This document shows positions 1-64,000 of a stretch of 64,000 nucleotides of DNA, one piece after another. The notes beneath the pieces were generated by a model that worked only from the letters and a program-made list of their open reading frames with translations, made no database searches and was not told the origin of the DNA. The stretch spans positions 2,528,597 through 2,592,596 of the forward strand of contig NZ_CP089468.1 in the NCBI RefSeq assembly GCF_021233435.1, in the 5' to 3' direction. The stretch is from Halobacterium noricense. Its GTDB lineage: Archaea > Halobacteriota > Halobacteria > Halobacteriales > Halobacteriaceae. The position numbers were made by a program, and so were the translations under genes. The stretch's first letter is position 1, and the number at the start of each line of letters is the position of its first letter.

Positions 1-808
1 CGAGGTTCAGCACGCGCTCGCCGTCGTCGTTCTCGGAGACGACGCGGTCGAGGTTGTAGCCGGAGACGCGCCGTTTGAGGTCCGGGTAGCGCGCCTCGAT
101 TTCGTCGGCGTGCTCCTCGACGAGCGCGCGGACCGTTCGGTAGAGTTCGGCCTCGCGGCCGTCGCCGGCGACGAGTTCGTCCCACTCCGGAGAATCGAGG
201 ACGACCTCCCGGGCCTCGATGACCGAGCCGTCCGAGAGGACTGCGGTGACGGCCTCCGTGTAGGCGTCGGTGATGCCGTAGCGCACGGAGTGCGCGCCCG
301 TGGAGTTGTTCCCGATGCCGCCGCCGACGGTCGCGCGGTTCGAGGACGCGGGGTCGGGCGCGAATTTGAGGCCGTGCTCGGCGAGGCGGTCGTCGAGGTC
401 GTCCTGCACGACGCCGGGCTGGACGCGCGCCCGCTTCGCGTCCGGGTCCACGTCCAGCACGTCGTCCATGTGCCGGGAGACGTCGAGGACGACGCAGCCC
501 GGGCCGACGGTCTGCCCTGCGAGCGACGACCCCGTGCCGCGCGGGAGAATCGGCACGCCGTGGTCGGTCGCCACTTCTATCGCAGCCCGCACGTCGGCTA
601 CGTCCATCGGGAACACGACGCCCGCGGGCTGAGCGCCGTAGATGCTGCCGTCCGTCGCGTACAGGACGCGGGCGTACTCGTCGAACGCGACCCGGCCGTC
701 TACGCGCGAACGGAGGTCGTCCGCTAATTCGCGGTACTCGGCGGCGTCCGGCCGCTCGACGTCGAGTTCCTGCGCGGACCACGTGGCGTGAGTTCCCTCG
801 GAAGTCAC
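1..808 (-). CDS. FAD-linked oxidase (GlcD / D-lactate dehydrogenase type), C-terminus outside window
   Basis: Only about the first 269 codons lie in the window. Reading from a GTG at 808, the protein carries the FAD-binding type-4 fold: RGTGSSLAGQT near residues 90-100 and a GGGIGNNSTGAHSVRYG stretch near 162-178, the usual pyrophosphate- and flavin-contact segments of glycolate/D-lactate oxidases. The family oxidises 2-hydroxy acids and passes electrons to the respiratory chain. In haloarchaea it is often a long protein of about 1000 residues with a C-terminal Fe-S part, which cannot be checked here. The GTG is chosen because a TATA-like box lies 23-31 nt before it and no better upstream start is seen. 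Divergent from the thiolase gene. Confidence 0.85.
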   Translation of the reverse strand, partial: MTSEGTHATWSAQELDVERPDAAEYRELADDLRSRVDGRVAFDEYARVLYATDGSIYGAQPAGVVFPMDVADVRAAIEVATDHGVPILPRGTGSSLAGQTVGPGCVVLDVSRHMDDVLDVDPDAKRARVQPGVVQDDLDDRLAEHGLKFAPDPASSNRATVGGGIGNNSTGAHSVRYGITDAYTEAVTAVLSDGSVIEAREVVLDSPEWDELVAGDGREAELYRTVRALVEEHADEIEARYPDLKRRVSGYNLDRVVSENDDGERVLNL

Positions 809-830
809 GTTCCGGAATCCACACGGTCGA

Positions 831-839
831 TAATTAAAG
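831..839 (-). promoter_or_regulatory. TATA box of the FAD-linked oxidase gene
   Basis: On the minus strand this reads CTTTAATTA, 23-31 nt before the GTG start, the spacing of a leaderless haloarchaeal transcript. It sits in the intergenic region shared with the divergent thiolase gene. Confidence 0.5.
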
Positions 840-900
840 TTAGTCGTCGCGTCAAAACCAGCGCGGTAAACCGCGAGCACCGTGCGACGCGTTGTCGGAG

Positions 901-908
901 GTTTATGG
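901..908 (+). promoter_or_regulatory. TATA box of the thiolase gene
   Basis: GTTTATGG lies 23-30 nt before the ATG at 931. This supports that ATG over an in-frame ATG at 892, which would put the box inside the coding region. Confidence 0.45.
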
Positions 909-930
909 TCTGTCGCGCGTCAGTAGTGGT

Positions 931-2076
931 ATGGCTAGCGACACCACCCCGGTCATCGCGGCAGCCTACCGAACCCCGCAGGGCAAGGAGGGCGGCGCGT
1001 TCGCGGACACGCGCAGCGAGGACCTCTCGATTCCGCTCATCGACCACATCCTCGACGAACACGGCCTGACGAGCGACGACATCGACGACCTCCAGTGGGG
1101 CGTCGCCCAGCAGCGCAACGAGCAGGACAACAACGTCGCGCGCGTCATCGCGCTCCTCTCGGAGCTCGGTGAGGACGTGCCCGCGGCGACCGTGAACCGC
1201 TGGTGTGCGTCCTCGATGGAGGCCATCATGCGCGCGGCGGACTCCATCAGCGCGGGCCAGCGCCAGGCCATCATCGCGGGCGGCGTCGAGAACATGTCCC
1301 GCGTGCCGATGGACGGCGACTCCTACCAGCACCTCCACCCCGAACTCGCCGAGCACTACAACGTCCCCGAACTCCAGATGGGGATGACCGCCGAAGAGGT
1401 CGCCGAGCGCCACGACATCAGCCGCGAGCAGCAGGACGAGTACGCGCTCCAGAGCCAGCAGCGCGCCGCCGAGGCCACCGACTCCGGACGCTTCGACGAC
1501 GAAATCGTCCCCATCGAGACGGAGGAGGGCCTCGTCGAGGAGGACGAGGGCATCCGCCGCGACACGTCCCTGGAAGCGCTCGGCCAGCTCCCGACCGTGT
1601 TCAAGGGCGACGGCACGGTGACGCCCGGGAACGCCAGCCAGATTTCGGACGGCGCGGCCGCGACGCTCGTCACGAGCGAGCAGTTCGCCGAGGACCACGA
1701 CCTCGACGTGCTCGCGTACGTCGGCGACCACAACGTCACGGGCGTCGACCCGCGCGTCATGGGCATCGGCCCCGTCCCGGCCACCCGGGAACTCTTCGAG
1801 CGCACCGGCGAGGACGTCGACGACTTCGACCTCGTGGAGCTCAACGAGGCGTTCGCGTCCCAGACCGTCTACGCGCGCGACGAACTCGGCATCGACAACG
1901 AGAAGTTCAACGTCAACGGCGGCGCTATCGCCATCGGCCACCCGCTGGGTGCCAGCGGCGCGCGCCTCCCGGTGACGCTGATTCACGAGATGAACGAGCG
2001 CGACGCCGAGAAGGGGCTGGCGACGCTGTGCGTCGGCTTCGGCCAGGGCGCGGCGATTACGTTCGAGCGGGGGTAG
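931..2076 (+). CDS. Thiolase family acetyl-CoA acetyltransferase / 3-ketoacyl-CoA thiolase
   Basis: A 381-residue protein of normal thiolase length. Thiolases join or cleave acyl-CoA and acetyl-CoA in beta-oxidation, isoprenoid or PHA pathways. The nucleophilic cysteine is C92 ([10 protein letters not shown]), the NEAFA loop lies near residue 308, the catalytic histidine is H337 in [10 protein letters not shown], and the second cysteine is C367 in CVGFGQGAA. The start at MASDTTP fits the family N-terminus and the TATA spacing. Biosynthetic and degradative roles cannot be told apart from sequence; the acyl-CoA synthetase 3.6 kb downstream is compatible with fatty acid use. The last 10 codons are part of a 176-bp tandem duplication. 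Confidence 0.93.
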
Positions 2077-2422
2077 TCTACTGGCGTGCGAAGCACGTCG
2101 TTCACCGTGCCGCAGGCACGGGCGCGAGGACGACCATCGGGAGGACGACGCGTTTTTGGCCGAGCTTTTGCCGAACGAGCGGCCAGCGGCCGCGAGTGCA
2201 GCGCAAAAGGTCGTCGCGTCAGGGCGCGGCGATTACGTTCGAGCGGGGGTAGTCTACTGGCGTGCGAAGCGCGTCGTTCACCGTGCCGCAGGCACGGGCA
2301 CGAGGACGACCATCGGGAGGACGACGCGTTTTTGGCCGAGCTTTTGCCGAACGAGCGGCCAGCGGCCGCGAGTGCAGCGCAAAAGGTCGTCGCGTCAGGG
2401 CGCGGCGATTACGTTCGAGCGG
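2045..2422. repeat. 176-bp tandem duplication starting in the thiolase 3' end
   Basis: Copy 1 is 2045-2220, copy 2 is 2221-2396, and a third partial copy (26 nt) is 2397-2422. I count two substitutions between copies 1 and 2. Each unit begins with the thiolase coding end (QGAAITFER and a stop) and continues with an intergenic hairpin block: CCGTGCC-gca-GGCACGG, then a T-tract followed by GCGGCC-a-GGCCGC-type arms and a GCAAAAGG tail. The third copy diverges right after the FER codons and reads K-stop, so it may be the original gene end. The remaining 90 nt to the next gene hold a short GC hairpin and a weak TATA (AACTGATACC, about 2480). Confidence 0.95.
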
Positions 2423-2512
2423 AAATAGGGCGACTGGATTTCTCGGGCGGGCGGCGCGTCGCCCGCGCCGAAACCACGAAACTGATACCGGAGCCTCGTT
2501 TCTCTCGGCGTA

Positions 2513-3277
2513 ATGCGTTCCGTCGGCATCGTCGTCCCCGCGTACGACCCGAACGTCGAGGTGCTCGTGTCGTACCTGCAATCCCTCCGAGAAGCGCTCC
2601 AGCCCGAGCGCCTGCACGTGGAACTGGATGCGGGCACCGCGGAGACGGCCGCCGCGATTCGTGAAACGGGAACGACCGTCGACGACGCGGCCGAGCGCCG
2701 CGGCAAAGGAGCCGCCATCACCGTGGGGTTCGAGACGCTGGAGACGGACGTGCTCGCGTTCGCGGACGCCGACGGCGCGACGCCCGTGCCGTCGCTCGCG
2801 TCGGTCGTCGCGCCCGTTCGTGACGGCGACGCCGACCTCGCGGTGGGGTCGCGGCGCCACCCCGACGCGACCGTCGCCAGCCACCAGACGTTCGCGCGCC
2901 GGTTCCTCGGCGACGCCTTCGCGTGGCTGGCGCGCCGCCTCCTCGACGTCGACCTCTACGACTACCAGTGCGGCGCGAAAGCCATCACCAGCGAGGGCTG
3001 GGAGCAGGTGCGGGACCACCTCTACGAGCCCGGGTTCGCGTGGGACGTCGAACTCGTCGCGATGGCGGGCGCGCTCGACCTCCGCGTGCGGGAAGTCCCC
3101 ATCGAATGGGAGGACCAGCCGGGGTCGACGGTGTCGCCGGTGGAGACGTCGATAGCGCTGTTCCGCGCGCTGCTGGCGTCCCGCCACCGGTCGAAGCTCC
3201 TGCGGGACAGCCAGCTACACGAAGCCATCGCGGCGCGCCGCGACGACCCCGCCGCGCTCGTGGAGCGGCAGCGATGA
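2513..3277 (+). CDS. Family 2 glycosyltransferase (polyprenyl-phosphate sugar transferase type)
   Basis: A 254-residue GT-A fold enzyme with no membrane segments seen. It opens with VGIVVPAYDP, has RGKGAAITVGFE near 63-74 and the metal-binding DAD at residues 85-87. A YDYQCGAKAI segment and a W-rich tail follow, as in dolichyl-phosphate glucose/mannose synthases. These load a sugar onto a polyprenyl phosphate at the inner membrane face for glycoprotein or glycolipid synthesis. The next gene overlaps by 4 nt and codes for a GtrA protein, a common partner proposed to move the lipid-linked sugar across the membrane. The sugar is unknown. Confidence 0.85.
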   Translation: MRSVGIVVPAYDPNVEVLVSYLQSLREALQPERLHVELDAGTAETAAAIRETGTTVDDAAERRGKGAAITVGFETLETDVLAFADADGATPVPSLASVVAPVRDGDADLAVGSRRHPDATVASHQTFARRFLGDAFAWLARRLLDVDLYDYQCGAKAITSEGWEQVRDHLYEPGFAWDVELVAMAGALDLRVREVPIEWEDQPGSTVSPVETSIALFRALLASRHRSKLLRDSQLHEAIAARRDDPAALVERQR

Positions 3278-3756
3278 GCCGCGCCGACCGCCTGCGGGAG
3301 GCGCTGCCCGAGCGGCTCGCGGCGCTCGTCTCGACGGTGCGGTTCGGGCAGTTCGTCTCCGTCGGCGCCGTCGGTGCCGTCTTCGACGTCACGACGCTCG
3401 TCGTGCTGACCGAGCTGTTCGGCGTGCCGGCGGCCGTCGCGAACGTCGTCAGCATCGAGACGGCGATTCTCGTGATGTTCGCGGTCAACGAGCGCTGGAC
3501 GTTCGCGGAGCACGGCGCGACCGACCTGCGCTCGATTGGCCGGCGGCTCGTGCGCTCGCACGTCGTCCGCGCGGGCGGGTCGACGCTACAGTACGTGCTG
3601 TTCGTCGCGGTGTTCTACAACGTCGCCGTCGACCTCTCGGTCGCGGGCGTGGACCTCTGGCTGGTCGTCGTGAAGGGCGGTGCCATCGGCGTGGCGATGC
3701 TCGTGAACTACGTCTTCGAGAGCCTGTTCACGTGGCGCGTCCACGCCGACGAGTAA
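3274..3756 (+). CDS. GtrA family membrane protein
   Basis: A 160-residue protein with four predicted hydrophobic segments (about residues 25-45, 50-72, 92-115 and 125-148) and the family pattern RFGQFVSVGAVGAVFD near the start and a VNYVFESLFTWRV end. GtrA-type proteins are thought to act as flippases or accessories for polyprenyl-linked sugars. The ATG overlaps the TGA of the glycosyltransferase gene (ATGA), so the two are almost certainly co-translated. The gene ends 6 nt before the convergent antiporter gene. Confidence 0.85.
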   Translation: MSRADRLREALPERLAALVSTVRFGQFVSVGAVGAVFDVTTLVVLTELFGVPAAVANVVSIETAILVMFAVNERWTFAEHGATDLRSIGRRLVRSHVVRAGGSTLQYVLFVAVFYNVAVDLSVAGVDLWLVVVKGGAIGVAMLVNYVFESLFTWRVHADE

Positions 3757-3762
3757 GAGCAG

Positions 3763-5625
3763 TTAGTCGTGGGGGTGACACCAGTTCAGCGCCTCGCGGA
3801 CCGCCTCCTTCCGGCCGAGGAACGTGAGGTGGTCGCCCTGCTGGAGCGTGAAGTCGCCCGACGGCACCTGATTCTCGTCGTCGCGGCCGACGAGCGCGAT
3901 GATGCAGCCGTTCGGGAGCTCCGCGTCGAGTTCGTCGATGGTCTTCCCGACGAGGTCCTCGGAGGTAACTTCGACCTCCTGGACGTCGCCCGAGCGCCCG
4001 ATTTCGGTCATCCAGTTGGCGAGCGCGGGGCGCTCGATGATGTTGTCGATGCCCCACGCGGTCGCCAGCGACGAGGAGACCGTACGGACGCCGAGGTCCT
4101 CGAAGGCGTCGACGTTGTCAGGGTTGTTCGCCCGGGCGATGATGGTGTCGACGTCGAACTTCGAGTCCGCGAGCTGGGAGACCAGCAGATTGGCGTCGTC
4201 GTCACCGGTGGCGGCGACGACGATGCGGGCGTTCTCCGCGCCCGCGGCGCGTAGCTCGTCGGTGTCCGTGCCGTCGCCGTGGTGGACGGTGAACCCCTCG
4301 TTCCGCGTTCGTTCGACCATCTCTACGTCCTTCTCGATGAGGACGACGTTCTCACCGCGGTCTTCGAGGCGCTCACCGAGCGCCCGACCGACGGTGCCGC
4401 CGCCGACGATGATGACACGCATTGGTATGACCTCAAGTGCTTGCGCGATGTGTCTTGCGAACCCCCCTTCGAAGACGACAGTCAGCAGGATGACGAGGAA
4501 GACGACGCCGACCAAGAGGCTGGCTGCTTCCTCCATCCCGTTGCTCTGGAGCTGGACGGCGAACAGCGTCGCGACCGACGCGGGGATGATGCCGCGCGGC
4601 CCGACGACGCTCATGAACGTCCGCTCGGAGAGCGTGTAGCGCTCCCCCCGGGTGGAGAGGAAGACGCCCAGCGGCCGGATGACGAGCGCGACGAGCGCGA
4701 CGACGGCGAGCCCACCGACGCCGAGTTTGATGAGATTGTCGAACGACAGCAGCGCGGCGAGCCCGATGAACACGAACGAGAGGACGACCAGTGTCACGTC
4801 GCCCTTGAACGCCTCTATCTCCTCCTCGTAGGGGAGGTCGGCGTTCCCGAGCACCATCCCGGCGGTGGCGACGGCGGCGATGCCCGCTTCGCCGCGGAGG
4901 ATGTCCGCGGCGCCGTACGCGACCAGCGCACTCGCGAGCACGATGAGCCGGGCGTTCTGTGGGGCGTTCCCGCGCGAGAGGTCGACGTGCCGGAGCAGGT
5001 ACCAGACGATGCCAGCGACGACGAGGCCGAAGAGGACGCCGATGCCGAGTCGGACCGTGAACTCCTCGATAATCTGCATCCGGGTGAGCTCGGGGTTCTT
5101 GACGACCTCGAAGACGACGATGGCGAGGATGGCCGCGGTGACGTCGTTGACCACGCCCTCGGTTTCGAGCGCGGCGGCGACGCGATTGCGCACGGGCACG
5201 ATGTCCAGAATCGGCGTGATGACCGTCGGCCCGGTGGCGACCAGCAGGCTGCCGACGAGGAACGACATGTCCCAGTTCGCGCCGAGCAGGTAGTGCACCG
5301 ATAGCGCGGTCCCGACCAGCGAGATGGCGGCCCCGACTGTCGTGAGCCTGACCACCGCGCCCGGGGCTTCCCGGAGCTTCGGGAGCTTCAGGTGGAACGC
5401 GCCCTCGAAGACGATGATGGCGACGGAGAGCCCGACGATGCCGGACAGGGTCTCCGCGCCGCCGAACGTCTCCAGCGTGACGACGCCCAGCACTTCCGGG
5501 CCGACGAGAATCCCCGCGATGACGAGGAACAGCACGCTCGGCACTTGGAGGCGGTCCGCGATGACTTGCGACGCCACTCCGAGGGCGATTATCGTGGCGA
5601 CCAGTGGGATGAGTTCGGAGCTCAC
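3763..5625 (-). CDS. CPA1-type Na+(K+)/H+ antiporter with C-terminal TrkA-N and TrkA-C domains
   Basis: A 620-residue fusion. Residues 1 to about 395 form a multi-span cation/proton exchanger. About residue 402 begins MRVIIVGGGTVGRALGERL, a Rossmann TrkA-N (NAD-binding RCK) domain, followed by a TrkA-C domain (about 545-615) ending in GDHLTFLGRKEAV. The fusion suggests exchange gated by nucleotide or a small ligand, in the cytoplasmic membrane, for pH and cation balance at high salt. Convergent with gtrA, alone in its own transcript. Confidence 0.9.
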   Translation of the reverse strand: MSSELIPLVATIIALGVASQVIADRLQVPSVLFLVIAGILVGPEVLGVVTLETFGGAETLSGIVGLSVAIIVFEGAFHLKLPKLREAPGAVVRLTTVGAAISLVGTALSVHYLLGANWDMSFLVGSLLVATGPTVITPILDIVPVRNRVAAALETEGVVNDVTAAILAIVVFEVVKNPELTRMQIIEEFTVRLGIGVLFGLVVAGIVWYLLRHVDLSRGNAPQNARLIVLASALVAYGAADILRGEAGIAAVATAGMVLGNADLPYEEEIEAFKGDVTLVVLSFVFIGLAALLSFDNLIKLGVGGLAVVALVALVIRPLGVFLSTRGERYTLSERTFMSVVGPRGIIPASVATLFAVQLQSNGMEEAASLLVGVVFLVILLTVVFEGGFARHIAQALEVIPMRVIIVGGGTVGRALGERLEDRGENVVLIEKDVEMVERTRNEGFTVHHGDGTDTDELRAAGAENARIVVAATGDDDANLLVSQLADSKFDVDTIIARANNPDNVDAFEDLGVRTVSSSLATAWGIDNIIERPALANWMTEIGRSGDVQEVEVTSEDLVGKTIDELDAELPNGCIIALVGRDDENQVPSGDFTLQQGDHLTFLGRKEAVREALNWCHPHD

Positions 5626-5716
5626 AGGAGCACCTCCAGTACCGGCATCGTCCCGTGATTCAGCGCCGCTACCCTTAAAGCGCCCGGATGCCGGCAGCCA
5701 CGCCCGACACTGCGAG

Positions 5717-7654
5717 CTACTCCGCGTAGATGTTGCCGATTTCGTCGGCGAACCGGTCGAGGATGTTGCGGCGCTTCTTCTTCATCGTCGGCGTGAGCAG
5801 GTCGTTGGCCTCGGTGAACTCGGTGGGGACGAGGCGGAAGCGCTTGAGCTGCTCGTACTCCTCGAACTGCTCGTTGACGGCGTCGACCGCCCGCTGGATG
5901 CGGGCTTCCACGCGGTCGTCCCGGCAGATGGCGGCCTTGTCGTCGGGCAGATCGATGCTCTCGCTGTTCGCCCACGTACGGAGGCCGTCGAAGTTCGGGA
6001 CGACGACCGCGGAGACGAACTTGCGATTGTCGCCGACGACCATCGCCTGCTCGACCAGCGGGCTCGCGGCGAAGGCGTCCTCGATGGGGCCGGGCGCGAC
6101 GTTCTTCCCCGTCGACAGCGTGAGAATCTGTTTCGCGCGTTCGAGGAAGGTGACGTAGCCGTCCGCCCGAATTTCGACGACGTCGCCGGTGCGGAACCAC
6201 TCCTTCCCCTCGAGCTCCGTGAACGCCTGCTCGGTAGCGTCGTCGAGCCCCCAATAGCCGTCGAAGACCTGCGGGCCGCGTACGAGGAGTTCGCCGACGT
6301 CGCCGTCGCTTTCGTCGTGCTGCCCGGGGCTGGCGATGGTTTCGTCGACGCGAACCTCGGTGTCCACGAGCGGCGGGCCGATTGTGCCGGGCTTGGGGGC
6401 CTCGGGCGGGTTCACGCAGAGCACGGGGCTGGTCTCCGTGAGGCCGTAGCCCTCCAGAATCGGGAGGCCCATGCCGTGGTAGAGCGCGCACAACTCCGGG
6501 GACAGCGACCCGCCCCCGGAGATGAAGAAGTCGACGTTCCCGCCGAGCGCGTCCCGCACCTGCTCGAAGACGAGTTTGTCCGCGACGGCGTGTTTCGCGC
6601 GCAACGCCAGTCCGGGGTCGTCGGCCTCGTAGTAGTCGCGGCCGACGCCGGTCGCCCACTCGAAGATGCGCTCCTTGGTGGGGGATTCGGCAGCCTGCTC
6701 GCGGACGGCGTCGAAAATCTTCTCGTAGACGCGGGGGACGCTGGTGCCGACGGAGGGCTCGCAGAGCGCGAAGTCCTCCCGGAGCGTGTCCGGGGATTCG
6801 GCGTAACAGACGTGCGCGCCGGCGGCGAACAGCAGGAAGTGGCCGGCGAGCCGTTCGAGGACGTGCGCCAGCGGGAGGAACGAGACGACCCGGGTCTCCG
6901 CGGTGATGGCGGGGAGGTCGGGCTTGTCGGGTCGCGGGCCGAAGCGCTTCCGGCACTGGTTGACGTTCTCCCGGAAGTTCGCGTGGGTGAGCGCGACGCC
7001 CTTCGGCTGGCCGGTGGTGCCGGACGTGTAGATGAGGCTCGCGAGGTCGTCGTACGCCGGCTCCGCGACCCACTGTTCGTAGGTGTCGCGGTCGAAGGCC
7101 GCCTGTCCGCGCTCGCACACCTTCGAGAGCGCGATGGCGTCGTCGTCGGCGACGCGGTCCATCGTGACGACGAACTCCACGTCGAGGTCGCCCTGGACCT
7201 CGCGGACGCGGTCGAGTTCGGTCTCGCCCTCGACGACGACGCCGACAGCGCCGCTGTCGCCGAGGAGGTGTTTCACTTGCCGCGGGCTAGAACTCGGGTA
7301 GACCGTGGTGACTGCGCCGCCAGCCGCGAGAATGCCGAAGTCGCTCTGCGCCCACTCCATGCGGGTGTGCGCGAAGATGCCGACGCGCTCCCCGGCTTCG
7401 ACCCCGAGGTCGCGGAACCCCGCCGCGAGATTGCGGACGACGTCCCGCATCTCGCCGTACGTGACGTCGGCGAACTCGCCGTCGGGCGCGGCCGGGAGCA
7501 CGTCCGGGGTGAGCGTGCGGTCGTAGATACCGCCCTTGTACCCCTGTGCGGGGCGGTCCGCGTGTCGCTCCGCGGCGTTCTCGAACGTGCGGGCGAGGGT
7601 GGTCTGCCCGGTGACCTCGTCCTCGTAGTCGCGTTCCGCCTCGCGGAAGTCCAT
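5717..7654 (-). CDS. Long-chain acyl-CoA synthetase (AMP-forming, FadD type)
   Basis: A 645-residue AMP-binding enzyme. The P-loop-like motif YTSGTTGQPKGVALTHANF spans about 209-227. Further family marks are GYGLTETSP, a WFRTGDVVE segment and the C-terminal lysine loop (LTLSTGKNVAPGPIE) that closes over the adenylate. It activates fatty acids with ATP and CoA for beta-oxidation or lipid remodelling. It starts 5 nt before the stop of the MBL-fold gene behind it, so the two probably form one transcript. Confidence 0.92.
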   Translation of the reverse strand: MDFREAERDYEDEVTGQTTLARTFENAAERHADRPAQGYKGGIYDRTLTPDVLPAAPDGEFADVTYGEMRDVVRNLAAGFRDLGVEAGERVGIFAHTRMEWAQSDFGILAAGGAVTTVYPSSSPRQVKHLLGDSGAVGVVVEGETELDRVREVQGDLDVEFVVTMDRVADDDAIALSKVCERGQAAFDRDTYEQWVAEPAYDDLASLIYTSGTTGQPKGVALTHANFRENVNQCRKRFGPRPDKPDLPAITAETRVVSFLPLAHVLERLAGHFLLFAAGAHVCYAESPDTLREDFALCEPSVGTSVPRVYEKIFDAVREQAAESPTKERIFEWATGVGRDYYEADDPGLALRAKHAVADKLVFEQVRDALGGNVDFFISGGGSLSPELCALYHGMGLPILEGYGLTETSPVLCVNPPEAPKPGTIGPPLVDTEVRVDETIASPGQHDESDGDVGELLVRGPQVFDGYWGLDDATEQAFTELEGKEWFRTGDVVEIRADGYVTFLERAKQILTLSTGKNVAPGPIEDAFAASPLVEQAMVVGDNRKFVSAVVVPNFDGLRTWANSESIDLPDDKAAICRDDRVEARIQRAVDAVNEQFEEYEQLKRFRLVPTEFTEANDLLTPTMKKKRRNILDRFADEIGNIYAE

Positions 7655-7659
7655 AGCGC

Positions 7660-8574
7660 CTAGTGGGTCTCCCGGGTCTTAAGATAGTGGAGAACGCCAC
7701 GAACGTTCATTCTAGTTTCCGCGCGGGCCTTGTGGTCGCCCCAGACCTGCCAGACCTCGTTGGTGCTGGCGAGGTGGTCGATGGCGGCTTCCTCGCTGCC
7801 GCGCTCGACGACCTCACGTTCGACGGTTTCGACCCACTCCCGCAGCACTTGCTCGTACTGGCGGAGGACGGCGTCGACATCGTCCGGCCCCGGCCCGAAG
7901 TGCGCGTACAGCAGGACGTCGGGGTCGAGGCGGCGAATCAGTTCGGCGTCGGTGACGCACTGTTCGAGGTCGAAGTTCGGCGGCGGGCTCGTCTCCCGGA
8001 CGCGGTCTTGCTCGGGGACCCAGATGCCGGCGGCGTCCGCTGTGAAGAGGGCGTCGTCGGCGTGGTCCTCGAAGACGACCTGGTGGGGGGCGTGCCCGGG
8101 CGCGTGGTGGGCGGTCAGTTCCCGGCTGCCGAGGTCGACGGTGTCGCCGTCTTCGAGTTCGACGATGCGGTCCTCGGGGACGGGTTCGGGTTCGACGTAG
8201 TACTGCCACTGATCGCCGACCGCCTCTTTGGTGCCCTCCACGAGCCGTGAAGGGTCCACGAGGTGGCGCGCGCCGATTTCGTGGACGTAGATGTCCGCGT
8301 TCGGACACTCCTCGGCGAGGAAGCCCGCGCCGCCCGCGTGGTCGAGGTGGACGTGCGTGACGAGAATCGCTTCGAGGTCCGCGGGCGCGATGCCGCACTC
8401 GTCGAGCGCGGCGAGGACGCGCTCGTAGTTCGTGCCGATGCCGGTGTCGACGATTGCTGGCCGGTCGGCGTCGACGACGTAGACGGAGCCGTACTCGCCG
8501 GTGTCGTACATGCCGGTGTCGACGTACGAGATGTCGGTACACTGTTCGACGTCGAAGACGTCGCCGGGTGCCAT
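7660..8574 (-). CDS. MBL-fold metallo-hydrolase
   Basis: A 304-residue metallo-beta-lactamase fold protein. The metal motif HVHLDH is at residues 74-79, with later ligands in the HHAPGHAP stretch and in FTADAAG. A C-terminal helical region (DAELIRRLDPDVLLYAHFGP onward) resembles haloarchaeal glyoxalase-II-like hydrolases. The ATG at 8574 (MAPGDVFDVEQ) was chosen because the long upstream open frame runs antisense through the phosphate permease. The close spacing to the acyl-CoA synthetase gene suggests a thioesterase-like role, which is inference only. Confidence 0.8.
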   Translation of the reverse strand: MAPGDVFDVEQCTDISYVDTGMYDTGEYGSVYVVDADRPAIVDTGIGTNYERVLAALDECGIAPADLEAILVTHVHLDHAGGAGFLAEECPNADIYVHEIGARHLVDPSRLVEGTKEAVGDQWQYYVEPEPVPEDRIVELEDGDTVDLGSRELTAHHAPGHAPHQVVFEDHADDALFTADAAGIWVPEQDRVRETSPPPNFDLEQCVTDAELIRRLDPDVLLYAHFGPGPDDVDAVLRQYEQVLREWVETVEREVVERGSEEAAIDHLASTNEVWQVWGDHKARAETRMNVRGVLHYLKTRETH

Positions 8575-8627
8575 ACCGGGAGTGGGGTGGCCGTACGCAA
8601 AAGATTTCGCGTGTGCGGGCCGCTCGG

Positions 8628-9800
8628 TCACGGCGTCCCCGCCACGGGAAGCACGAAGAACGCCAGGTAGGAGAGGACGGTCGCGGCGCTCGGCCCGAGA
8701 ATCCAGAAGGAGACGAACCGCGCGACCGTCGACGGGTCGAACAGCGCCGCCGCGTCCTGCAGGTCGTCGGCGCGCGCCTCGCCGATTTCGGCGACGCCGT
8801 CGCCCGCCTCGACGGCGACCGCGCTCACGGAGACGCCACCCTCGACGTCGCCGCGCGCGAGATCCGCCGCCGTCGCCGTCCGGGACGCGCGCCCCCAGCC
8901 GAGTCCGACGATGGTCATCACCGTCGAGAGCGCGAGACTGATGGGGATGCCGAGCCACGACGCGGCGGTCGTAATCGTCGCCGCGACGACCGTCACGACC
9001 ATGGCGGCCAGCAGCGGGAGGTCCGTGAGTTCGCTTCCAACCGACGCCATCGTGCGGCGCGCGATGGTGAACGCGCCGACGCCGATGGCCGCCGCCGCGA
9101 GCACGACCGCCGGCCCGGGGGCGAGGAGTCCGCCGCCGACCAGTGGTGCGACCGCGTTCGCGACGTTGCTCGCGCCCGCGGAGAACGACATGTAGCACGC
9201 CACGACGACGACGAGCGCGGTACTGACGAACTCCCGGAGCGACGTCCCCGGGCCGAGCGCTGGTCTGGGGATGAACGACGACCAATCGAGCGTGACCATC
9301 GGGCCGTCGGACTGCTCGACTTCGACGACGCGCTGCAGGTGGACGTAGAGGTAGCGCCCGACGACCCCGCCACACCAGAAGCCCGCGACTGGCGCGACCA
9401 GCCACCAGACGACGATTTCCCCGAGCACCGCCCAATCGAGCGTGCCCGTCGCGAGGCCGAGGCCCGCGATGGCACCGACCGCCGTCATCGACGTCGAGAC
9501 CGGGACGCCGTAGGCGTTCGCGACCACCATCCCGAGCCCGATGAACACGAGCACGACGATGCTCGCCTCGACGGTGAACGCGCTCGGCGCGACGACCCCG
9601 CTGCCCAGCGTCTCGACGACGTTGCGCCCGACCGTCCAGCCGCCCAGCAGGGCGAACACCGTCATCAGCGCCGCTGCGGTCGTCTTCTTCGTGACGCCCG
9701 CGCCGACCGACGGCCCCCACGCGACGCCCGTCGACGACCCGCCGACGTTGAAGCCGACGAACGCCGCGGCCGCGACGGCGAGGACCAACAGGACCTCCAT
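8628..9800 (-). CDS. PiT family inorganic phosphate permease
   Basis: A 390-residue membrane protein with about ten hydrophobic spans. The two PiT signature loops are present in modified form: GFNVGGSSTGVAWGP near residue 14 and SAGASNVANAVAPLVGG in the second half. A charged cytoplasmic stretch follows residue 310, before the last two spans. PiT carriers import phosphate with H+ or Na+. The start MEVLLVLAV is preceded by a TATA-like GAATATAC about 30-37 nt away. Divergent from serS. The open frame continues far upstream, but that is antisense to serS. Confidence 0.88.
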   Translation of the reverse strand: MEVLLVLAVAAAAFVGFNVGGSSTGVAWGPSVGAGVTKKTTAAALMTVFALLGGWTVGRNVVETLGSGVVAPSAFTVEASIVVLVFIGLGMVVANAYGVPVSTSMTAVGAIAGLGLATGTLDWAVLGEIVVWWLVAPVAGFWCGGVVGRYLYVHLQRVVEVEQSDGPMVTLDWSSFIPRPALGPGTSLREFVSTALVVVVACYMSFSAGASNVANAVAPLVGGGLLAPGPAVVLAAAAIGVGAFTIARRTMASVGSELTDLPLLAAMVVTVVAATITTAASWLGIPISLALSTVMTIVGLGWGRASRTATAADLARGDVEGGVSVSAVAVEAGDGVAEIGEARADDLQDAAALFDPSTVARFVSFWILGPSAATVLSYLAFFVLPVAGTP

Positions 9801-9935
9801 GTGTTCTCGCGTACGCGGTTCGGGGTGGTGTATATTCTGGATGTGGCCGATATTCGGGCGGTCGCCCGGCTCCGGTTCGTGAGCGGTTACGGGGATGCGA
9901 TACGTTCTTGCCGGCGCCCCCGCAAACTCCGGCAA

Positions 9936-11315
9936 ATGCTGAGCAGACAGTACGTCCGCGAACACCCCGAGGAGGTCCGCGACGCCCTGCGGAAGAAGGG
10001 CGTGGACGCGGACCTCGACCGGATTCTGGAAGTCGACGAGGAGTGGCGCGACCGCAAGGCCCGCGGCGACGAACTCCGCCACGAGCGCAACGAGGTCTCC
10101 TCGAAAATCGGCGAGCTCAAGCAGGAGGGCGAGGAGGAGGCGGCCCAGGAAGCCATCGAGCGCTCGCAGGAACTCAAAGACGAGCTCGAGGAAATCGAGA
10201 CGTGCGCGGACGAACTCGAGGCCGAACTGGAGCGCAAACTGCTCACGCTCCCGATGGTCCCCCACGAGGAGGTGCCGGTCGGCGAGGACGAGTCCGACAA
10301 CGTCGAGCGCCGCCGCGAGGGTTTCGACGACGTCCGCGACCTCCCGGACGAGGTCACGCCGCACTACGACCTCGGCGAGGAACTGGACATCCTGGACTTC
10401 GAGCGCGGCGCGAAAGTCTCGGGCGGCGGCTTCTACTTCGCCAAGGGCGCGGGCGCGCGCCTCGAACACGCGCTCGTCCAGTTCATGCTCGACGTCCACC
10501 GCGAGCAGGGCTACGAGGACGTCTTCCCGCCGATTCCCGTGAATTCGAAGTCGATGGAGGGGACCGGGCAGTTCCCGAAGTTCGTCGAGGACGCCTACCG
10601 CATCGGCGACGTCAACGATGCCGACTACGACGAGGACGACCTCTGGCTGCTGCCGACCGCGGAGGTCCCGGTGACGAACATGTACCGCGACGAGATTCTG
10701 CTCAGCGACGACCTCCCCCTGAAACACCAGGCGTACTCGCCGAACTTCCGGCGGGAGGCCGGCGAGCACGGCACCGAGACCCGCGGCATCGTGCGCGTCC
10801 ACCAGTTCAACAAGGTGGAGATGGTGAACTTCGTCGAACCCGAACAGAGCTACGAGCGCTTCGACGGCCTCGTCGACGAAGCCGAGTCGGTGCTGCGCCG
10901 TCTCGGCCTCCCCTACCGGATTCTGGAGATGTGCACGGGCGACCTCGGGTTCACGCAGGCGAAGAAGTACGACATCGAGGTGTGGGCTCCCGGCGACGAC
11001 ATGCCCGAAGGCCCCGAGGAGGGCGGGCGCTGGCTCGAAGTTTCGTCCGTCTCGAACTTCGAGGACTTCCAGGCGCGGCGCGCGCGCATCCAGTACCGCC
11101 CCGAGCGCCACGAGAGCGCGGAGTACCTCCACACGCTGAACGGCTCGGGGCTGGCGGTGCCGCGCGTGCTCGTCGCCATCCTCGAATACTACCAGAACGA
11201 CGACGGAACCGTCGACGTGCCCGAAGCGCTCCAGCCGTACATGAACGGCCAGGAAGTCGTGGAGGGCTCGGCGAAAGTTGGCGAGTCCGCGCTCGGCGCG
11301 GGCGAACGGGAGTAG
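9936..11315 (+). CDS. serS: Seryl-tRNA synthetase
   Basis: A 459-residue class II synthetase. Residues 1 to about 105 form the long coiled-coil tRNA-binding arm, rich in E, K and R. Motif 2 is seen as FRREAGEHGTETRGIVRVHQ and motif 3 in GSGLAVPRVLVAILEYYQ. It charges tRNA-Ser; a tRNA-Ser(GGA) gene lies at 33.2 kb. The ATG at 9936 (MLSRQYVREHPEEVR) matches the usual N-terminus. Confidence 0.97.
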   Translation: MLSRQYVREHPEEVRDALRKKGVDADLDRILEVDEEWRDRKARGDELRHERNEVSSKIGELKQEGEEEAAQEAIERSQELKDELEEIETCADELEAELERKLLTLPMVPHEEVPVGEDESDNVERRREGFDDVRDLPDEVTPHYDLGEELDILDFERGAKVSGGGFYFAKGAGARLEHALVQFMLDVHREQGYEDVFPPIPVNSKSMEGTGQFPKFVEDAYRIGDVNDADYDEDDLWLLPTAEVPVTNMYRDEILLSDDLPLKHQAYSPNFRREAGEHGTETRGIVRVHQFNKVEMVNFVEPEQSYERFDGLVDEAESVLRRLGLPYRILEMCTGDLGFTQAKKYDIEVWAPGDDMPEGPEEGGRWLEVSSVSNFEDFQARRARIQYRPERHESAEYLHTLNGSGLAVPRVLVAILEYYQNDDGTVDVPEALQPYMNGQEVVEGSAKVGESALGAGERE

Positions 11316-11395
11316 CGCGCAGGTCGGCGAGTAGGCTTTTCCTCGTGCGCTGCGACCCGCCCCGTATGAACGCGAGCACGCGGAGGTGTGGGTGA

Positions 11396-12364
11396 ATGGT
11401 GGAACTCGGCTACACGCTCTCCAGCGAGGAGCACGAGCCAAACGACCTCGTGGAGTACGCCGCCCGCGCGGAGGACGTGGGGTTCGACTTCCTCTCGATT
11501 TCGGACCACTTCCACCCGTGGGTGAGCCAGCAGGGCGAGAGCGGCTTCGTCTGGTCGACGCTCGGCGGCGTCGCGCACGCCACCGACGACATCCCGGTGG
11601 GCATCGGCGTCGTCTGCCCCATCATGCGCTACCACCCCGCCATCGTCGCGCAGGCGTCGGCGTCGGTGGCGTCGATGCTCGACGGCCGGTTCTTCCTCGG
11701 CGTCGGCACGGGCGAACTGCTGAACGAGCACATCGTCGGCGAGCACTGGCCCGAGCACGCGGTCCGCCTCGAAATGCTCGAAGAAGCGGTCGAAATCATC
11801 CGCAAACTCTGGGCGGGCGGCCAGCAGAGCCACCACGGGAACCACTACACCGTCCAGAACGCGCGGCTGTTCACGCGCCCGGAGGAGACGCCGCCCATCA
11901 TCGTCTCCGCGTACGGCCCAGCCGCAGCGAAGAGCGCCGCCGAAATCGGGGACGGCTTCTGGTCGGTCGGCCCACAGGACACTGTCCGGACGTGGGAGGA
12001 GTACGGCGGCGAGGGCCCGCGGTACACGCAGTTGAGCGTCTGCTACGCCGAGACCGAGGATGAAGCAGTCGAGACGGCCCACGAGTGGTGGCCAAACACC
12101 GCGCTTCCGGGCGAACTCTCCTCGCAACTGCCGACGACCGCGCACTTCGAACAGGCCTGCGAGATGGTCACCAGGGAGGACATCGCCGAGTTGGGGCTCG
12201 TCACCAGCCCCGACCCCGAGGACCACGTCGCGGCCGTCGAGAACGCCGTCGAGGCGGGCTACGACCGCGTGTACGTCCACCAGGTCGGCCCGAATCAGGA
12301 GGAATTCTTCGAGTTCTACGAGGACGAGGTGCTGCCGGCGGTCGAGTCGATAGCGCCGGCGTAA
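11396..12364 (+). CDS. LLM-class F420-dependent oxidoreductase
   Basis: A 322-residue TIM-barrel protein of the luciferase-like monooxygenase superfamily. It begins VELGYTLSSEEHEP and has SDHFHPWVSQQGESGFVW, GIGVVCP and LGVGTGELLNEH, typical of the F420-dependent glucose-6-phosphate dehydrogenase-like group of haloarchaea. It should transfer hydride between F420 and an unknown alcohol or aldehyde; F420 use is inferred from family. Its last 49 nt overlap the 3' end of the convergent NTF2-like gene. Confidence 0.85.
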   Translation: MVELGYTLSSEEHEPNDLVEYAARAEDVGFDFLSISDHFHPWVSQQGESGFVWSTLGGVAHATDDIPVGIGVVCPIMRYHPAIVAQASASVASMLDGRFFLGVGTGELLNEHIVGEHWPEHAVRLEMLEEAVEIIRKLWAGGQQSHHGNHYTVQNARLFTRPEETPPIIVSAYGPAAAKSAAEIGDGFWSVGPQDTVRTWEEYGGEGPRYTQLSVCYAETEDEAVETAHEWWPNTALPGELSSQLPTTAHFEQACEMVTREDIAELGLVTSPDPEDHVAAVENAVEAGYDRVYVHQVGPNQEEFFEFYEDEVLPAVESIAPA

Positions 12365-12681
12365 GTCGTCAGTCCGCGGATTTCGCCGTCAGCGGTGTCG
12401 AAGGCGTCCACGAACGCGAACAGTTCGCGGCCGTCGTCGACGGCGAGCAAGCGCCCGTGGACCGCCACGCCCTCAGCGCCGTCGTACACCGCGTCGACGA
12501 CGTGGCGGGTGTCGGTGCGCGGGCGGTCGTCGCGCATGAACGCGACGAACTCCTCGCGCCCCGAGAGCGTCATGTCCGGGCGGATGTGCTCGAACTCGGG
12601 CGCGAGCACTCCACGGAGGGCGTCGTAGTCCCCGGCGTCGATGGCGTCGTAGTAGGCCCGCGCGAGCGCAGCGTCGTCCAT
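12316..12681 (-). CDS. NTF2/SnoaL-like small protein
   Basis: A 121-residue protein with the alpha+beta cone pattern of SnoaL-like folds: YYDAIDAGDYDALRGVLAPE, then FEHIRPDMTLSGREEFVAFM and beta-rich VAVHGRLLAVDDGRELFAF. Members include isomerases, ester hydrolases and ligand-binding proteins; no catalytic residue can be assigned. The start MDDAALARAYYD is chosen over an upstream open frame antisense to tsr3. Its stop lies inside the 3' end of the oxidoreductase gene. Confidence 0.7.
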   Translation of the reverse strand: MDDAALARAYYDAIDAGDYDALRGVLAPEFEHIRPDMTLSGREEFVAFMRDDRPRTDTRHVVDAVYDGAEGVAVHGRLLAVDDGRELFAFVDAFDTADGEIRGLTTYAGAIDSTAGSTSSS

Positions 12682-12781
12682 ACCCGATGGTGGATTCGCC
12701 CGGATAAGAAACCGGTGGAGCGACGCACGGCAACCACCCGGCGAACGGGGTGTTTTTCCTCCGTGACGGACTACACGAGGT

Positions 12782-13309
12782 GTGGACCTGCACGTCCGGT
12801 ACGAGGGCGACGACGACCCGAAGAAGTGCACGGCGCGCAAGCTCGCGCGCTTCGACGAGGCCGTCCTCCACGAGACGGCGCGCGCGACGCCGTACGGCGT
12901 CGTCCTGAACCCGCACGCCGACACCGCGCTGTCGCCCGCGGACGCCGACCACGGGCGGCTGGTGGCGCTGGACTGCTCGTGGGAGACCGCCGGCGAAGCG
13001 ATGTTCGAAATCGACGGCGAGCACCGCGCGCTCCCGTTCCTCGTCGCCGCCAACCCCGTGAATTACGGGCAGCCGTTCCAGCTCAACACGGTGGAGGCGT
13101 TCGCCGCCGGGCTGTGCATCCTCGGCGAGCGCGAGCACGCTGAGCGCATCCTCTCGAAGTTCACGTGGGGGCACACGTTCCTCGAACTCAACGAGGAGCC
13201 GCTCCGGCGGTACAGCGAGTGCGCGGACTCCGCCGAAGTCGTCGCGGTGCAGGAGGACTATCTCGCGGACGAACCGGACGCGGCTGAGACGGAGGAGGAG
13301 TGCTCATGA
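12782..13309 (+). CDS. tsr3: 16S rRNA aminocarboxypropyltransferase Tsr3
   Basis: A 175-residue DUF367/Tsr3 enzyme. It transfers the aminocarboxypropyl group of SAM to a modified uridine in the small-subunit rRNA decoding region. Family segments are [56 protein letters not shown] and [12 protein letters not shown]. The start is GTG ([16 protein letters not shown]). The stop overlaps an ATG that opens a broken ORF, marking the left edge of a decayed island. Confidence 0.92.
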
Positions 13310-13551
13310 CCGGTGAGCTCGGAGACACGTACGTCGCAGCGCTCTAGCACTACACCGCCGAGCTACCGGCTGACGCCGATGAATATTAAGAAGTCACCGA
13401 CATCCGGAACGTCGAAACTCCCGAAAAAGTTCCATCACGCGCATCGAACACCACGAGGGAGATCAACGGCAACTGGTACCATTATTATCAGCGGCACGGC
13501 GATGACACCATCAAATCCGAGTACATCGGCCTAGCGAATTCCAGTAAGTAA
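13306..13551 (+). pseudogene. Decayed ORF remnant downstream of tsr3
   Basis: The ATG overlaps the tsr3 stop (ATGA) and reads [13 protein letters not shown] then TAG. The same frame continues HYTAELPADADEY then TAA. A second frame starting about 13390 encodes EVTDIRNVETPEKV and ends near 13551 with NWYHYYQRHGDDTIKSEYIG. That tail resembles the Y-Y-rich ends of small haloarchaeal DNA-binding or transposon proteins, which is only an impression. Stops plus a frameshift indicate a relic, not a working gene. Base composition is lower in GC than the neighbours. Confidence 0.6.
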
Positions 13552-13568
13552 TCTATCTACAGAGACGC

Positions 13569-14096
13569 TTACGCCGTGCCGAACCAGTCTTCAATATCGT
13601 TGTAGAACTCCTGAACGGTCTCCTGCTGGAAAGAACCCACGTAGCAGAGCGGATACCTCCGGTTGGATTCGTTTGTATATTTGAGGTATCCCTCAGGAGA
13701 CCGGAGGCCACTATCATTTATGAACGAGTCTCGGTCGAAAACCACGTGATAGCCGCCGAAATCACCCAACGATCCCTTCCGATTGAATGCCAAGCAAGAA
13801 AAACCGCCATGCTGGAAATCTGTTCGCAATCCGCGGAGAAACGTGAGACGACGACTATAGTAGGGAAGCGTAGAGTGCTCTCCACTATTCGCAAACTGCC
13901 GTTGATGGATCTCAACGGAGCGCTCTGTATGTTGGTTAATGAGAACACGGATTGTCTCATTAAGCGAGTACAGCGACGAGAGATAATTATGGAGTAGACG
14001 CAAGACTTCGAACCCCTCTTCCTCGCGGTTCTCAGTCTGACAGACGAATACCGGGTTCGTCTTCAGGTCACCGTCGACGAACTCGTCCAGTTCCAA
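13569..14096 (-). CDS. Hypothetical protein, possibly HEPN-like and N-terminally truncated
   Basis: A 175-residue, mostly helical protein in a lower-GC island. No family is recognised with certainty. The helix containing FLRGLRTDFQHGGFS carries R-x4-H (RTDFQH, about residues 93-98), the spacing of the HEPN ribonuclease motif, and an earlier helix (SLYSLNETIRVLINQHTE) could form the paired bundle. The only in-frame start after the upstream stop is a TTG, and no ATG or GTG exists near it, so the gene may have lost its true 5' end. The C-terminus (QETVQEFYNDIEDWFG) is intact. Function unknown. Confidence 0.55.
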   Translation of the reverse strand: MELDEFVDGDLKTNPVFVCQTENREEEGFEVLRLLHNYLSSLYSLNETIRVLINQHTERSVEIHQRQFANSGEHSTLPYYSRRLTFLRGLRTDFQHGGFSCLAFNRKGSLGDFGGYHVVFDRDSFINDSGLRSPEGYLKYTNESNRRYPLCYVGSFQQETVQEFYNDIEDWFGTA

Positions 14097-14239
14097 ATAA
14101 TTCTAGTCGACTGTTCGCTTTGCGACCAAGAGGCGCCGCTCAGCATTCGGCGAGAGTTACTCTGATGGAGTAATACGGTGGCCTGCTACTGCTTGAATTT
14201 GGAACTGAAAAACAGTCGAATCAGACGCTCCCACAGTAC

Positions 14240-14362
14240 CTACTCCGAAGATTCGTCGTCAGTAAATCGAACTGCCGACAACGCCTTTCGCGTCGTCTCA
14301 ACGTCGCCTCCCGCAGATTCGGCCACTTCTTCCGAGGTTGGCGCAGAGCGGGATTTTCCCAT
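14240..14362 (-). CDS. Mini HTH-like peptide (40 aa)
   Basis: Reads MGKSRSAPTSEEVAESAGGD then VETTRKALSAVRFTDDESSE. The segment PTSEEVAESAGGDVETTRKAL looks like the helix-turn-helix of haloarchaeal winged-helix domains (helix, G-x-turn, recognition helix). It is preceded in frame by a stop six codons upstream, so it is either a true microprotein or the fragment of a longer regulator. It lies between the HEPN-like ORF and the frameshifted lipoprotein. Existence as an expressed gene is uncertain. Confidence 0.4.
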   Translation of the reverse strand: MGKSRSAPTSEEVAESAGGDVETTRKALSAVRFTDDESSE

Positions 14363-14442
14363 TATGGTGACGACTACTCACTGCAACCTCAAAAATATAT
14401 TCCTCAGAAAGACAATCGAAATAGTCAATTCAAACATCATTT

Positions 14443-14972
14443 CTAGCTGAATTTCTCATAGGAGAACGACACCTTGCTCGGGCCCGAGTGTGTCGGCGGA
14501 ATCTCGAATACGAATGTCGCCGTAACACCACCATCGAAAACATCCAACGCATCCACCGTGCCCGTCACCTCGTACACCTCTGTCTCAGCCCAATCCGGAG
14601 CCGGCTGATTGCTGTCCTCGTCGTTGTACTCCTGAATTTTCTTCGATTATACATCCAAATCGTCACTGGAGACCGCTCAACAACTTCCACCGAGAACCGG
14701 GCTTTCGTATTCCCCGTCGTAAACGCAATTTCAATTTGGCGTTCATCGCTCTTCGTCACCGGAAAGGTAGAGCTCTCGCTCCCGCGATTCCTATATCTCG
14801 AAGAATCGTTCGGATAGTCGTCATCACTATCCGGCACGTCATCTCCATCCGCATCCGGCGGAGAATTCTCGAGAACTCCAAGACATCCCGTTCCAGAGGC
14901 CAGCCCCCCGACGCCGAGGAGGACTGTTCGCCGCTTGAACTGCGTCGACTGCTTCCCTGTCTTCTCAACCAT
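14443..14972 (-). pseudogene. Tat lipoprotein, frameshifted near 14631-14650
   Basis: The start encodes a twin-arginine signal (FKRRTVLLGVGGLASGTGC) with a lipobox cysteine, then an acidic D-rich linker and a beta-rich domain ending VERSPVTIWMYNR. There the frame breaks. The next frame continues KKIQEYNDEDSNQPAP, then DVFDGGVTATFVFEIPPTHS and SKVSFSYEKFS to TAG at 14443. The two parts together would make about 176 residues of a secreted, membrane-anchored protein. The break is at an A-rich stretch (CGAAGAAAATTC on the minus strand), so a real mutation or a sequencing error are both possible. Confidence 0.65.
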
Positions 14973-15078
14973 GCTGCTGTTCGTTCCTTATAATGCTGGC
15001 TCTAAAAATCCAAAATTGATAACGAAAACTAGAACCGGCGTATAACCGCCGGTTACTGGAAAAGCCGTAGCACCGTTC

Positions 15079-15256
15079 ATGGACCGGTACTACGAATACC
15101 TCGACACCGACCCGGACGCCCGGCAGGCTGTCGACCCTCGCTGACCGGCTCGCTATCGGGAACTCGCTGGCGCTCGTTTACTTCGAGAACACCGAAAAGA
15201 AGCACTCGAACCGCACGATTTTCCAGTAGTGGTTCATCGAGTGCGTCGCCGGCTGA
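15079..15256 (+). pseudogene. Decayed ORF remnant of unknown family
   Basis: ATG at 15079 reads [19 protein letters not shown] then stops. From 15140 a second frame reads [20 protein letters not shown] and KHSNRTIFQ, then TAG, then WFIECVAG and TGA at 15254-15256. The run of plausible protein across one frameshift and one nonsense codon argues for a broken gene fragment at the right part of the island. No family is recognised. Confidence 0.4.
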
Positions 15257-15338
15257 CTGCGGGGACCGCGCGGACGACGCCGAACAGCCCAAGTCAGCAT
15301 TCCGAACGCTTAAACGCGTTGGCGCCGAATCCGGCCCC

Positions 15339-15482
15339 ATGAGCGAGACCATCGAGAAACGCCTGCTCGAGAAGCAGATTTGCATGCGCTGTAACGCCCG
15401 GAACCCGAAGCGCGCCTCCGAGTGCCGCAAGTGCGGGTACAAGAACCTGCGCCCGAAGGCCAAGGAGTCCCGCTCGACGTAA
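15339..15482 (+). CDS. rpl40e: 50S ribosomal protein L40e
   Basis: A 47-residue zinc-ribbon protein with [18 protein letters not shown] and [16 protein letters not shown]: two CxxC pairs and a basic tail, typical of archaeal L40e. It is a large-subunit protein. A TATA-like CGCTTAAACG lies 23-32 nt before the ATG. It separates the decayed island from a further gene remnant. Confidence 0.93.
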
Positions 15483-15488
15483 TCGCGG

Positions 15489-15650
15489 TCAGTCTTTCTC
15501 GCCGTTCCACTCGTCTTCGAGCACCGAGTAGTAGCGCACGTCCCATCGACGCCGATTTCGTCGCAGTGGACTTCCTCCTCAGTTCGCAGCCGAGTTCATT
15601 CGGGAGCACGCGGTAGCGGCGGTGCTGGACGAACCCGTAGTTCGTAGCGA
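15489..15650 (-). pseudogene. Possible acetyltransferase C-terminal remnant
   Basis: On the minus strand, frames switch between FVQHRRYRVLPNELGCELR, then EEEVHCDEIGVDG, then VRYYSVLEDEWNGEKD with TGA at 15489. The pattern resembles the C-terminal strands of GNAT (RimJ-like) acetyltransferases, with a final YYSVLEDEW. No start or N-terminal half is present in this stretch, and two frame changes are needed. Low confidence. Confidence 0.35.
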
Positions 15651-15706
15651 GGGGGCGAAAAAAGCGTCCTCGTGGTGTGACAGGCAGTTACAACGCAGAA
15701 TCGGGG

Positions 15707-16315
15707 CTACTCGTCGTACTTGGGTTCGCGGCGCTCGGCGCGTTCGAGCGCGCGCTCGACGACCTCGCGCACGTCGCCGTGGAAGACGCTGCCGTGGCCC
15801 GCGTACATGTGCTCGACAGTGTCCGGCATCCGCTGGAGGAGTTCGCGGACGCTCCCGATGAGGCGTTCGCGGGACTGGCCGGGCATGTCGGTGCGGCCGA
15901 AGCTCCCGTCGTCGAACGCGCCGTCGTCGTGAACGACGACGTCGCCGGAGAACAGCGCGGCGTCTGAGACCAGCGAGACGTGGTCGGGGGCGTGACCGGG
16001 CGTGAACACGACGTCGAAGTCGTCGTCGCCGATTCTGACGTTGTCGCCGTCGCCGAGTTCGTGCGTGCGAAGGCGGTGGTCGGCGAATGCGTACACGTCG
16101 GGGTCGAAGGCGTCCACGACCGCGTCCAGTTGCTCGACGTGGTCGCCGTGCTGGTGGGTGAGGACGACGCGTTCGAGGTCGTCAACGTGACGCCGAATTT
16201 CGTCGACGACGCCGTCGAAGGCACCGGCGTCCACGAGCGTCGGCTCGTCGCCGGGGACGAGATAGGCGTTGCAGGTGAACGTCTCGGCGTCGAAGGTGAC
16301 GTGGACTACGTCCAT
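15707..16315 (-). CDS. MBL-fold hydrolase (glyoxalase II-like)
   Basis: A 202-residue metallo-beta-lactamase fold protein. The metal motif HQHGDH sits near residue 54, further ligands in FTPGHAPDH and in ALFSGDVVVHDDG, and the final conserved histidine in AGHGSVFHGDV. It likely hydrolyses a thioester such as S-lactoyl-glutathione or an analogue (gamma-glutamylcysteine in haloarchaea); the substrate is inference. Monocistronic, no partner gene adjacent. Confidence 0.85.
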   Translation of the reverse strand: MDVVHVTFDAETFTCNAYLVPGDEPTLVDAGAFDGVVDEIRRHVDDLERVVLTHQHGDHVEQLDAVVDAFDPDVYAFADHRLRTHELGDGDNVRIGDDDFDVVFTPGHAPDHVSLVSDAALFSGDVVVHDDGAFDDGSFGRTDMPGQSRERLIGSVRELLQRMPDTVEHMYAGHGSVFHGDVREVVERALERAERREPKYDE

Positions 16316-16421
16316 GCGAGCACCGTCGCCCGCTGGCGTGGTAAAACAGCGGGATTTTTGACGGGCGATTCCCTACTGGGCGGGGGACTTTTGAGGGAAG
16401 AGTCCGTACATGTACGTGAAC

Positions 16422-16601
16422 ATGGGTTTCGGGAGCTACGACGAATCCGAACAGGAGAATCAGTCTCTCGACTCAGCGGACATCGACGCGGAGGAGGACC
16501 TCGACACCGCGGAGTTCGAGCACAGCGGCGACGTGAGCTACGAAATCGGGGCGTCGAACGACGAACTGCTCGACCGGCTGCAGGACATCAAGGGCGAGTA
16601 G
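16422..16601 (+). CDS. Small acidic haloarchaeal protein (DUF5786-like)
   Basis: A 59-residue, very acidic protein starting MGFGSYDESEQENQ, a beginning I associate with a widespread haloarchaeal DUF5786-type family. The C-terminus ASNDELLDRLQDIKGE may be a short amphipathic helix. An upstream in-frame ATG at 16410 is possible, but the MGFGSYDES start matches the family. Function unknown. It precedes the DUF99 gene by 33 nt and may be co-transcribed. Confidence 0.7.
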   Translation: MGFGSYDESEQENQSLDSADIDAEEDLDTAEFEHSGDVSYEIGASNDELLDRLQDIKGE

Positions 16602-16634
16602 CGTGGTCGTCCGCCGGGAGCCGAGAGTAGGACT

Positions 16635-17201
16635 GTGAAGTCCGGGACGCGCGCGCTCGGCGTCGCGGAGTCCTATCAGGGGGATGCGTCGACGTTCGCC
16701 GGCGCTGTCGTGCGGGCGTCCCGAATCGCGGACGGGTTCTCGTTCACGTCGTGTACGGTCGGCGGCCTCGACAGCACCGCGGCCGTCGTCGACTGCTACC
16801 AGCAGTTGGGTCGCGAGGACGTCCAGTACGTCTTCGTGTCGGGTATCGCGCCCGCGTGGTTCAACGTCGTCGACCTCCACACCGTCCACGACGCGGTCTC
16901 GCGGCCCGTGCTCTCCGTCTCCTTCGAGGCCAGCGAGGGACTCGAAGCCGCCATCCGCCGGGAGTTCTCCGACGACGAACGCGACCGACGACTCGCACGC
17001 TACGAGCGCCAGCCCGACCGCGAGTCCGTACCCGTGAACGACGAACAGGTGTTCGTGCGCGCGGTCGGCTGCGAGAATCCCAAAGAAGTCGTGCGCGCGT
17101 TCACGCCCGAGGGCGGCCGTCCGGAGCCGCTGCGGGTGGCTCGATTGGCGGCACGCGCAGCCGACCGAAGGAAGGGCGCGGGCGACGACTCGGGTCTGTA
17201 A
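16635..17201 (+). CDS. DUF99 family protein (endonuclease V-like fold)
   Basis: A 188-residue archaeal DUF99 (UPF0215) protein: ALGVAESYQGDASTFAGAVV at the start, then a GGLDSTAAVVDCYQQLGRED stretch, FVSGIAPAWFNVVDL, and an RPVLSVSFEASEGLEAAI segment. The fold is related to endonuclease V, but the biochemical role is unproven. GTG start at 16635. The uracil-DNA glycosylase gene follows after 32 nt, consistent with a nucleic-acid repair link (inference). Confidence 0.85.
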   Translation: MKSGTRALGVAESYQGDASTFAGAVVRASRIADGFSFTSCTVGGLDSTAAVVDCYQQLGREDVQYVFVSGIAPAWFNVVDLHTVHDAVSRPVLSVSFEASEGLEAAIRREFSDDERDRRLARYERQPDRESVPVNDEQVFVRAVGCENPKEVVRAFTPEGGRPEPLRVARLAARAADRRKGAGDDSGL

Positions 17202-17233
17202 CGCTTAACCCGGCAGCCGTGGTCGACTCACGC

Positions 17234-17830
17234 ATGAGCGACATCGACGGCATGGAGGGCGTGGAAGTCACGGAGTGCACGCGCTGTGCGGACCTCACCG
17301 AGTCCCGCAGCCAAATCGTGAACGGCGACGGCCCCGAGGACGCCGGCGTGCTGTTCGTCGGGGAAGCACCCGGCGAATCCGAGGACGAGGAGGGCGTGCC
17401 GTTCGTCGGGCGCAGCGGCGACGTGCTCGACGACGAACTCCGGGACGCGGGGCTGCCGCGCGCGGACGTCCGAATCACGAACTGCGTGCGGTGTCGACCG
17501 CCCGAGAACCGCGACCCCAGTCAGGAGGAGCTGGCGAACTGCCGGCCGTACCTCGAACGCGAAATCGAACTCGTCGACCCCGAGGTCGTCGTCACGCTCG
17601 GGAAGGTGCCCGGCGAACACCTGCTCGGGCGGGACGTCGCGGTGACGAACGAAGCCGGCAGCGTCGAGCGCGTCGAACTCGGCGGCGAGCCCCGCGAAGT
17701 GCTGATTTGTCTGCATCCGGCGGCGACGCTGTACGACGCGAGCCAGCGCGAGACGTTCACGGAGACGATAGCAAAAGCGGCGACGATAGCGGGCGGGAAC
17801 AGCGGGCAGTCCCAGTTGGGGGACTACTGA
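17234..17830 (+). CDS. Uracil-DNA glycosylase (Fe-S, family 4-like)
   Basis: A 198-residue repair enzyme removing uracil from deaminated DNA. Four cysteines suited to a [4Fe-4S] cluster are C15, C18, C87 and C103. The GEAPG motif is at 43-47 and the catalytic-loop-type CLHPAATLY near the C-terminus. ATG at 17234 places the first cysteine pair correctly. Convergent with the phn operon, with a 1-nt gap. Confidence 0.9.
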   Translation: MSDIDGMEGVEVTECTRCADLTESRSQIVNGDGPEDAGVLFVGEAPGESEDEEGVPFVGRSGDVLDDELRDAGLPRADVRITNCVRCRPPENRDPSQEELANCRPYLEREIELVDPEVVVTLGKVPGEHLLGRDVAVTNEAGSVERVELGGEPREVLICLHPAATLYDASQRETFTETIAKAATIAGGNSGQSQLGDY

Positions 17831-17831
17831 G

Positions 17832-18842
17832 TTACTGCCAGAGCGTGCGGACCATCCGCTGGGGGAACTCCACGATGAGTGCGATGAGCCCCTGGGACTC
17901 CTCGGTGCCGCGGATGTACGCGCGGACGCGCTGGCTGACGACTTCCACGGAGATGACGAGCACGAAGATGACCAGAATCGTCGCCATCATGTTCGTGTAC
18001 TTGAACAGCCCGCGCTGAGTCTGGAGGACGTAGCCCAGACCGCCGCCGCCGATGAGCCCCATGGTGACGGCGATGCGCGTGTTGATTTCGAGGATGTACA
18101 TCGTCCACGCGATGAACGGCGAGAACACCTGACTCAGCATGCCGAAGACGACGCGCTGGGGGCCGCTTGCCCCGGTCGAGCCGATGGCCTCGATGGGGCC
18201 GTCCTCGACCTCTTCGAGAGCGTCCGTGAACAGCCGGCCGAGATTCCCCATGGTGTCGGTGCCGATAGCGAGTGTCGCCGTGAACGGCGTGACGCCGCCC
18301 AGCGGGATGTAGATGAGCGCCCAGACGAGCGCGGGAATCGCGCGGATGACGCTCATCGTGCCGCGGAAGATGAAGTTGAACGGGTACGGCGTGACGCGCT
18401 CGGAGCCCAGCACGCCCAGCAGGAGCGCGCCCGGCAGCCCGAGCACGGTGCCCGCGAACCCCATCGCGAGCGTGATGAACATCTGTCCGGGGACGAACGT
18501 CCAATTCCAGAACGCGACGCCCGCGCCGTTGGTGTGGAGTTCGAAGAGGAGGTCGTTCTGCTGGATGAACGACCAGTACGCGCCCGTGTCCACGAATGGG
18601 ATGCCGAAGATTTCGCCGGGCGGGAAGAACTGTCCGAGTGCGTCCCGGAAGTCCGGCCAGTACTCCATGATTTCGGCGATGGAGAAGCCGACCTGGCCGA
18701 GCGCCAGCGAGAACAGCCAGCCGAACACGACCAGCGCGAACAGGCCGAAGACCTGTCGCGCGCGCTTGTTGATGCGGAGGCGGGTGAACTGCTCCTGGAC
18801 CGACTCAGAGACGGACTGCTCGGATTCTGACTCCGTGCTCAT
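17832..18842 (-). CDS. phnE: Phosphonate-type ABC transporter permease
   Basis: A 336-residue membrane protein with about six to seven spans. The central part has the ABC permease loop pattern (ALEEVEDGPIEAIGSTGASG) contacting the ATPase. The product fits PhnE, moving phosphonate or a related oxyanion. The start overlaps the phnC stop by 4 nt (ATGA), giving the order phnD-phnC-phnE on the minus strand. Confidence 0.88.
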   Translation of the reverse strand: MSTESESEQSVSESVQEQFTRLRINKRARQVFGLFALVVFGWLFSLALGQVGFSIAEIMEYWPDFRDALGQFFPPGEIFGIPFVDTGAYWSFIQQNDLLFELHTNGAGVAFWNWTFVPGQMFITLAMGFAGTVLGLPGALLLGVLGSERVTPYPFNFIFRGTMSVIRAIPALVWALIYIPLGGVTPFTATLAIGTDTMGNLGRLFTDALEEVEDGPIEAIGSTGASGPQRVVFGMLSQVFSPFIAWTMYILEINTRIAVTMGLIGGGGLGYVLQTQRGLFKYTNMMATILVIFVLVISVEVVSQRVRAYIRGTEESQGLIALIVEFPQRMVRTLWQ

Positions 18843-19582
18843 GCTTCGGCCTCCGTGCGAATCGCTTCGGTTTCGATGGTCCCGTAAATCTCGTCGATGA
18901 CGTCGACCGTGAGGTCGTCGCGGTAGCCGTCGAAGATGACCTCGCCGTCCTTCATGCCGAGGAAGCGCTCCCCGAACTCGCGGGCGATGTTCACCTGGTG
19001 GAGGCTGGCGAGCGTCGACAGGCCGCGCTCGTCGGCCGCCGCACGGATGTACGCCATCACCTGTTCGGCCGACGCCGGGTCGAGGCTCGCAACCGGCTCG
19101 TCGGCGAGCAGGAGGTTCGGTTTCTGAACGAGCGCGCGTGCGATGCCGACGCGCTGCTGTTGGCCGCCGCTCATCTGCCCGACCGACTGCCCGGACTCCT
19201 CGAGCAGGCCGACGGTTTCGAGGGCGCGCAGCGCCTCGTACTTGTCCTCCTCGGGGTAGCGGCCGAGCAGACTGTTGAAGAAGGACGTGCGGCCGAGTGC
19301 ACCCGTGAGGGCGTTGTTGTACGCGCTCATCTCCTCGATGAGGTAGTGCTGCTGGAACACCATCGCGACGTCGTCCCGCGGCCCCTCGACGGGGTCGCCG
19401 TTGATGGTGATGGACCCCTCCGTCGGCTCGGTGATACCGTTGAGACAGCGCAGAAGCGTCGACTTCCCCGCGCCGGACTCGCCGAGCACGACGACGAACT
19501 CACCGTCGGGGATGGTGAACGAGACGTCGTCGACAGCTTGAATCTCACCGTAGGATTTGCTCAGGTTTGAGACTTCAATCAT
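18839..19582 (-). CDS. phnC: Phosphonate-type ABC transporter ATP-binding protein
   Basis: A 247-residue ABC ATPase. Walker A is GESGAGKST near residue 34, the signature is MSGGQQQRVGIARAL, Walker B is LLLADEPVASLDP, and the switch histidine is in LASLHQVNIAREFG. The QQHYLIEEMSAYNNAL segment is typical of PhnC. It energises import together with the phnE and phnD products. Confidence 0.92.
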   Translation of the reverse strand: MIEVSNLSKSYGEIQAVDDVSFTIPDGEFVVVLGESGAGKSTLLRCLNGITEPTEGSITINGDPVEGPRDDVAMVFQQHYLIEEMSAYNNALTGALGRTSFFNSLLGRYPEEDKYEALRALETVGLLEESGQSVGQMSGGQQQRVGIARALVQKPNLLLADEPVASLDPASAEQVMAYIRAAADERGLSTLASLHQVNIAREFGERFLGMKDGEVIFDGYRDDLTVDVIDEIYGTIETEAIRTEAEA

Positions 19583-19669
19583 TACTTGTGCGGCCGCCTG
19601 ACCCGGCTGGCGGGCTTGTAGGGGGTCATCACGGGTGACAAATAGGTTAATCGATTAGGCGTGTCGGCG

Positions 19670-20692
19670 TTACGCGTTCCCGAGCTCGACGCCGAGCTCC
19701 TCGAAGGCGTCGCGGACCGGCTGGTAGTCCTCGACGGAGCCCTCGCTGAGCCCCGTGAACCAGAGCTGCTGGTCGTCCGAGAGGTCCTCGTTGATGAGGT
19801 CTTCCTCGGTGGCGCTCAGCAGCGCGTCGGTGACGTCGGACTTGACCGTCGCGTCGAGCCCCGAGCGGATGAGGATGGGCGCGCGCGGAATCGGGTTCGA
19901 GGATTTCAGCAGCTGCAGCTCCGGGGATTCGGTGCCGAGGTCGCCGTCGTTCTCGGCGGACATGTCGAGGAACTCCTGGGGGAACTGGTCTTTGGGGACG
20001 TGGGGGGCCGTGGAGAACGCGCCGGTACCGGCGGCCTTCACGGGGTCGCGGTTGATGAGCGTCTCGCGGGCTTGCGAGTGGTCCGACCACTGGCCCTCGA
20101 AGTCGTTGGGCGTGCCGTTGGGCGCGCCGCCGGTGTCGAGGCCCGCCTGCTTGAGCATGTACAGCGGGAAGATGGAGCCGCTCGTGGAGAGGCGGTCGGC
20201 GAACGCGACCGTCTCGCCTTCGAGGTCCGAGAGCTGCTCGATGTCGCTGTCCGGCGTCGTCGTGATGAGCGAGAAGTACTTCGCCGCGCCGTAGGCGATG
20301 CGGATGCCCGCGACTTCCGCGACGTCGTTGTCCGCGCTCTGGATGGCGATGGCCGGTGCGGCGTCCGCGACGTCCGTCTGGCCGGACTCCAGCGAGGAGT
20401 ACACCGCCGCGTAGTCCGCGGCGACGCTGGAGGTGATGGAGACGTCCGCCTGGGATTCGAGGTAGTCGAACATCGGCTGGTACTGCTGCTGGACGTTGAC
20501 GTCGGATTCGGCCGGCGTCAGCGTGAACGTGAGTTCCGTCGGGCCGCTCTCGGTCGTGCCGGCCGTCGTCCCGGACTCACCGCTCTCGGTGCCGTCGCCG
20601 TCGCCACCGTCACCGGTGCAGCCTGCGAGGCCCGTGAGTCCAGCGATACCTGTCGCACCCGCGATTTTGAGGAATTTGCGTCGTCCCGCCAT
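19670..20692 (-). CDS. phnD: Phosphonate-type ABC transporter substrate-binding lipoprotein
   Basis: A 340-residue protein starting MAGRRKFLKIAGATG, a Tat-type signal with lipobox LAGC, followed by a D/G/E/T-rich linker and a type II periplasmic-binding domain (ELTFTLTPAESDVNVQQQ, then YAAVYSSLESGQTDVADAAP). It captures phosphonate, phosphite or a similar ligand outside the cell. The ATG at 20692 was chosen over one 17 codons upstream because the Tat signal begins there. No phosphonate lyase gene is in the window. Confidence 0.9.
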   Translation of the reverse strand: MAGRRKFLKIAGATGIAGLTGLAGCTGDGGDGDGTESGESGTTAGTTESGPTELTFTLTPAESDVNVQQQYQPMFDYLESQADVSITSSVAADYAAVYSSLESGQTDVADAAPAIAIQSADNDVAEVAGIRIAYGAAKYFSLITTTPDSDIEQLSDLEGETVAFADRLSTSGSIFPLYMLKQAGLDTGGAPNGTPNDFEGQWSDHSQARETLINRDPVKAAGTGAFSTAPHVPKDQFPQEFLDMSAENDGDLGTESPELQLLKSSNPIPRAPILIRSGLDATVKSDVTDALLSATEEDLINEDLSDDQQLWFTGLSEGSVEDYQPVRDAFEELGVELGNA

Positions 20693-20718
20693 GGGAAATT
20701 CGTTTGTGAATACGAGAG

Positions 20719-20747
20719 ATAGTTGAAAAGGTTTGTCATTCAACTAT
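20719..20747 (-). promoter_or_regulatory. Inverted repeat over the phnD core promoter
   Basis: A perfect 9-bp inverted repeat: ATAGTTGAA at 20719-20727 and TTCAACTAT at 20739-20747, spacer 11 nt. The arms lie 27-35 and 47-55 nt before the phnD start, so they cover the TATA/BRE region of a leaderless transcript. This is the expected place for a dimeric repressor or activator of the transporter. The regulator is unknown. Confidence 0.6.
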
Positions 20748-20822
20748 ATCGAACAGTAACCACCACTATGTAACAAACGGCGGAGGGAAACCCACTTGCA
20801 ACTGGGGGGCGAAGTCACGAAC

Positions 20823-21533
20823 ATGAGTATCTCGTCGACCGACCAGACGACGGCCTCGGTCGTCGTCGTGGACTACGGGCTGGGGAACCTCCGGAGTGTC
20901 ACGCGTGGGCTCGAACGCGCGAACGCGGCCGTGACAATCTCGGACGACCCCGGCGCACTCGACGACGCCGACGGCATCGTGCTCCCGGGCGTCGGCGCGT
21001 TCGGCGACGGCATGGAGAACGCCGGCCCGTTCCGCGACGCGCTCGTCGACGCCGCCGACGAGGGTCGCCCGCTGTTCGGCATCTGTTTGGGGATGCAGAT
21101 GCTGCTCACGGAGAGCGAGGAAGCCGAACGCGAGGGCCAGGGCGACGTGCGGGGACTGGACTTGATTCCGGGGCGCAACCGCCGGTTCACGGGCGACGTG
21201 AAGGTCCCGCACATGGGCTGGAACGAGCTCGACGTCGTGCGTGACCACCCGCTCGTCGATGGCGTCGACACCGTCTCGTCAGAGACGCGACGAGCAGACG
21301 GAACCGCGGGCGGTTCCATCGACGGCGAGTACGCGTACTTCGTGCACTCCTACTACGCCGAGCCGGACAGCGACGACCACGTAGTCGCCGAGACCGACTA
21401 CGGCGAGGCGTTCCCGTCCATCGTCGCCAACGACGAGGGCAACGTCTTCGGCACGCAGTTCCACCCCGAGAAGTCCGGGGAGACCGGGCTCCGGATTCTC
21501 CGGAACTTCGTGGACATCTGCGCCGACCAGTAG
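20823..21533 (+). CDS. hisH: Imidazole glycerol phosphate synthase, glutaminase subunit HisH
   Basis: A 236-residue class I amidotransferase. The nucleophile is C88 in FGICLGMQML and the catalytic pair is H214/E216 in QFHPEKSGETG. VVVDYGLGNLRSV opens the domain. It supplies ammonia to HisF in histidine synthesis. A 30-residue acidic insertion (around SSETRRADGTAGGSIDGEY) is haloarchaeal in style. ATG at 20823 is preferred over 20796. No other his gene lies nearby. Confidence 0.95.
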   Translation: MSISSTDQTTASVVVVDYGLGNLRSVTRGLERANAAVTISDDPGALDDADGIVLPGVGAFGDGMENAGPFRDALVDAADEGRPLFGICLGMQMLLTESEEAEREGQGDVRGLDLIPGRNRRFTGDVKVPHMGWNELDVVRDHPLVDGVDTVSSETRRADGTAGGSIDGEYAYFVHSYYAEPDSDDHVVAETDYGEAFPSIVANDEGNVFGTQFHPEKSGETGLRILRNFVDICADQ

Positions 21534-21569
21534 CCGTCAGCGATTCTCACACCCGAACGGCATTTCTCC

Positions 21570-21766
21570 CGCCCGGTTGACAGCGAGCATCCGCGAGCGA
21601 GCGGCTCGAAGAATCCGAGCGAAGCGGTTCACTCCACGAGCGAACGAAGTGAGTGAGTGGAGGCCGACGACCGAAGGGAGCGCCGTAGGCGCGAAGTGAG
21701 GGAGGAGTGCTTTTAGCGTAGCTTTTGCCAGCGAGCGGCCGGAGGCCGCGAGCGCAGCAAAAGGTA
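21570..21766. repeat. 3'-end dispersed repeat element, copy B
   Basis: A block of short palindromes between the convergent hisH and SWIM genes. The conserved core (21720-21765) has outer arms CTTTTGC (21722-21728) and GCAAAAG (21757-21763) and an inner hairpin GCGGCC-gga-GGCCGC. It directly abuts the SWIM stop codon; reading the minus strand, the stop is followed by a CCTTTTGC T-tract. The GAGGAGTGCTTTT module lies just before. It probably acts as a bidirectional terminator. Confidence 0.75.
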
Positions 21767-22105
21767 CTAGATGAAATCCCTAACTTCACTATAATACATG
21801 TCGTGGTGGTCGACTTCGCCGACGCGTTCGGCGATGTCGGTGGCGATGGCGTGCCAGCAGGATTCGTCGTGGTCGAGGTTGTACTGGCTGTCTTGGCAGT
21901 TGCAGTTGCCTTCTTCGACAATATATTCGTCTTCGTGGCCGACGACGACGGTGAAGTCGTTGTACTGTTTGACGCGGCCTTCGCTGGCGGCTTCGATGGC
22001 GCGCTGGCCGCGGTCGCCGTGTTCGGCGAGGATGCGTTCGGTGATGGGGGCGGTGAGTTCGCCGGTGTCGGCGAGTGCGGCCCGCCAGTCGTCGACCTCG
22101 GGCAC
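21767..22105 (-). CDS. SWIM zinc-finger protein
   Basis: A 112-residue protein with the SWIM pattern CxCx12CxH: C68, C70, C83 and H85 (NCNCQDSQYNLDHDESCWHA). The preceding KQYNDFTVVVGHEDEYIVEEG is the beta-hairpin normally before SWIM domains. These domains bind nucleic acid or proteins; a specific role is unknown. Its stop codon lies directly on repeat element B. Divergent from the glyoxylate operon. Confidence 0.88.
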   Translation of the reverse strand: MPEVDDWRAALADTGELTAPITERILAEHGDRGQRAIEAASEGRVKQYNDFTVVVGHEDEYIVEEGNCNCQDSQYNLDHDESCWHAIATDIAERVGEVDHHDMYYSEVRDFI

Positions 22106-22184
22106 GACCCGCTGTTGGGCGGGGCGTGGTTTAGCAGGTTCGGTCGCGCGTCCGTGGTACGGGTTGGCGTATCAAAATAATTCC

Positions 22185-22240
22185 TTAATTATTGTTAATG
22201 CCATTCGAGCCATATTACATTATTATTCATTAACTTTATG
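22185..22240 (+). promoter_or_regulatory. AT-rich imperfect palindrome and TATA box before the glyoxylate operon
   Basis: 22185-22200 and 22218-22233 form an imperfect 16-bp inverted repeat (12 of 16 positions pair) in an otherwise GC-rich region, followed at once by a TATA-like AACTTTATG (22232-22240). A start of transcription near 22262 would leave a leader of about 80 nt before the small ORF. This is a likely operator for carbon-source control of aceA and aceB. Confidence 0.5.
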
Positions 22241-22341
22241 CGGCTGGTCGTCCCGTCACCAGTTGCGATGCCCGTAGTACGCCACCGCACGACTGCTCGC
22301 ACCGACTATCGACCGCCACAACGACCCACAGAAACCCCACC

Positions 22342-22473
22342 ATGCCCACCTACACCGACATAGAGAACACCGGCGCGCCGGTCGTCCCGGACCTCCGGGG
22401 CGACGCCGACGAGGAAGAATCGCTCGCTGAGACCGTCTGGAGCCACCGACACACGGAGCCAACTGATGAGTGA
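22342..22473 (+). CDS. Small acidic ORF overlapping the start of aceA
   Basis: A 43-residue reading frame: [20 protein letters not shown] then [20 protein letters not shown] and TDE. It overlaps aceA by 8 nt (ATGAGTGA), an arrangement that favours translational coupling. Codon use is haloarchaeal (acidic, GC-rich third positions). No known family; it may be a leader peptide or a real microprotein of the glyoxylate operon. Confidence 0.5.
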
Positions 22474-23518
22474 CGACTACCCCGACTACACGCACCGAGA
22501 CATCGACAACGCCGCCGGCCGCGAGTTCCGCGAGCTGCTCGCGGACGACGACCCCTACGTGTTCGCGCCCGGCCTCTACCACGCCCTCGACGCGCGGCTC
22601 GCCGAACGCGCCGGCCACGACGCCGTCTACATGAGCGGCTACTCGACGGTCCTCGGGCAGTTCGGCTTCCCGGACCTCGAAATGGTGTCGATGACCGAGA
22701 TGGTCGAGAACGCCAAGCGCATCGTCGACGCCACCAGCCTCCCGGTCGTCGCTGACGCCGACACCGGGTACGGCGGCGTCCACAACGTCCGGCGCGCCGT
22801 CCGCGAGTACGAGAAGGCCGGCGTCGCCGCGATTCACATCGAGGACCAGACGACGCCCAAGCGCTGTGGCCACATCGCCGGGAAGGAAATCGTCTCCCGG
22901 GAGAAGGCCCGCGCGCGCTTCGAAGCCGCCGTCGACGCCACGCAGTCCGAGGACACCGTCATCATCGCGCGCACCGACGCGTACGGCTCCGCGAACGGTG
23001 ACTGGGAGGAACACCTCGAACGCGGCCGCATCTACGCGGACGCCGGCGTCGACCTCGTCTGGCCGGAGATGCCCGACCCGTCCCGCGAGGACGCCGTCGA
23101 GTACGCCGAAACCATCCACGAGACCCACCCGGACCTCGATCTGGCGTTCAACTACTCGTCGTCGTTCGCGTGGAGCGAGGAGGACGACCCGCTAACCTTC
23201 GAGGAGCTCGGCGACCTCGGCTACGAGTACATCTTCATCACCCTCTACGGCCTCCACTCGGGCGCGCACGCCGTCTACGAGGACATGGAGAACATCGCGA
23301 ACAACGCCGAGCAGGCGCAGTTCGACCTCGAAGACCGCTACCTCGGCCACGAGACCGAGAGCCACCACGACCTCTCGCTGGTCAGCCGCTACCAGGACAT
23401 CGAGACCCAGTTCGACCCCGAGGCTCGTCGCCGCATCGAGGAGTCCGAGGGGTACAGCGAGGACGAGAGCGACCCGATTACGGCCGACGACGAGGCCGCG
23501 GCGACGCAGGATGACTGA
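22466..23518 (+). CDS. aceA: Isocitrate lyase
   Basis: A 350-residue enzyme of the isocitrate/methylisocitrate lyase family, splitting isocitrate into glyoxylate and succinate. The catalytic loop KRCGH holds C134; the metal/substrate site [11 protein letters not shown] is at 94-104 and HIEDQ near 124. The length is the short archaeal form. The stop overlaps the aceB start, so the two glyoxylate-shunt enzymes are made together. Confidence 0.93.
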
Positions 23519-24821
23519 CCCGACCGCGCGCCACTACGAGCGCGAGTTCGTGCGGACGTTCTTCACGTCCCCGACGGCCGTGGAGGGCGAGGACGACTCC
23601 GCGAAACTGCTGCGCAGCGCGGCGCAACTGCGCGGCATCGAGGCACCGGACGTCTGGGTGCCGGACAACGAGGACGCCACCGCGCCCTCGATGCGCACGG
23701 AGGGCGCACGGAACATCGTCGACGTGGTGAGCGAGCACGGGAGCGAGTTCCCCGGCGAAATCCACCCGCGCGTGGTCTGGCACCGCGAGCGCCCGTCCAC
23801 CCGCTACCGCGGGTTCCAGCAGATGCTCACCATCGCCGACCCTGACGGCGGCGCTGTCGAGCACATCGACGGCTTCGTCGTCCCGGAGGTCGGCGACATC
23901 GACGACTGGAAGAAGGCCGACGAGGCCATCACCGTCGTCGAACACGAGCACGGCCTCGACGAGGGCAGCCTGTCGATGTCGGTCATCGTCGAGAGCGGCG
24001 AAGCCGAGCTCGCGATGGGCGACCTCCGCGAGGAGATGGGCAACCCCTCGAACAACCTCGAACGCATGTTCCTGCTCGTCGACGGCGAAGTCGACTACAC
24101 CAAGGACATGCGCGCGATGACCCCCACCGGGGAGCTGCCACCGTGGCCCGAACTCCGCCACAACACCTCCCGGGGCGCTAGCGCCGCCGGCCTCGTCGCC
24201 GTCGACGGTCCCTACGACGACATCCGCGACGTCGACGGCTACCGCCAGCGCATGCAGGACAACCGCGCGAAGGGGATGACCGGCATCTGGTCGCTCACCC
24301 CCGAGCAGGTCGAAGTCGCCAACACCGCGCCACTCCCGCCCGAGACGGGGAGTTGGCTGCTCGACGTCGACGGCCGCGAGGTCGAACTCGACGCCGAGGA
24401 CGACCGCCAAGTCTACGACGGCGACGACCTCTCCCTATCGGAGTCGGCCGGCGGCTACGTGCTCGGTGTCGGCGGCGACGAGCGCGAACTCTCGGAGGAG
24501 GAGCTCCGCGATGAACTGCTCGACCGGACGTCATACGTCCCCAGCATGAACGACATCGTCGACTCCATGGAGGAGTTCGAAGCCGCGAAGGAAGCGGGCA
24601 AGGGCGCCATCGCGATGACCCAGGCCGCCACCCTCGACATCGACGGCGTCACTGTGGACCTGAGCAAGGACCGGATGTGGGACGAGGCCACTTACCAAGC
24701 CGCTCAGACGCCGATTACCCTCTTCCAGGACGTCTACCAGCACCGCCCCGACCAGCACGACGACCTCCAAGCCAAGTACGGCGAAGACGTCGTCGAACGC
24801 GCCACGAACGTCGGGAACTGA
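23511..24821 (+). CDS. aceB: Malate synthase, haloarchaeal type
   Basis: A 436-residue protein related to the CitE/HpcH aldolase fold, not to bacterial AceB or Glc[35 protein letters not shown] and [20 protein letters not shown]. This short malate synthase class is known from Haloferax beside aceA. It joins glyoxylate and acetyl-CoA to malate. The start overlaps aceA by 8 nt. The context is strong support. Confidence 0.88.
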
Positions 24822-25139
24822 CGACGCGCGGCCGCACGCGGACGTGCTCAGCCCGCTCGCGGCCGTTCCGTCGGCATCCAGAATCTCGTAGCTCGGGAGG
24901 TTCTCGCCTCCCACTTCTCGCGACCCACAGTGCTCGCTGTGCTCACGCCTCGCTACGCTCACCGTTCGCGTGGTTCGAGGGCGCTTCGCGCCCTCGCAGC
25001 TCACGGCTCACTGTGTTCGCCGTTCGTCGTTCCGTGCTCTCCCGTCTGGTCGCGCACGCGCTCAGCGCTCGCTTATTCCGAGGAGGTTTCACCTCCTCGC
25101 AACCGTCGGCCTTTTTTCTGCGTCGCACCGAGTAGCGGT
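24822..25139. repeat. Gene-free 318-bp hairpin array between aceB and trm1
   Basis: No credible ORF. Several perfect short hairpins lie in series: GGGAGG-ttctcg-CCTCCC (24895-24912), CGAGGGCGC-ttc-GCGCCCTCG (24976-24996) and CGAGGAGGT-ttc-ACCTCCTCG (25079-25099), plus weaker repeats of CTCGCTGTGCTCAC type between them. A T-run (CCTTTTTTCTG, about 25110-25120) precedes trm1. It is related in style, though not in core sequence, to the 3'-end elements elsewhere. Possible roles are termination after aceB or a structured leader for trm1. Confidence 0.7.
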
Positions 25140-26258
25140 ATGCTCGTCGAGGAAGGCGGCGTGACCGTCGAAGTACCCGGGGAGGCCGGCGGCGGCGAGG
25201 GTGTCGGCGAAGGCGTGTTCTTCAACCCCACGCAGGAACTCAACCGGGACCTGACGGTCGCGGCGCTGTCGGCGTACCGCGAGCGCGAGCCGCGCGCGGG
25301 GACGTACCTCGACGCGATGGCCGCCAGCGGCATCCGCGGCGTGCGCGCGGCCAACAACGACTGGAAAACGACGCTCGCGGACCTCGACCCCGATTCGGTC
25401 GAACTCTCGCGGGCGAACCTCGCGCGCAACGACCTCGACGGCGAGGTCGTCCAGCGCAACGTCAACAGCCTCCTCCACGAGGACGGCCAGTTCTTCGACG
25501 TCGTCGACCTCGACCCGTTCGGGACGCCGATTCCGTTCGCGGACGCGGCGTTCGCGAACGCCCGCAACCTCGTCTGCGTCACCGCGACCGACACCGCGCC
25601 GCTGTGTGGTGCGCACTTCGAATCCGGCGTCCGGAAGTACTCCGCAGTCCCCCGGAACACTGAGTACCACGCCGAGATGGGGCTGCGCGTGCTGCTGTCC
25701 GCGCTCGCCCGCACCGCCGCGCGCTACGACGTCGGCGTCACGCCCATCTTCAGCCACGTCAGCGACCACTACGTCCGTACGTACCTCGACCTCTCACACA
25801 CCGCGACCGAGGCCAACGAAGCCATCGACGAACTCGGCTACGTCTACCACTGCCAGGAATGCCTCCACCGCGAGTACGAGTACGGCCTGATTGCGGACTC
25901 GCCGGAGACGTGTCCGCGCTGCGGCGGCCGGCAGGTGCTGCCTGCAGGCCCGCTGTGGCTCGGCCCCGCCCACGACAGAGAGTTCGTCGCGGGGGTCCGC
26001 GAGCACGTCACCGACTACATGGGTACCGCCAAGCGCGCGCGCAAACTACTCGATACCATCGCGGGCGAGCTCCACGAACCCACGCACTTCGACCAACACC
26101 GCCTCTACAAGCAGTGGTCCGAGCCCGCCGTGGGCATGGACGAGTTCCTCGACGAACTCCGCGAGGCGGGGCTGGCGGCCTCGCGCACGCAGTACGGCGG
26201 CACGACGTTCAAGACCGACGGCACGCTCGCCGACGTCGAGGCCGCGGTCCGCGAGTAG
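25140..26258 (+). CDS. trm1: tRNA (guanine26-N2)-dimethyltransferase
   Basis: A 372-residue Trm1. The SAM site is [16 protein letters not shown] near residues 55-70, the catalytic-type motif DLDPFGTP near 123, and two CxxC-like pairs in [10 protein letters not shown] and TCPRCGGRQ make a zinc site in the C-terminal domain. It dimethylates G26 of tRNAs. ATG at 25140 ([13 protein letters not shown]) fits the family N-terminus; the upstream open frame is repeat sequence. Confidence 0.95.
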
Positions 26259-26280
26259 CCGGCGCGCAGTAGCCCGATTT

Positions 26281-27477
26281 ATGACCCACCACGTCGAAGC
26301 CCGTGACGTGACACGAATCGGGTCCGCCGTCGGGGTCGCGCGGCGCGTGGTCGGGACGGCCCAGGACGAGCAAGTGACGTTCCTCTCCGCGGCTGTCGCC
26401 TACTACGCGTTCGTTTCGCTGATTCCGCTGCTGGTGTTGGCGGTCGCGGTCGGGACCGCGCTCGGCGGCGTCGAACTCGTCGACGGCGTCGTCGGCGCGC
26501 TCGACCAGTTCCTCACCGCGTCCGGCGAGCAGGCACTCCGGGACGCGATGACGAACGCGCGCGGCCGCACGAGCGCGACGGCCATCAGCCTCCTGCTGTT
26601 GACGTGGTCCGCGCTCAAACTGTTCCGCGGCCTCGACGTGGCGTTCTCGCAGGTGTACGGCGTCCAGGAGCCCGAGTCGCTGCTCGAACAGGTCGTCGAC
26701 GGCGTCGTCGTGCTGCTGACGCTGCCGCTGGCGGTCGGCGCAGCAATCGTGGTGACCGTGCTCGTGCCGTATCTCGACGTCCTTCCGTACCTCGACCTCG
26801 CCAGCGCGCTGACGCTGCCGGTCGCGCTCACGCTGGTGTTCCTGCCGTCGTACTACGTCTTCCCGGACGTCGAGATGTCCGTCCGGGAAGCGCTGCCGGG
26901 CGCAGCGTTCGCCGCGGTCGGGTGGACGCTGCTCGTGCAGGGGTTCCGCGTGTACGCCGCGTACGTCGGCGGCGGCGAACTGTACGGGATTCTGGGCGGC
27001 GCGCTACTCCTCGTGACGTGGCTGTACTTCGGCGGCATCGTTATCACCCTCGGTGCGGTACTCAACGCCGTGCTGTCGGGACGACCTGACGACGACGAGA
27101 AGCCGGAGCCCGAGCCACCGAACGAGGCACCGGACGTCGCCGAGCTCGGCGCGGAAGTCGAGGCGTTGCGCGCAGAACTGGACGCCAAGACCGTGCGCAA
27201 GTCCGAGCTGGAGGCGGACCTCAAGCAGTACGTCCGCCAGCGCCTGCGCCGCGGAAAGGCCCGCGGCTGGGGGCCCTACCTCGTGTTGCTGTACGGCACC
27301 CTGATGACCGTCGGCGCGTTCCACTACCTCGACGGCGGCTGGTCGATACTGGCGATGCTCGTGGTGTGGCTGTCGACGCTGGGCCTGTACGTGCTGATGG
27401 TGTTGTTCGGCCTGAGCATCAACGCGGTCGGACTTCCGAGCCGCATCGCCGACCGCGTGCGGTCGTGGCGACGATGA
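26281..27477 (+). CDS. YihY/BrkB family inner-membrane protein with coiled-coil insert
   Basis: A 398-residue protein. The BrkB region (about 35-255) has six hydrophobic spans with the family phrases FLSAAVAYYAFVSLIPLLVL and GILGGALLLVTWLYFGGIVI. An acidic linker and a short coiled coil (VEALRAELDAKTVRKSELEA) follow, then two extra C-terminal spans not seen in the basic family. Function unknown; the old RNase BN name is not supported. The stop overlaps the PAP2 gene start (ATGA). Confidence 0.85.
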   Translation: MTHHVEARDVTRIGSAVGVARRVVGTAQDEQVTFLSAAVAYYAFVSLIPLLVLAVAVGTALGGVELVDGVVGALDQFLTASGEQALRDAMTNARGRTSATAISLLLLTWSALKLFRGLDVAFSQVYGVQEPESLLEQVVDGVVVLLTLPLAVGAAIVVTVLVPYLDVLPYLDLASALTLPVALTLVFLPSYYVFPDVEMSVREALPGAAFAAVGWTLLVQGFRVYAAYVGGGELYGILGGALLLVTWLYFGGIVITLGAVLNAVLSGRPDDDEKPEPEPPNEAPDVAELGAEVEALRAELDAKTVRKSELEADLKQYVRQRLRRGKARGWGPYLVLLYGTLMTVGAFHYLDGGWSILAMLVVWLSTLGLYVLMVLFGLSINAVGLPSRIADRVRSWRR

Positions 27478-28298
27478 GCCCGATCGACAGGAGCGTCAGC
27501 GTCACGGAGACGCTGGCGGGCGGCGTCCCCGAGACGCTGGTGCCGGTGTTTGTGGTGTTGACGTTCCTCGGGAGCACGTGGTTCGTGACGACCGTCGGCC
27601 CCGCGGTCTACCTGTTCGGCCCAAAGCGCGGCTGGCTGTCGCGCCGCGACGGCGCGCGCCTGCTCGCGGTGAGCATCGGCGCGCTCGCGCTCGTCGTGCT
27701 CGCGAAGGGCCTGTTCGCGGAGCCGCGGCCCCCCGAGTCGGTGATGCGCATCGCCGAGGACGGCAACGGCTTCCCGAGCGGCCACGCGACCGGCGCGGCG
27801 GCGTTCTACGGCGGGCTCGCGGCGCTGCTCGACGTGAACGACCGCGCGCGCCGGTACGCCGCAGCGGCCGGGATGATTGCGCTCGTCGCATTCACGCGGC
27901 TCGTGCTCGGCGTCCACTACCTCGGCGACGTGGTCGCGGGCGCGCTCCTCGGCACGGCGTTCGTCGCGGGGCTGCTCGCGCTCACCCGCCGCCGCATCGG
28001 CTACGGGTTCGTCGTCGCGGCCGTCACCGCCGTCGCGGCCGTCGTACTCGTTGGCCCCACGGAGGACCCGGTCGCGGCGCTCGGCGGGACGGTCGGCGCG
28101 CTCGTCGGCTGGTGGCTGGTGACCCGCCGCGGCGCGCTGCTGAACGACGTCCCGGTGAAGGCCGCGGCCCCCATTCTCGTCGTGCTCGGCGGGGCCGCAG
28201 CGCTCACGCTGAAAGTCGACGCAGTGTTGCCCGCGATCGGCGTCGCGCACGCTGTCGCCGGCGTCGCGTTCGTCGCGCTTCCGGTCCTGCGGCAGTAA
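27474..28298 (+). CDS. PAP2 superfamily membrane phosphatase
   Basis: A 274-residue multi-span protein with the three PAP2 motifs: KGLFAEPRP (K-x6-RP), FPSGHATGA (PSGH) and TRLVLGVHYLGD (the SRxxxxxHxxxD motif with T for S). It should remove phosphate from a lipid such as polyprenyl pyrophosphate or phosphatidate. Translationally coupled to the BrkB gene. Extra C-terminal spans follow the catalytic core. Confidence 0.88.
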   Translation: MSPIDRSVSVTETLAGGVPETLVPVFVVLTFLGSTWFVTTVGPAVYLFGPKRGWLSRRDGARLLAVSIGALALVVLAKGLFAEPRPPESVMRIAEDGNGFPSGHATGAAAFYGGLAALLDVNDRARRYAAAAGMIALVAFTRLVLGVHYLGDVVAGALLGTAFVAGLLALTRRRIGYGFVVAAVTAVAAVVLVGPTEDPVAALGGTVGALVGWWLVTRRGALLNDVPVKAAAPILVVLGGAAALTLKVDAVLPAIGVAHAVAGVAFVALPVLRQ

Positions 28299-28349
28299 CG
28301 CCGTCGCTGGTCGGCGCGCGACGCGAAAGAAAACGCGGAGTGGAGCCGT

Positions 28350-29726
28350 TTAGAACTTCTCGAGGTAGCGGTCGAGCTCCCAGTCGGAGACGTCGACGCG
28401 GTAGTCGTCGTACTCTGCGTTCTTCGCTTCGAGGAACTTCTCGGCGACGTGGTCGCCGAGCGCGTCCAGGACGACCTCGTCGTCTTCGAGTTCGTCGAGG
28501 GCGTCACCGAGGTTCGACGGCAGCGTTTCGATGCCGTACTCCTCGCGCTTGGCCTCGTCGAACTCGTAGATGTTCTCGCGGACCGGGTCGTCGCAGTCGA
28601 GGCCGCGCTCGATGCCGTCGAGGCCGGCGTGGATGAGCGCCGCGAACGCCAGGTATGGGTTACACGACGGGTCCGGGAAGCGCGCTTCGATGCGGCTCGC
28701 GGACGGCACGCGCGCCGCGGGCTTGCGGATGAGCGCGGAGCGGTTGCGGTCCGACCACGCGACGTACACCGGCGCTTCGTAGCCGGGGACGAGGCGCTTG
28801 TAGGAGTTCACGGTCGGGTTCGTGACCGCGGCCAGCGCCGGCGCGTGTTCGAGGACGCCAGCGGTGAACTGCTTGGCCGTCTCCGAGAGGTCGAACTCGT
28901 CGTCGGGGTCGTGGAACGCGTTCTCGCCGTCGTCGGTGAACAGCGAGAAGTGCGCGTGCATCCCGGAGCCGTTGATGCGCGGGATGGGCTTGGGCATGAA
29001 CGTCGCGTGGAGGTCGTGCTGGGCCGCGATGGCGCGCACGACGGTGCGGAACGTCCCGACGTTGTCGGCGGTCGTGAGGGCGTCGTCGTACTCGAAGTTG
29101 ATTTCGTGTTGCCCCTCCGCAACCTCGTGGTGAGAGGCTTCGATTTCGAAGCCCATGTCTTCGAGACCGTAGATGATGTCGCGGCGGACGTCGCTCGCGA
29201 GGTCCTTCGGCGCGAGGTCGAAGTAGCCGCCGGCGTCGTTGGTCTTCGTCGTCGCGCGGCCGTCCTCGTCCTCCTCGAAGAGGAAGAACTCGGGTTCGGG
29301 TGCGGCGTTGACGGTGTAGCCCATCTCCTCGGCGCGGTCGAGGGCCTGCTTGAGCACGTAGCGCGGGTCGCCCTCGAACGGTTCACCGGTGGAGGTGTCG
29401 ACGACGTCGCAGATGAGGCGCGCAGCGCCACCTTCTTCCTCGTCCTTGCGGGTGCGCCACGGAAGCACGGAGAACGTCTCGGGGTCGGGAACGAGGCGCA
29501 TGTCCGACTCCTGGATGCGGACGAAGCCTTCGATGGACGAACCGTCGAAGTAGATACCGTCCTCGAACGCCTTCTCCGCCTGACTGGCGGGGATGGAGAC
29601 GTTTTTCACGGTGCCGAGGATGTCCGTGAACTGGAGACGGAGGAAGTCGATGTTCTGTTCGTCTATCTTCTCGAGTACTGCCTGCTCGCTCGGGCTGAGG
29701 CCCTCACTAGGATTCCCGTTCGTCAT
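28350..29726 (-). CDS. glnA: Glutamine synthetase (type I)
   Basis: A 458-residue GSI enzyme making glutamine from glutamate, ammonia and ATP. Seen are [34 protein letters not shown], the [12 protein letters not shown] active-site segment and [15 protein letters not shown] at 29726 (MTNGNPSEG) was chosen because a TATA box lies 31-38 nt upstream and the family N-terminus begins here. Divergent from an Lrp regulator, the same pairing as in Halobacterium. Confidence 0.96.
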
Positions 29727-29756
29727 ATCTGTGGACAGTCCAGACGAGTACATCCA

Positions 29757-29764
29757 CTATTAAA
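29757..29764 (-). promoter_or_regulatory. TATA box of glnA
   Basis: TTTAATAG on the minus strand, 31-38 nt before the glnA ATG, in the 124-bp region shared with the divergent lrp gene. Good spacing for a leaderless transcript. Confidence 0.55.
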
Positions 29765-29818
29765 GCAGTAGCGGTTAGCGTAATTTTGGGAGATGAAACG
29801 ATAACTGAACATTCGTAA

Positions 29819-29828
29819 ACTTCTATAT
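29819..29828 (+). promoter_or_regulatory. TATA box of lrp
   Basis: CTTCTATATG lies 23-32 nt before the lrp ATG at 29851, giving a leaderless transcript. It supports that start rather than the in-frame ATG at 29827, which overlaps the box itself. Confidence 0.6.
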
Positions 29829-29850
29829 GCCGGAGACGGTAGGGGTGTGT

Positions 29851-30312
29851 ATGACGTACGAAAACCTCGACGCGCACCTCGTCAACGAACTGCTGGCCGA
29901 CGGCCGCGCCAGCCTCCGCAGTCTCGCCGACGAACTCGACGTATCGGTGACTACCGTCTCCAACCACCTCAAAGACTTGGAAAACGAGGGCGTCATCGAG
30001 GGGTACGTCCCGATCGTCGACTACGACCAGCTCGGCTACGACGTCACCGCCATCATCCAACTCAAGGTCGAGGGTGGCGCGCTCCCCGACATCACCGACC
30101 GCTTCCGCGACCACAAGCAGATGGTCTCCGTCTACGAGGTCACCGGCGACCACGACGTCATCGCCGTCGGGAAGTTCAACGACACCGACGACATGAACGC
30201 GCTCATCAAGGAACTGCTCTCGGACGCCGACATCAAGGAGTCCAACACGAGCGTCGTGCTCAACGCCGCCGCCGAACACCAGCAGTTCGAACTCGACGTC
30301 GACGACGAGTAA
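29851..30312 (+). CDS. lrp: Lrp/AsnC family regulator
   Basis: A 153-residue protein. An N-terminal HTH ([19 protein letters not shown] then [16 protein letters not shown]) is followed by a RAM/AsnC ligand domain ([35 protein letters not shown]). The neighbour glnA suggests it senses or controls amino acid and nitrogen state; binding to the shared promoter is inferred. Haloarchaeal Lrp of this type is known next to glnA. Confidence 0.92.
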
Positions 30313-30469
30313 CGCGACCACTCCTTTCTGCGACCGCGCGTGACCCGGAGCCGCCCCTGTCCAGCGAAACATCGAAAGAAAATCGTGAGTAGTCAGCGGA
30401 CGGTGCAGCGCGGAGGAACGGGCGCATCCGGCAACCGGAGGTCGCCGGTTCACAGCGCGCGAAGCGCGC

Positions 30470-30563
30470 TGGCGCCGAACCCACCGAAGGTGGGTGACGG
30501 CGCTTTTTCCCCAAGTTTTTGCGAACGAGCGGCCGAAGGCCGCGAGTGTAGCAAAAAGTGGGT
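30470..30563. repeat. 3'-end dispersed repeat element, copy D
   Basis: Between the convergent lrp and thermosome genes. Modules: CCACC-gaa-GGTGG, then GCTTTTTCCCCAAGTTTTTGC, the hairpin GCGGCC-gaa-GGCCGC and a GCAAAAAGTGGG end that touches the thermosome stop codon. Read on the minus strand, the thermosome TAA is followed by ACCCACTTTTT, a good archaeal terminator tract. A smaller hairpin AGCGCGC-gaa-GCGCGCT lies just to the left. Confidence 0.75.
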
Positions 30564-32228
30564 TTACATCATCCCGCCCATGCCGCCGCCCATGCCGCCT
30601 GCGGGGCCGCCGGCACCGCCCTCGTCACCCTTGTCGGTGGAGAGGTCGCCGGCGGAGATGATGTCGTCGATTTTGAGCACGAGGTTCGCGGCTTCGGAGG
30701 CGCTCGTGACGGCCTGCTCTTTGGCGTGTGCGGGCTCGACGACACCGGCTTCGAAGGTGTCTTCGAGGTTGCCGGAGAGCACGTTGAGGCCGGTGCGTTC
30801 CTCGCCGGATTCGTGCGCGGAGCGCAGGTCGACGAGCGTGTCGATGGAGTCGAGGCCGGCGTTCTCGGCGAGCACGCGCGGCACGAGCTCCAGGGAGTCC
30901 GCGAACGCTTCGACGGCGAGCTGTTCGCGGCCGGAGACGGAGTCCGCGAAGTCGCGGAGGCGGTCGGCGACTTCGACTTCGATGGCACCGCCGCCGGGGA
31001 GGACGCGACCGTCGCTGAGCGTCTGCGCGGAGACGTCGAGGGCGTCAGTGACGCCGCGTTCGAGCTCGTCGACGACGTGGTCGGTGGAGGCGCGCAGGAG
31101 GATGGTGACGCCGTGGGCGTCCTCGTCGTGACCTTCGACGTAGAAGAGTTCGTCCTCGCTGTCGCGGGAGATAGAGCCGCTGGCGACGTTGGCTGCGGTC
31201 GCGGAGTCGAGGTCCGTGACGACCGCCGTGTTGAGGACGTTCGTCAGGAACTCGATGTCGGACTTCTTGGTGCGGCGGATGGCGAGGATGCCCTCCTTCG
31301 CGAGGTAGTGCTGGGCCATGTCGTCGATGCCCTTCTGGCAGAAGACGACGTTCGCGCCGGTGTCGACGATCTGCTGGACCTTCTGCTTGAGCTGCTCCTC
31401 TTCCTGGTCGAGGAAGGACTGGAGCTGGTCGGGGCTCTCGATGTTGACGGAGGTGTCGGCTTCGGCTTCCTCGACCTCGATGGCCTCGTTCAGCAGGAGA
31501 ATTTCGGCGTCCTCGACGTCCGTGGGCATCTCGTCGTGGACCGGGTCCTTGTCGATGGCGGCACCGACGAGGAGCTCGGAGTCACCGACCGCGCGGCCGG
31601 TCTGGGTCTCGACGTTGATGTTCGCGGCGTCGACGACGGTGCTGCCGTCGGCGGCTTCGACGGAGACCTGGTTGATGGCGTCGTAGATGATGCCGGAGAG
31701 CAGCTCCTTGTCGAGCTCGGCACCCTTGCCGGTCATGGAGGTCTCGGCGACGCTGCGGATGAGGTCCTCGTCCTCGGGGTCGACGTCGATGGCGACGTTG
31801 TCGACTTCCTCGCGGGCCTGCTCGGCGGCGAGGTTGTAGCCCTTGATGATGGCGGTCGGGTGGATGTCGCGCTCGAGGAGGTCCTCGGCGTTCTTGAGGA
31901 GTTCGCCCGCGATGGCGACCGCGGTCGTCGTGCCGTCGCCGGCCTCGTCTTCCTGGGTTTCGGCGACTTCGACGATCATCTCAGCGGTCGGGTTGTCGAT
32001 GTCCATCTCCTGGAGGATGGTGACGCCGTCGTTCGTGATGGTGACGTCGCCCATCGAGGAGACGAGCATCTTGTCCATCCCTTTCGGGCCGAGTGTGGAG
32101 CGAACGGCGTCCGCGACGGCTCGTGCCGCGGAGATGTTGTGCTCCTGGGCGTCCTTGTCCTTCACGCGCTGTGCGTCGTCTCCCATGATGATCATGGGCT
32201 GCCCCTGCATCCGCTGTTGTTGTGCCAT
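30564..32228 (-). CDS. Thermosome subunit (group II chaperonin)
   Basis: A 554-residue CCT/thermosome subunit that folds proteins in a two-ring ATP-driven complex. Marks are [19 protein letters not shown], the ATP-site [15 protein letters not shown], and the tail [11 protein letters not shown] typical of archaeal subunits. ATG at 32228 follows a strong TATA box. Haloarchaea usually have two or three paralogues; which one this is cannot be told, so no symbol is given. Its stop sits on repeat element D. Confidence 0.96.
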
Positions 32229-32255
32229 AGGTACCTGGATGATTGATTGTGATTC

Positions 32256-32263
32256 TATATAAA
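32256..32263 (-). promoter_or_regulatory. Strong TATA box of the thermosome gene
   Basis: TTTATATA on the minus strand, 28-35 nt before the ATG, with a CGAAACGG purine-rich BRE-like stretch further upstream. Haloarchaeal chaperonin genes are heat-inducible from such core promoters (known for Haloferax cct1); induction here is inferred. Confidence 0.65.
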
Positions 32264-32398
32264 GTCTTCTATTCCGTTTCGAGACCGGTCCCGCACCGAA
32301 CGGGAGAAGACGCCCTGAGTCCCGCGGAAAATCACTACACGGCCCGAATAGTGTGTTAGTCGTTCACATGAGACGAGCGCGGCGAACCGGCCTTTAAG

Positions 32399-32620
32399 TC
32401 AGGCGACGTCGGACTCGTGCTCGACTAGCTCCGCCATCGCGAACTCCGGCTCAACGCGGTCGATGCGCACCCGCACGCGGTCGCCCATGTCGGCCTCCGG
32501 CACCAGCACCACGAAGTCGTCGACGTGTGCGACGCCGTCGCCCTCGTCGCCGATGTCCTCGACGTCCACGACGTACTCCTCGTCCTCCTCGACCGGTACG
32601 GGTGTGTCTGATTCGCGCAT
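32399..32620 (-). CDS. TRAM-domain small protein
   Basis: A 73-residue protein formed almost only of a TRAM beta-barrel: EYVVDVEDIGDEGDGVAHVD, FVVLVPEADMGDRVRVRIDR and EPEFAMAELVEH. Stand-alone TRAM proteins bind RNA and act as cold-shock-like chaperones in archaea. ATG at 32620 (MRESDTPVP). It sits alone on the minus strand, 170 nt after the thermosome promoter. Confidence 0.88.
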   Translation of the reverse strand: MRESDTPVPVEEDEEYVVDVEDIGDEGDGVAHVDDFVVLVPEADMGDRVRVRIDRVEPEFAMAELVEHESDVA

Positions 32621-32670
32621 ACACTCCCGTTCCCGACCCGGCGAAAAGAGCGCTGGGGCCGATGCGGCGG

Positions 32671-32949
32671 TCAGGACTCGTGGTGCGAGCGCCACGCGTC
32701 TTCGAGGTCGTCGCGGAAGTCGTGGAATTCGTTGACCGCGTAGTGGTGCGCGCCGATGCGCTCGCCGAGCGGCTCGCCAGTCTCCTCGTCGACCAGCGCG
32801 TAGTACTCGCGGGCGACGTCGCCGTCCTCGCGCTCCTCCTCGACTTTCTCCAACAGGAGGTCGCCGTACTCGACGCTCTCGCCCAACTCGTGGTAGCCCA
32901 GTTCCAGCACCTTCCGCGCGGTGTCCTCGTCGATGTTCGGCGGTTCCAT
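32671..32949 (-). CDS. Hypothetical haloarchaeal protein
   Basis: A 92-residue acidic protein (MEPPNIDEDTARKVLELGYH then KVEEEREDGDVAREYYALVD and GERIGAHHYAVNEFHDFRDD). It is mostly helical, without membrane spans, and rich in H, E and D toward the C-terminus. No family recognised. ATG at 32949 was chosen because the upstream extension looks non-coding. Confidence 0.65.
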   Translation of the reverse strand: MEPPNIDEDTARKVLELGYHELGESVEYGDLLLEKVEEEREDGDVAREYYALVDEETGEPLGERIGAHHYAVNEFHDFRDDLEDAWRSHHES

Positions 32950-33074
32950 ACCGACGACTCCGGCCGGCCCCCAAGTAGGCGCTGTGGCCGTTCGCTGGAA
33001 AACGCTGGATGCTCGATTACGCACTAGTTTGAGACGCCAACTCCCAAATAGAGCATACGCGCGGCTCTGCCTAC

Positions 33075-33148
33075 CGGGATTTGAACTGGAGGAAGACGGT
33101 CCTGCTCGCTGTGTTGCGCGGGCTGCGACTTCCAGAGTTCAAATCCCG
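33075..33148. repeat. T-arm-like palindrome next to tRNA-Ser
   Basis: Perfect 13-bp inverted arms CGGGATTTGAACT (33075-33087) and AGTTCAAATCCCG (33136-33148), with a second pair GGAAG/CTTCC just inside (33091-33095 and 33129-33133). Both arms carry the TTCAAATCC string of tRNA T-loops, but no acceptor, D or anticodon stem can be built, so it is not a tRNA gene. It looks like a dispersed palindrome or a tRNA-derived insertion scar. Confidence 0.7.
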
Positions 33149-33172
33149 CCGTCGTTTACGAAACCATCGCGC

Positions 33173-33198
33173 GCCCAGCGACAGAACCGTCGCTGGGC
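33173..33198 (-). terminator. Hairpin just downstream of tRNA-Ser
   Basis: GCCCAGCGAC and GTCGCTGGGC make a perfect 10-bp stem with a 6-nt loop, 20 nt past the tRNA 3' end (minus strand). It has no T-run, so it may be a processing or stability structure more than a classical archaeal terminator. Confidence 0.4.
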
Positions 33199-33217
33199 GG
33201 CGCGAGTACGGTGAAAG

Positions 33218-33299
33218 CGCCGGGACAGGGATTTGAACCCTGAACCCCGTAAGGGGACACGCTTTCCAGGCGTGCGCTTTGCCATTCGGCCATCCCGGC
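33218..33299 (-). tRNA. tRNA-Ser (anticodon GGA)
   Basis: An 82-nt class II tRNA on the minus strand. Acceptor GCCGGGA pairs with TCCCGGC, discriminator G. The anticodon arm CACGC-CTGGAAA-GCGTG gives GGA, reading UCC/UCU. The long variable arm (CCCC-ttac-GGGG) and T arm CAGGG-TTCAAAT-CCCTG are complete. No encoded CCA and no intron seen. Confidence 0.95.
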
Positions 33300-33345
33300 C
33301 CGTCGTAACCTATCCGGGTCTGTCGTTTAAACCCTTCTTTTCGCG

Positions 33346-33534
33346 TCAGCGGAGGCGAGTGGCCGCGAGGTGGGCGACCAGCGAGGACGCCGCGAAGACG
33401 ACGGCGGCGACGCCGAGCAGGGGGAGGAAGCCGACGCCGTCGCCGGTGAACAGCCGGTAGCCCTGCGCGAGCACGAGGAACGCGAGCGCGCCGACAGCGC
33501 CCCACGCCAGCGTATCCAACGTGGAGCGACGCAT
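33346..33534 (-). CDS. Small two-span membrane protein
   Basis: A 62-residue protein with two hydrophobic segments (about 8-25 and 35-57: AWGAVGALAFLVLAQGY and GFLPLLGVAAVVFAASSLVA). The ATG follows directly after the ridA stop codon (TAGATG), so it is translationally linked to ridA. Function unknown. Confidence 0.7.
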   Translation of the reverse strand: MRRSTLDTLAWGAVGALAFLVLAQGYRLFTGDGVGFLPLLGVAAVVFAASSLVAHLAATRLR

Positions 33535-33918
33535 CTAGTCGCGCTGGGCGGCGACGGCTTCGATTTCGACGGCCGCGCCCTTCGGGAGCGCCGAGACTTC
33601 GAGCGCGGAGCGGGCGGGCGGGTTGTCCTGGAAGTACTCCTTGTACGCCTCGTTCATCGCGTCGAAGTCGTCGATGTCGTCGAGGAACACCGAGACCTTG
33701 AGCACGTCCTGCATCGTGAGGCCCTCGGCTTCGAGGATGGCTTTGACGTTTTCGAGGCTCTGGCGGGTCTGGGTGGCGATGGGTTCGTCGTCGAGGAGGT
33801 CGCCGTCCGGCGTCAGGGGAATCTGGCCGGCGGTGAAGACGAGGTCGCCGTCGGTCGTCGCCTGGCTGTACGCGCCGACCGCGGCGGGCGCGTCGGGGGT
33901 GTCGATGATGCGTTTCAT
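33535..33918 (-). CDS. ridA: RidA family enamine/imine deaminase
   Basis: A 127-residue Rid/YjgF protein. Seen are AAVGAYSQATTDGDLVFTAG, the QTRQSLENVKAILEAEGL helix and NPPARSALEVSALPKGAAVE with the substrate-binding R of PPARSA and the E of the final IEAVA strand. It hydrolyses reactive 2-aminoacrylate/2-aminocrotonate made by PLP enzymes such as threonine deaminase, whose gene lies about 1 kb away. ATG at 33918. Confidence 0.92.
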   Translation of the reverse strand: MKRIIDTPDAPAAVGAYSQATTDGDLVFTAGQIPLTPDGDLLDDEPIATQTRQSLENVKAILEAEGLTMQDVLKVSVFLDDIDDFDAMNEAYKEYFQDNPPARSALEVSALPKGAAVEIEAVAAQRD

Positions 33919-34035
33919 GTCCGGTGAGTCGCGGTCACACGTATTAAAGACCGGCGTCAGCGTTCGACGGCGGCCGCGGAGCCGGCAGACCTTCGGAGCC
34001 ACCAGGTTCGTGTCCGTTCGCCCGCAAACGAGCGT

Positions 34036-34878
34036 ATGCGTGGCCGAACAGTCGCTGCCGGTCTCGCCGTATCTCTGGCTGGTGCCGCGGTGTGGCGAGC
34101 GCGCGACGTGCCGTTCAGTCCAGTGACCGGTGGGAGCCGCATCGGCGCGGAGTTCGTGACACGGCGCGGGCTCGCCGCCGAGGACGCCGAACTCGTCGGC
34201 GAGATGGACGACATGGCAGAGTTCGCGCGTCCCGACTTCGACCCGGAGCGCGTCGCGGGCGACGTGCGGCGGTTCTACGAGCGCACGACCGAGTACGAGA
34301 TGTTGCTGCGCGCGCGCTGGCACCGGCCGTTCCGGACGGGCGCGCGGCTCGCCGCACCCGTGACGACCCGCCTCCGTCAGTTGAATCTCCCAGGGCCGAG
34401 CGACGAGGACTGGCACCGACTGGGAAGCGAGTTCGTCGCGCTCGACCCCGACGTCGACTCACGGGACGGCGCGCGGGCGTGGATTCGCACGGACGAGGCC
34501 GGCGAGGCGGTGTTCGTGGCGCTGTACGCGAGCCACGAGCGCGACGGCGAACGGTTCGTGAACATCGCGGCCCCGCTGCCCGGCAGCAACCTCTCGACGG
34601 TGCTGTGCATCGGCCACCTCGGCGCGGGCGAACAGACGGGCGTGGAGTTGACGACGAGAGCGCCCGGCGACCCCGGCCTCTACTGGGTCACGCCGCCCGT
34701 CGGATTCGCGCTCCCGGCGGACCAGCGGTTCCGCGTGTGGCCGACGGACGGGTCGGTGAGCGCGCCCGCAGAAGTAGACGACCCGACCGACGGCGACGCG
34801 GTGGCGCTGGCGACCCACGAGATGTGGCTGTGTGGCGCGCAGTTCCTCACCGTCGAGTACGCGGTCGTCCCCGCGTAG
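34036..34878 (+). CDS. Hypothetical protein with N-terminal membrane anchor or signal
   Basis: A 280-residue protein. Residues 5-20 (TVAAGLAVSLAGAAVW) form a short hydrophobic anchor. The rest is soluble and beta-rich, with DFDPERVAGDVRRFYERTTE, FVNIAAPLPGSNLSTVLCIG and ATHEMWLCGAQFLTVEY. No family recognised, though it looks like a conserved haloarchaeal protein. Ends at the stop codon of the convergent ilvA. Confidence 0.65.
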   Translation: MRGRTVAAGLAVSLAGAAVWRARDVPFSPVTGGSRIGAEFVTRRGLAAEDAELVGEMDDMAEFARPDFDPERVAGDVRRFYERTTEYEMLLRARWHRPFRTGARLAAPVTTRLRQLNLPGPSDEDWHRLGSEFVALDPDVDSRDGARAWIRTDEAGEAVFVALYASHERDGERFVNIAAPLPGSNLSTVLCIGHLGAGEQTGVELTTRAPGDPGLYWVTPPVGFALPADQRFRVWPTDGSVSAPAEVDDPTDGDAVALATHEMWLCGAQFLTVEYAVVPA

Positions 34879-36108
34879 TCAGTTCTGGGGCCGTGGGCCG
34901 TTGAGCACGGTGACCTCGAAGCCCGCCTCGCGGATGCGGTCCAGGAGCGCGTCGACGTGCTCGGGGCCGCGGGTTTCGAGGTCGAGTTCGACTTCGGCGG
35001 CGTTCATCGCGATGTCGCGGTTCGTGCGGTCGTGCTGGATGGCGTAGATGTTCGCGCGCTCGTCCGCGACGACGTCGATGAGGTCGTCGAGTGCGCCCGG
35101 ACGGTCCTTCAGGACGGTGCGAATTTTCACGTAACGGCCTTGGTCGACGAGCCCGCGCATCACAGCCGTCGTGAGGAGATTGAGGTCGATGTTGCCGCCG
35201 CAGAGCGCGGGCACGATGACCTCGTCGTCCTCGTAGACGAACTTCCCCTCCAGCAGCGCCGCGAGTGGCGTCGCGCCCGCGCCCTCGACGAGAGTCTTCC
35301 CGCGTTCGAGCATCAACACGAGCGCGGTCGCGATTTCGTCGTCGGAGACAGTGACGACCTCGTCGACGCGCTCCCGGACGACCGGGAACGTCTTCTCGCC
35401 GACCCGGCGCACGGCGATGCCGTCCGCGATGGTGTCTACGGAGTCGACGGCCTGCGGCTCGCCTTTCTGGAGCGAGGAGGCGACCGTGGAGGCACCTTCG
35501 GCCTGCACACCGACGACGCGGACGTCCGGGTCGTGGGCCTTCACGGCGGTCGCGACGCCGGAGATGAGCCCGCCGCCGCCGATGGGGACGACGACCGTAT
35601 CGAGTTCGGGGAGGTCGTCGACGATTTCGAGGCCGAGCGTTCCCTGCCCGGCCATCACGCGCTCGTCGTCGAAGGCGTGGACGTAGGTGCGCCCCTCCTC
35701 GGCTTCGAGTTCGTGGGCGTGCGTCTGGGCGGCGTCGTAGTCGACGCCGTGGAGGACGACCTCCGCGCCGTAGCTCTTCGTCGCCTTGATTTTCGAGATG
35801 GGCGCGGTTTCGGGCATCACGACCTTCGCGTCGACGCCCGAGCGAGAGGCCGCGAGCGCGACGCCCTGTGCGTGGTTGCCCGCCGAGGCGGTGACGACGC
35901 CGGCGTCGCTCTCGGCCGCCGAGAGCGTGCGGATGCGGTTGGTCGCGCCGCGAATCTTGAACGACCCCGTGCGCTGGAAACACTCCAGTTTCAGGTGGAC
36001 CTCCGCGTCAGTCATCGTGGAGAACGTGTTGGAGTAGTCCAACGGGGTGTGTCGAGCGACGTCAGCGACGCGCTCGCGGGCGTCGAGCACGTCGTCGAGT
36101 GCGATCAT
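34879..36108 (-). CDS. ilvA: Threonine ammonia-lyase with ACT domain
   Basis: A 409-residue PLP enzyme turning threonine into 2-oxobutanoate. The lysine lies in GSFKIRGATNRI near residue 50, the phosphate loop is GGGGLISG, and an ACT domain (about 330-409, VLKDRPGALDDLIDVVADE) gives allosteric control. The length is that of the catabolic/short biosynthetic form. ATG at 36108 (MIALDDVLDARER). ridA nearby would clear its enamine product. Confidence 0.93.
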   Translation of the reverse strand: MIALDDVLDARERVADVARHTPLDYSNTFSTMTDAEVHLKLECFQRTGSFKIRGATNRIRTLSAAESDAGVVTASAGNHAQGVALAASRSGVDAKVVMPETAPISKIKATKSYGAEVVLHGVDYDAAQTHAHELEAEEGRTYVHAFDDERVMAGQGTLGLEIVDDLPELDTVVVPIGGGGLISGVATAVKAHDPDVRVVGVQAEGASTVASSLQKGEPQAVDSVDTIADGIAVRRVGEKTFPVVRERVDEVVTVSDDEIATALVLMLERGKTLVEGAGATPLAALLEGKFVYEDDEVIVPALCGGNIDLNLLTTAVMRGLVDQGRYVKIRTVLKDRPGALDDLIDVVADERANIYAIQHDRTNRDIAMNAAEVELDLETRGPEHVDALLDRIREAGFEVTVLNGPRPQN

Positions 36109-36263
36109 GGTCGCGACTACGACGCAGTTGCTGTTAACGGTTGGTGGTGTGCTCCAAGAATACGTGGGGAACGGAGCGTGTGACGATTGCGACGACAACC
36201 CGGACACTGATAAAACCGACCAAAGCACGGTGAAAGTGAAAATGGTCGGCTACGGCGGGGCGT

Positions 36264-36276
36264 CCCCTATTAGGGG
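36264..36276. promoter_or_regulatory. Palindrome before the MATE exporter gene
   Basis: CCCCTATTAGGGG is a 13-bp near-perfect palindrome centred 48 nt before the GTG start. A second pair, CCGACCA and TGGTCGG, lies just upstream (about 36208-36248). Such a site could bind a dimeric regulator of the exporter. Confidence 0.4.
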
Positions 36277-36317
36277 CAGACCGACAGCGATTTTTCGCGG
36301 CGCTGAGAGTCTCGACC

Positions 36318-37676
36318 GTGCGCTCCCGACTCCGTGCGGTGTGGCGGCGCGTCTTCGCGCTCGCGTGGCCCGTGATGGCCGAGCAGACGCTCCGCACGCT
36401 GATGCGGACCGTCGACGTCGTCGTCACCGCCGCCATCTCGCCCGCCGCCGTCGTCGCGGTCGGTATCGCGGACCTCTACGCGCGATTCCCGCTGCGCGTC
36501 GGCCTCGGCCTCGGCGGCGGCGCCATCAGCCTCTCCAGTCAGGACACCGGCCGCGACGCCACCGTCACCCGCGACGAAGCCATCACGCAAGCCGTCCTCG
36601 TCGGCGCGCTCGCCGGCCTCCCATTCGCCGCGTTCGGCGTGCTGTTCGGCCCGGCCGCCATCCGCCTGCTCGGCGCCGCCCCCGACGTCGTCGCGCTCGG
36701 CAGCACGTACCTCGCCATCATCCTCCTCACGGCACCCGCGCGCCACGTCGCGCTCATCGCTGCCCGTGCACTCCAGGGAACGGGCGACACCCGCACGCCG
36801 ATGTACGTCAACGCCGTCTCCAACCTCGGGAACGTCGCCGGTAGCGTCGGCCTCGGTCTGGGCTACTTTGGCCTCCCCGAACTCGGCGTCGTCGGCGTCG
36901 GCGCCGCGACCGCCGCCGCGAACACCTTCACTGCCGTCGCGCTCACCATCGCCATCGCGTCCTCGTACACCGCCGCCGGGTTCGCACGCCCGCGCTCTCG
37001 AATCATCACGAAACAGCTGTTCGCGGTCAGCCTCCCGAAAATCGCGGAAGGCGGCGTCTCCGCGCTCGCGGAGTTCCCGTTCAACGCCCTGCTGCTCTCG
37101 TTCGGCACGAACGTCAACGCCGCGTTCCAAATCGGCCGCCGCGTCTACCAGCAGGTCACCGGCCCGCTCTCCCGGGGCTACAACGTCGCCGCGAACGTCG
37201 TCGTCGGCCAAGCGCTCGGCGGAGGCGACCCCGGGACCGCGCGCTTCGACGGCTGGGCGGTCGCCGCGCTCGGCGTGCTCACGGTCGGTGCCGTCGGCCT
37301 CCTCCTCTCGTACTACGCCCGGCCGCTGGTCGCGCTGCTCGCCGACGAACCCGAGACCGTCCGACACGGCGTCTGGTTCGCCCGCGCGTACGGCCTGAGC
37401 GCGCCGTTCCTCGCGGCGTTCGTCGGGCTCTCGGGCGCGCTCCAGGGAGCCAGCGAGACCCGCGTTCCGTTCGTCGCGCGCGCCACCGGCATGCTCGGCT
37501 TCCTCGTCGGCTTCTCCTGGCTCGCCGGCCGCACGCTCGACTACGGCCCGGTCGCGGCGTACTGGGGCATCGCGCTGTCGAACGTCTGGATGGCTGCCGT
37601 CGTCGCCACCGGCTTCCACTACGGCGGCTGGGCGAGTCGCGCAGCGTCGATGATGGCGGAGCGAAGCGACGCGTAG
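36318..37676 (+). CDS. MATE family multidrug exporter
   Basis: A 452-residue protein with twelve predicted spans in two six-helix halves, the MATE plan. It begins VRSRLRAVWRRVFALAWPVM, with AEQTLRTLMRTVDVVVTAAI as the first membrane segment and a second repeat around 240-260. It should export cationic compounds by Na+ or H+ antiport. The start is GTG at 36318; a TATA was not clear. Confidence 0.9.
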   Translation: MRSRLRAVWRRVFALAWPVMAEQTLRTLMRTVDVVVTAAISPAAVVAVGIADLYARFPLRVGLGLGGGAISLSSQDTGRDATVTRDEAITQAVLVGALAGLPFAAFGVLFGPAAIRLLGAAPDVVALGSTYLAIILLTAPARHVALIAARALQGTGDTRTPMYVNAVSNLGNVAGSVGLGLGYFGLPELGVVGVGAATAAANTFTAVALTIAIASSYTAAGFARPRSRIITKQLFAVSLPKIAEGGVSALAEFPFNALLLSFGTNVNAAFQIGRRVYQQVTGPLSRGYNVAANVVVGQALGGGDPGTARFDGWAVAALGVLTVGAVGLLLSYYARPLVALLADEPETVRHGVWFARAYGLSAPFLAAFVGLSGALQGASETRVPFVARATGMLGFLVGFSWLAGRTLDYGPVAAYWGIALSNVWMAAVVATGFHYGGWASRAASMMAERSDA

Positions 37677-37703
37677 AAGGACTCCGTCAGGGCGCGACTG
37701 GGT

Positions 37704-37781
37704 CTACCGTTCGTCCAGCGGCACGAAGTCGCGCTCCTCCTCGCCGACGTACCGGGAGCGCGGACGGATGAGGCGGTCATC
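37704..37781 (-). pseudogene. Orphan second copy of the citrate synthase 3' end
   Basis: Read on the minus strand it encodes DDRLIRPRSRYVGEEERDFV then PLDER and a stop, closely matching the true gltA end (NRLIRPRSRYVGEKGQEFVP then LNER). A 38-nt block is identical and the rest diverged (about 84 percent overall by eye). It lies downstream of gltA, on the far side of repeat element E. It is a gene-end relic with no start. Confidence 0.9.
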
Positions 37782-37920
37782 CAGGACCTTTTGCGCTGCG
37801 CTCCCTGCGGTCGCTCGGCAAAATCTCCGCCAAAAGCACTCCTCGCTCCAGCCGCGCTCGCGATGCTCGCGCGTTAGTCGCTCGTCGGCCCGCTCACGAA
37901 GCGAGCGGAGAGTGAACGGC
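37782..37920. repeat. 3'-end dispersed repeat element, copy E
   Basis: Fills the space between gltA and the orphan gltA end. It has the T-tract ACCTTTTGCGCTGCGCTCC, the inner arms CGCTCCC/GGTCGCTCG, and AAAGCACTCCTC followed by CGCTCC palindromes. It reads in the opposite sense to copy D. The same order (gene end, element, second gene end) is found at the thiolase locus. Confidence 0.7.
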
Positions 37921-39057
37921 TTACCGCTCGTTGAGCGGCACGAACTCCTGGCCTTTCTCGCCGACGTACCGGGAGCGCGGACGGATGAGGCGGTTGTCCT
38001 CGTACTGTTCGAGCACGTGGGCGATCCAGCCGCCGGCGCGGGACATCGCGAAAATGGGCGTGTAGATGTCGACCGGGATGCCCATCTGGTAGTACGTCGA
38101 CGCGGAGTAGAAGTCGACGTTCGGCGCGAGGCCCTTCTCCTCTTTGACGTACTCCTCGATGGCGACGCTCATCTCGTACCACTTCGTGTCGCCGGCGGCC
38201 TCGCCGAGTTCCTCGCTGCGCTCGCCGAGAATCTTCGCGCGCGGGTCCTTGACGTTGTAGACGCGGTGGCCGAAGCCGGCGACGCGCTTGCCGTTTTCGA
38301 GGGCGTCCTCGACCCACTCGACGGGCTCCTTGTCGGACTCGTCGATGGTCTGGAGCATGCGCATGACGTTCGCGTTCGCGCCGCCGTGGAGGCTCCCGCC
38401 GAGCGTGCCGACGGCCGACGTAATCGCGGAGTGGAGGTCCGCGAGCGTGCTGGACGTGACCAGCGAGGAGAACGTCGACGCGTTCAGCCCGTGGTCGGCG
38501 TGGAGCACGAGCGCCTGGTCGAAGACGTCCGCGAGCACGTCGTCGGGCTCCTCGTCGTTCAGCATGTAGAGGAAGTTCGCCGCGTGGTCGAGGTCGTCGC
38601 GGGGCGCGACGCGGTCGTCGCCCTCGCGCAGGCGCGTGAACGCCGCGACGATGGTCGGAATCTTGGCGGTGATGCGCTTGCCCTTCCGGAGGTTCGCCTC
38701 GCGGTCGGTGGGGTCGGCGTCGGCGTCCGGGTCGAACGCCGACAGCTCCGAGACCGCGGTGCGCAGCGCCGCCATCGGGCCCTCGTCGGCGGCCGCGAGG
38801 TCCGCGACGAGGTCGAGCACGTCGTCGTCGAGCTCGCGGTGCGCGGTCATCTCCTCGCTGAACGCTTCGAGTTCCTCCCCGTCGGGGAGGCGGCCGTGCC
38901 AGAGCAGGTAGAGGACTTCCTCGTAGCTCGCGCCGCGCGCGAGGTCCTCGATGGTGTACCCGCGGTAGACGAGTTTGCCCTCGTCGCCGTCGATGTAGCT
39001 CAACTCGGACTCCGCGACGAGCACACCTTCCAAACCCTTCTTGAGTTCGTCGGCCAT
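37921..39057 (-). CDS. gltA: Citrate synthase
   Basis: A 378-residue type I/archaeal citrate synthase condensing oxaloacetate and acetyl-CoA. Seen are LSYIDGDEGKLVYRGYTIED, LHADHGLNASTFSSLV and GSLHGGANANVMRML with the two active-site histidines, GFGHRVYNVKDPRAKIL with the third His, and the C-terminal DVDFYSASTYYQMGIP with the catalytic Asp. Monocistronic, divergent from the PhoU/TrkA_C gene. Its final 26 codons are duplicated downstream. Confidence 0.97.
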   Translation of the reverse strand: MADELKKGLEGVLVAESELSYIDGDEGKLVYRGYTIEDLARGASYEEVLYLLWHGRLPDGEELEAFSEEMTAHRELDDDVLDLVADLAAADEGPMAALRTAVSELSAFDPDADADPTDREANLRKGKRITAKIPTIVAAFTRLREGDDRVAPRDDLDHAANFLYMLNDEEPDDVLADVFDQALVLHADHGLNASTFSSLVTSSTLADLHSAITSAVGTLGGSLHGGANANVMRMLQTIDESDKEPVEWVEDALENGKRVAGFGHRVYNVKDPRAKILGERSEELGEAAGDTKWYEMSVAIEEYVKEEKGLAPNVDFYSASTYYQMGIPVDIYTPIFAMSRAGGWIAHVLEQYEDNRLIRPRSRYVGEKGQEFVPLNER

Positions 39058-39241
39058 GTGCGTGGGTTCTTGACGGTTCTACCTAATGTGTGTCGGTTTC
39101 CTTCACGGTCGTCTACGAAAATATTGCACGAGAGAACGATTACCGAGCGTTTCGTGTGAACTCGTAGCACGATTTTGGCGGTCGCAGCGAGCGCCCCGAC
39201 TGACGCGAACGTTTTTCGGGGGCGGGGGCGAATCCGGGGAC

Positions 39242-40435
39242 ATGAGCGGCCGCGTCGAGTACGAGCCCGCGAGCGTGAAAGCCCTCCTCGCGGAGATGAA
39301 AGACACCGCCGAACTCCTCATCGACCTCTCCTACTCGGCGGTGCTGCACGGCAGCGACGACGTGGCGGCGGAAGTCCTCAAGCTCGAAGAGCGCATGGAC
39401 GTCCTCCAGTTGCGCGCACGCATGAGCCTCCTGATGGCGGCGCGCAACCCCGAGGACGCGGAGACGCTCGCGCCCGTCCTGGGCGTCGTCGGCGCGGCCG
39501 AGAAAATTAGCGACGCGGCCGGAGACATCGCGAAGGTCGTCCTCGAAGACATCCGCGTGCCCGAGGCGATTCGCGCGGCGCTCCCCGAAGCCGTCGAGTC
39601 GCTGGAGCGCGCGGAGTTGGCCGCCGACTCCGAGTACGCCGGCCGCACGCTCCTGGACGTGAACTTGGAGACCGAGACCGGGGTGCGCGTGCTCGCAATT
39701 CGGCGCGGCGGCGACTGGCTGCTGAACCCGGACCGTGACACGGAACTGACGGCAGGGGACGTGCTGTTGCTCCGCGGGCCGGAGGAGCGCATCGGCGGCG
39801 TCTACGAGACGGCGACCGGCGAGGCCTACGAGCCGCCGGCGGTCCCCGAGCCGAGCATCGACGACCTCGGGCGCGCCGTCGACTCCGTGGTGACGATGAA
39901 GAACATGAGCGAGCTCTCCGTCGACCTCGCGTACGGCGCGGTGCTGTTCGACTCGACGGACCTCGCGGCGGAAGTCGTCGAGCTGGAAGCTGAAGTGGAC
40001 GCGCTGAAGTCCCGCTTCGAGGCGTGGACGCTGCGGGCGGCGAGCCGCGTCGAGGACCCGGTGTCGCTGCGCGGGCTCGTCCACATCGCTACCGCGACGG
40101 AGGTCATCAGCGACGCCGCGGTCGAAATCAGCGAGGGCGTGCTGCGCGGGCTGGACACGCACGTCGTCGTCCAGGAAGCCGTCGAGGAGTCCGACGAGGT
40201 CATCGTCCGGGAGACCGTCGAAGCCGGGAGCGCGCTCGACGGCGCGACGCTCGGCGGGAAGGAAGTCGCGACCGAGACCGGGATGCGCGTCATCGCGGTG
40301 CGGCGGCCGGACGCGGACGTCGACGAGTGGGTCGTCCAGCCCGGCCCCGAGACGGAGGTCACGGCTGGCGACGTGCTGTTGGCGAAGGGGACGCGCGCGA
40401 GCGCCGACCGCCTCCGCGACCTCGCGTCGGCGTGA
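39242..40435 (+). CDS. PhoU / TrkA-C tandem protein (potassium regulation)
   Basis: A 397-residue soluble protein built as two repeats: a PhoU-like helical domain (about 1-110), TrkA-C (about 125-190), PhoU-like (about 205-315) and TrkA-C (about 330-392). The repeats are visible in SAVLHGSDDVAAEVLKLE versus GAVLFDSTDLAAEVVELE and TELTAGDVLLLRGPEERIG versus TEVTAGDVLLAKGTRASAD. It likely binds a small ligand and controls a K+ channel or transporter coded elsewhere. No membrane part. Confidence 0.85.
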   Translation: MSGRVEYEPASVKALLAEMKDTAELLIDLSYSAVLHGSDDVAAEVLKLEERMDVLQLRARMSLLMAARNPEDAETLAPVLGVVGAAEKISDAAGDIAKVVLEDIRVPEAIRAALPEAVESLERAELAADSEYAGRTLLDVNLETETGVRVLAIRRGGDWLLNPDRDTELTAGDVLLLRGPEERIGGVYETATGEAYEPPAVPEPSIDDLGRAVDSVVTMKNMSELSVDLAYGAVLFDSTDLAAEVVELEAEVDALKSRFEAWTLRAASRVEDPVSLRGLVHIATATEVISDAAVEISEGVLRGLDTHVVVQEAVEESDEVIVRETVEAGSALDGATLGGKEVATETGMRVIAVRRPDADVDEWVVQPGPETEVTAGDVLLAKGTRASADRLRDLASA

Positions 40436-40436
40436 G

Positions 40437-41030
40437 TCAGTCCAGTACGTCGCGCTCGGCGGCGACCGCGCGGAGCGCGAGGTCCGGCAGCGGCACGGAG
40501 AGGTAGTCGCGGCCGTCCGCGTAGCCGGTCACGGAGAGCACCGCGGTGTCCGCGGTCTCGAAGCGCAACTCGAAGCCGACGGGGTCGTCGGTGATGCGCG
40601 GCGTCGTGACGCGCGTGTCGACGCCGCTGGCGACGACGTTCCGGCGGCGTTTCGCGAGCCGGGCAACCAAGTCGGAATCGACGCCGAGCGCGTCGTATCC
40701 GGACTTGCCGCCCCGTACGCGAGACAGGAGCCCGCCCGTTTCCGGTGGGTGGACGCCGTGCCGGGCGTACACGTAGCCGTCCTCGCGCCGGACGACGAGC
40801 CGAGCCGTGCAGTCGGTGCCCGCGAGTTCGACCGGACACGTGAACGCGTAGCGCTTGTCGGCGTGGCTGGTCTCGGCGACGTCGAAGTGCTTCCCGCCCG
40901 GAGACTTGTCCGCCCCACGCAGCGGCGCGAGCACGCCAGCAACGACGGCGGACGTCGACGGGAGTCCCTCGCCGCTGTCCGCGTCGTCACCCGTGTACGC
41001 GGCGAGCCGGGTCGGGAAGTCCTCAGCCAT
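40437..41030 (-). CDS. Hypothetical haloarchaeal protein
   Basis: A 197-residue soluble protein, starting MAEDFPTRLAAYTGDDADSG. It has a beta-rich middle (YAFTCPVELAGTDCTARLVV, REDGYVYARHGVHPP) and an R-rich helix (LVARLAKRRRNVVASG). No family recognised. Convergent with the PhoU/TrkA_C gene, 1 nt apart. Confidence 0.65.
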   Translation of the reverse strand: MAEDFPTRLAAYTGDDADSGEGLPSTSAVVAGVLAPLRGADKSPGGKHFDVAETSHADKRYAFTCPVELAGTDCTARLVVRREDGYVYARHGVHPPETGGLLSRVRGGKSGYDALGVDSDLVARLAKRRRNVVASGVDTRVTTPRITDDPVGFELRFETADTAVLSVTGYADGRDYLSVPLPDLALRAVAAERDVLD

Positions 41031-41080
41031 CTTCGAAAGGAAACAGACCCGCCGACAAGAGGTTTTCTTCGGCGAGCCAA

Positions 41081-41368
41081 CTACTCTAGTCGGCGGTAGA
41101 GCCGGTACACAGCGCCAGCAGTGAAGGCGAACGTCGCGAGCAAGCCGACCGTGAACGCGAGCACGGCGGCCAGCGCGACCAGGTACGGCGTCGAGTACGG
41201 CGACCCCCCCGACGCCACGACGAAGAAGTAGTACGTCGCGACGGCGACCAGCAGGCCGACCGCGAACCCGCGTTTCGCCTGCGTCACGACGCCGAGCGCG
41301 CGCACGAAGTTGTCGACGCCGGGGCGGTCGGACGCCGCGTCGGCCGGCTGCTCGGACCGCTCGGACAT
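41081..41368 (-). CDS. Small two-span membrane protein
   Basis: A 95-residue protein: a hydrophilic N-terminus (MSERSEQPADAASDRPG), then spans near 36-52 (GFAVGLLVAVATYYFFVV) and 61-85 (YLVALAAVLAFTVGLLATFA), ending in a basic YRLYRRLE. Seems conserved in haloarchaea; function unknown. The start is chosen at MSERSEQ because the upstream frame is antisense non-coding. Confidence 0.65.
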   Translation of the reverse strand: MSERSEQPADAASDRPGVDNFVRALGVVTQAKRGFAVGLLVAVATYYFFVVASGGSPYSTPYLVALAAVLAFTVGLLATFAFTAGAVYRLYRRLE

Positions 41369-41453
41369 ATCTGGGGGTTGGCCGCGGCGCGTGAAAACAG
41401 CGCCGATTCCGGGACCGAACCGCTCAAGGCCACGCGTGCGTGGGATTACTGTA

Positions 41454-42410
41454 ATGACTACGCTCGGCTCGGCGTCCGCGGACCCCGGGGAGTTCGACAC
41501 CGGTCGACTCACCGTGGGCGAGATGCGGGACGGCACCGCAGTCGGCCTCCCGGTCGCGGTCGTGAACGGCGAACGCGACGGCAAAACGCTCTACCTGCAG
41601 GCAGCCAGCGACGGCGACGAACTGAACGGCGTCGGCGTGCTCCGCCGCGTCGTCCCCCAACTCGACCCCGCGGAACTCGCGGGCGAAGTGCGCATCGTCG
41701 GCATCACGAACTTCCACGCGTTCCAGGTCGCCGAACACCGCAACCCCATCGACGACACGAAGCTCAACCGGGCGTACCCCGGCAGCGCGAACGGCTCCTC
41801 CTCCGAGCGCATCGCACACGCGACGTTCTCCGCCGCCGAGGACGCCGACCTCATCCTCGACCTCCACCAGGGTTCGACCTCCCGCATGATAAACGAGGTG
41901 CGGGTGCGCTGCGGCCGCCACCACCGCCTCCACAGCGACTGCCTCGAACTGGCGAAGGCGTTCGGCTGCGGGCACGTCCTCGACCAGAAAGGCCCCGAGG
42001 GCCAGCTCGCGCGCGCCGGCCCCGTCGAAGGCATCCCCACCGTCGACCCCGAACTCGGCGGCGCCGTCGGCTTCGACGAGGAGTCCGTCCAGTACGGCGT
42101 CGACGGCGTCTTCAACGTCCTCCGGTACTACGGCTTCCTCGACGGCGACGTCGAGACCGAACGCCAGACCCGCGCGAAGGACTTCGACCGCTACGGCTCC
42201 CCCGTCGGCGGCATCGTCGAGTACAAACAGGACCTCGGCGACGACGTCCGCGCCGGCGACACCCTCTTCGAAGTCACCGACGTCTTCGGCACGCTCAAAG
42301 CCACCGTCACGGCCGACAACCACGGCATCTTCTGGCGCTCCCGCCGCCTCCCACAGGTCGCCACTGGCGAGTACGTCTGTTCGGTCGGCACGGACGTCGA
42401 TTCATTCTAA
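41454..42410 (+). CDS. Succinylglutamate desuccinylase/aspartoacylase family zinc enzyme
   Basis: A 318-residue M14-like amidohydrolase. Zinc ligands are likely in GDELNG near residue 60 (normally HGNE, here DGDE) and LDLHQGSTSR near 143. The C-terminal beta domain (PVGGIVEYKQDLGDDVRAGD) is lipoyl-like, as in AstE-related proteins. The change at the first site leaves catalytic activity uncertain. The stop is followed at once by the T-tract of repeat element F. Confidence 0.78.
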   Translation: MTTLGSASADPGEFDTGRLTVGEMRDGTAVGLPVAVVNGERDGKTLYLQAASDGDELNGVGVLRRVVPQLDPAELAGEVRIVGITNFHAFQVAEHRNPIDDTKLNRAYPGSANGSSSERIAHATFSAAEDADLILDLHQGSTSRMINEVRVRCGRHHRLHSDCLELAKAFGCGHVLDQKGPEGQLARAGPVEGIPTVDPELGGAVGFDEESVQYGVDGVFNVLRYYGFLDGDVETERQTRAKDFDRYGSPVGGIVEYKQDLGDDVRAGDTLFEVTDVFGTLKATVTADNHGIFWRSRRLPQVATGEYVCSVGTDVDSF

Positions 42411-42596
42411 CCCACTTTTTCCAGCGCTCGGCGCGCTACGCGCGCCGTCGCTTGCAAAAACTTGGGGAAAAAGCACTCCTCCCTCCAGCGCGCCTTCGGC
42501 GCTTAGTCGGTCGTCGGCCTCGCGGCTTCGCCGCGAGTGAACCGCTCGCGCCTACGGCGCTCGCGGATGCTTTTGCTTCCGCCACGCTCAGGTGGC
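42411..42596. repeat. 3'-end dispersed repeat element, copy F
   Basis: Starts directly after the aspartoacylase stop: CCCACTTTTTCCAGCGCTCG, then the hairpin GGCGCGC-tac-GCGCGCC, GCAAAAACTTGGGGAAAAAG, GCACTCCTCC, GGCGCGC-like and CGCGGC-ttc-GCCGCG stems. It is near-identical in parts to copy G in reverse orientation. Probable terminator before the co-directional PLP-enzyme gene. Confidence 0.75.
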
Positions 42597-42616
42597 CCTG
42601 TCGTCTCTGCTCTCGT

Positions 42617-43690
42617 ATGCTCGAATGCCGTTCCTGCGGTCGAACCTACGAGTCCGGGCCGGACGAGCCGTGGCGTTGCGAGTGCGGGCACGCGCTGGAC
42701 TTCGCCGAGCAGCCGCTGCCGGACAGCGACGAGCCGGACGTCGACCCTCGCGAGGGACTGTGGGCGTTCGACGAGTTCCTCCCAATCGGGGCAGAGGTGA
42801 CACTCGGCGAAGGATGGACGCCACTGGCCGATGCGCCGGAGTGGAACGCGCAGTTCAAACTGGACTACGTGTTCCCGTCCGGGAGCTACAAGGACCGCGG
42901 TGCGGCGCTGACGCTGTCGCGGGCGGCGGAGTTGGGCGTCGAACGAATCGTGGAGGATTCCTCGGGGAACGCGGGCGCAGCCATCGCGCAGTACGCCGCG
43001 CGCGCCGGCATCGACGCCGACATCTACGTGCCCGCGGACGCCAAGCAGTCGAAACTCGACGCCATCGAGGCCGTGGGCGCGACGGCGGTCCGAATCGAGG
43101 GGAGCCGGCAGGACGTGACCGACGCCTGCATTCGGGAGGCAGTCGGCGGGGACGCGTGGTACGCGAGCCACGCGTGGAATCCGGCGTTCTACGCGGGGAC
43201 GTCGGCGTTCGCGCTCGAACTCGCGGCACAGCGCGACTGGACGGTCCCGGACGCGGTGGTGCTCCCGCTCGGCCACGGCACGCTGTTCCTCGGCGCGTAC
43301 CGTGGATTCTCCGCGCTCGAAGCGGCGGGCTGGACGGAGTCGGTGCCGCGGCTGCTCGGCGTGCAGGCGACGGGCGTCGCGCCAATCGTCGAAGAGCTCC
43401 ACGGACCAGCAGAAGCCGGCACGAACGACGTCGCGGACGGCATCCAGATTCGGGAGCCCGCGAGGAAGGGGCAGATTCTGGACGCCATCGACGCGACCGA
43501 CGGCGACGCCATCGCATGCGACGCCGAAGCGACCGAGGAAGCACTGGATGCGCTCCACGAGCGCGGGTTCTACGTGGAGCCGACGAGCGCGGTCGGAATC
43601 GCCGGTCTAGAGGCGTATCGCGAGCGCGGCGTCCTCGATACGGACGACGACGTGGTCGTCGCGCTGACGGGCAGCGGACTGAAGCAGTAG
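42617..43690 (+). CDS. PLP-dependent threonine-synthase-like enzyme with N-terminal zinc ribbon
   Basis: A 357-residue fold type II PLP enzyme. Residues 1-25 hold a zinc ribbon (LECRSCGRTYESG, WRCECGHAL). PLP lysine is in SGSYKDRGAAL near residue 94, EDSSGNAGAAIAQYAARAG is the substrate loop and GHGTLFLGAYRG the phosphate region. It resembles threonine synthase but is short, so it may act on another substrate. It follows repeat element F. Confidence 0.82.
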   Translation: MLECRSCGRTYESGPDEPWRCECGHALDFAEQPLPDSDEPDVDPREGLWAFDEFLPIGAEVTLGEGWTPLADAPEWNAQFKLDYVFPSGSYKDRGAALTLSRAAELGVERIVEDSSGNAGAAIAQYAARAGIDADIYVPADAKQSKLDAIEAVGATAVRIEGSRQDVTDACIREAVGGDAWYASHAWNPAFYAGTSAFALELAAQRDWTVPDAVVLPLGHGTLFLGAYRGFSALEAAGWTESVPRLLGVQATGVAPIVEELHGPAEAGTNDVADGIQIREPARKGQILDAIDATDGDAIACDAEATEEALDALHERGFYVEPTSAVGIAGLEAYRERGVLDTDDDVVVALTGSGLKQ

Positions 43691-43692
43691 GC

Positions 43693-43908
43693 CTACCGCC
43701 AGTCGGCGAGGGAGACGAACGCGTCGTCCTCGGCGGTGACCCACGTCGTGACGAGTTCGTCGCCGTCGGCGTTCGCGGGGAACAGCGTGCACGCCCGCTC
43801 GCCGTCCTGCACTTCGACGTGCGCGGCGAGTCGTCCCGCAGCGGCCTCGCTGTCGGTCGTCTCGCTAGCGACGCCAACCTCGTCGGGGGTCCGGCGGTCC
43901 GGGCGCAT
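43693..43908 (-). CDS. Small haloarchaeal protein (DUF7511-like)
   Basis: A 71-residue acidic protein ending ERACTLFPANADGDELVTTW and VTAEDDAFVSLADWR. This C-terminal pattern recalls the many small haloarchaeal proteins grouped as DUF7511; assignment is from memory and moderate. Convergent with the PLP-enzyme gene, 2 nt apart. Function unknown. Confidence 0.6.
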   Translation of the reverse strand: MRPDRRTPDEVGVASETTDSEAAAGRLAAHVEVQDGERACTLFPANADGDELVTTWVTAEDDAFVSLADWR

Positions 43909-44000
43909 GGTTGCAGTTTAGGACGTGCTAGAATAAAGTGTTGTGGCTGCCTGTGAGAGTATGACAATCACCGAAAGCGAGTTAGCTGTCGGCTCGCAGG

Positions 44001-45263
44001 CTACCGCTCGGGGTGGGTAGGAGCGTTCCAGTCACCGCGAACCAGGGGTTTGGCGACGTGGCGGCGCGCGCACGGCGGCACCTCGTACCAGCCCACGTCG
44101 AGGTCGCGGTCGACGGGGCGCTCGACTTTCCCGGGCGCGGACGTCCCGCAGTCCCGGCAGCGGTAGCCCTGGTTCGCGCCCGCGCTCTCCATCGACGTGT
44201 CGCAGTCGGGGCACTGCGGCGTCACCGACTCCGTCTCGTCGAGGTCGCGGACCGCGAACTTCTCGAGTTTGAGCGTGCCGTCGCTGACCTCGCCGCAGAC
44301 GGTGACGCGGTCGCCGGGCCGGAGCGCTCGCACGCGGTCGCGGAACCGCTTGGTCGGCTCGAACGCCGCACACTCCACGCGAACGCCGTCGTCCTCCACG
44401 GGGACGAAGACGTGGCCACCGCGCCGCGTCTCAGGTTCCCCGACGACAGCCGCGTCCGTGCAGTACGCGCGACCGTCTTCGAGGTCAGCGAGGTCGGCCG
44501 CGCGGAGGTGCGCGTCCGTCCCCTGGTTCGTGACGAACAGTTCGCTGGCGTGCACGCGCTCGCTCTCGATGGCATCCGCGACCGCGGTGACCGTCTCGGC
44601 ATCGTCGCCACGAATACCGTAGAGGATGGGACCGGGCGTGTGCGGCACGCAGACCAACTCGCCCTCCTCGCGGTCGACAGTGTCCCACGCGTCGGGGTAG
44701 GCGTCGTCCGCGGCGGCGAACACGCTCTCGGCGTCGACGTCGCGCTCGGTCCCCCAGCGGTCGGGTGCGCGGTAGTCGATGTGTTCGCAGGTCCAGTCGT
44801 CGAACGCCGTCCACGCGCCCACGGCGGCGAGCGCGCCGACGACGCCGCGGCCGTTCTCCCACTGCGCGGTCTCGTAGCCGTGGGCGGCTGCGAGCGATTG
44901 TGCTTCCTCAGGGTCGAGGTGTTCGCGCATCGCGCGCTCGGCGAACTCGGCGACTGGCTCGGAGGCATCGGCCTCGGGCGCGACCACCACGCCCGGGTTC
45001 GTTCGGGGGTCGTCGACCTCGGCAACCTCGCCGACGACTTCCTCGGCGACCGCCAACCCCACTCTGGGGTCGGCGTCAGTGTGGACGGCGAGCGCGGCGT
45101 TCCCGCGCGTCTTGTACTCGACGGCGGGGTTCAGGCGCACGAGTAGCACGCGCTCGACGTTCGCGCCGCGGTCGCGCAATCGCTCGGCGACCAGGTGGGC
45201 GGCGTACGTCGTGCACATCCCGCGCTCGCGGGAGTCCGTGTCGTCGAGGGCGACGACCGTCAT
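44001..45263 (-). CDS. tiaS: tRNA(Ile2) 2-agmatinylcytidine synthetase
   Basis: A 420-residue TiaS. It places agmatine on C34 of tRNA-Ile2 so that AUA is read. The N-terminus VVALDDTDSRERGMCTTYAA is the kinase-like catalytic start, GNAALAVHTDADP follows, then an OB-fold (RPGDRVTVCGEVSDGTLKLE) and a C-terminal zinc ribbon (QCPDCDTSMES, YRCRDCGTSAPG). ATG at 45263 is the conserved start. Confidence 0.93.
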   Translation of the reverse strand: MTVVALDDTDSRERGMCTTYAAHLVAERLRDRGANVERVLLVRLNPAVEYKTRGNAALAVHTDADPRVGLAVAEEVVGEVAEVDDPRTNPGVVVAPEADASEPVAEFAERAMREHLDPEEAQSLAAAHGYETAQWENGRGVVGALAAVGAWTAFDDWTCEHIDYRAPDRWGTERDVDAESVFAAADDAYPDAWDTVDREEGELVCVPHTPGPILYGIRGDDAETVTAVADAIESERVHASELFVTNQGTDAHLRAADLADLEDGRAYCTDAAVVGEPETRRGGHVFVPVEDDGVRVECAAFEPTKRFRDRVRALRPGDRVTVCGEVSDGTLKLEKFAVRDLDETESVTPQCPDCDTSMESAGANQGYRCRDCGTSAPGKVERPVDRDLDVGWYEVPPCARRHVAKPLVRGDWNAPTHPER

Positions 45264-45372
45264 CGCCTCCGGTCTAGCGCCCGCGCGCTTTTCGCGCTTC
45301 CGGTCTGCAGCCCGAAGATAGTGGCGGCCGAATGACCGAAACCTCGGGGCAGCGCCGCCGTATCGGCACAAC

Positions 45373-45382
45373 GCATATATGT
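45373..45382 (+). promoter_or_regulatory. TATA box of the HTH regulator gene
   Basis: The string CATATATG lies 23-32 nt before the ATG at 45405, giving a leaderless transcript and supporting this start over the in-frame ATG at 45381. Confidence 0.6.
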
Positions 45383-45404
45383 GGCCGACGGCTTACACTC
45401 GTGT

Positions 45405-46367
45405 ATGTCACGGTCGGTACTCATCGAGAACGTCACCGCCATGCTCGCGGACGCGGGGTTCACGGTGAGCGACCGGTGTGCGACGCGGCCCAAGAGCTTC
45501 GATGTGGCCGCCCGCCGCGAGAAGGACGTCATCCTCGTGAAAATCCTCGGCAACATCGACGCCTTCGACGCGCCGACCGGCGCGGAGATGCGGCGGCTCG
45601 GCACCTACCTCAACGCCACCCCGATGGTCATCGGCCTCCGCACCCGCGACGAGGAACTCAAGCCGGGCGTCGTCTACTTCCGCCACGGCGTCCCTGTACT
45701 CAGCCCCGACACCGCGATGGACTTCTTCGTCGAGGGCGTCCCGCCACTCATCTACGCGGCGCCGGGCGGTCTCTACGTGAACATCGACGGCGAGGTGCTC
45801 GCTGACCGCCGGCAGAACGAGGACCTGAGCCTCGGCCAGCTCGCGAACGAACTCGGCGTCTCCCGGCGCACCGTCTCGAAGTACGAAGACGGCATGAACG
45901 CCAGCATCGAGGTCGCGATGGAACTGGAGGACCTCTTCGGCGGCGACCTCACGTCGCCCGTCTCGGTGATGGAGGGGGCGGAGGAAGTCCGGGACGCCGA
46001 CCCGACACCCGACGACCCCGAAGCCGACCCCGAGGACGTACCCGTGCTGTCGGTGATCGCGCGCGTCGGCTTCGAAGTCCACCCGACGGACCGCGCGCCG
46101 TTCAAGGCCGTCAGCGAGGACGCGTCCGGCGCGGACCGCCTGCTGACGGGACACTCGTCGTTCACGGACACCGCCGTCAAGCGCGCCCGCATCATGAGTT
46201 CGCTCGGCGCGATTACGCACACCCGCGCCGTCTACGTCGTCGACGAAGCCTCCCGGGAGTCCGTCGACGACACCGCCATCGTGGAGCGCGAAGAACTCGA
46301 AGACGTGCAGGACTCCGACGAGTTCCGCGACCTGCTCGCCGACCGCGGCGCGCAGTCCGAAGCCTGA
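45405..46367 (+). CDS. Archaeal HTH-type transcriptional regulator (XRE-like)
   Basis: A 320-residue protein of the archaea-wide putative HTH regulatory family. The N-terminal domain (about 1-120) has a nuclease-like core without an obvious full active site ([20 protein letters not shown]). The HTH follows at about 140-175 ([20 protein letters not shown]). The C-terminal domain is unknown. It likely regulates an unknown target set. Confidence 0.85.
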
Positions 46368-46421
46368 CGCTCGGTCGGTCGAATTCGTTTTCGCGGTGAA
46401 AAGCGGACAGGGGAAGTCCCG

Positions 46422-46667
46422 TTACGCGCCGTAGGTCTCTTCGAGGTACTCCACGATGTCGTCCGACTCCGGCATCCCCTCGATGCCGTGGTCGGTGTCG
46501 ACGAGCACGGGGACGCCGGTCTGGCCACTGACTTCCTCGACTTCGTCGCGCTGGCTGTGCGAGCTCGGGACCTCGTGTTCGACGTAGTCGAGGCCGAGTT
46601 CGTCGAGTTTGGTCTCGACTTTCGCGCAGTACGGGCAGCCCGGCAGCTTGTACAGTTCGAGTGTCAC
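46422..46667 (-). CDS. Glutaredoxin family protein
   Basis: An 81-residue thioredoxin-fold protein with the CPYC redox site (YKLPGCPYCAKVETKL), the cis-Pro strand TGVPVLVD and C-terminal MPESDDIVEYLEETYG. In haloarchaea the thiol partner is probably gamma-glutamylcysteine. The start is GTG at 46667 (VTLELYKLPG), as the longer frame adds non-conserved R-rich residues. Confidence 0.88.
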   Translation of the reverse strand: MTLELYKLPGCPYCAKVETKLDELGLDYVEHEVPSSHSQRDEVEEVSGQTGVPVLVDTDHGIEGMPESDDIVEYLEETYGA

Positions 46668-46698
46668 GCCCGAAGGTACGGGGCGGCGACGCAAAGAA

Positions 46699-46762
46699 GC
46701 CGTGGATGCGGCGGACGACGCCGCCGTCAGGCCGTGGATGCGGCGGACGACGCCGCCGTCAG
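46699..46762. repeat. 32-bp tandem duplication over the NCS2 permease stop codon
   Basis: Two exact 32-bp units, 46699-46730 and 46731-46762. Each holds the palindrome CGGCGG-acgacg-CCGCCG. The second unit contains the permease stop (46759-46761). The glutaredoxin gene starts 32 nt beyond the repeat, so the stems may end the permease transcript. Confidence 0.9.
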
Positions 46763-48147
46763 ACTGCGGCGGCGAGCGCGCCGCTGGTGCGGACGTAGAA
46801 GTAGACGACGAACGCGAGCGCGAGCAGCCACTGGCCCGCGGAGACGTCGTCGTACTCGCCGACCGCGACCTTCACGACCGGGTAGGAGACGATGCCGGCG
46901 GCGATGCCGTAGCCGATGTTGTACGTGAACGGCATCATGAACACGGTGAGGCCGGCGGGAATCGCGTACGTGGTGTCGTCCCACGCGACGTCGGTGACGT
47001 TCGCCAGCATGATGACGCCGACGACGACGAGCGCGATGTGGCTGGCGTAGAGGGGGACGATGGCCGCCAGCGGGACGACCGCGAGGCTCGCGAGGAACAA
47101 CAGCGCGACGACGAGCGCGGTGAGACCGGTGCGGCCGCCCTCCTCGACGCCCGTCGCGGACTCGATGTACGTGGTGACCGTGGACGTCCCGAGCATGCTA
47201 CCGATGGTGGTGCCGATTGCGTCCGCCATCAACGGCTTGTCGATGTCCGGGAAGTTGCCGTCCTCGTCGAGGAAGCCCGCGACCTGCCCGACGCCGACGA
47301 GCGTGCCGGCGGTGTCGAAGAAATCCACGAAGAAGAACGTGAACACGATGAGCGCGAACGCGAACATGTCGATGCCTTCCGCGGGAGCGCCGACGAGCCC
47401 GTCGACGAACGCGCCCGCGAGCGGCGTGATGTCGTACTGTGCGCCGGTGAGGGTCGTCGTGAGCGTGCCCGGCGCGACGACGCCCGCCCACTCGATGACG
47501 TAGGCGGCGACCGTCGTGCCGAGGATGCCGACGACGATGGAGCCGGGGACGCCGCGGGCGTACAGCGCGAGCGTGAAGAAGAGGCCAGCGACGGCGAGCG
47601 TGGCGGCGGGGTCGGTCGCGATTTGGCCGAGCGTGACCATCGTCGCCTGGTCGGCAGCGACGACGCCCATCTCCTGGAGGCCGATGAGCGCGAGGAAGCC
47701 ACCGATACCCGCGCCGACCGCGAGTTTGACGGGTTCGGGGAACGCGCGGATGATGGCTTTGCGCGCGCCGGCGGCGGTCAGGAGGATGAAGATGATGCCT
47801 TCGACGAACACCGCGGCGAGCGCGACCTGCCACGGGATGCCGAGCCCGATGACGACGGTGTACGCGAAGAAGGCGTTGAGCCCGAGGCCGGGCGCTTGCG
47901 CGAACGGCCGGTTGGCGTACAGCGCCATCACCGTCGTCGCGACGAACGCCGAGATGATAGTGACGACCGCCAGCATCTGCTGGACCTGGTCGCCGGTGTA
48001 CCCCGGGATGGAGATTGCCTGGCCGAGCGTCGCGGGGTTGACGAGGACGATGTACGACATCGCGAAGAATGTCGTCACGCCCGCAAGCACTTCCGTTCGG
48101 ACGTCCGTGTCGTGTTCGTCGAGTGCGAAGTAGTCAGCGAGCCCCAT
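46759..48147 (-). CDS. NCS2 family nucleobase permease (AzgA-like)
   Basis: A 462-residue, 13-14-span transporter of the xanthine/uracil/adenine permease family. Marks are VLAGVTTFFAMSYIVLVNP near residue 24, GLGLNAFFAYTVV and a SATGVEEGGRTGLTAL segment shared with AzgA-type proteins. It imports a purine or pyrimidine base. ATG at 48147 (MGLADYFALDEH) is preferred over 48168 because the TATA-like site lies too close to the latter. Downstream of gfcR and pyrE. Confidence 0.9.
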   Translation of the reverse strand: MGLADYFALDEHDTDVRTEVLAGVTTFFAMSYIVLVNPATLGQAISIPGYTGDQVQQMLAVVTIISAFVATTVMALYANRPFAQAPGLGLNAFFAYTVVIGLGIPWQVALAAVFVEGIIFILLTAAGARKAIIRAFPEPVKLAVGAGIGGFLALIGLQEMGVVAADQATMVTLGQIATDPAATLAVAGLFFTLALYARGVPGSIVVGILGTTVAAYVIEWAGVVAPGTLTTTLTGAQYDITPLAGAFVDGLVGAPAEGIDMFAFALIVFTFFFVDFFDTAGTLVGVGQVAGFLDEDGNFPDIDKPLMADAIGTTIGSMLGTSTVTTYIESATGVEEGGRTGLTALVVALLFLASLAVVPLAAIVPLYASHIALVVVGVIMLANVTDVAWDDTTYAIPAGLTVFMMPFTYNIGYGIAAGIVSYPVVKVAVGEYDDVSAGQWLLALAFVVYFYVRTSGALAAAV

Positions 48148-48308
48148 TAACGATGCACGTTCGGGCATAACTACACCGCCCGCTTAAGCGTTGTTATGCA
48201 CGTTGGTAGTCCGTGTCTGTTGACGATGAAGAATCGTCCAGAAGATGCACGGTCGTGTCTAGAATCGGGCGACTGAGACGGACAGGGAGCAGCGTCGCGG
48301 TCGGAAGG

Positions 48309-49022
48309 TTATTCGAGTTCGGCGAGCGCGCCGACGGGGGCGTCCGTGAGTTCGCGGGCGCGCTCGACGCCGTCGTCGCCGACCGCGATGAGCGTGAACA
48401 CGCCGGTGACGTCGGCGTCCGCAGCGCCGGCGATGTCCAGCAGAATCTCCTGGGTCTCGCCCGACCGGATGAGGTCGTCGACGACGAGCACGGTCTCGCC
48501 GCTGTCGATGGCCGACGCGGGGAGGTAGTAGGTCAGTTCGATGCCCGACGCGAAGCGCTTGCGGGCCTCGATGAACTCCTCGACGGCGGTCTCCTTGGAC
48601 TTCTTGGCGTACGCGCAGCGCGCGCCGTAGTACGACGCCAGCGACGCCGCGAGCGTGATACCGTCGGTGGCGGCGGTGAGGACGACGTCCGGGCGCTCGA
48701 AGTCGAACGTCTCGGCGGCGACGGGCGCGACGAGGTCGAGGAACGACTGGTCGAAGACGACGCCGGAGTTGTCGACGTAGCCCTCGTCGTCGAGGCGGAC
48801 GCGCGCTTCCAGTTCCTCGCGCAGGAGGCCAGCGCCGGCGTCTTCGACGACTTCGCGGGCGCGCTCGGCGCTCGGGAGGACGTGGCCGTTGACGTAGCGG
48901 TTGAGGTCGCCCGCGGGGAGCCCGGTCTCCTCGGAGAGCTCGTCGTACGTCCGGGTCTCCTTCAGCGTGCGCAGCACGTCGACCGCCCGCAACTGGAGGG
49001 CGGCCTTCTCTGCTCGGTTCAT
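48309..49022 (-). CDS. gfcR: GfcR-type transcriptional regulator (HTH plus PRTase domain)
   Basis: A 237-residue protein: an N-terminal HTH (about 15-60, YDELSEETGLPAGDLNRYVN) joined to a phosphoribosyltransferase-like domain with the PRPP loop VLVVDDLIRSGET. In Haloferax volcanii the protein GfcR controls glucose and fructose breakdown genes; the same role is inferred here. It lies between pyrE and the NCS2 permease on the same strand. ATG at 49022. Confidence 0.85.
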   Translation of the reverse strand: MNRAEKAALQLRAVDVLRTLKETRTYDELSEETGLPAGDLNRYVNGHVLPSAERAREVVEDAGAGLLREELEARVRLDDEGYVDNSGVVFDQSFLDLVAPVAAETFDFERPDVVLTAATDGITLAASLASYYGARCAYAKKSKETAVEEFIEARKRFASGIELTYYLPASAIDSGETVLVVDDLIRSGETQEILLDIAGAADADVTGVFTLIAVGDDGVERARELTDAPVGALAELE

Positions 49023-49119
49023 ACGGATGCACACGTTTCCACAAACTTGAATATCCCGGAACTGTCGGCGTGCGAAGAAATCACAAACACGCTCATTCCT
49101 GGCGGCGCGACGCTCCGAA

Positions 49120-49641
49120 CTACTCGGCGTCCAGCAGGTCGCTGGCCGTCACGAGCGCCTCCATCTCGACGCCGTGTTCGGCGAGCAGTTCGCGGCCGCC
49201 CTCCTCGCGGTCCACGACGAGCAGCGCGCGTTCGACTTCCGCGCCGGCGTCGCGGAGCGCTTCGACGGCGTCGACGGCGGACTGGCCGGTCGTCGCGATA
49301 TCCTCCACGACGACGACTTCCTCGCCGTCTTCGAGGCGGCCCTCGATGCGGTTGCCGGTGCCGTACTCTTTGGCTTGCTTGCGCGCGATGACGTACGGCA
49401 CGTCGGCTTCGACGGCCGTCGCGGCGGCCAGCGGGACGCCGCCGAGCGCGACGCCGCCGAGTTTCGCGTCCGCGTCGAGGCGGTCGGCGAACGCTTCGGC
49501 GATGGCGCGCAGGCAGTCGGGGTCGGTCTCGAAGAGGTACTTGTCGACGTAGTACTCGGAGGTACCGCCGTGGGAGAGCTCGAACTCCCCGAATTTGACG
49601 GCGTCCGCGTCGCGGAGCAGCTGGACGAGGTTGTCGGTCAT
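49120..49641 (-). CDS. pyrE: Orotate phosphoribosyltransferase
   Basis: A 173-residue PRTase making OMP from orotate and PRPP. Seen are [37 protein letters not shown] and the PRPP-binding [17 protein letters not shown]. First gene of the block pyrE-gfcR-permease. Element G lies just before its start. Confidence 0.94.
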
Positions 49642-49689
49642 TACCAGAGTTGGCGGGCCACCCGACCAAAAGGGGTGCGATTACCAAGT

Positions 49690-49878
49690 CGAGACGAATG
49701 TGGTGGAGCATCCGCGAGTGAGTGGTTCGCAGAACCCGAGCGAAGCGGTTCACTGCGCGACCGAAGGGAGCGCAGGTCGACGACTGAGGGACGCGAAGCG
49801 GACCGAAGGAGGAGTGCTTTTTCCCCAAGTTTTTGCAAGCGAGGCGCGCTTCGCGCGCCGAGCGCAGGAAAAAGTGGA
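49690..49878. repeat. 3'-end dispersed repeat element, copy G
   Basis: Between carS and pyrE. Modules run GCATCCGCGAGTGAG, GAAGCGGTTCACT, CGACGACTGAGG, GGAGGAGTGCTTTTTCCCC, AAGTTTTTGCAAGCGAG, the hairpin GGCGCGC-ttc-GCGCGCC and GGAAAAAGTGG, ending at the carS stop codon. It closely matches copy F in reverse. Confidence 0.75.
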
Positions 49879-50424
49879 TTAGTATGGCTCGTTCTTCAGT
49901 CCCAGAAGATATGCGATGCCGTTGGTGACGACGTGGAGCAGGGGGGTGAGCACGAGGATGGCGACGACGACGTCGAGGGTGAAGGTGGCACCGAACCAGT
50001 CGGGGGCGGCGATGGCGGCGAGCGCGAGCGCGACGACGACGAAGTCGAGTTGGTCGAGGAGGGGGAAGGCAGCGCCGCGTTCGCGGCCGGTGCGGCGCTT
50101 GAGGAAGGAGGCGAGGATGTCGCCGAGTATCGCGCCGGCGGGGAGCGCGACCATCGCGGCGGGCGGGAACGTCGGGAGTGTGACGCCGAGCGCGTCGCTG
50201 GCGGCCGGTTCGACGGCGTTCAGGACGAACGCGAGCGCGACGCCGGCGAGCACGCCGACGGCGGTGCCGCGCCACGTCTTCCCGTCGCCGAGCACGCGCT
50301 TGCCGTCCCACGTGCGGCCGCCGTCGATGGGGCGGCCGCCGCCCGCCAGCACCGCGGCGTTGTTCGGCACGTACGCCGGCAGCATCACCCAGACCGCAGT
50401 CGCGACCGTCGCTACCAGACCCAT
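49879..50424 (-). CDS. carS: CDP-archaeol synthase
   Basis: A 181-residue membrane enzyme adding CTP to unsaturated archaetidic acid in archaeal lipid synthesis. Seen are [39 protein letters not shown] and the charged loop [20 protein letters not shown] with LLDQLDFVV, all typical of CarS. About five spans. The stop lies on repeat element G. Confidence 0.95.
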
Positions 50425-50514
50425 GCGTGGGGGTGGACGCGGCCGGCGGAAAAACCCGCGGGTTCGGCCGGGGGAGGCGCGTCGCTTAAGGGACGTGACG
50501 CCGCAGATTCGGGT

Positions 50515-51354
50515 ATGATACCGCCCATCGCGAGTGACTTCGTCGCGGGTGAGACGCCCGCGGAGGCCATCGAGCACGCCGAGTCGCTGAACGCTCGCGG
50601 CGTCGCCGCCATCCTGAACCTCCTGGGCGAGCACTACGCGGAGCGGCCGCCCGCGGACGAGGACGCCGCGGCGTACGAGGACCTCGTGTGCGACATCTCG
50701 AAGAGCGGCGTGGACGCCTGCATCTCGGTGAAACCCTCCCAAATCGGGCTGGACGTCGGCGATGACGTGTTCGCCGAGAACCTCGCGGGCATCGTCGAGG
50801 TCGCCGACGAGCACGACGTGTTCACGTGGGTGGACATGGAGGATCACGAGACGACGGACGCCACGCTGAACGCCTACGAAGACCTCACGACGGAGTACGG
50901 TGGCCGGGTCGGTGTCTGCATCCAAGCGAACCTCAAGCGCACCGAGGCGGACCTCGAACGCCTCGCGGCCCTCCCCGGAAAAGTCCGACTCGTGAAAGGA
51001 GCCTACGACGAACCGAAGTCGATTGCGTACAAGCGCAAGGAGCGCGTGAACCAGGCGTACCGCGACTACCTGGAGTACATGTTCCGGGAGTTCGAGGGCG
51101 GCGTCGCCGTGGGCAGCCACGACCCGGAGATGATAGCGCACGCCCGCGACCTCCACGACGAGTACGGCACCGACTACGAGGTCCAGATGCTGATGGGCGT
51201 CCGGGACGACGCGCAGGTCGACCTCGCGGCCGACGGCGTCGACGTCTACCAGTACGTGCCGTACGGCGACAAGTGGTTCTCGTACTTCTATCGGCGCGCG
51301 ATGGAGCGCAAGGAGAACCTGTTGTTCGCGCTGCGGGCGGTTCTGGGGCGATAG
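50515..51354 (+). CDS. Proline dehydrogenase
   Basis: A 279-residue FAD barrel enzyme oxidising proline to pyrroline-5-carboxylate. Seen are [70 protein letters not shown] and the C-terminal [20 protein letters not shown]. The length is that of the single-domain archaeal form. No P5C dehydrogenase is next to it. Confidence 0.92.
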
Positions 51355-51402
51355 GGCGGTCGTCTCGAAATCCCTATACGTCGGCGCTCAGTGGAACCCG
51401 GT

Positions 51403-51993
51403 ATGACCTCGTGGAAGCGGGACTTCGCGAGCGGGCTCATCGTGCTCGCACCGATTCTGGTCACGCTGTACGTGCTCTACTGGCTGTTCTCGCTCATCGC
51501 GCGGTTCTCGCTGCTGGCGACGAACGTCGACGACCCCGTCGTGGCGGTCAGCCTGACGGTCGTCATCTTCGTGTTGTTGGTGTTCTCGGTGGGCTACCTG
51601 ATGCGGACCGCGCTCGGTACGTTCGCCGAGGAAGTCCTGGACGACCTCATCAACCGGCTGCCGGGGCTGCGCATCGTCTACAACGCCTCGAAGATGGCCG
51701 TCGAGACGGTGCTGTCCGGCGGGGCCGACGAGTTCCAGAAGCCCGTGAAGGTCGAACCGTGGGACGGGATGCGCCTCACCGCGTTCAAGACGGGGAAGAC
51801 GACCACCGACGGCCGCGAGGTGGTGTTCATGCCGACCGCGCCGAACATCACGTCGGGGTTCGTGATGGAACTCGAACCCGAGGACATCATCGAAGTCGAG
51901 GAGTCCACGGAGGACGCGCTCACGCGGGTGTTGTCAGCAGGGTTCGGGGAGAACGAGCGCGACGTCCCGGAGCAGTTCACCGACGACGAGTAG
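51403..51993 (+). CDS. DUF502 family membrane protein
   Basis: A 196-residue protein with two N-terminal spans (about 10-32 and 48-68) and a cytoplasmic domain: RLPGLRIVYNASKMAVETVL, PVKVEPWDGMRLTAFKTGKT and MPTAPNITSGFVMELEPEDI, typical of DUF502. Function unknown. ATG at 51403, with a CTATACG TATA-like site about 25-31 nt upstream. Abuts ilvE at the stop codons. Confidence 0.88.
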   Translation: MTSWKRDFASGLIVLAPILVTLYVLYWLFSLIARFSLLATNVDDPVVAVSLTVVIFVLLVFSVGYLMRTALGTFAEEVLDDLINRLPGLRIVYNASKMAVETVLSGGADEFQKPVKVEPWDGMRLTAFKTGKTTTDGREVVFMPTAPNITSGFVMELEPEDIIEVEESTEDALTRVLSAGFGENERDVPEQFTDDE

Positions 51994-52920
51994 TCAGACG
52001 TAGTGGAACCACTCCGCGCGGTCGCCCGTCTCGACGACGTCGAAGAACGCCTGCTGGAGTTCCTCGGTGACGGGGCCACGCGTCCCGGAACCGATTTCGA
52101 CGTTGTCGACCTGCCGGATGGGCGTGACTTCCGCGGCGGAGCCGGTGAAGAACAGTTCGTCGGCGGTGTTGAGTTCGCCCCGCGAGATGGAGACGTTGTC
52201 GTGGACGGTGTAGCCGCGTTCCTCGGCGAGCGTGATGACCGTGTCGCGGGTGATGCCGTCGAGGATGCTCTCGGAGAGCCCGGGCGTGAAAATCTCGCCG
52301 TCGCGCACGAGGAAGAGGTTCTCGCCGGGGCCTTCGGCGACGTTGCCCTCCTTGTTGAGGACGATGGCTTCGGTGAAGCCGTTGCGCCGGGCTTCCTCGC
52401 CGGCGAGCATGGAGTTGACGTAGAGGCCGGTAGTCTTGGCGTTGGTCGGAATCTGGCTGGAGGCGTGCTTGCGCCACGAGGAGACCATCACTTCGACGCC
52501 CTCTTCGAGCGCTTCCTCGCCGAGGTACGTCCCCCACGGCCACGCGGCGACGGCGACATCGGTCGGGCAGTCCTTCGGGGAGACGCCCAGCGAGTCGTAG
52601 CCGAAGTACGCGATGGGGCGGACGTAACACGACGCGAGGTCCTGGCGGTCGAGCAGTTCCACGGCCGCCTCGGTGAGCTCCTCGCGCGTGAAGTCGATGT
52701 CGAGGTCGTAGGGCTTCGCGGACGCGAACAGGCGGTCGAGGTGTTCCTCCCACCGGAACAGCGCGGGGCCGTTGTCGGTATCGTACGCGCGGACGCCCTC
52801 GAAGACGCCGCTGCCGTAGTGCAGCGCGTGCGTGAGCACGTGGGTCGTGGCGTCCTCCCAGTCCACGAACTCGCCGTTCATCCAGATGGTGTCGACGTCC
52901 ATGTCGTCGAATCCGCTCAT
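51994..52920 (-). CDS. ilvE: Branched-chain amino acid aminotransferase
   Basis: A 308-residue fold type IV PLP enzyme. Seen are HALHYGSGVFEGVRAY, the PLP lysine in IPTNAKTTGLYVNSMLAG, EAIVLNKEGNVAEGPGENLF and the phosphate-binding SGTRGPVTEELQQAF. Interconverts branched-chain 2-oxo acids and amino acids. ATG at 52920, with a TTTATGATAC TATA-like box about 21-30 nt upstream. Confidence 0.94.
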   Translation of the reverse strand: MSGFDDMDVDTIWMNGEFVDWEDATTHVLTHALHYGSGVFEGVRAYDTDNGPALFRWEEHLDRLFASAKPYDLDIDFTREELTEAAVELLDRQDLASCYVRPIAYFGYDSLGVSPKDCPTDVAVAAWPWGTYLGEEALEEGVEVMVSSWRKHASSQIPTNAKTTGLYVNSMLAGEEARRNGFTEAIVLNKEGNVAEGPGENLFLVRDGEIFTPGLSESILDGITRDTVITLAEERGYTVHDNVSISRGELNTADELFFTGSAAEVTPIRQVDNVEIGSGTRGPVTEELQQAFFDVVETGDRAEWFHYV

Positions 52921-53063
52921 ACTCCCGGGAAGGGTGGGCCGTATCATAAAACCACGAGTGCCGGCTACGGGCAGTCGTTGCCGGTGAGTTCGAAAACCGG
53001 CGCGAATGTCCGAGGATAATTCAACCGAGATGCTTAATTACCGTAGAGTATTACATTTGGTCG

Positions 53064-54515
53064 ATGAGCGACCACGCACCCCTCACGTACGAGGACATCG
53101 ACGAGGCTCGCCGCCCGAGCCTCGTCGAGGCGCTCGTGCCGATTCTCGCCGTCGTCGTCGCGCTCGGCGTCGGCTCCGGCTACCTCGGCCTCGCGCCACA
53201 CGCCCCCCTCCTCTGGAGTATCGCCTTCACGGGACTGTTCGCGCGCTACCAGCTCGGCTACGACTGGGACGGCGTCTACGACGCCGCCACCTCCGGCCTT
53301 CGCATGGGCCTGCAGGCGATTCTCATCCTGTTCGTCATCTACGGGCTCATCGCCACGTGGATTAGCGCCGGCACTATCCCCGGCCTGATGTACTACGGCC
53401 TCGGCACGCTCACGCCGATAGTCTTCTTGCCCGTGACCGCCGTACTCGCGGCCATCGTCGCGTTCGCCATCGGTTCTTCGTGGACGACCGTGGGGACGCT
53501 CGGTGTCGCGTTCGTCGGCATCGGCGAGGGGCTCGGCGTCCCGCTGGCGATGACCGCGGGTGCCATCGTCTCCGGCGCGTACGCCGGCGACAAGCAGAGT
53601 CCCCTCTCGGACACCACGAACCTCGCGGCCGCCGTCACCAACGCCGACCTCTACGAGCACATCAAGGCGATGCGGAACGGCACCGCCATCGCATTCGGGC
53701 TCTCCGTGGTCGCGTACGCCGTCCTCGGCGTGTACTTCATCGAGGGCGGGAGCGCCGACATCGCCGCCATCAGCGGGCCGCTCGCGGACTCGTACGCGCT
53801 CGGACCGCTCGTGTTCCTGCCGCTCGTGGTGACGTTCGGACTCGCGGTCCGCGGCTACCCGCCGCTGCCCTCGCTGATCGCGGGCATCTTCGCGGGCGCG
53901 CTCACCACCGTCGTCGCGCAGGGCGCGAGCTTCACCGCCGCGTGGGACATCTTCCTCAACGGCACCGCCCCCGCCACCGGCAGCGACCTCGTCAACAGCC
54001 TCCTGACCGCCGGCGGCATCGCGGGCTCGGCGTGGACTATCGCCGTGGTCGTCGCCGCGCTCGCCCTCGGCGGCCTGCTCGAAGGCACGGGCGTGCTCGC
54101 GACGCTCGCCCACCACCTCACGACCGCCGTCTGGTCGCCGGGCTCGCTGGTCGCCGGTACCGGCCTCGCCGCCATCGTGACCAACGCCTTCTCCGCCCAG
54201 CAGTACATGAGCATCGTCGTTCCGGGGCTCAGCCTCCGGAACCTCTACGAGGAGTACGACCTCCCCGAGACAGACCTCTCGCGGGCCGTCGAGGCCGCCG
54301 GCACCCCGACCGGGCCGTTCTTCCCGTGGCACGCCGGCGCTGTCTTCATGACGAGCGCGCTCTACAGCGCCCCGGGCGCTATCTCGTGGTGGTGGGTGCC
54401 GTTCTACTTCTTCGGCATCCTCTCGCCGGTCGTGCTGTTCGCGATGGCGTTGACCGGTCACGGCTACACGCAGAGGGGAAAACCGACCGACGCCGCAGCC
54501 GTCGCGGACGACTGA
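53064..54515 (+). CDS. Na+/H+ antiporter, NhaC family
   Basis: A 483-residue NhaC-type exchanger with about 11-12 spans. Marks are AIGSSWTTVGTLGVAFVGIG and SGAYAGDKQSPLSDTTNLAA, the sequence around the ion site, and a second-half repeat GLAAIVTNAFSAQQYMSIVV. Its convergent neighbour is another NhaC, only 20 nt away. It exports Na+ or exchanges a charged substrate (malate/lactate in some NhaC). Confidence 0.88.
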   Translation: MSDHAPLTYEDIDEARRPSLVEALVPILAVVVALGVGSGYLGLAPHAPLLWSIAFTGLFARYQLGYDWDGVYDAATSGLRMGLQAILILFVIYGLIATWISAGTIPGLMYYGLGTLTPIVFLPVTAVLAAIVAFAIGSSWTTVGTLGVAFVGIGEGLGVPLAMTAGAIVSGAYAGDKQSPLSDTTNLAAAVTNADLYEHIKAMRNGTAIAFGLSVVAYAVLGVYFIEGGSADIAAISGPLADSYALGPLVFLPLVVTFGLAVRGYPPLPSLIAGIFAGALTTVVAQGASFTAAWDIFLNGTAPATGSDLVNSLLTAGGIAGSAWTIAVVVAALALGGLLEGTGVLATLAHHLTTAVWSPGSLVAGTGLAAIVTNAFSAQQYMSIVVPGLSLRNLYEEYDLPETDLSRAVEAAGTPTGPFFPWHAGAVFMTSALYSAPGAISWWWVPFYFFGILSPVVLFAMALTGHGYTQRGKPTDAAAVADD

Positions 54516-54535
54516 GAAAACCTCGTTTTTCGGCC

Positions 54536-56278
54536 TTAGCCGCCGAGTGTCGCGAACGCGAACACGAGCAGCAGGTACGCGCCGACGACGACCACGGCGA
54601 CCAGCGGCACGAGCGAAACGAAGTCGTGGCTCGCGCTCACTGTAGACGGTTCGCCGCGCGCGACGCGCTCGACGTCGTCGGCATCAACCTCGGACGCGGA
54701 CGGCATCACCTCGGGTAGCCCCTTCCGGCGGGCGTCGAGTTTGTTCAGTGCGAGCACCGCGACGACGGTGAGCACGCCGGCGAGCGGAAGCGCGACGTAC
54801 GCCGACTGCAGGCCGAACCCGTACAACACGAGGACGACGATGGTCGCGCCCGCGGCGGTCGCAGCGAACGGAATCTGGGTGTTCACGTGGTCGATGTGGT
54901 CCGACCCCGCGAAAATCGAGGACATCACCGTGGTGTCGCTGATAGGCGAGGAGTGGTCACCCCAGATAGCGCCGCCGAACAGCACGCCGATCAGTACCGG
55001 GAGCACGGACGGTCCGACGAGCTGGTAGCCCAAGGGAATCGACAGCGGCGTCAGAATTGCCATCGTCCCCCACGACGTTCCCGTCGTGAACGCGACGAGC
55101 ATCGCGGCGACGAAGACGATGAGCGGAAGGAAGCTTCCGGGGACGCCACTACCGACCATCGTGTCGACGATGAACTGCGCGGTGCCGACGCGCTCGGCGG
55201 CGAGGCCGATAGCCCACGCCAGCACGATGATGGCGAGCGCGATGTTCATCGTCTTGAAGCCGTCGACGATGGTGTCGCTGGCCTCGTCGAGGTCCATCGT
55301 GCCGTACGCCAGCGACCCGACGAACCCAGTGAGCATGAACGCGAACGCGCCGTAGAGCAGCCCCATCGCGACGTCGGTCTCTTGGAACGCGGTGGCGACG
55401 TCGACGCCGGGCTGGTGGCCGCCACCGAGATACCACATCGAGACGAGGCCGACGACAAGCAGCGCGACGACGGGCACAAAGAAGTTCACGAGCGAGGGGT
55501 TCTTCTCGCTGGGTTCGCCGACGTCGTTGGAGACGTCAGACAACGGCGTGGCGTCGTCGCGAATCGTCTTCCCCGTGGTGCGGGCGCGCCACTCGGCGTC
55601 CAGCATCGGGCCGAAGAACCGCTGGGTGAGCGCGATGAACCCGACCATGAAGAACGCCATGAAGCAGTAGATGTTCCACGGAATCGACTGGAGGAACAGG
55701 CCGAACGGCGTCGTCCCGAGTTCGGCGGCGGAAACCCGGGCGGCCTCGAAGCCCGCGATAATCATCGACACCTGGTAGCCGATCCAGTTCGACACCGGCC
55801 CGAACGTCGTCACGGGCGACGTCGTGGAGTCGAGAACGTAGGCGTGCATCTCCCGCGAGGAGCGGTTCTCTTGGGAGAGTTCGCGGGTGGCGTTGCCGGT
55901 GACGACGGTGCTCGTGTACGAGTCGAAGAAGATGAACACGCCGACCAGCCACGTCAGGATCTGTGACTCGCGGGCGGTGCTGACGCGGTGGCCGATCCAG
56001 CGTTCGAGCGCGAGAATCCCGCCCGAGCGGTAGATGAACGCGGCCCCCGCACCCATGAAGAGGATGAGGATGATGAACTTCGTGTCGAACGGCGACCGTA
56101 CGACCTCCACGAACCACTCCATCGTGAGCGCGGTCGCCGCGATTGGGTTCCACTGTTCGACGACGAGCGCCCCGACCCAGACGCCGGCGAACAACGACAC
56201 CAGCACCTGGCGCGTGGTCATCGCGAGCGCGATGGCCAACAGCGGTGGGGCTAACGCGAGAATTCCGTACTCTGCCAT
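54536..56278 (-). CDS. Na+/H+ antiporter, NhaC family (longer paralogue)
   Basis: A 580-residue relative with the same family patterns: FFDSYTSTVVTGNATRELSQ, TGTSWGTMAILTPLSIPLGY and GGAIWGDHSSPISDTTVMSS. It has a longer cytoplasmic loop and C-terminal tail than the neighbour, so it is not a recent copy. Convergent with the first NhaC. An upstream AT-rich stretch after 56278 holds its promoter. Confidence 0.88.
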   Translation of the reverse strand: MAEYGILALAPPLLAIALAMTTRQVLVSLFAGVWVGALVVEQWNPIAATALTMEWFVEVVRSPFDTKFIILILFMGAGAAFIYRSGGILALERWIGHRVSTARESQILTWLVGVFIFFDSYTSTVVTGNATRELSQENRSSREMHAYVLDSTTSPVTTFGPVSNWIGYQVSMIIAGFEAARVSAAELGTTPFGLFLQSIPWNIYCFMAFFMVGFIALTQRFFGPMLDAEWRARTTGKTIRDDATPLSDVSNDVGEPSEKNPSLVNFFVPVVALLVVGLVSMWYLGGGHQPGVDVATAFQETDVAMGLLYGAFAFMLTGFVGSLAYGTMDLDEASDTIVDGFKTMNIALAIIVLAWAIGLAAERVGTAQFIVDTMVGSGVPGSFLPLIVFVAAMLVAFTTGTSWGTMAILTPLSIPLGYQLVGPSVLPVLIGVLFGGAIWGDHSSPISDTTVMSSIFAGSDHIDHVNTQIPFAATAAGATIVVLVLYGFGLQSAYVALPLAGVLTVVAVLALNKLDARRKGLPEVMPSASEVDADDVERVARGEPSTVSASHDFVSLVPLVAVVVVGAYLLLVFAFATLGG

Positions 56279-56395
56279 CGGACGATACTACAGAATAGCT
56301 AGTGATAAAACTACGGACGTATCGTTAGGAAGGATTGACAGCCACGAACATCCACTGGGGTGCGGTGAGGGACGAGAGTCAGAAGAACGTCGACG

Positions 56396-57058
56396 TTACC
56401 CGCTGAACGCCGCCAGCAGGTCGCTGCCTTCCACGTAGACGAGGCCCTCGCGGTCGGCGTACGCCTTCGCGTCCGCGACCGAGAGCGCTTCGCCGGTCTC
56501 GTCGTCGAGCATCTCGCAGACGACCGCGGCGGGCGCGACGCCGGCTTCCTCGGCGAGCGCGACCGCGAGTTCCGTGTGGCCCTTCCGGTGGGACAGCGAC
56601 GGCGCGGCGCGCAACACGTGGACGTGGCCGGGCGCGCGGAACTCCGTCGCGAAGTCCACGCTCGCGGGCTCCGCAGCCGCCTTCCCGAGTTCCGTGATGG
56701 TGAGCGCGCGGTCCTCGTCCGTGATGCCCGTGTAGGTGTCGCGGTGGTTCACGGGCAGCGAGAACGACGAGCGGTCGTCGTAGCCGAGGTGGCCGTGGTC
56801 GGCGGCCGGGTGGTCGATGACGTCGCCGAGGAACGGGAGGTCGAAGGCGTCCGCGGCGTCCTCGCCGAGCGCGACGCAGATGAGACCCCCGGCGTCGTTG
56901 CGGAGGCGGGCGACGTCGTCGGGCGTCACCGACTCGGCGGGGTAGACGAGGTCGACCTCGCCCTCGCGGTCGGCGGCGTCGTGGACGAGCACGGGCTCGC
57001 CGGCGCAGAACGCTGCGATGGCGCGCTCGACGCGGGTGGCGTTACTGCTCTTCGACAC
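56396..57058 (-). CDS. ribB: 3,4-dihydroxy-2-butanone 4-phosphate synthase
   Basis: A 220-residue RibB, making the four-carbon unit of riboflavin from ribulose 5-phosphate. Seen are [20 protein letters not shown] with the acidic metal site, [20 protein letters not shown]-type residues, [20 protein letters not shown] and [13 protein letters not shown]. The start overlaps the riboflavin kinase stop by 17 nt, so the two are translated from one mRNA. Confidence 0.95.
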
Positions 57059-57749
57059 GAACAGTCACCTCGTCGCCGTCGAGCAAGCCGAGTTCCTCGC
57101 GGAGCTTCTCCGGCGCGATGAGCTCGGCCTGCGTCTCGTCGTGGTGGGTGCGGTCCGGGACGATGACGTGCGCCGGGGAGAACGAGCCGTCGTCGTCGTT
57201 CTCGACGGTCGCGTGGTAGCACGTCGCCGGGCCGTAGGTGCGCTCCTCGTCCTCCCAGCCCTCGATGCGCACGCCGTCCATCGCCTCCAGCGCGGAGCGG
57301 GCGCGCTGGCTCTCGTCGGTGAGTTCGACGTTGAGCGTGCCGAGGTACGGCTCGTAGCCGAGTTTCTCCTCGAACTGGCGCATGTAGCCGGGGAGGCTGA
57401 TGTAGTGACGGCCCTCGCCCATCCCGCTGGTGACCGTCCCCGCGAGGGCGAGTTCGCCGGCGTCCTCGAAGATGCGGCGGTAGTCCTCGTACTCGCGTTC
57501 GAGCGTGCGCTCGCCGTCGTCGGTGATGGCGACCCACTGGCCGTCGTTGACGAGGTCCCGCTGGACGAGCCCGGCGTCCTCCAGCGCCTGGAGGCGGCGG
57601 GAGGCGGTCTGGTTGGAGGCGTCGAGGCGGCCCGCGAGGTCCCCGCAGGAGACCTTGACTTCGCCGCGGCGCGCGCCGTCGAGCGCGAGCAGCTTCAGCA
57701 CGGCGAGCTCGTCGAACCCGACCTCGCGCGTGCCCGTTGCTTGCGACAT
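57042..57749 (-). CDS. ribK: CTP-dependent riboflavin kinase with N-terminal HTH (RbkR type)
   Basis: A 235-residue fusion. Residues about 10-85 form a winged HTH ([33 protein letters not shown]). Residues about 95-235 are the archaeal kinase ([69 protein letters not shown]). In other archaea the HTH-kinase fusion RbkR represses or activates riboflavin genes; autoregulation here is inferred. ATG at 57749. Confidence 0.92.
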
Positions 57750-57781
57750 GCCGTCAGATTCGGGCGCGCGCCGCATAAGAA

Positions 57782-57810
57782 TACCGGAAGTGGAACGCGT
57801 CCCGAAAGTG
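57782..57810 (-). promoter_or_regulatory. Direct repeats before ribK, candidate RbkR operator
   Basis: On the minus strand CACTTTCGGGA and CACTTCCGGTA (9 of 11 identical) lie 18 bp apart start to start, right upstream of a TATA-like TTCTTATGC (about 57772-57780). The position suits a regulator acting on the ribK-ribB transcript, possibly the HTH domain of the gene itself. Confidence 0.4.
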
Positions 57811-57818
57811 AGAGCGCG

Positions 57819-58775
57819 TCAGTCCGCCGTCGAGCCCGCCCAGAACTCCGAGTCCGCGCGGAGCTTCGGCACCCACGTGTCCTGCTCGCGGGCGAGCAGC
57901 GCCACCCGCGAGACCTCCTGGTCGCGCAGCACCGTGTGTTCGGGCATGTGCGCTTGGACCTCGCGGGCGAACTCCAGGACGTCCTCGTGGTTCGGCATCG
58001 CGTCGCGGTCGAGGCGGTCCCGCGAGTCGCCGACGTGCATGTACGCCTTCAGTTCCACGAAGTCGGGGTCCGCGCGGTCGAAGAAGCCCGCGTACCAGTC
58101 CGGGTTCTGCATGTTCTCGCCGCCGACCAGCGTCGTCCGCAGCACGGTCCGCGTCTCGTCTTTGTCGTGGAGCACGTCCATCGTGTCCACGAGCTTCTCC
58201 CACGCGTCGTCCTCCGTCGCGCCCACCACGTCGTCGAACGTCGCGCGCTCGGGGGCATCAACGGAGACGTACAACTGCGTCGGGTCGCACTCCGCGAGGA
58301 CTTCGGGACGCGTCCCGTTCGAGACGAGGAACGTCGTCAGGCCGCGGTCGTGGAACTCCTCGAGCAGTTCCGGGAGGTACGGGTACAGCGTCGGTTCGCC
58401 GTCCAACGAGATGGCGACGTGGCGCGGGTCCATCGCCTCCTCGAAGCGTTCTCTCGGGACGTCGTCGTTGCCGCCGAACCCCGAGAGCAGTTTCTTCTGA
58501 AGTTCGATGGAAGCGTCCACCACCGCTTCCGGGTCGTCCCACTCCACGCCGTCGAGTTCGTACGTGTGGCCGGCGTGGTCGCGCCAGCAGAACACGCAGC
58601 GCTCGTTGCACCGCACCACGGGCGTCATCTGGATGCAGCGGTGCGAGCGGATGCCATAGAACGCGTGCTTGTAACAGGTGCCCTCGCCGCGCAGGGAGTT
58701 CGCCGTCCACCCGCAGGTCTGGGCGGCGGTGTGGTTGTCGTGGTGGTAGTCCGGGTCGTCCACCTGCTTGGGCAT
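57819..58775 (-). CDS. twy1: tRNA 4-demethylwyosine synthase (radical SAM)
   Basis: A 318-residue radical SAM enzyme building the tricyclic base wyosine at G37 of tRNA-Phe. The cluster motif is CNERCVFC near residue 59, with nearby cysteines in CGWTANSLRGEGTCYKHAF for the second cluster. SLDGEPTLYPYLPELLEEFH and FLVSNGTRPEVLAE complete the family marks. ATG at 58775 (MPKQVDDPDYHHD). Confidence 0.94.
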   Translation of the reverse strand: MPKQVDDPDYHHDNHTAAQTCGWTANSLRGEGTCYKHAFYGIRSHRCIQMTPVVRCNERCVFCWRDHAGHTYELDGVEWDDPEAVVDASIELQKKLLSGFGGNDDVPRERFEEAMDPRHVAISLDGEPTLYPYLPELLEEFHDRGLTTFLVSNGTRPEVLAECDPTQLYVSVDAPERATFDDVVGATEDDAWEKLVDTMDVLHDKDETRTVLRTTLVGGENMQNPDWYAGFFDRADPDFVELKAYMHVGDSRDRLDRDAMPNHEDVLEFAREVQAHMPEHTVLRDQEVSRVALLAREQDTWVPKLRADSEFWAGSTAD

Positions 58776-58831
58776 ACCCCGGGATTCGGCGAGCGCGTGG
58801 AAAAACGTGGCGTTCGGCGCCCAATTCGGAG

Positions 58832-59842
58832 TTAGCGTTCGAGAATCGTGCCGCTGGAGCCGACCGCGACGTCCGGGTCCGTGTCGCCGCCGTACGCGAC
58901 GTCGTAGATGTCCGAGCCGACCGGCGTGTCGTACTCCTGCCAGCCGTTGGACGTGCGCTCGTAGACGTAGCCGCCGTTGCCTGCCGCCAGCACCGGCTTG
59001 TCCGGCGCGACGCGGTCGAGGCCCTGGAGCGCGTTCTCGCCGACGTCGATGGGCGTCCACCGCTGACAGCCACAGTCGTAGCGGTAGATGGTGCCGCCGC
59101 CCGCGGAGACGTACACCGTCTCGTCGTCGCCGAGCACGTCGTAGAACGACTCGTTGGCGTTCGAGACGCCGATTTGCGTCCACGTGCTGTTGAAGTCGGT
59201 GCTCTCGAAGGCGGCCTGGCTGGTGCTGATGCCGTAGGCGGTGTCGCTGCTGCCGCGGGAGAACGCGACGCCCGGGATGGTCGACCCGCCCGCGGGCTTG
59301 GTGACGGTCCCCCACTGCATGCAGTACGCGCCCTGGTCGTTCTGCTCGAAGAGTCCGTGGAGCGTCTCCCCGGAGCCGTTCGCGACGATGACGTGCTCGC
59401 GGTCGATGGTGCCCGTCGTCGCGATGGCCTCCCACGTGCTCGTCTTCCCGTCGGGAGCCGTGTAGTCGTGTTTCTTCCCCGTCATGACGTCGTAGGCGCC
59501 CATCGCGCCGGAGCCGCCCGCGAACCAGATGCGCTCGCCGTCGCTGGTGACGGCGACGTCGTTGAGCGGGTTGTTCGACGCGTCCGGGCCGCTGTCCACG
59601 ACGAGCTGCCACTGGCTGTCGGCGCGCGCGAGGATGTTCCCGCTGGAGCCGATGGCGTGCGGGCCGTCGGCGGTCTGGACGACCGCCGTTATCGACTTCG
59701 ACGTCGGCGACGACACCTCGGCCCACGTGCTACTGCTCTGTGCGGTCACCTGCGTCGCGGCCGCGCCGCCGCCGACGGCGACTGCGGCGGCACCGCCGGC
59801 TACTTTCAGGAACGTCCGTCGGGAGGTCGTGTGTTCTGCCAT
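58832..59842 (-). CDS. Tat-exported beta-propeller-like protein
   Basis: A 336-residue secreted protein. The start (TSRRTFLKVAGGAAAVAVGG) is a twin-arginine signal with an AQS cleavage-like site near residue 36 and no lipobox. The rest has repeats of about 45 residues with GxxG-I/L and W (AIGSSGNILARADSQW, VYVSAGGGTIYRYDCGCQRW, VAVGSSGTILER), like YCF48/BNR propellers. Substrate or partner unknown. Confidence 0.8.
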   Translation of the reverse strand: MAEHTTSRRTFLKVAGGAAAVAVGGGAAATQVTAQSSSTWAEVSSPTSKSITAVVQTADGPHAIGSSGNILARADSQWQLVVDSGPDASNNPLNDVAVTSDGERIWFAGGSGAMGAYDVMTGKKHDYTAPDGKTSTWEAIATTGTIDREHVIVANGSGETLHGLFEQNDQGAYCMQWGTVTKPAGGSTIPGVAFSRGSSDTAYGISTSQAAFESTDFNSTWTQIGVSNANESFYDVLGDDETVYVSAGGGTIYRYDCGCQRWTPIDVGENALQGLDRVAPDKPVLAAGNGGYVYERTSNGWQEYDTPVGSDIYDVAYGGDTDPDVAVGSSGTILER

Positions 59843-60081
59843 CTCACGTCACCGGTTGCACCGACGAATCGAATGAAAAATGTACATACTGGCTGTCTCC
59901 TAACAAAGAAAACCGAATAAGTGTATTCACGAACAAAATCGAACTAATATTCCGAATCTATCCATAATTTTCTAACTATCCGAGGTGTTGCAGTCGGGAA
60001 GCGTCGGCGCAGCCAGCCAGCGACCCGCGTCCGCTCGCCCGCTTCGGAAATCCCTTTAGCCGTCGCGTCGAACGAGCGAGC

Positions 60082-61836
60082 ATGTTCATCGCTTTCCGCC
60101 GGGAAGTCGAGGCGGCCCTCGACGCCGCGCTCGACGACCTCGGCTACCCGACCGAGGACCTCGGCATCGAGGAACCGCCCGCGGACGTGCCCGCCGTGCT
60201 CGCGTCCAGCGTGGCGTTCCGACTCGCCGGCGAGGCGCAGGCACCGCCGCCGGAGGTCGCCGCCGAAATCGCCGACGCCGTCGACCTCTCCGACGCGGAG
60301 TACGTCGAGAGCGCGTCCACGCAGGGGCCGTACGTGAACTTCACGCCCAGCGAAGCGTACTTCGAGGGGACGCTCGAAGACGCACAGGAGACGGAGTGGG
60401 GCCGGCTCCCCGACACCGACACGTCGGTCGTCGTCGAGCACACGAGCGCGAACCCGACGGGCCCGGTCCACGTCGGCCGCGCCCGCAACCCGATTCTCGG
60501 CGACGCGCTCGCGCGCGTTCTCGACTACGCCGGCTACGACGTCACCCGCGAGTACTACGTCAACGACGCCGGCCGCCAGATGGCCGTGTTCACGTGGGCG
60601 TACGAGAACTTCGACGAGAGTGACCTTCCCGAGCCCGAACGCGAGAAACCCGACTACGAACTCGTGCGCTACTACCGGAAGGGCAACGAGTTCTTAGAGG
60701 AGGGCGACCCCGAGGCCGTCGAGGAAGCCGAAGCCGAAATCGCGTCCATCATCGAAGGGCTGGACGCCGGCGACGAGGAGACCTACGAGCGCGTCGGCGA
60801 GGTCGTCGACCAGGTGCTCGGCGGGATGAAACAGACCCTCGACCGCCTCCCCGCGACCTTCGACGAGTTCGTCAAGGAGACGCGGTTCCTCCGGGACAGC
60901 TCCACGCACGAGGTCGTCGAACGTCTCCAGGACTCCGAGTACGCCTACGAGGAGGAGGACGCGTGGCAGCTCGACCTCGAGGAGTGGGACATCGAGCAGT
61001 CGTTCGTCTTCCTGCGCTCGGACGACACCACGCTGTACACCACCCGCGACCTCGCCCACCACGAGTGGAAGTTCGACACCTTCGACCAGGCCATCACCGT
61101 GCTCGGCGAGGACCAGGAACTCCACGCGAACAAACTCAACGCCGCGCTGGACATCCTCGGCAACGACACCGACCAGCTCGAAGAAGTGTTCTACGCGTGG
61201 GTGAACCTCCCGGGCGGCGAGTCGATGAGCACCCGCCAGGGCACGGGCGTGGACATGGACGACCTCCTCGACGAGGCGGTCGCGCGCGCCGAGGACGCCG
61301 TCCGCTCCCGGCTGGACGACCGCATCCGCGGCGACGACCTCACCGACGAGGACGTCGAACGCATCGCCCGGCAGGTCGGCATCGGCGCGGTGCGCTACGA
61401 CATCGTCTCCAAGCAGCCCACGAAGGCGATTACGTTCGACTGGGAGGACGCCCTCGACTTCGAGGGGCAGAGCGCGCCCTACGTCCAGTACGCCCACGCC
61501 CGCGCCTGCGGCATCGCGGCGGAAGCCGGCGACCTCGAACCCGAACTGGACGCCGGTCTGCTGGACACGCCCGAGGAGCGCGACCTGCTGAAGGCTATCG
61601 CGCGGTTCCCGGGCGTCGTCGAGGAAGCCGCGGCGGACCGCGAACCGCACCAGATTGCAACGTTCGCGCGCGAGTTCGTAGACACGTTCAACGGGTTCTA
61701 CCGCTCCCGGCACGTCCTCAGTGAGGACGTCGACGACGACGTCGCGGCCGCGCGCCTCGCGCTCGTGAACGCCGCGCGGCACACGCTGGCGAACGCGCTG
61801 GACGTGCTCGGCATCGAAGCGCCCGAGTCGATGTAG
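60082..61836 (+). CDS. argS: Arginyl-tRNA synthetase
   Basis: A 584-residue class I synthetase. HIGH is in [18 protein letters not shown] near residue 119 (HVGR form), the KMSKS-type loop is [19 protein letters not shown] near 380 and the DALR anticodon domain follows ([24 protein letters not shown]). The 239-bp gap before it is AT-rich (59.85-59.97 kb) then GC-rich, without an ORF I can support. Confidence 0.96.
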
Positions 61837-61848
61837 GCGAAAAAGCAG

Positions 61849-61950
61849 TTACAGCGCGCCGACGTACACCAGCGAGCCGTAGATGACGAGCAGCGCGACC
61901 ACGACGTAGACCAGCAGCCAGCCGGTCGAGACGGAGTTCTCGTTTGTCAT
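61849..61950 (-). CDS. 33-residue single-span membrane peptide
   Basis: MTNENSVSTGWLLVYVVVAL followed by LVIYGSLVYVGAL: a short polar N-terminus and one 22-residue hydrophobic span. Too short for usual gene callers, but codon use is typical and it fills the gap between argS and minD. The upstream spacing to minD (about 40 nt) suggests it is co-transcribed. Confidence 0.6.
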   Translation of the reverse strand: MTNENSVSTGWLLVYVVVALLVIYGSLVYVGAL

Positions 61951-61990
61951 AGTCGACACTCGGCGGCCGTGTTCGCTTAATTCTTCCCGT

Positions 61991-62833
61991 TCAGCCGAGC
62001 CGGCCGCCCGTCAGCCGCGAGAGCAGCGACCGGCGCTCGGGCTCCTCCTCGTCGCCGGCGACTTCCGCGAACGCCGCGCCTGCGGACACCTCGCCCTCCG
62101 CCTCGCCGTCGCGGAACGAGACGGGCGGCGACTCGCCGAGCAGCTCGTAGCCGAGTTCGCGGTACGACTGCGCGGCCGGGTTCTCCGGCGCGTAGACGAC
62201 CAGCGGCTCGCCGGCCTCCTCGCTGTCGGCGACCGCGCCGTCCTCGGGAATCGTCCCGAGCAGCGGCGCGTCGATGCGCTCGACGGCCTCGTCGACGTCC
62301 ACGGCCGACCCGCCGACGCGCGTCAGAATCAAGCCCGTGACGTCGCCGCCGACGCGCTCCGCGAGTTCGAGGGTTTTCTTCGTGTTCTCCAGCGCGGCGA
62401 CCTGTGGCGTCGACACGAGCAGGACGTCGTCGGCGAGCCCGAGCGGCACGGTCGTGTCGTGGCTGAGGCCGCCGCCCGTGTCCACGATGGTGACGTCGTA
62501 CTCCGCGCGGAGGTCCTCGGCGACCTCGCGGAGCTTCGAGGGGTCCGCGCGCCCGAAGTCCTCGATGTGCGTGCCGCCGACCATCGCGTCGAACTCCCCG
62601 GGTGCCTCTGCGACGGCGTCCAGCGTGTCCGCGTCCCCCGCGAGCACGTCGTGGAGCGTCGCCTCCGCTGGCTCCACGTCGAGGACAGCGCCGACGTTCG
62701 ACATCCCGAGGTCGTAGTCCACGAGCACGACCGAGCGGTCGGCTTCCGCCATCACCGCCGCGAGATTCACGGCAGTCGTCGTCTTGCCGACGCCGCCCTT
62801 CCCGGAGGCGACGGCGAACACGCGTCCAGTCAT
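61991..62833 (-). CDS. MinD/ParA-type ATPase
   Basis: A 280-residue P-loop ATPase with the deviant Walker A GKGGVGKTT near residue 11 (ASGKGGVGKTTTAVNLAA), switch I DYDLGMSNVGAVLDV and switch II VDTGGGLSHDT. The C-terminus RRSLLSRLTGGRLG is a short basic amphipathic stretch like a MinD membrane-targeting sequence. Haloarchaea have several MinD paralogues placing chemosensory arrays or archaella. Stands alone here. Confidence 0.9.
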   Translation of the reverse strand: MTGRVFAVASGKGGVGKTTTAVNLAAVMAEADRSVVLVDYDLGMSNVGAVLDVEPAEATLHDVLAGDADTLDAVAEAPGEFDAMVGGTHIEDFGRADPSKLREVAEDLRAEYDVTIVDTGGGLSHDTTVPLGLADDVLLVSTPQVAALENTKKTLELAERVGGDVTGLILTRVGGSAVDVDEAVERIDAPLLGTIPEDGAVADSEEAGEPLVVYAPENPAAQSYRELGYELLGESPPVSFRDGEAEGEVSAGAAFAEVAGDEEEPERRSLLSRLTGGRLG

Positions 62834-62980
62834 ACTCCCGGGTACACAGAGTGGCCCTTAAAGCGTTGGGCGGGATTCGAGGGCTCGAACGCCTCGACAG
62901 CCGGCCAGCAAGCCGGCGCGTTCTCCCGCCACCCCCGGAGGTCAAAGGTTACTTACGCGCACGACGGCTATCTTCGGGTA

Positions 62981-64000
62981 ATGAGCGAGCAGGAGGGCGC
63001 ACCGTCCGAGGACCGCCGAAAGTACGAGTTCCAGAAGGTCATCGAGGACCTGAAGGACTACACCGGGAGCGGCACCCAGCTGGTGACCATCTACATCCCC
63101 CCGGACAAGCAGATTTCGGACGTCGTCGCCCACGTCACGCAGGAACACTCCGAAGCCTCCAACATCAAGTCCAAGCAGACCCGGACGAACGTCCAGGACG
63201 CACTCAAGTCCATCAAGGACCGTCTCCGGTACTACGACACGTTCCCGCCGGACAACGGCCTCGTCGTCTTCTCTGGCGCCGTCGACACCGGCGGCGGCCG
63301 CACGGACATGGTGACTGAGGTGCTCGAATCGCCGCCCCAGCCCATCGAGTCGTTCCGCTACCACTGCGACGACGCGTTCCTCACCGAGCCCTTAGCCGAG
63401 ATGCTCGGTGACAAGGGCCTCTACGGGCTCATCGTCCTCGACCGCCGCGAAGCCAACGTCGGCTGGCTGAAGGGCAAACGCATCGAGGCCGTCAAGTCAG
63501 CGAGCAGCCTCGTCCCCGGCAAACAGCGCAAGGGTGGCCAGTCCGCACAGCGGTTCGCCCGCCTCCGGCTGGAAGCCATCGACAACTTCTACCAGGAGGT
63601 CGCCGGGATGGCCGACGACCTCTTCGTCCCGAAACGCCACGAAATCGACGGCATCCTCGTCGGCGGCCCCTCCCCGACGAAGGACGAGTTCCTCGACGGC
63701 GACTACCTCCACCACGAACTCCAGGACTCCGTGCTCGGGAAATTCGACGTCTCCTACACGGACGAATCCGGCCTGAAGGAGCTGGTCGACCGCGCCCAGG
63801 ACACGCTCGCGGAAGCCGACCTGATGGACGACAAGTCCGACATGGAGGAGTTCTTCAAGGAGCTCAACGGCGGCGACCTCGCCACCTACGGCTTCGAACC
63901 CACGCGCAAGAACCTCGTCATGGGCTCCGTCGAGACCCTGCTCATCTCCGAGGACCTCCGCAAGGACGTCGTCACCTACGAGTGCCCCAACGGCCACGAG
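62981..64000 (+). CDS. prf1: Peptide chain release factor aRF1, 3' end outside window
   Basis: The first 340 codons are present. NIKS (stop-codon contact, in ASNIKSKQTRTN) lies near residue 60 and GGQ (peptide release, in GGQSAQRFARLRLEAIDNF) near 185. The eRF1 three-domain plan is visible, and the protein is normally about 415 residues, so roughly 75 codons are missing. It ends translation at all three stop codons. Confidence 0.96.
   Translation, partial: MSEQEGAPSEDRRKYEFQKVIEDLKDYTGSGTQLVTIYIPPDKQISDVVAHVTQEHSEASNIKSKQTRTNVQDALKSIKDRLRYYDTFPPDNGLVVFSGAVDTGGGRTDMVTEVLESPPQPIESFRYHCDDAFLTEPLAEMLGDKGLYGLIVLDRREANVGWLKGKRIEAVKSASSLVPGKQRKGGQSAQRFARLRLEAIDNFYQEVAGMADDLFVPKRHEIDGILVGGPSPTKDEFLDGDYLHHELQDSVLGKFDVSYTDESGLKELVDRAQDTLAEADLMDDKSDMEEFFKELNGGDLATYGFEPTRKNLVMGSVETLLISEDLRKDVVTYECPNGHE

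Follow-up and report, generated by a model that had tools for sequence, protein, structure and literature searches.

A class-wide haloarchaeal repeat of two-hairpin units forms an array beside the trm1 promoter of Halobacterium noricense

Bacterial REP, BIME and REPIN elements are short intergenic palindromes that form arrays and show compensating changes in their stems, as passages of one account set out (PMC3733652). The haloarchaeal repeats described here resemble these systems, which come with a RAYT (TnpA_REP), as far as that account presents them, in being intergenic palindromes with compensated stems, arranged in arrays and present at tens to hundreds of copies per genome. Unlike REP, however, they show no invariant GTAG or CGTC beside the stem and no dependence on RAYT (PF01797 is absent from 6 of 13 Halobacterium genomes, all six with arrays); they are archaeal, combine two different hairpins in each 61-nt unit and are anchored at promoter edges. 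The only HuH enzymes that a survey, in its passages on the domain, records from Archaea belong to the IS200-type subclass (PMC6006769). The family is a palindromic dispersed repeat, like REP/BIME in style, with neither the REP tag nor the tie to RAYT.

The STAXI motif (Weinberg 2010) is likewise a tandem structured motif for which the choice between RNA and single-stranded DNA was left undecided; it differs, in excerpts of its description, by its pseudoknots and by its gene contexts, namely genes for DNA-binding proteins (PMC2864571). Hairpin-cluster intrinsic terminators also comprise several adjacent intergenic hairpins, but in the portions of PMC8355165 that define them they are bacterial and follow stop codons, whereas the haloarchaeal arrays lie mainly at the upstream edge of promoters and have internal motifs that are conserved. 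Within Halobacterium itself, MITEs and ISH elements are also dispersed repeats, the MITEs without an enzyme of their own; the MITEs differ in being ~400 bp long with target duplications, and the pertinent sections of PMC10264941 describe no hairpin array in them. A literature search with most subscription journals outside its scope found no description of the present family, which is apparently undescribed.

The spacer upstream of trm1

The window, a 64,000-nt stretch of H. noricense DNA, lies on contig G000:C1 (2.89 Mb) of the window's own genome, G000. Its spacer at 24822–25139 holds no gene and separates two plus-strand genes, whose coordinates (23511–24821 and 25140–26258) a simple codon-usage caller reproduced exactly. 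The initial annotation had pointed out serial perfect hairpins here, as either a structured RNA or a composite of element fragments; the gene-free spacer and perfect stems of 9, 9 and 6 bp are as it described, a further stem has 5 bp, and the spacer is not a one-off small RNA. Nine hairpins in the 64 kb have a stem of at least 9 bp and a loop of 3–8, and two of them sit in this spacer. The spacer folds better than its dinucleotide shuffles on both strands (z −3.2 on plus, −3.7 on minus; 0 of 100 shuffles matched it). The features, from the gene backwards, are as follows.

25140–26258, plus: trm1, tRNA (guanine-N2)-dimethyltransferase
25100–25139, plus: trm1 core promoter spacer, kept in species with and without the array
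25112–25117, plus: T6, a TATA-like box at about −28 to −23
25079–25099, minus: promoter-proximal tall hairpin, perfect 9-bp stem with a triloop that reads GAA on this strand and TTC on plus
25059–25078, minus: linker GAATAAGCGA and half-deleted short hairpin GCGCTGAGCG, read from the sequence
24997–25058, minus: unit 1 (covariance model R1, 63.9 bits, E 5.6e-14 in the window)
25058–25033, minus: unit 1 tall hairpin, with a GA/GA internal loop and a single G.A stem mismatch
25032–25024, minus: unit 1 linker
25023–25003, minus: unit 1 short hairpin, intact, also picked up by rule
25002–24997, minus: unit 1 terminal GAGCTG
24939–24996, minus: unit 2, abutting unit 1 (R1, 41.0 bits, E 2.4e-8)
24996–24976, minus: unit 2 tall hairpin, perfect 9-bp stem, without the GA/GA loop
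24975–24966, minus: unit 2 linker
24965–24945, minus: unit 2 short hairpin, degenerate
24944–24939, minus: unit 2 terminal GAGCAC
24926–24941, strand not assigned: short stem, 5 bp
24895–24912, strand not assigned: short stem, 6 bp, loop TTCTCG
23511–24821, plus: upstream gene of the HpcH/HpaI aldolase/citrate-lyase family, beside an isocitrate-lyase-family gene

We take the upstream gene to be probably a malate synthase (aceB-like). The R1 matches of the window's spacer are two directly adjacent minus-strand units (24997–25058 and 24939–24996), and at 24939–25099 a dispersed repeat family, which occurs class-wide in haloarchaea, forms a short minus-strand array; the composite of element fragments was the right suggestion, and a stand-alone structured RNA of the trm1 locus is not supported. 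The strand that folds is most likely minus, opposite to the one first read, and its loop there is GAA. The two TTC loops, said to be flanked by C and G, are so flanked at 24976–24996, but at 25079–25099 the flanks are T and A. UUCG tetraloops follow the cUUCGg rule; the base after CTTCG at 24976–24996 is C and the fold predicted there is a triloop, so that the sequence of both loops rules out the UUCG-type tetraloops that had been proposed.

Junctions like that at 25059–25078, a linker followed by a half-deleted short hairpin, recur at L002, L004, L005, L006 and in G094. The short stems within 24895–24941, which are common to G235 and partly to G067, are probably a decayed remnant of the array. 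Elsewhere in the window, a perfect 8-bp hairpin with a TTC loop lies at 42519–42537, in the spacer upstream of the gene at 42617, and the R1 match adjoining it reaches only E 0.037; a perfect 11-bp hairpin at 33172–33199 adjoins the tRNA-Ser gene at 33217–33299.

Copies, spread and conserved pairing

Read on the strand opposite to that first annotated, each hairpin follows a simple grammar of stem, GA, two bases, triloop, two bases, GA and complementary stem. Tall hairpins (7-bp stems of the form CGTGNNC, or longer CGAG-type stems) alternate with short ones of 5-bp stems such as ACGGC or GCGGG; a unit comprises a tall hairpin, a linker of ~9 nt that closes with GCGA, then a short hairpin and finally GAGCAG, 61 nt in total, with consensus flanks GAGCAG and TTANNGCGA. 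Units are spaced at exactly 61 nt in G067 and G035, and in G067 the stems differ between units.

A blastn query with 24880–25115 found 21 places in the window's own genome, its own included, and the 7-bp-stem pattern CGTGNNCGANCNNNGNGAGNNCACG has 39 matches there against none for the reversed pattern. R1 has at least 112 matches in this genome at E ≤ 0.01 (150 of 7059 candidates scored). One third of the chromosome, G000:C1 758201–1846288, holds just one of the 39 pattern matches, and the two smaller contigs hold none. The units also form tandem arrays at L043/L046 (G000:C1 ~2168910–2169473) and L051 (~2360844–2361028), where 77 bp is repeated 7.5 times at 100% match and 80 bp 3.1 times at 99%, respectively; these are probably recent expansions.

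Twelve other Halobacterium genomes have 1 to 101 R1 matches each. The lowest count is that of G018 (2.4 Mb), with a single weak match (E 0.0028) and two Y1 transposase places; it seems either to have lost the family or never to have had it. Across the haloarchaeal class, 322 of 391 genomes are positive at E ≤ 1e-4, with 13 candidates scored per genome. The phylum sample gave matches in 44 of 294 genomes, all 44 in the window's own order, and none in the genomes of that sample listed as 'same phylum', with none outside the class. The exact two-hairpin pattern, which is a weak test, had no match in viral contigs; the single-hairpin pattern, among the matches listed, hit mostly bacteria in a manner that looks like chance. 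At the gathering score, Rfam 15 matched only tRNAs in the window and ten family loci; the trm1 spacer itself gave two sub-threshold matches, at E 0.21 and 4.5.

With those bacterial matches to the single-hairpin pattern as the chance control, the free stem positions of the 7-bp-stem pattern are paired in 25 of 28 distinct copies from the own genome vs 8 of 114 bacterial matches. Covariation in relatives, which the initial annotation had named as a check, bears this out, pairing being strongly conserved and two-sided changes lying far above shuffles in both sets of units, 18 and 84. Alignment A1 consists of 18 units selected by hand because their short hairpin could be read; 98.3% of its cells are paired, and two-sided changes number 49 against 16.0 ± 3.4 in shuffles. 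The 84 units from outside the genus come from 40 loci taken from the best-scoring places of the 391-genome survey, all 40 being used; 97.1% of their cells are paired, two-sided changes number 254 against 83.9 ± 9.5 in shuffles, and such changes occur at 13 of the 16 pairs. The units of alignments A2 and A3 were retrieved with R1 and aligned to it, which favours pairing. To judge by the shuffles, slid controls and bacterial matches, model fitting is probably not the whole of the effect. Compensatory changes exceed the controls, and the repeat is a conserved structured nucleic acid.

Conservation lies in how one strand folds, with variable Watson–Crick stems, GA/GA internal loops and triloops of the C(GNA)G type; GNA triloops occur in 87 of 127 tall hairpins, and in 66 of the 84 outside the genus. 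In all 69 tall hairpins folded, the GA strand is the stabler RNA (mean −14.3 vs −12.1 kcal/mol). Non-Watson–Crick cells are G.U 75 times vs A.C 40 times when the sets are pooled (p 0.0014), with p 0.17 in the non-genus set alone.

Promoter edges and hairpin turnover

From 63 Halobacterium loci, 136 R1 matches were merged into 70 arrays with the strands kept separate. Next to the tall-hairpin end, the closest gene points away from the array in 56 of the 70, and in 41 that end lies 35–52 nt upstream of an away-reading start codon, most commonly at 40; at the other end the gene reads away in 38 but lies within 30–55 nt in only two (41/70 vs 2/70, Fisher p 9e-14, with orthologous promoter loci counted that are not independent). 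Over 39 distinct array-to-start spacers, A+T content peaks at 0.95 at −27, with lesser peaks at −34/−33 and −11/−10. The peaks fit a leaderless haloarchaeal promoter, and the array therefore starts just outside the BRE. This layout, with BRE, TATA and −10 elements and leaderless mRNAs, is outlined in parts of PMC4983044. Position is conserved too in Halobacterium: the tall end adjoins the core promoter at its outer edge, and the folded strand runs away from the gene. The trm1 array follows this rule, its first hairpin (25079–25099) ending 40 nt upstream of the ATG; at L007 and L016 the two promoters of a divergent gene pair carry an array apiece, both facing inwards. The genes downstream of arrays are ordinary ones and include those for SRP54, L21e, L37ae, shikimate kinase, a MoeA-like and a Grx4-like protein and trm1, the names resting on 11 of 18 proteins with any match, some of them under the curated cut-off.

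At the distal end of the array (n = 65), the gene reads away in 38 cases and towards the array in 27. Among window promoters with a gap of at least 60 nt, 28 have divergent and 16 tandem neighbours. An insulator that favours tandem neighbours was rejected, as the arrays show no such preference.

Outside the genus, the data suggest a weak form of the promoter rule: 5 of 49 arrays lie 41–46 nt from a start codon vs none at the other end (p 0.056), and 8 of 49 lie no more than 20 nt after a stop codon vs 3 at the other end (p 0.20). At L281 a repeat unit begins 2 nt past the 3′ end of a tRNA-Gly gene. Units at L271, L277, L279 and L282 are preceded by apparent partial copies of the 3′ end of a nearby tRNA-Leu or tRNA-Gly.

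The aceB-like gene is directly upstream of trm1 in 12 of 13 Halobacterium genomes, and eight species have an array before trm1, R1 being positive in all eight loci submitted. Seven of them have the first tall hairpin 40 nt upstream of the ATG, and one has it 46 nt upstream; this hairpin shows six stem sequences among the eight species, all of them paired, with one G.T. G246, G127 and G023 have a trm1 spacer of 66–73 nt with the same promoter box and without an array, and G376 has a longer spacer with no clear array. When filled and empty sites were compared by eye, the promoter-side edge was sharp at GGTTG; the other edge could not be aligned, and no target-site duplication was seen.

Arrays recur before the same promoters in several species, and hairpin turnover is uneven between orthologous pairs. 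At a promoter other than trm1 (L031/L217, G000 vs G235), the promoter is identical over 40 nt and the linker unchanged, yet 8 of the 25 tall-hairpin positions have changed, each change in the stem being compensated; at L008/L229 the promoter and first unit are wholly unchanged. Replacement of the whole hairpin would explain L031/L217 better than single mutations, a mechanism that we infer from the sequences. Comparison of hairpin and promoter rates is mixed: in 34 of 40 cross-species pairs the hairpin shows less likeness than the promoter, in 5 it shows more and in 1 the two are equal, the pairs not being independent (many are trm1) and one of them, L010/L217, probably not joining orthologues; in nine chosen pairs compared without gaps the rates do not differ (35/225 vs 59/367), or 31/200 vs 29/325 once L230/L231, which is inflated by an indel, is set aside. 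Watson–Crick pairing holds in both species at 11 of the 12 opposite stem positions that changed in these nine pairs.

Candidate roles of the arrays

Our best guess, put forward tentatively, is that the folded GA strand acts as an outward-transcribed RNA which limits stray transcription, the array insulating the promoter or gene; a selfish repeat is nearly as likely. At promoters the GA strand has the sense of outward-directed transcripts, and after stop codons and tRNAs that of read-through RNA. Wrong-way RNA from a promoter, or read-through from a gene end, would start in or enter the array and fold into consecutive hairpins, which may stop RNA polymerase or shorten the life of the RNA, and in this way the array would shield a promoter or gene against stray transcription in the outward direction. 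Stems with new sequences would arise by swapping a whole hairpin or copying it from another unit, so that pairing survives. This model is proposed because the GA strand is favoured, because archaeal promoters are able to fire both ways, as parts of PMC6640164 report, and because a hairpin can end transcription: in a reporter assay in Haloferax volcanii, a single one terminated 59% of transcripts, according to the relevant passage of PMC7237163. Against it, passages of PMC6640164 place the antisense start in Pyrococcus ~50 nt upstream of the sense start; a start near −50 would fall inside the first tall hairpin, which would therefore not be whole in such an RNA. Also counting against it are the lack of any bias towards tandem neighbours, the ones that antisense RNA would harm, the weakness of the promoter rule outside the genus, the G.U excess that is not significant in the non-genus set, and the uneven hairpin turnover.

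The arrays may instead be a selfish, non-autonomous REP- or MITE-like repeat with no host function, possibly inserting and expanding at the edge of DNA bound by basal factors and at the 3′ ends of genes and tRNAs; the fold would then serve the repeat's own copying. We consider this reading nearly as plausible. Copy numbers from 1 to 112 among 13 Halobacterium genomes, the trm1 array present in eight species and missing from G246, G127 and G023, the exact or near-exact tandem expansions (77 bp × 7.5, 80 bp × 3.1) and the unit 2 nt past tRNA-Gly at L281 all speak for such a repeat, whereas random insertion is unlike the recurrence of arrays at the same promoters in several species, and the trm1 site shows no target-site duplication by eye. 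The distribution of the Y1 transposase (PF01797) is also mismatched to that of the arrays. It is present in 7 of the 13 genomes, among them G018 with its one weak match, and the six without it carry 28–70 R1 matches each; we rejected it as the mobilising enzyme, as its occurrence among the 13 does not follow that of the arrays.

To return to outward transcription, a wider proposal, that the family is a class-wide directional boundary element which starts exactly at the outer edge of the TFB/TBP footprint and makes near-symmetric promoters one-way by terminating outward transcription, whole-hairpin exchange renewing its stems, strikes us as rather unlikely.

An element acting as DNA is improbable. 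Its cruciforms or single-strand hairpins would absorb negative supercoiling behind RNA polymerase, or it would be a site for a nucleoid protein that marks the promoter boundary. In models, negative supercoils gather upstream of promoters, which is directly where the arrays lie, and C(GNA)G triloops form very stable DNA hairpins; a cruciform, however, requires both strands and the fold is strand-asymmetric, and a protein that binds duplex would have no need of variable paired stems. It is more doubtful still that the plus-strand hairpins followed by T6 are a terminator of the aceB-like gene: T6 (25112–25117) does come after the hairpin at 25079–25099, but it is kept at the TATA position where the hairpin is absent (G246, G127 and G023), arrays also lie between divergent genes, and tall hairpins fold less stably on the plus strand. 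That the array is a discrete small RNA acting in trans, or a riboswitch-like trm1 leader, is scarcely credible, although the better-than-shuffled fold would speak for it: the array lies upstream of the core promoter and hence outside a leaderless trm1 mRNA, units of this kind also precede unrelated genes, and at Rfam gathering scores the window and ten family loci yield only tRNAs.

If our preferred reading of a barrier to outward transcription is right, haloarchaea have a REP-like archaeal system that is set by fold and promoter position and not by sequence, in a family found in most of the haloarchaea sampled and without an Rfam family. What makes this repeat remarkable is its conservation in fold only, its class-wide spread and its position at promoter edges. 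The repeat would make it testable how archaea with near-symmetric TATA/TBP promoters curb divergent transcription. Natural experiments come from close species in which a whole hairpin has been swapped beside an unchanged promoter, and from some without an array at the same gene.
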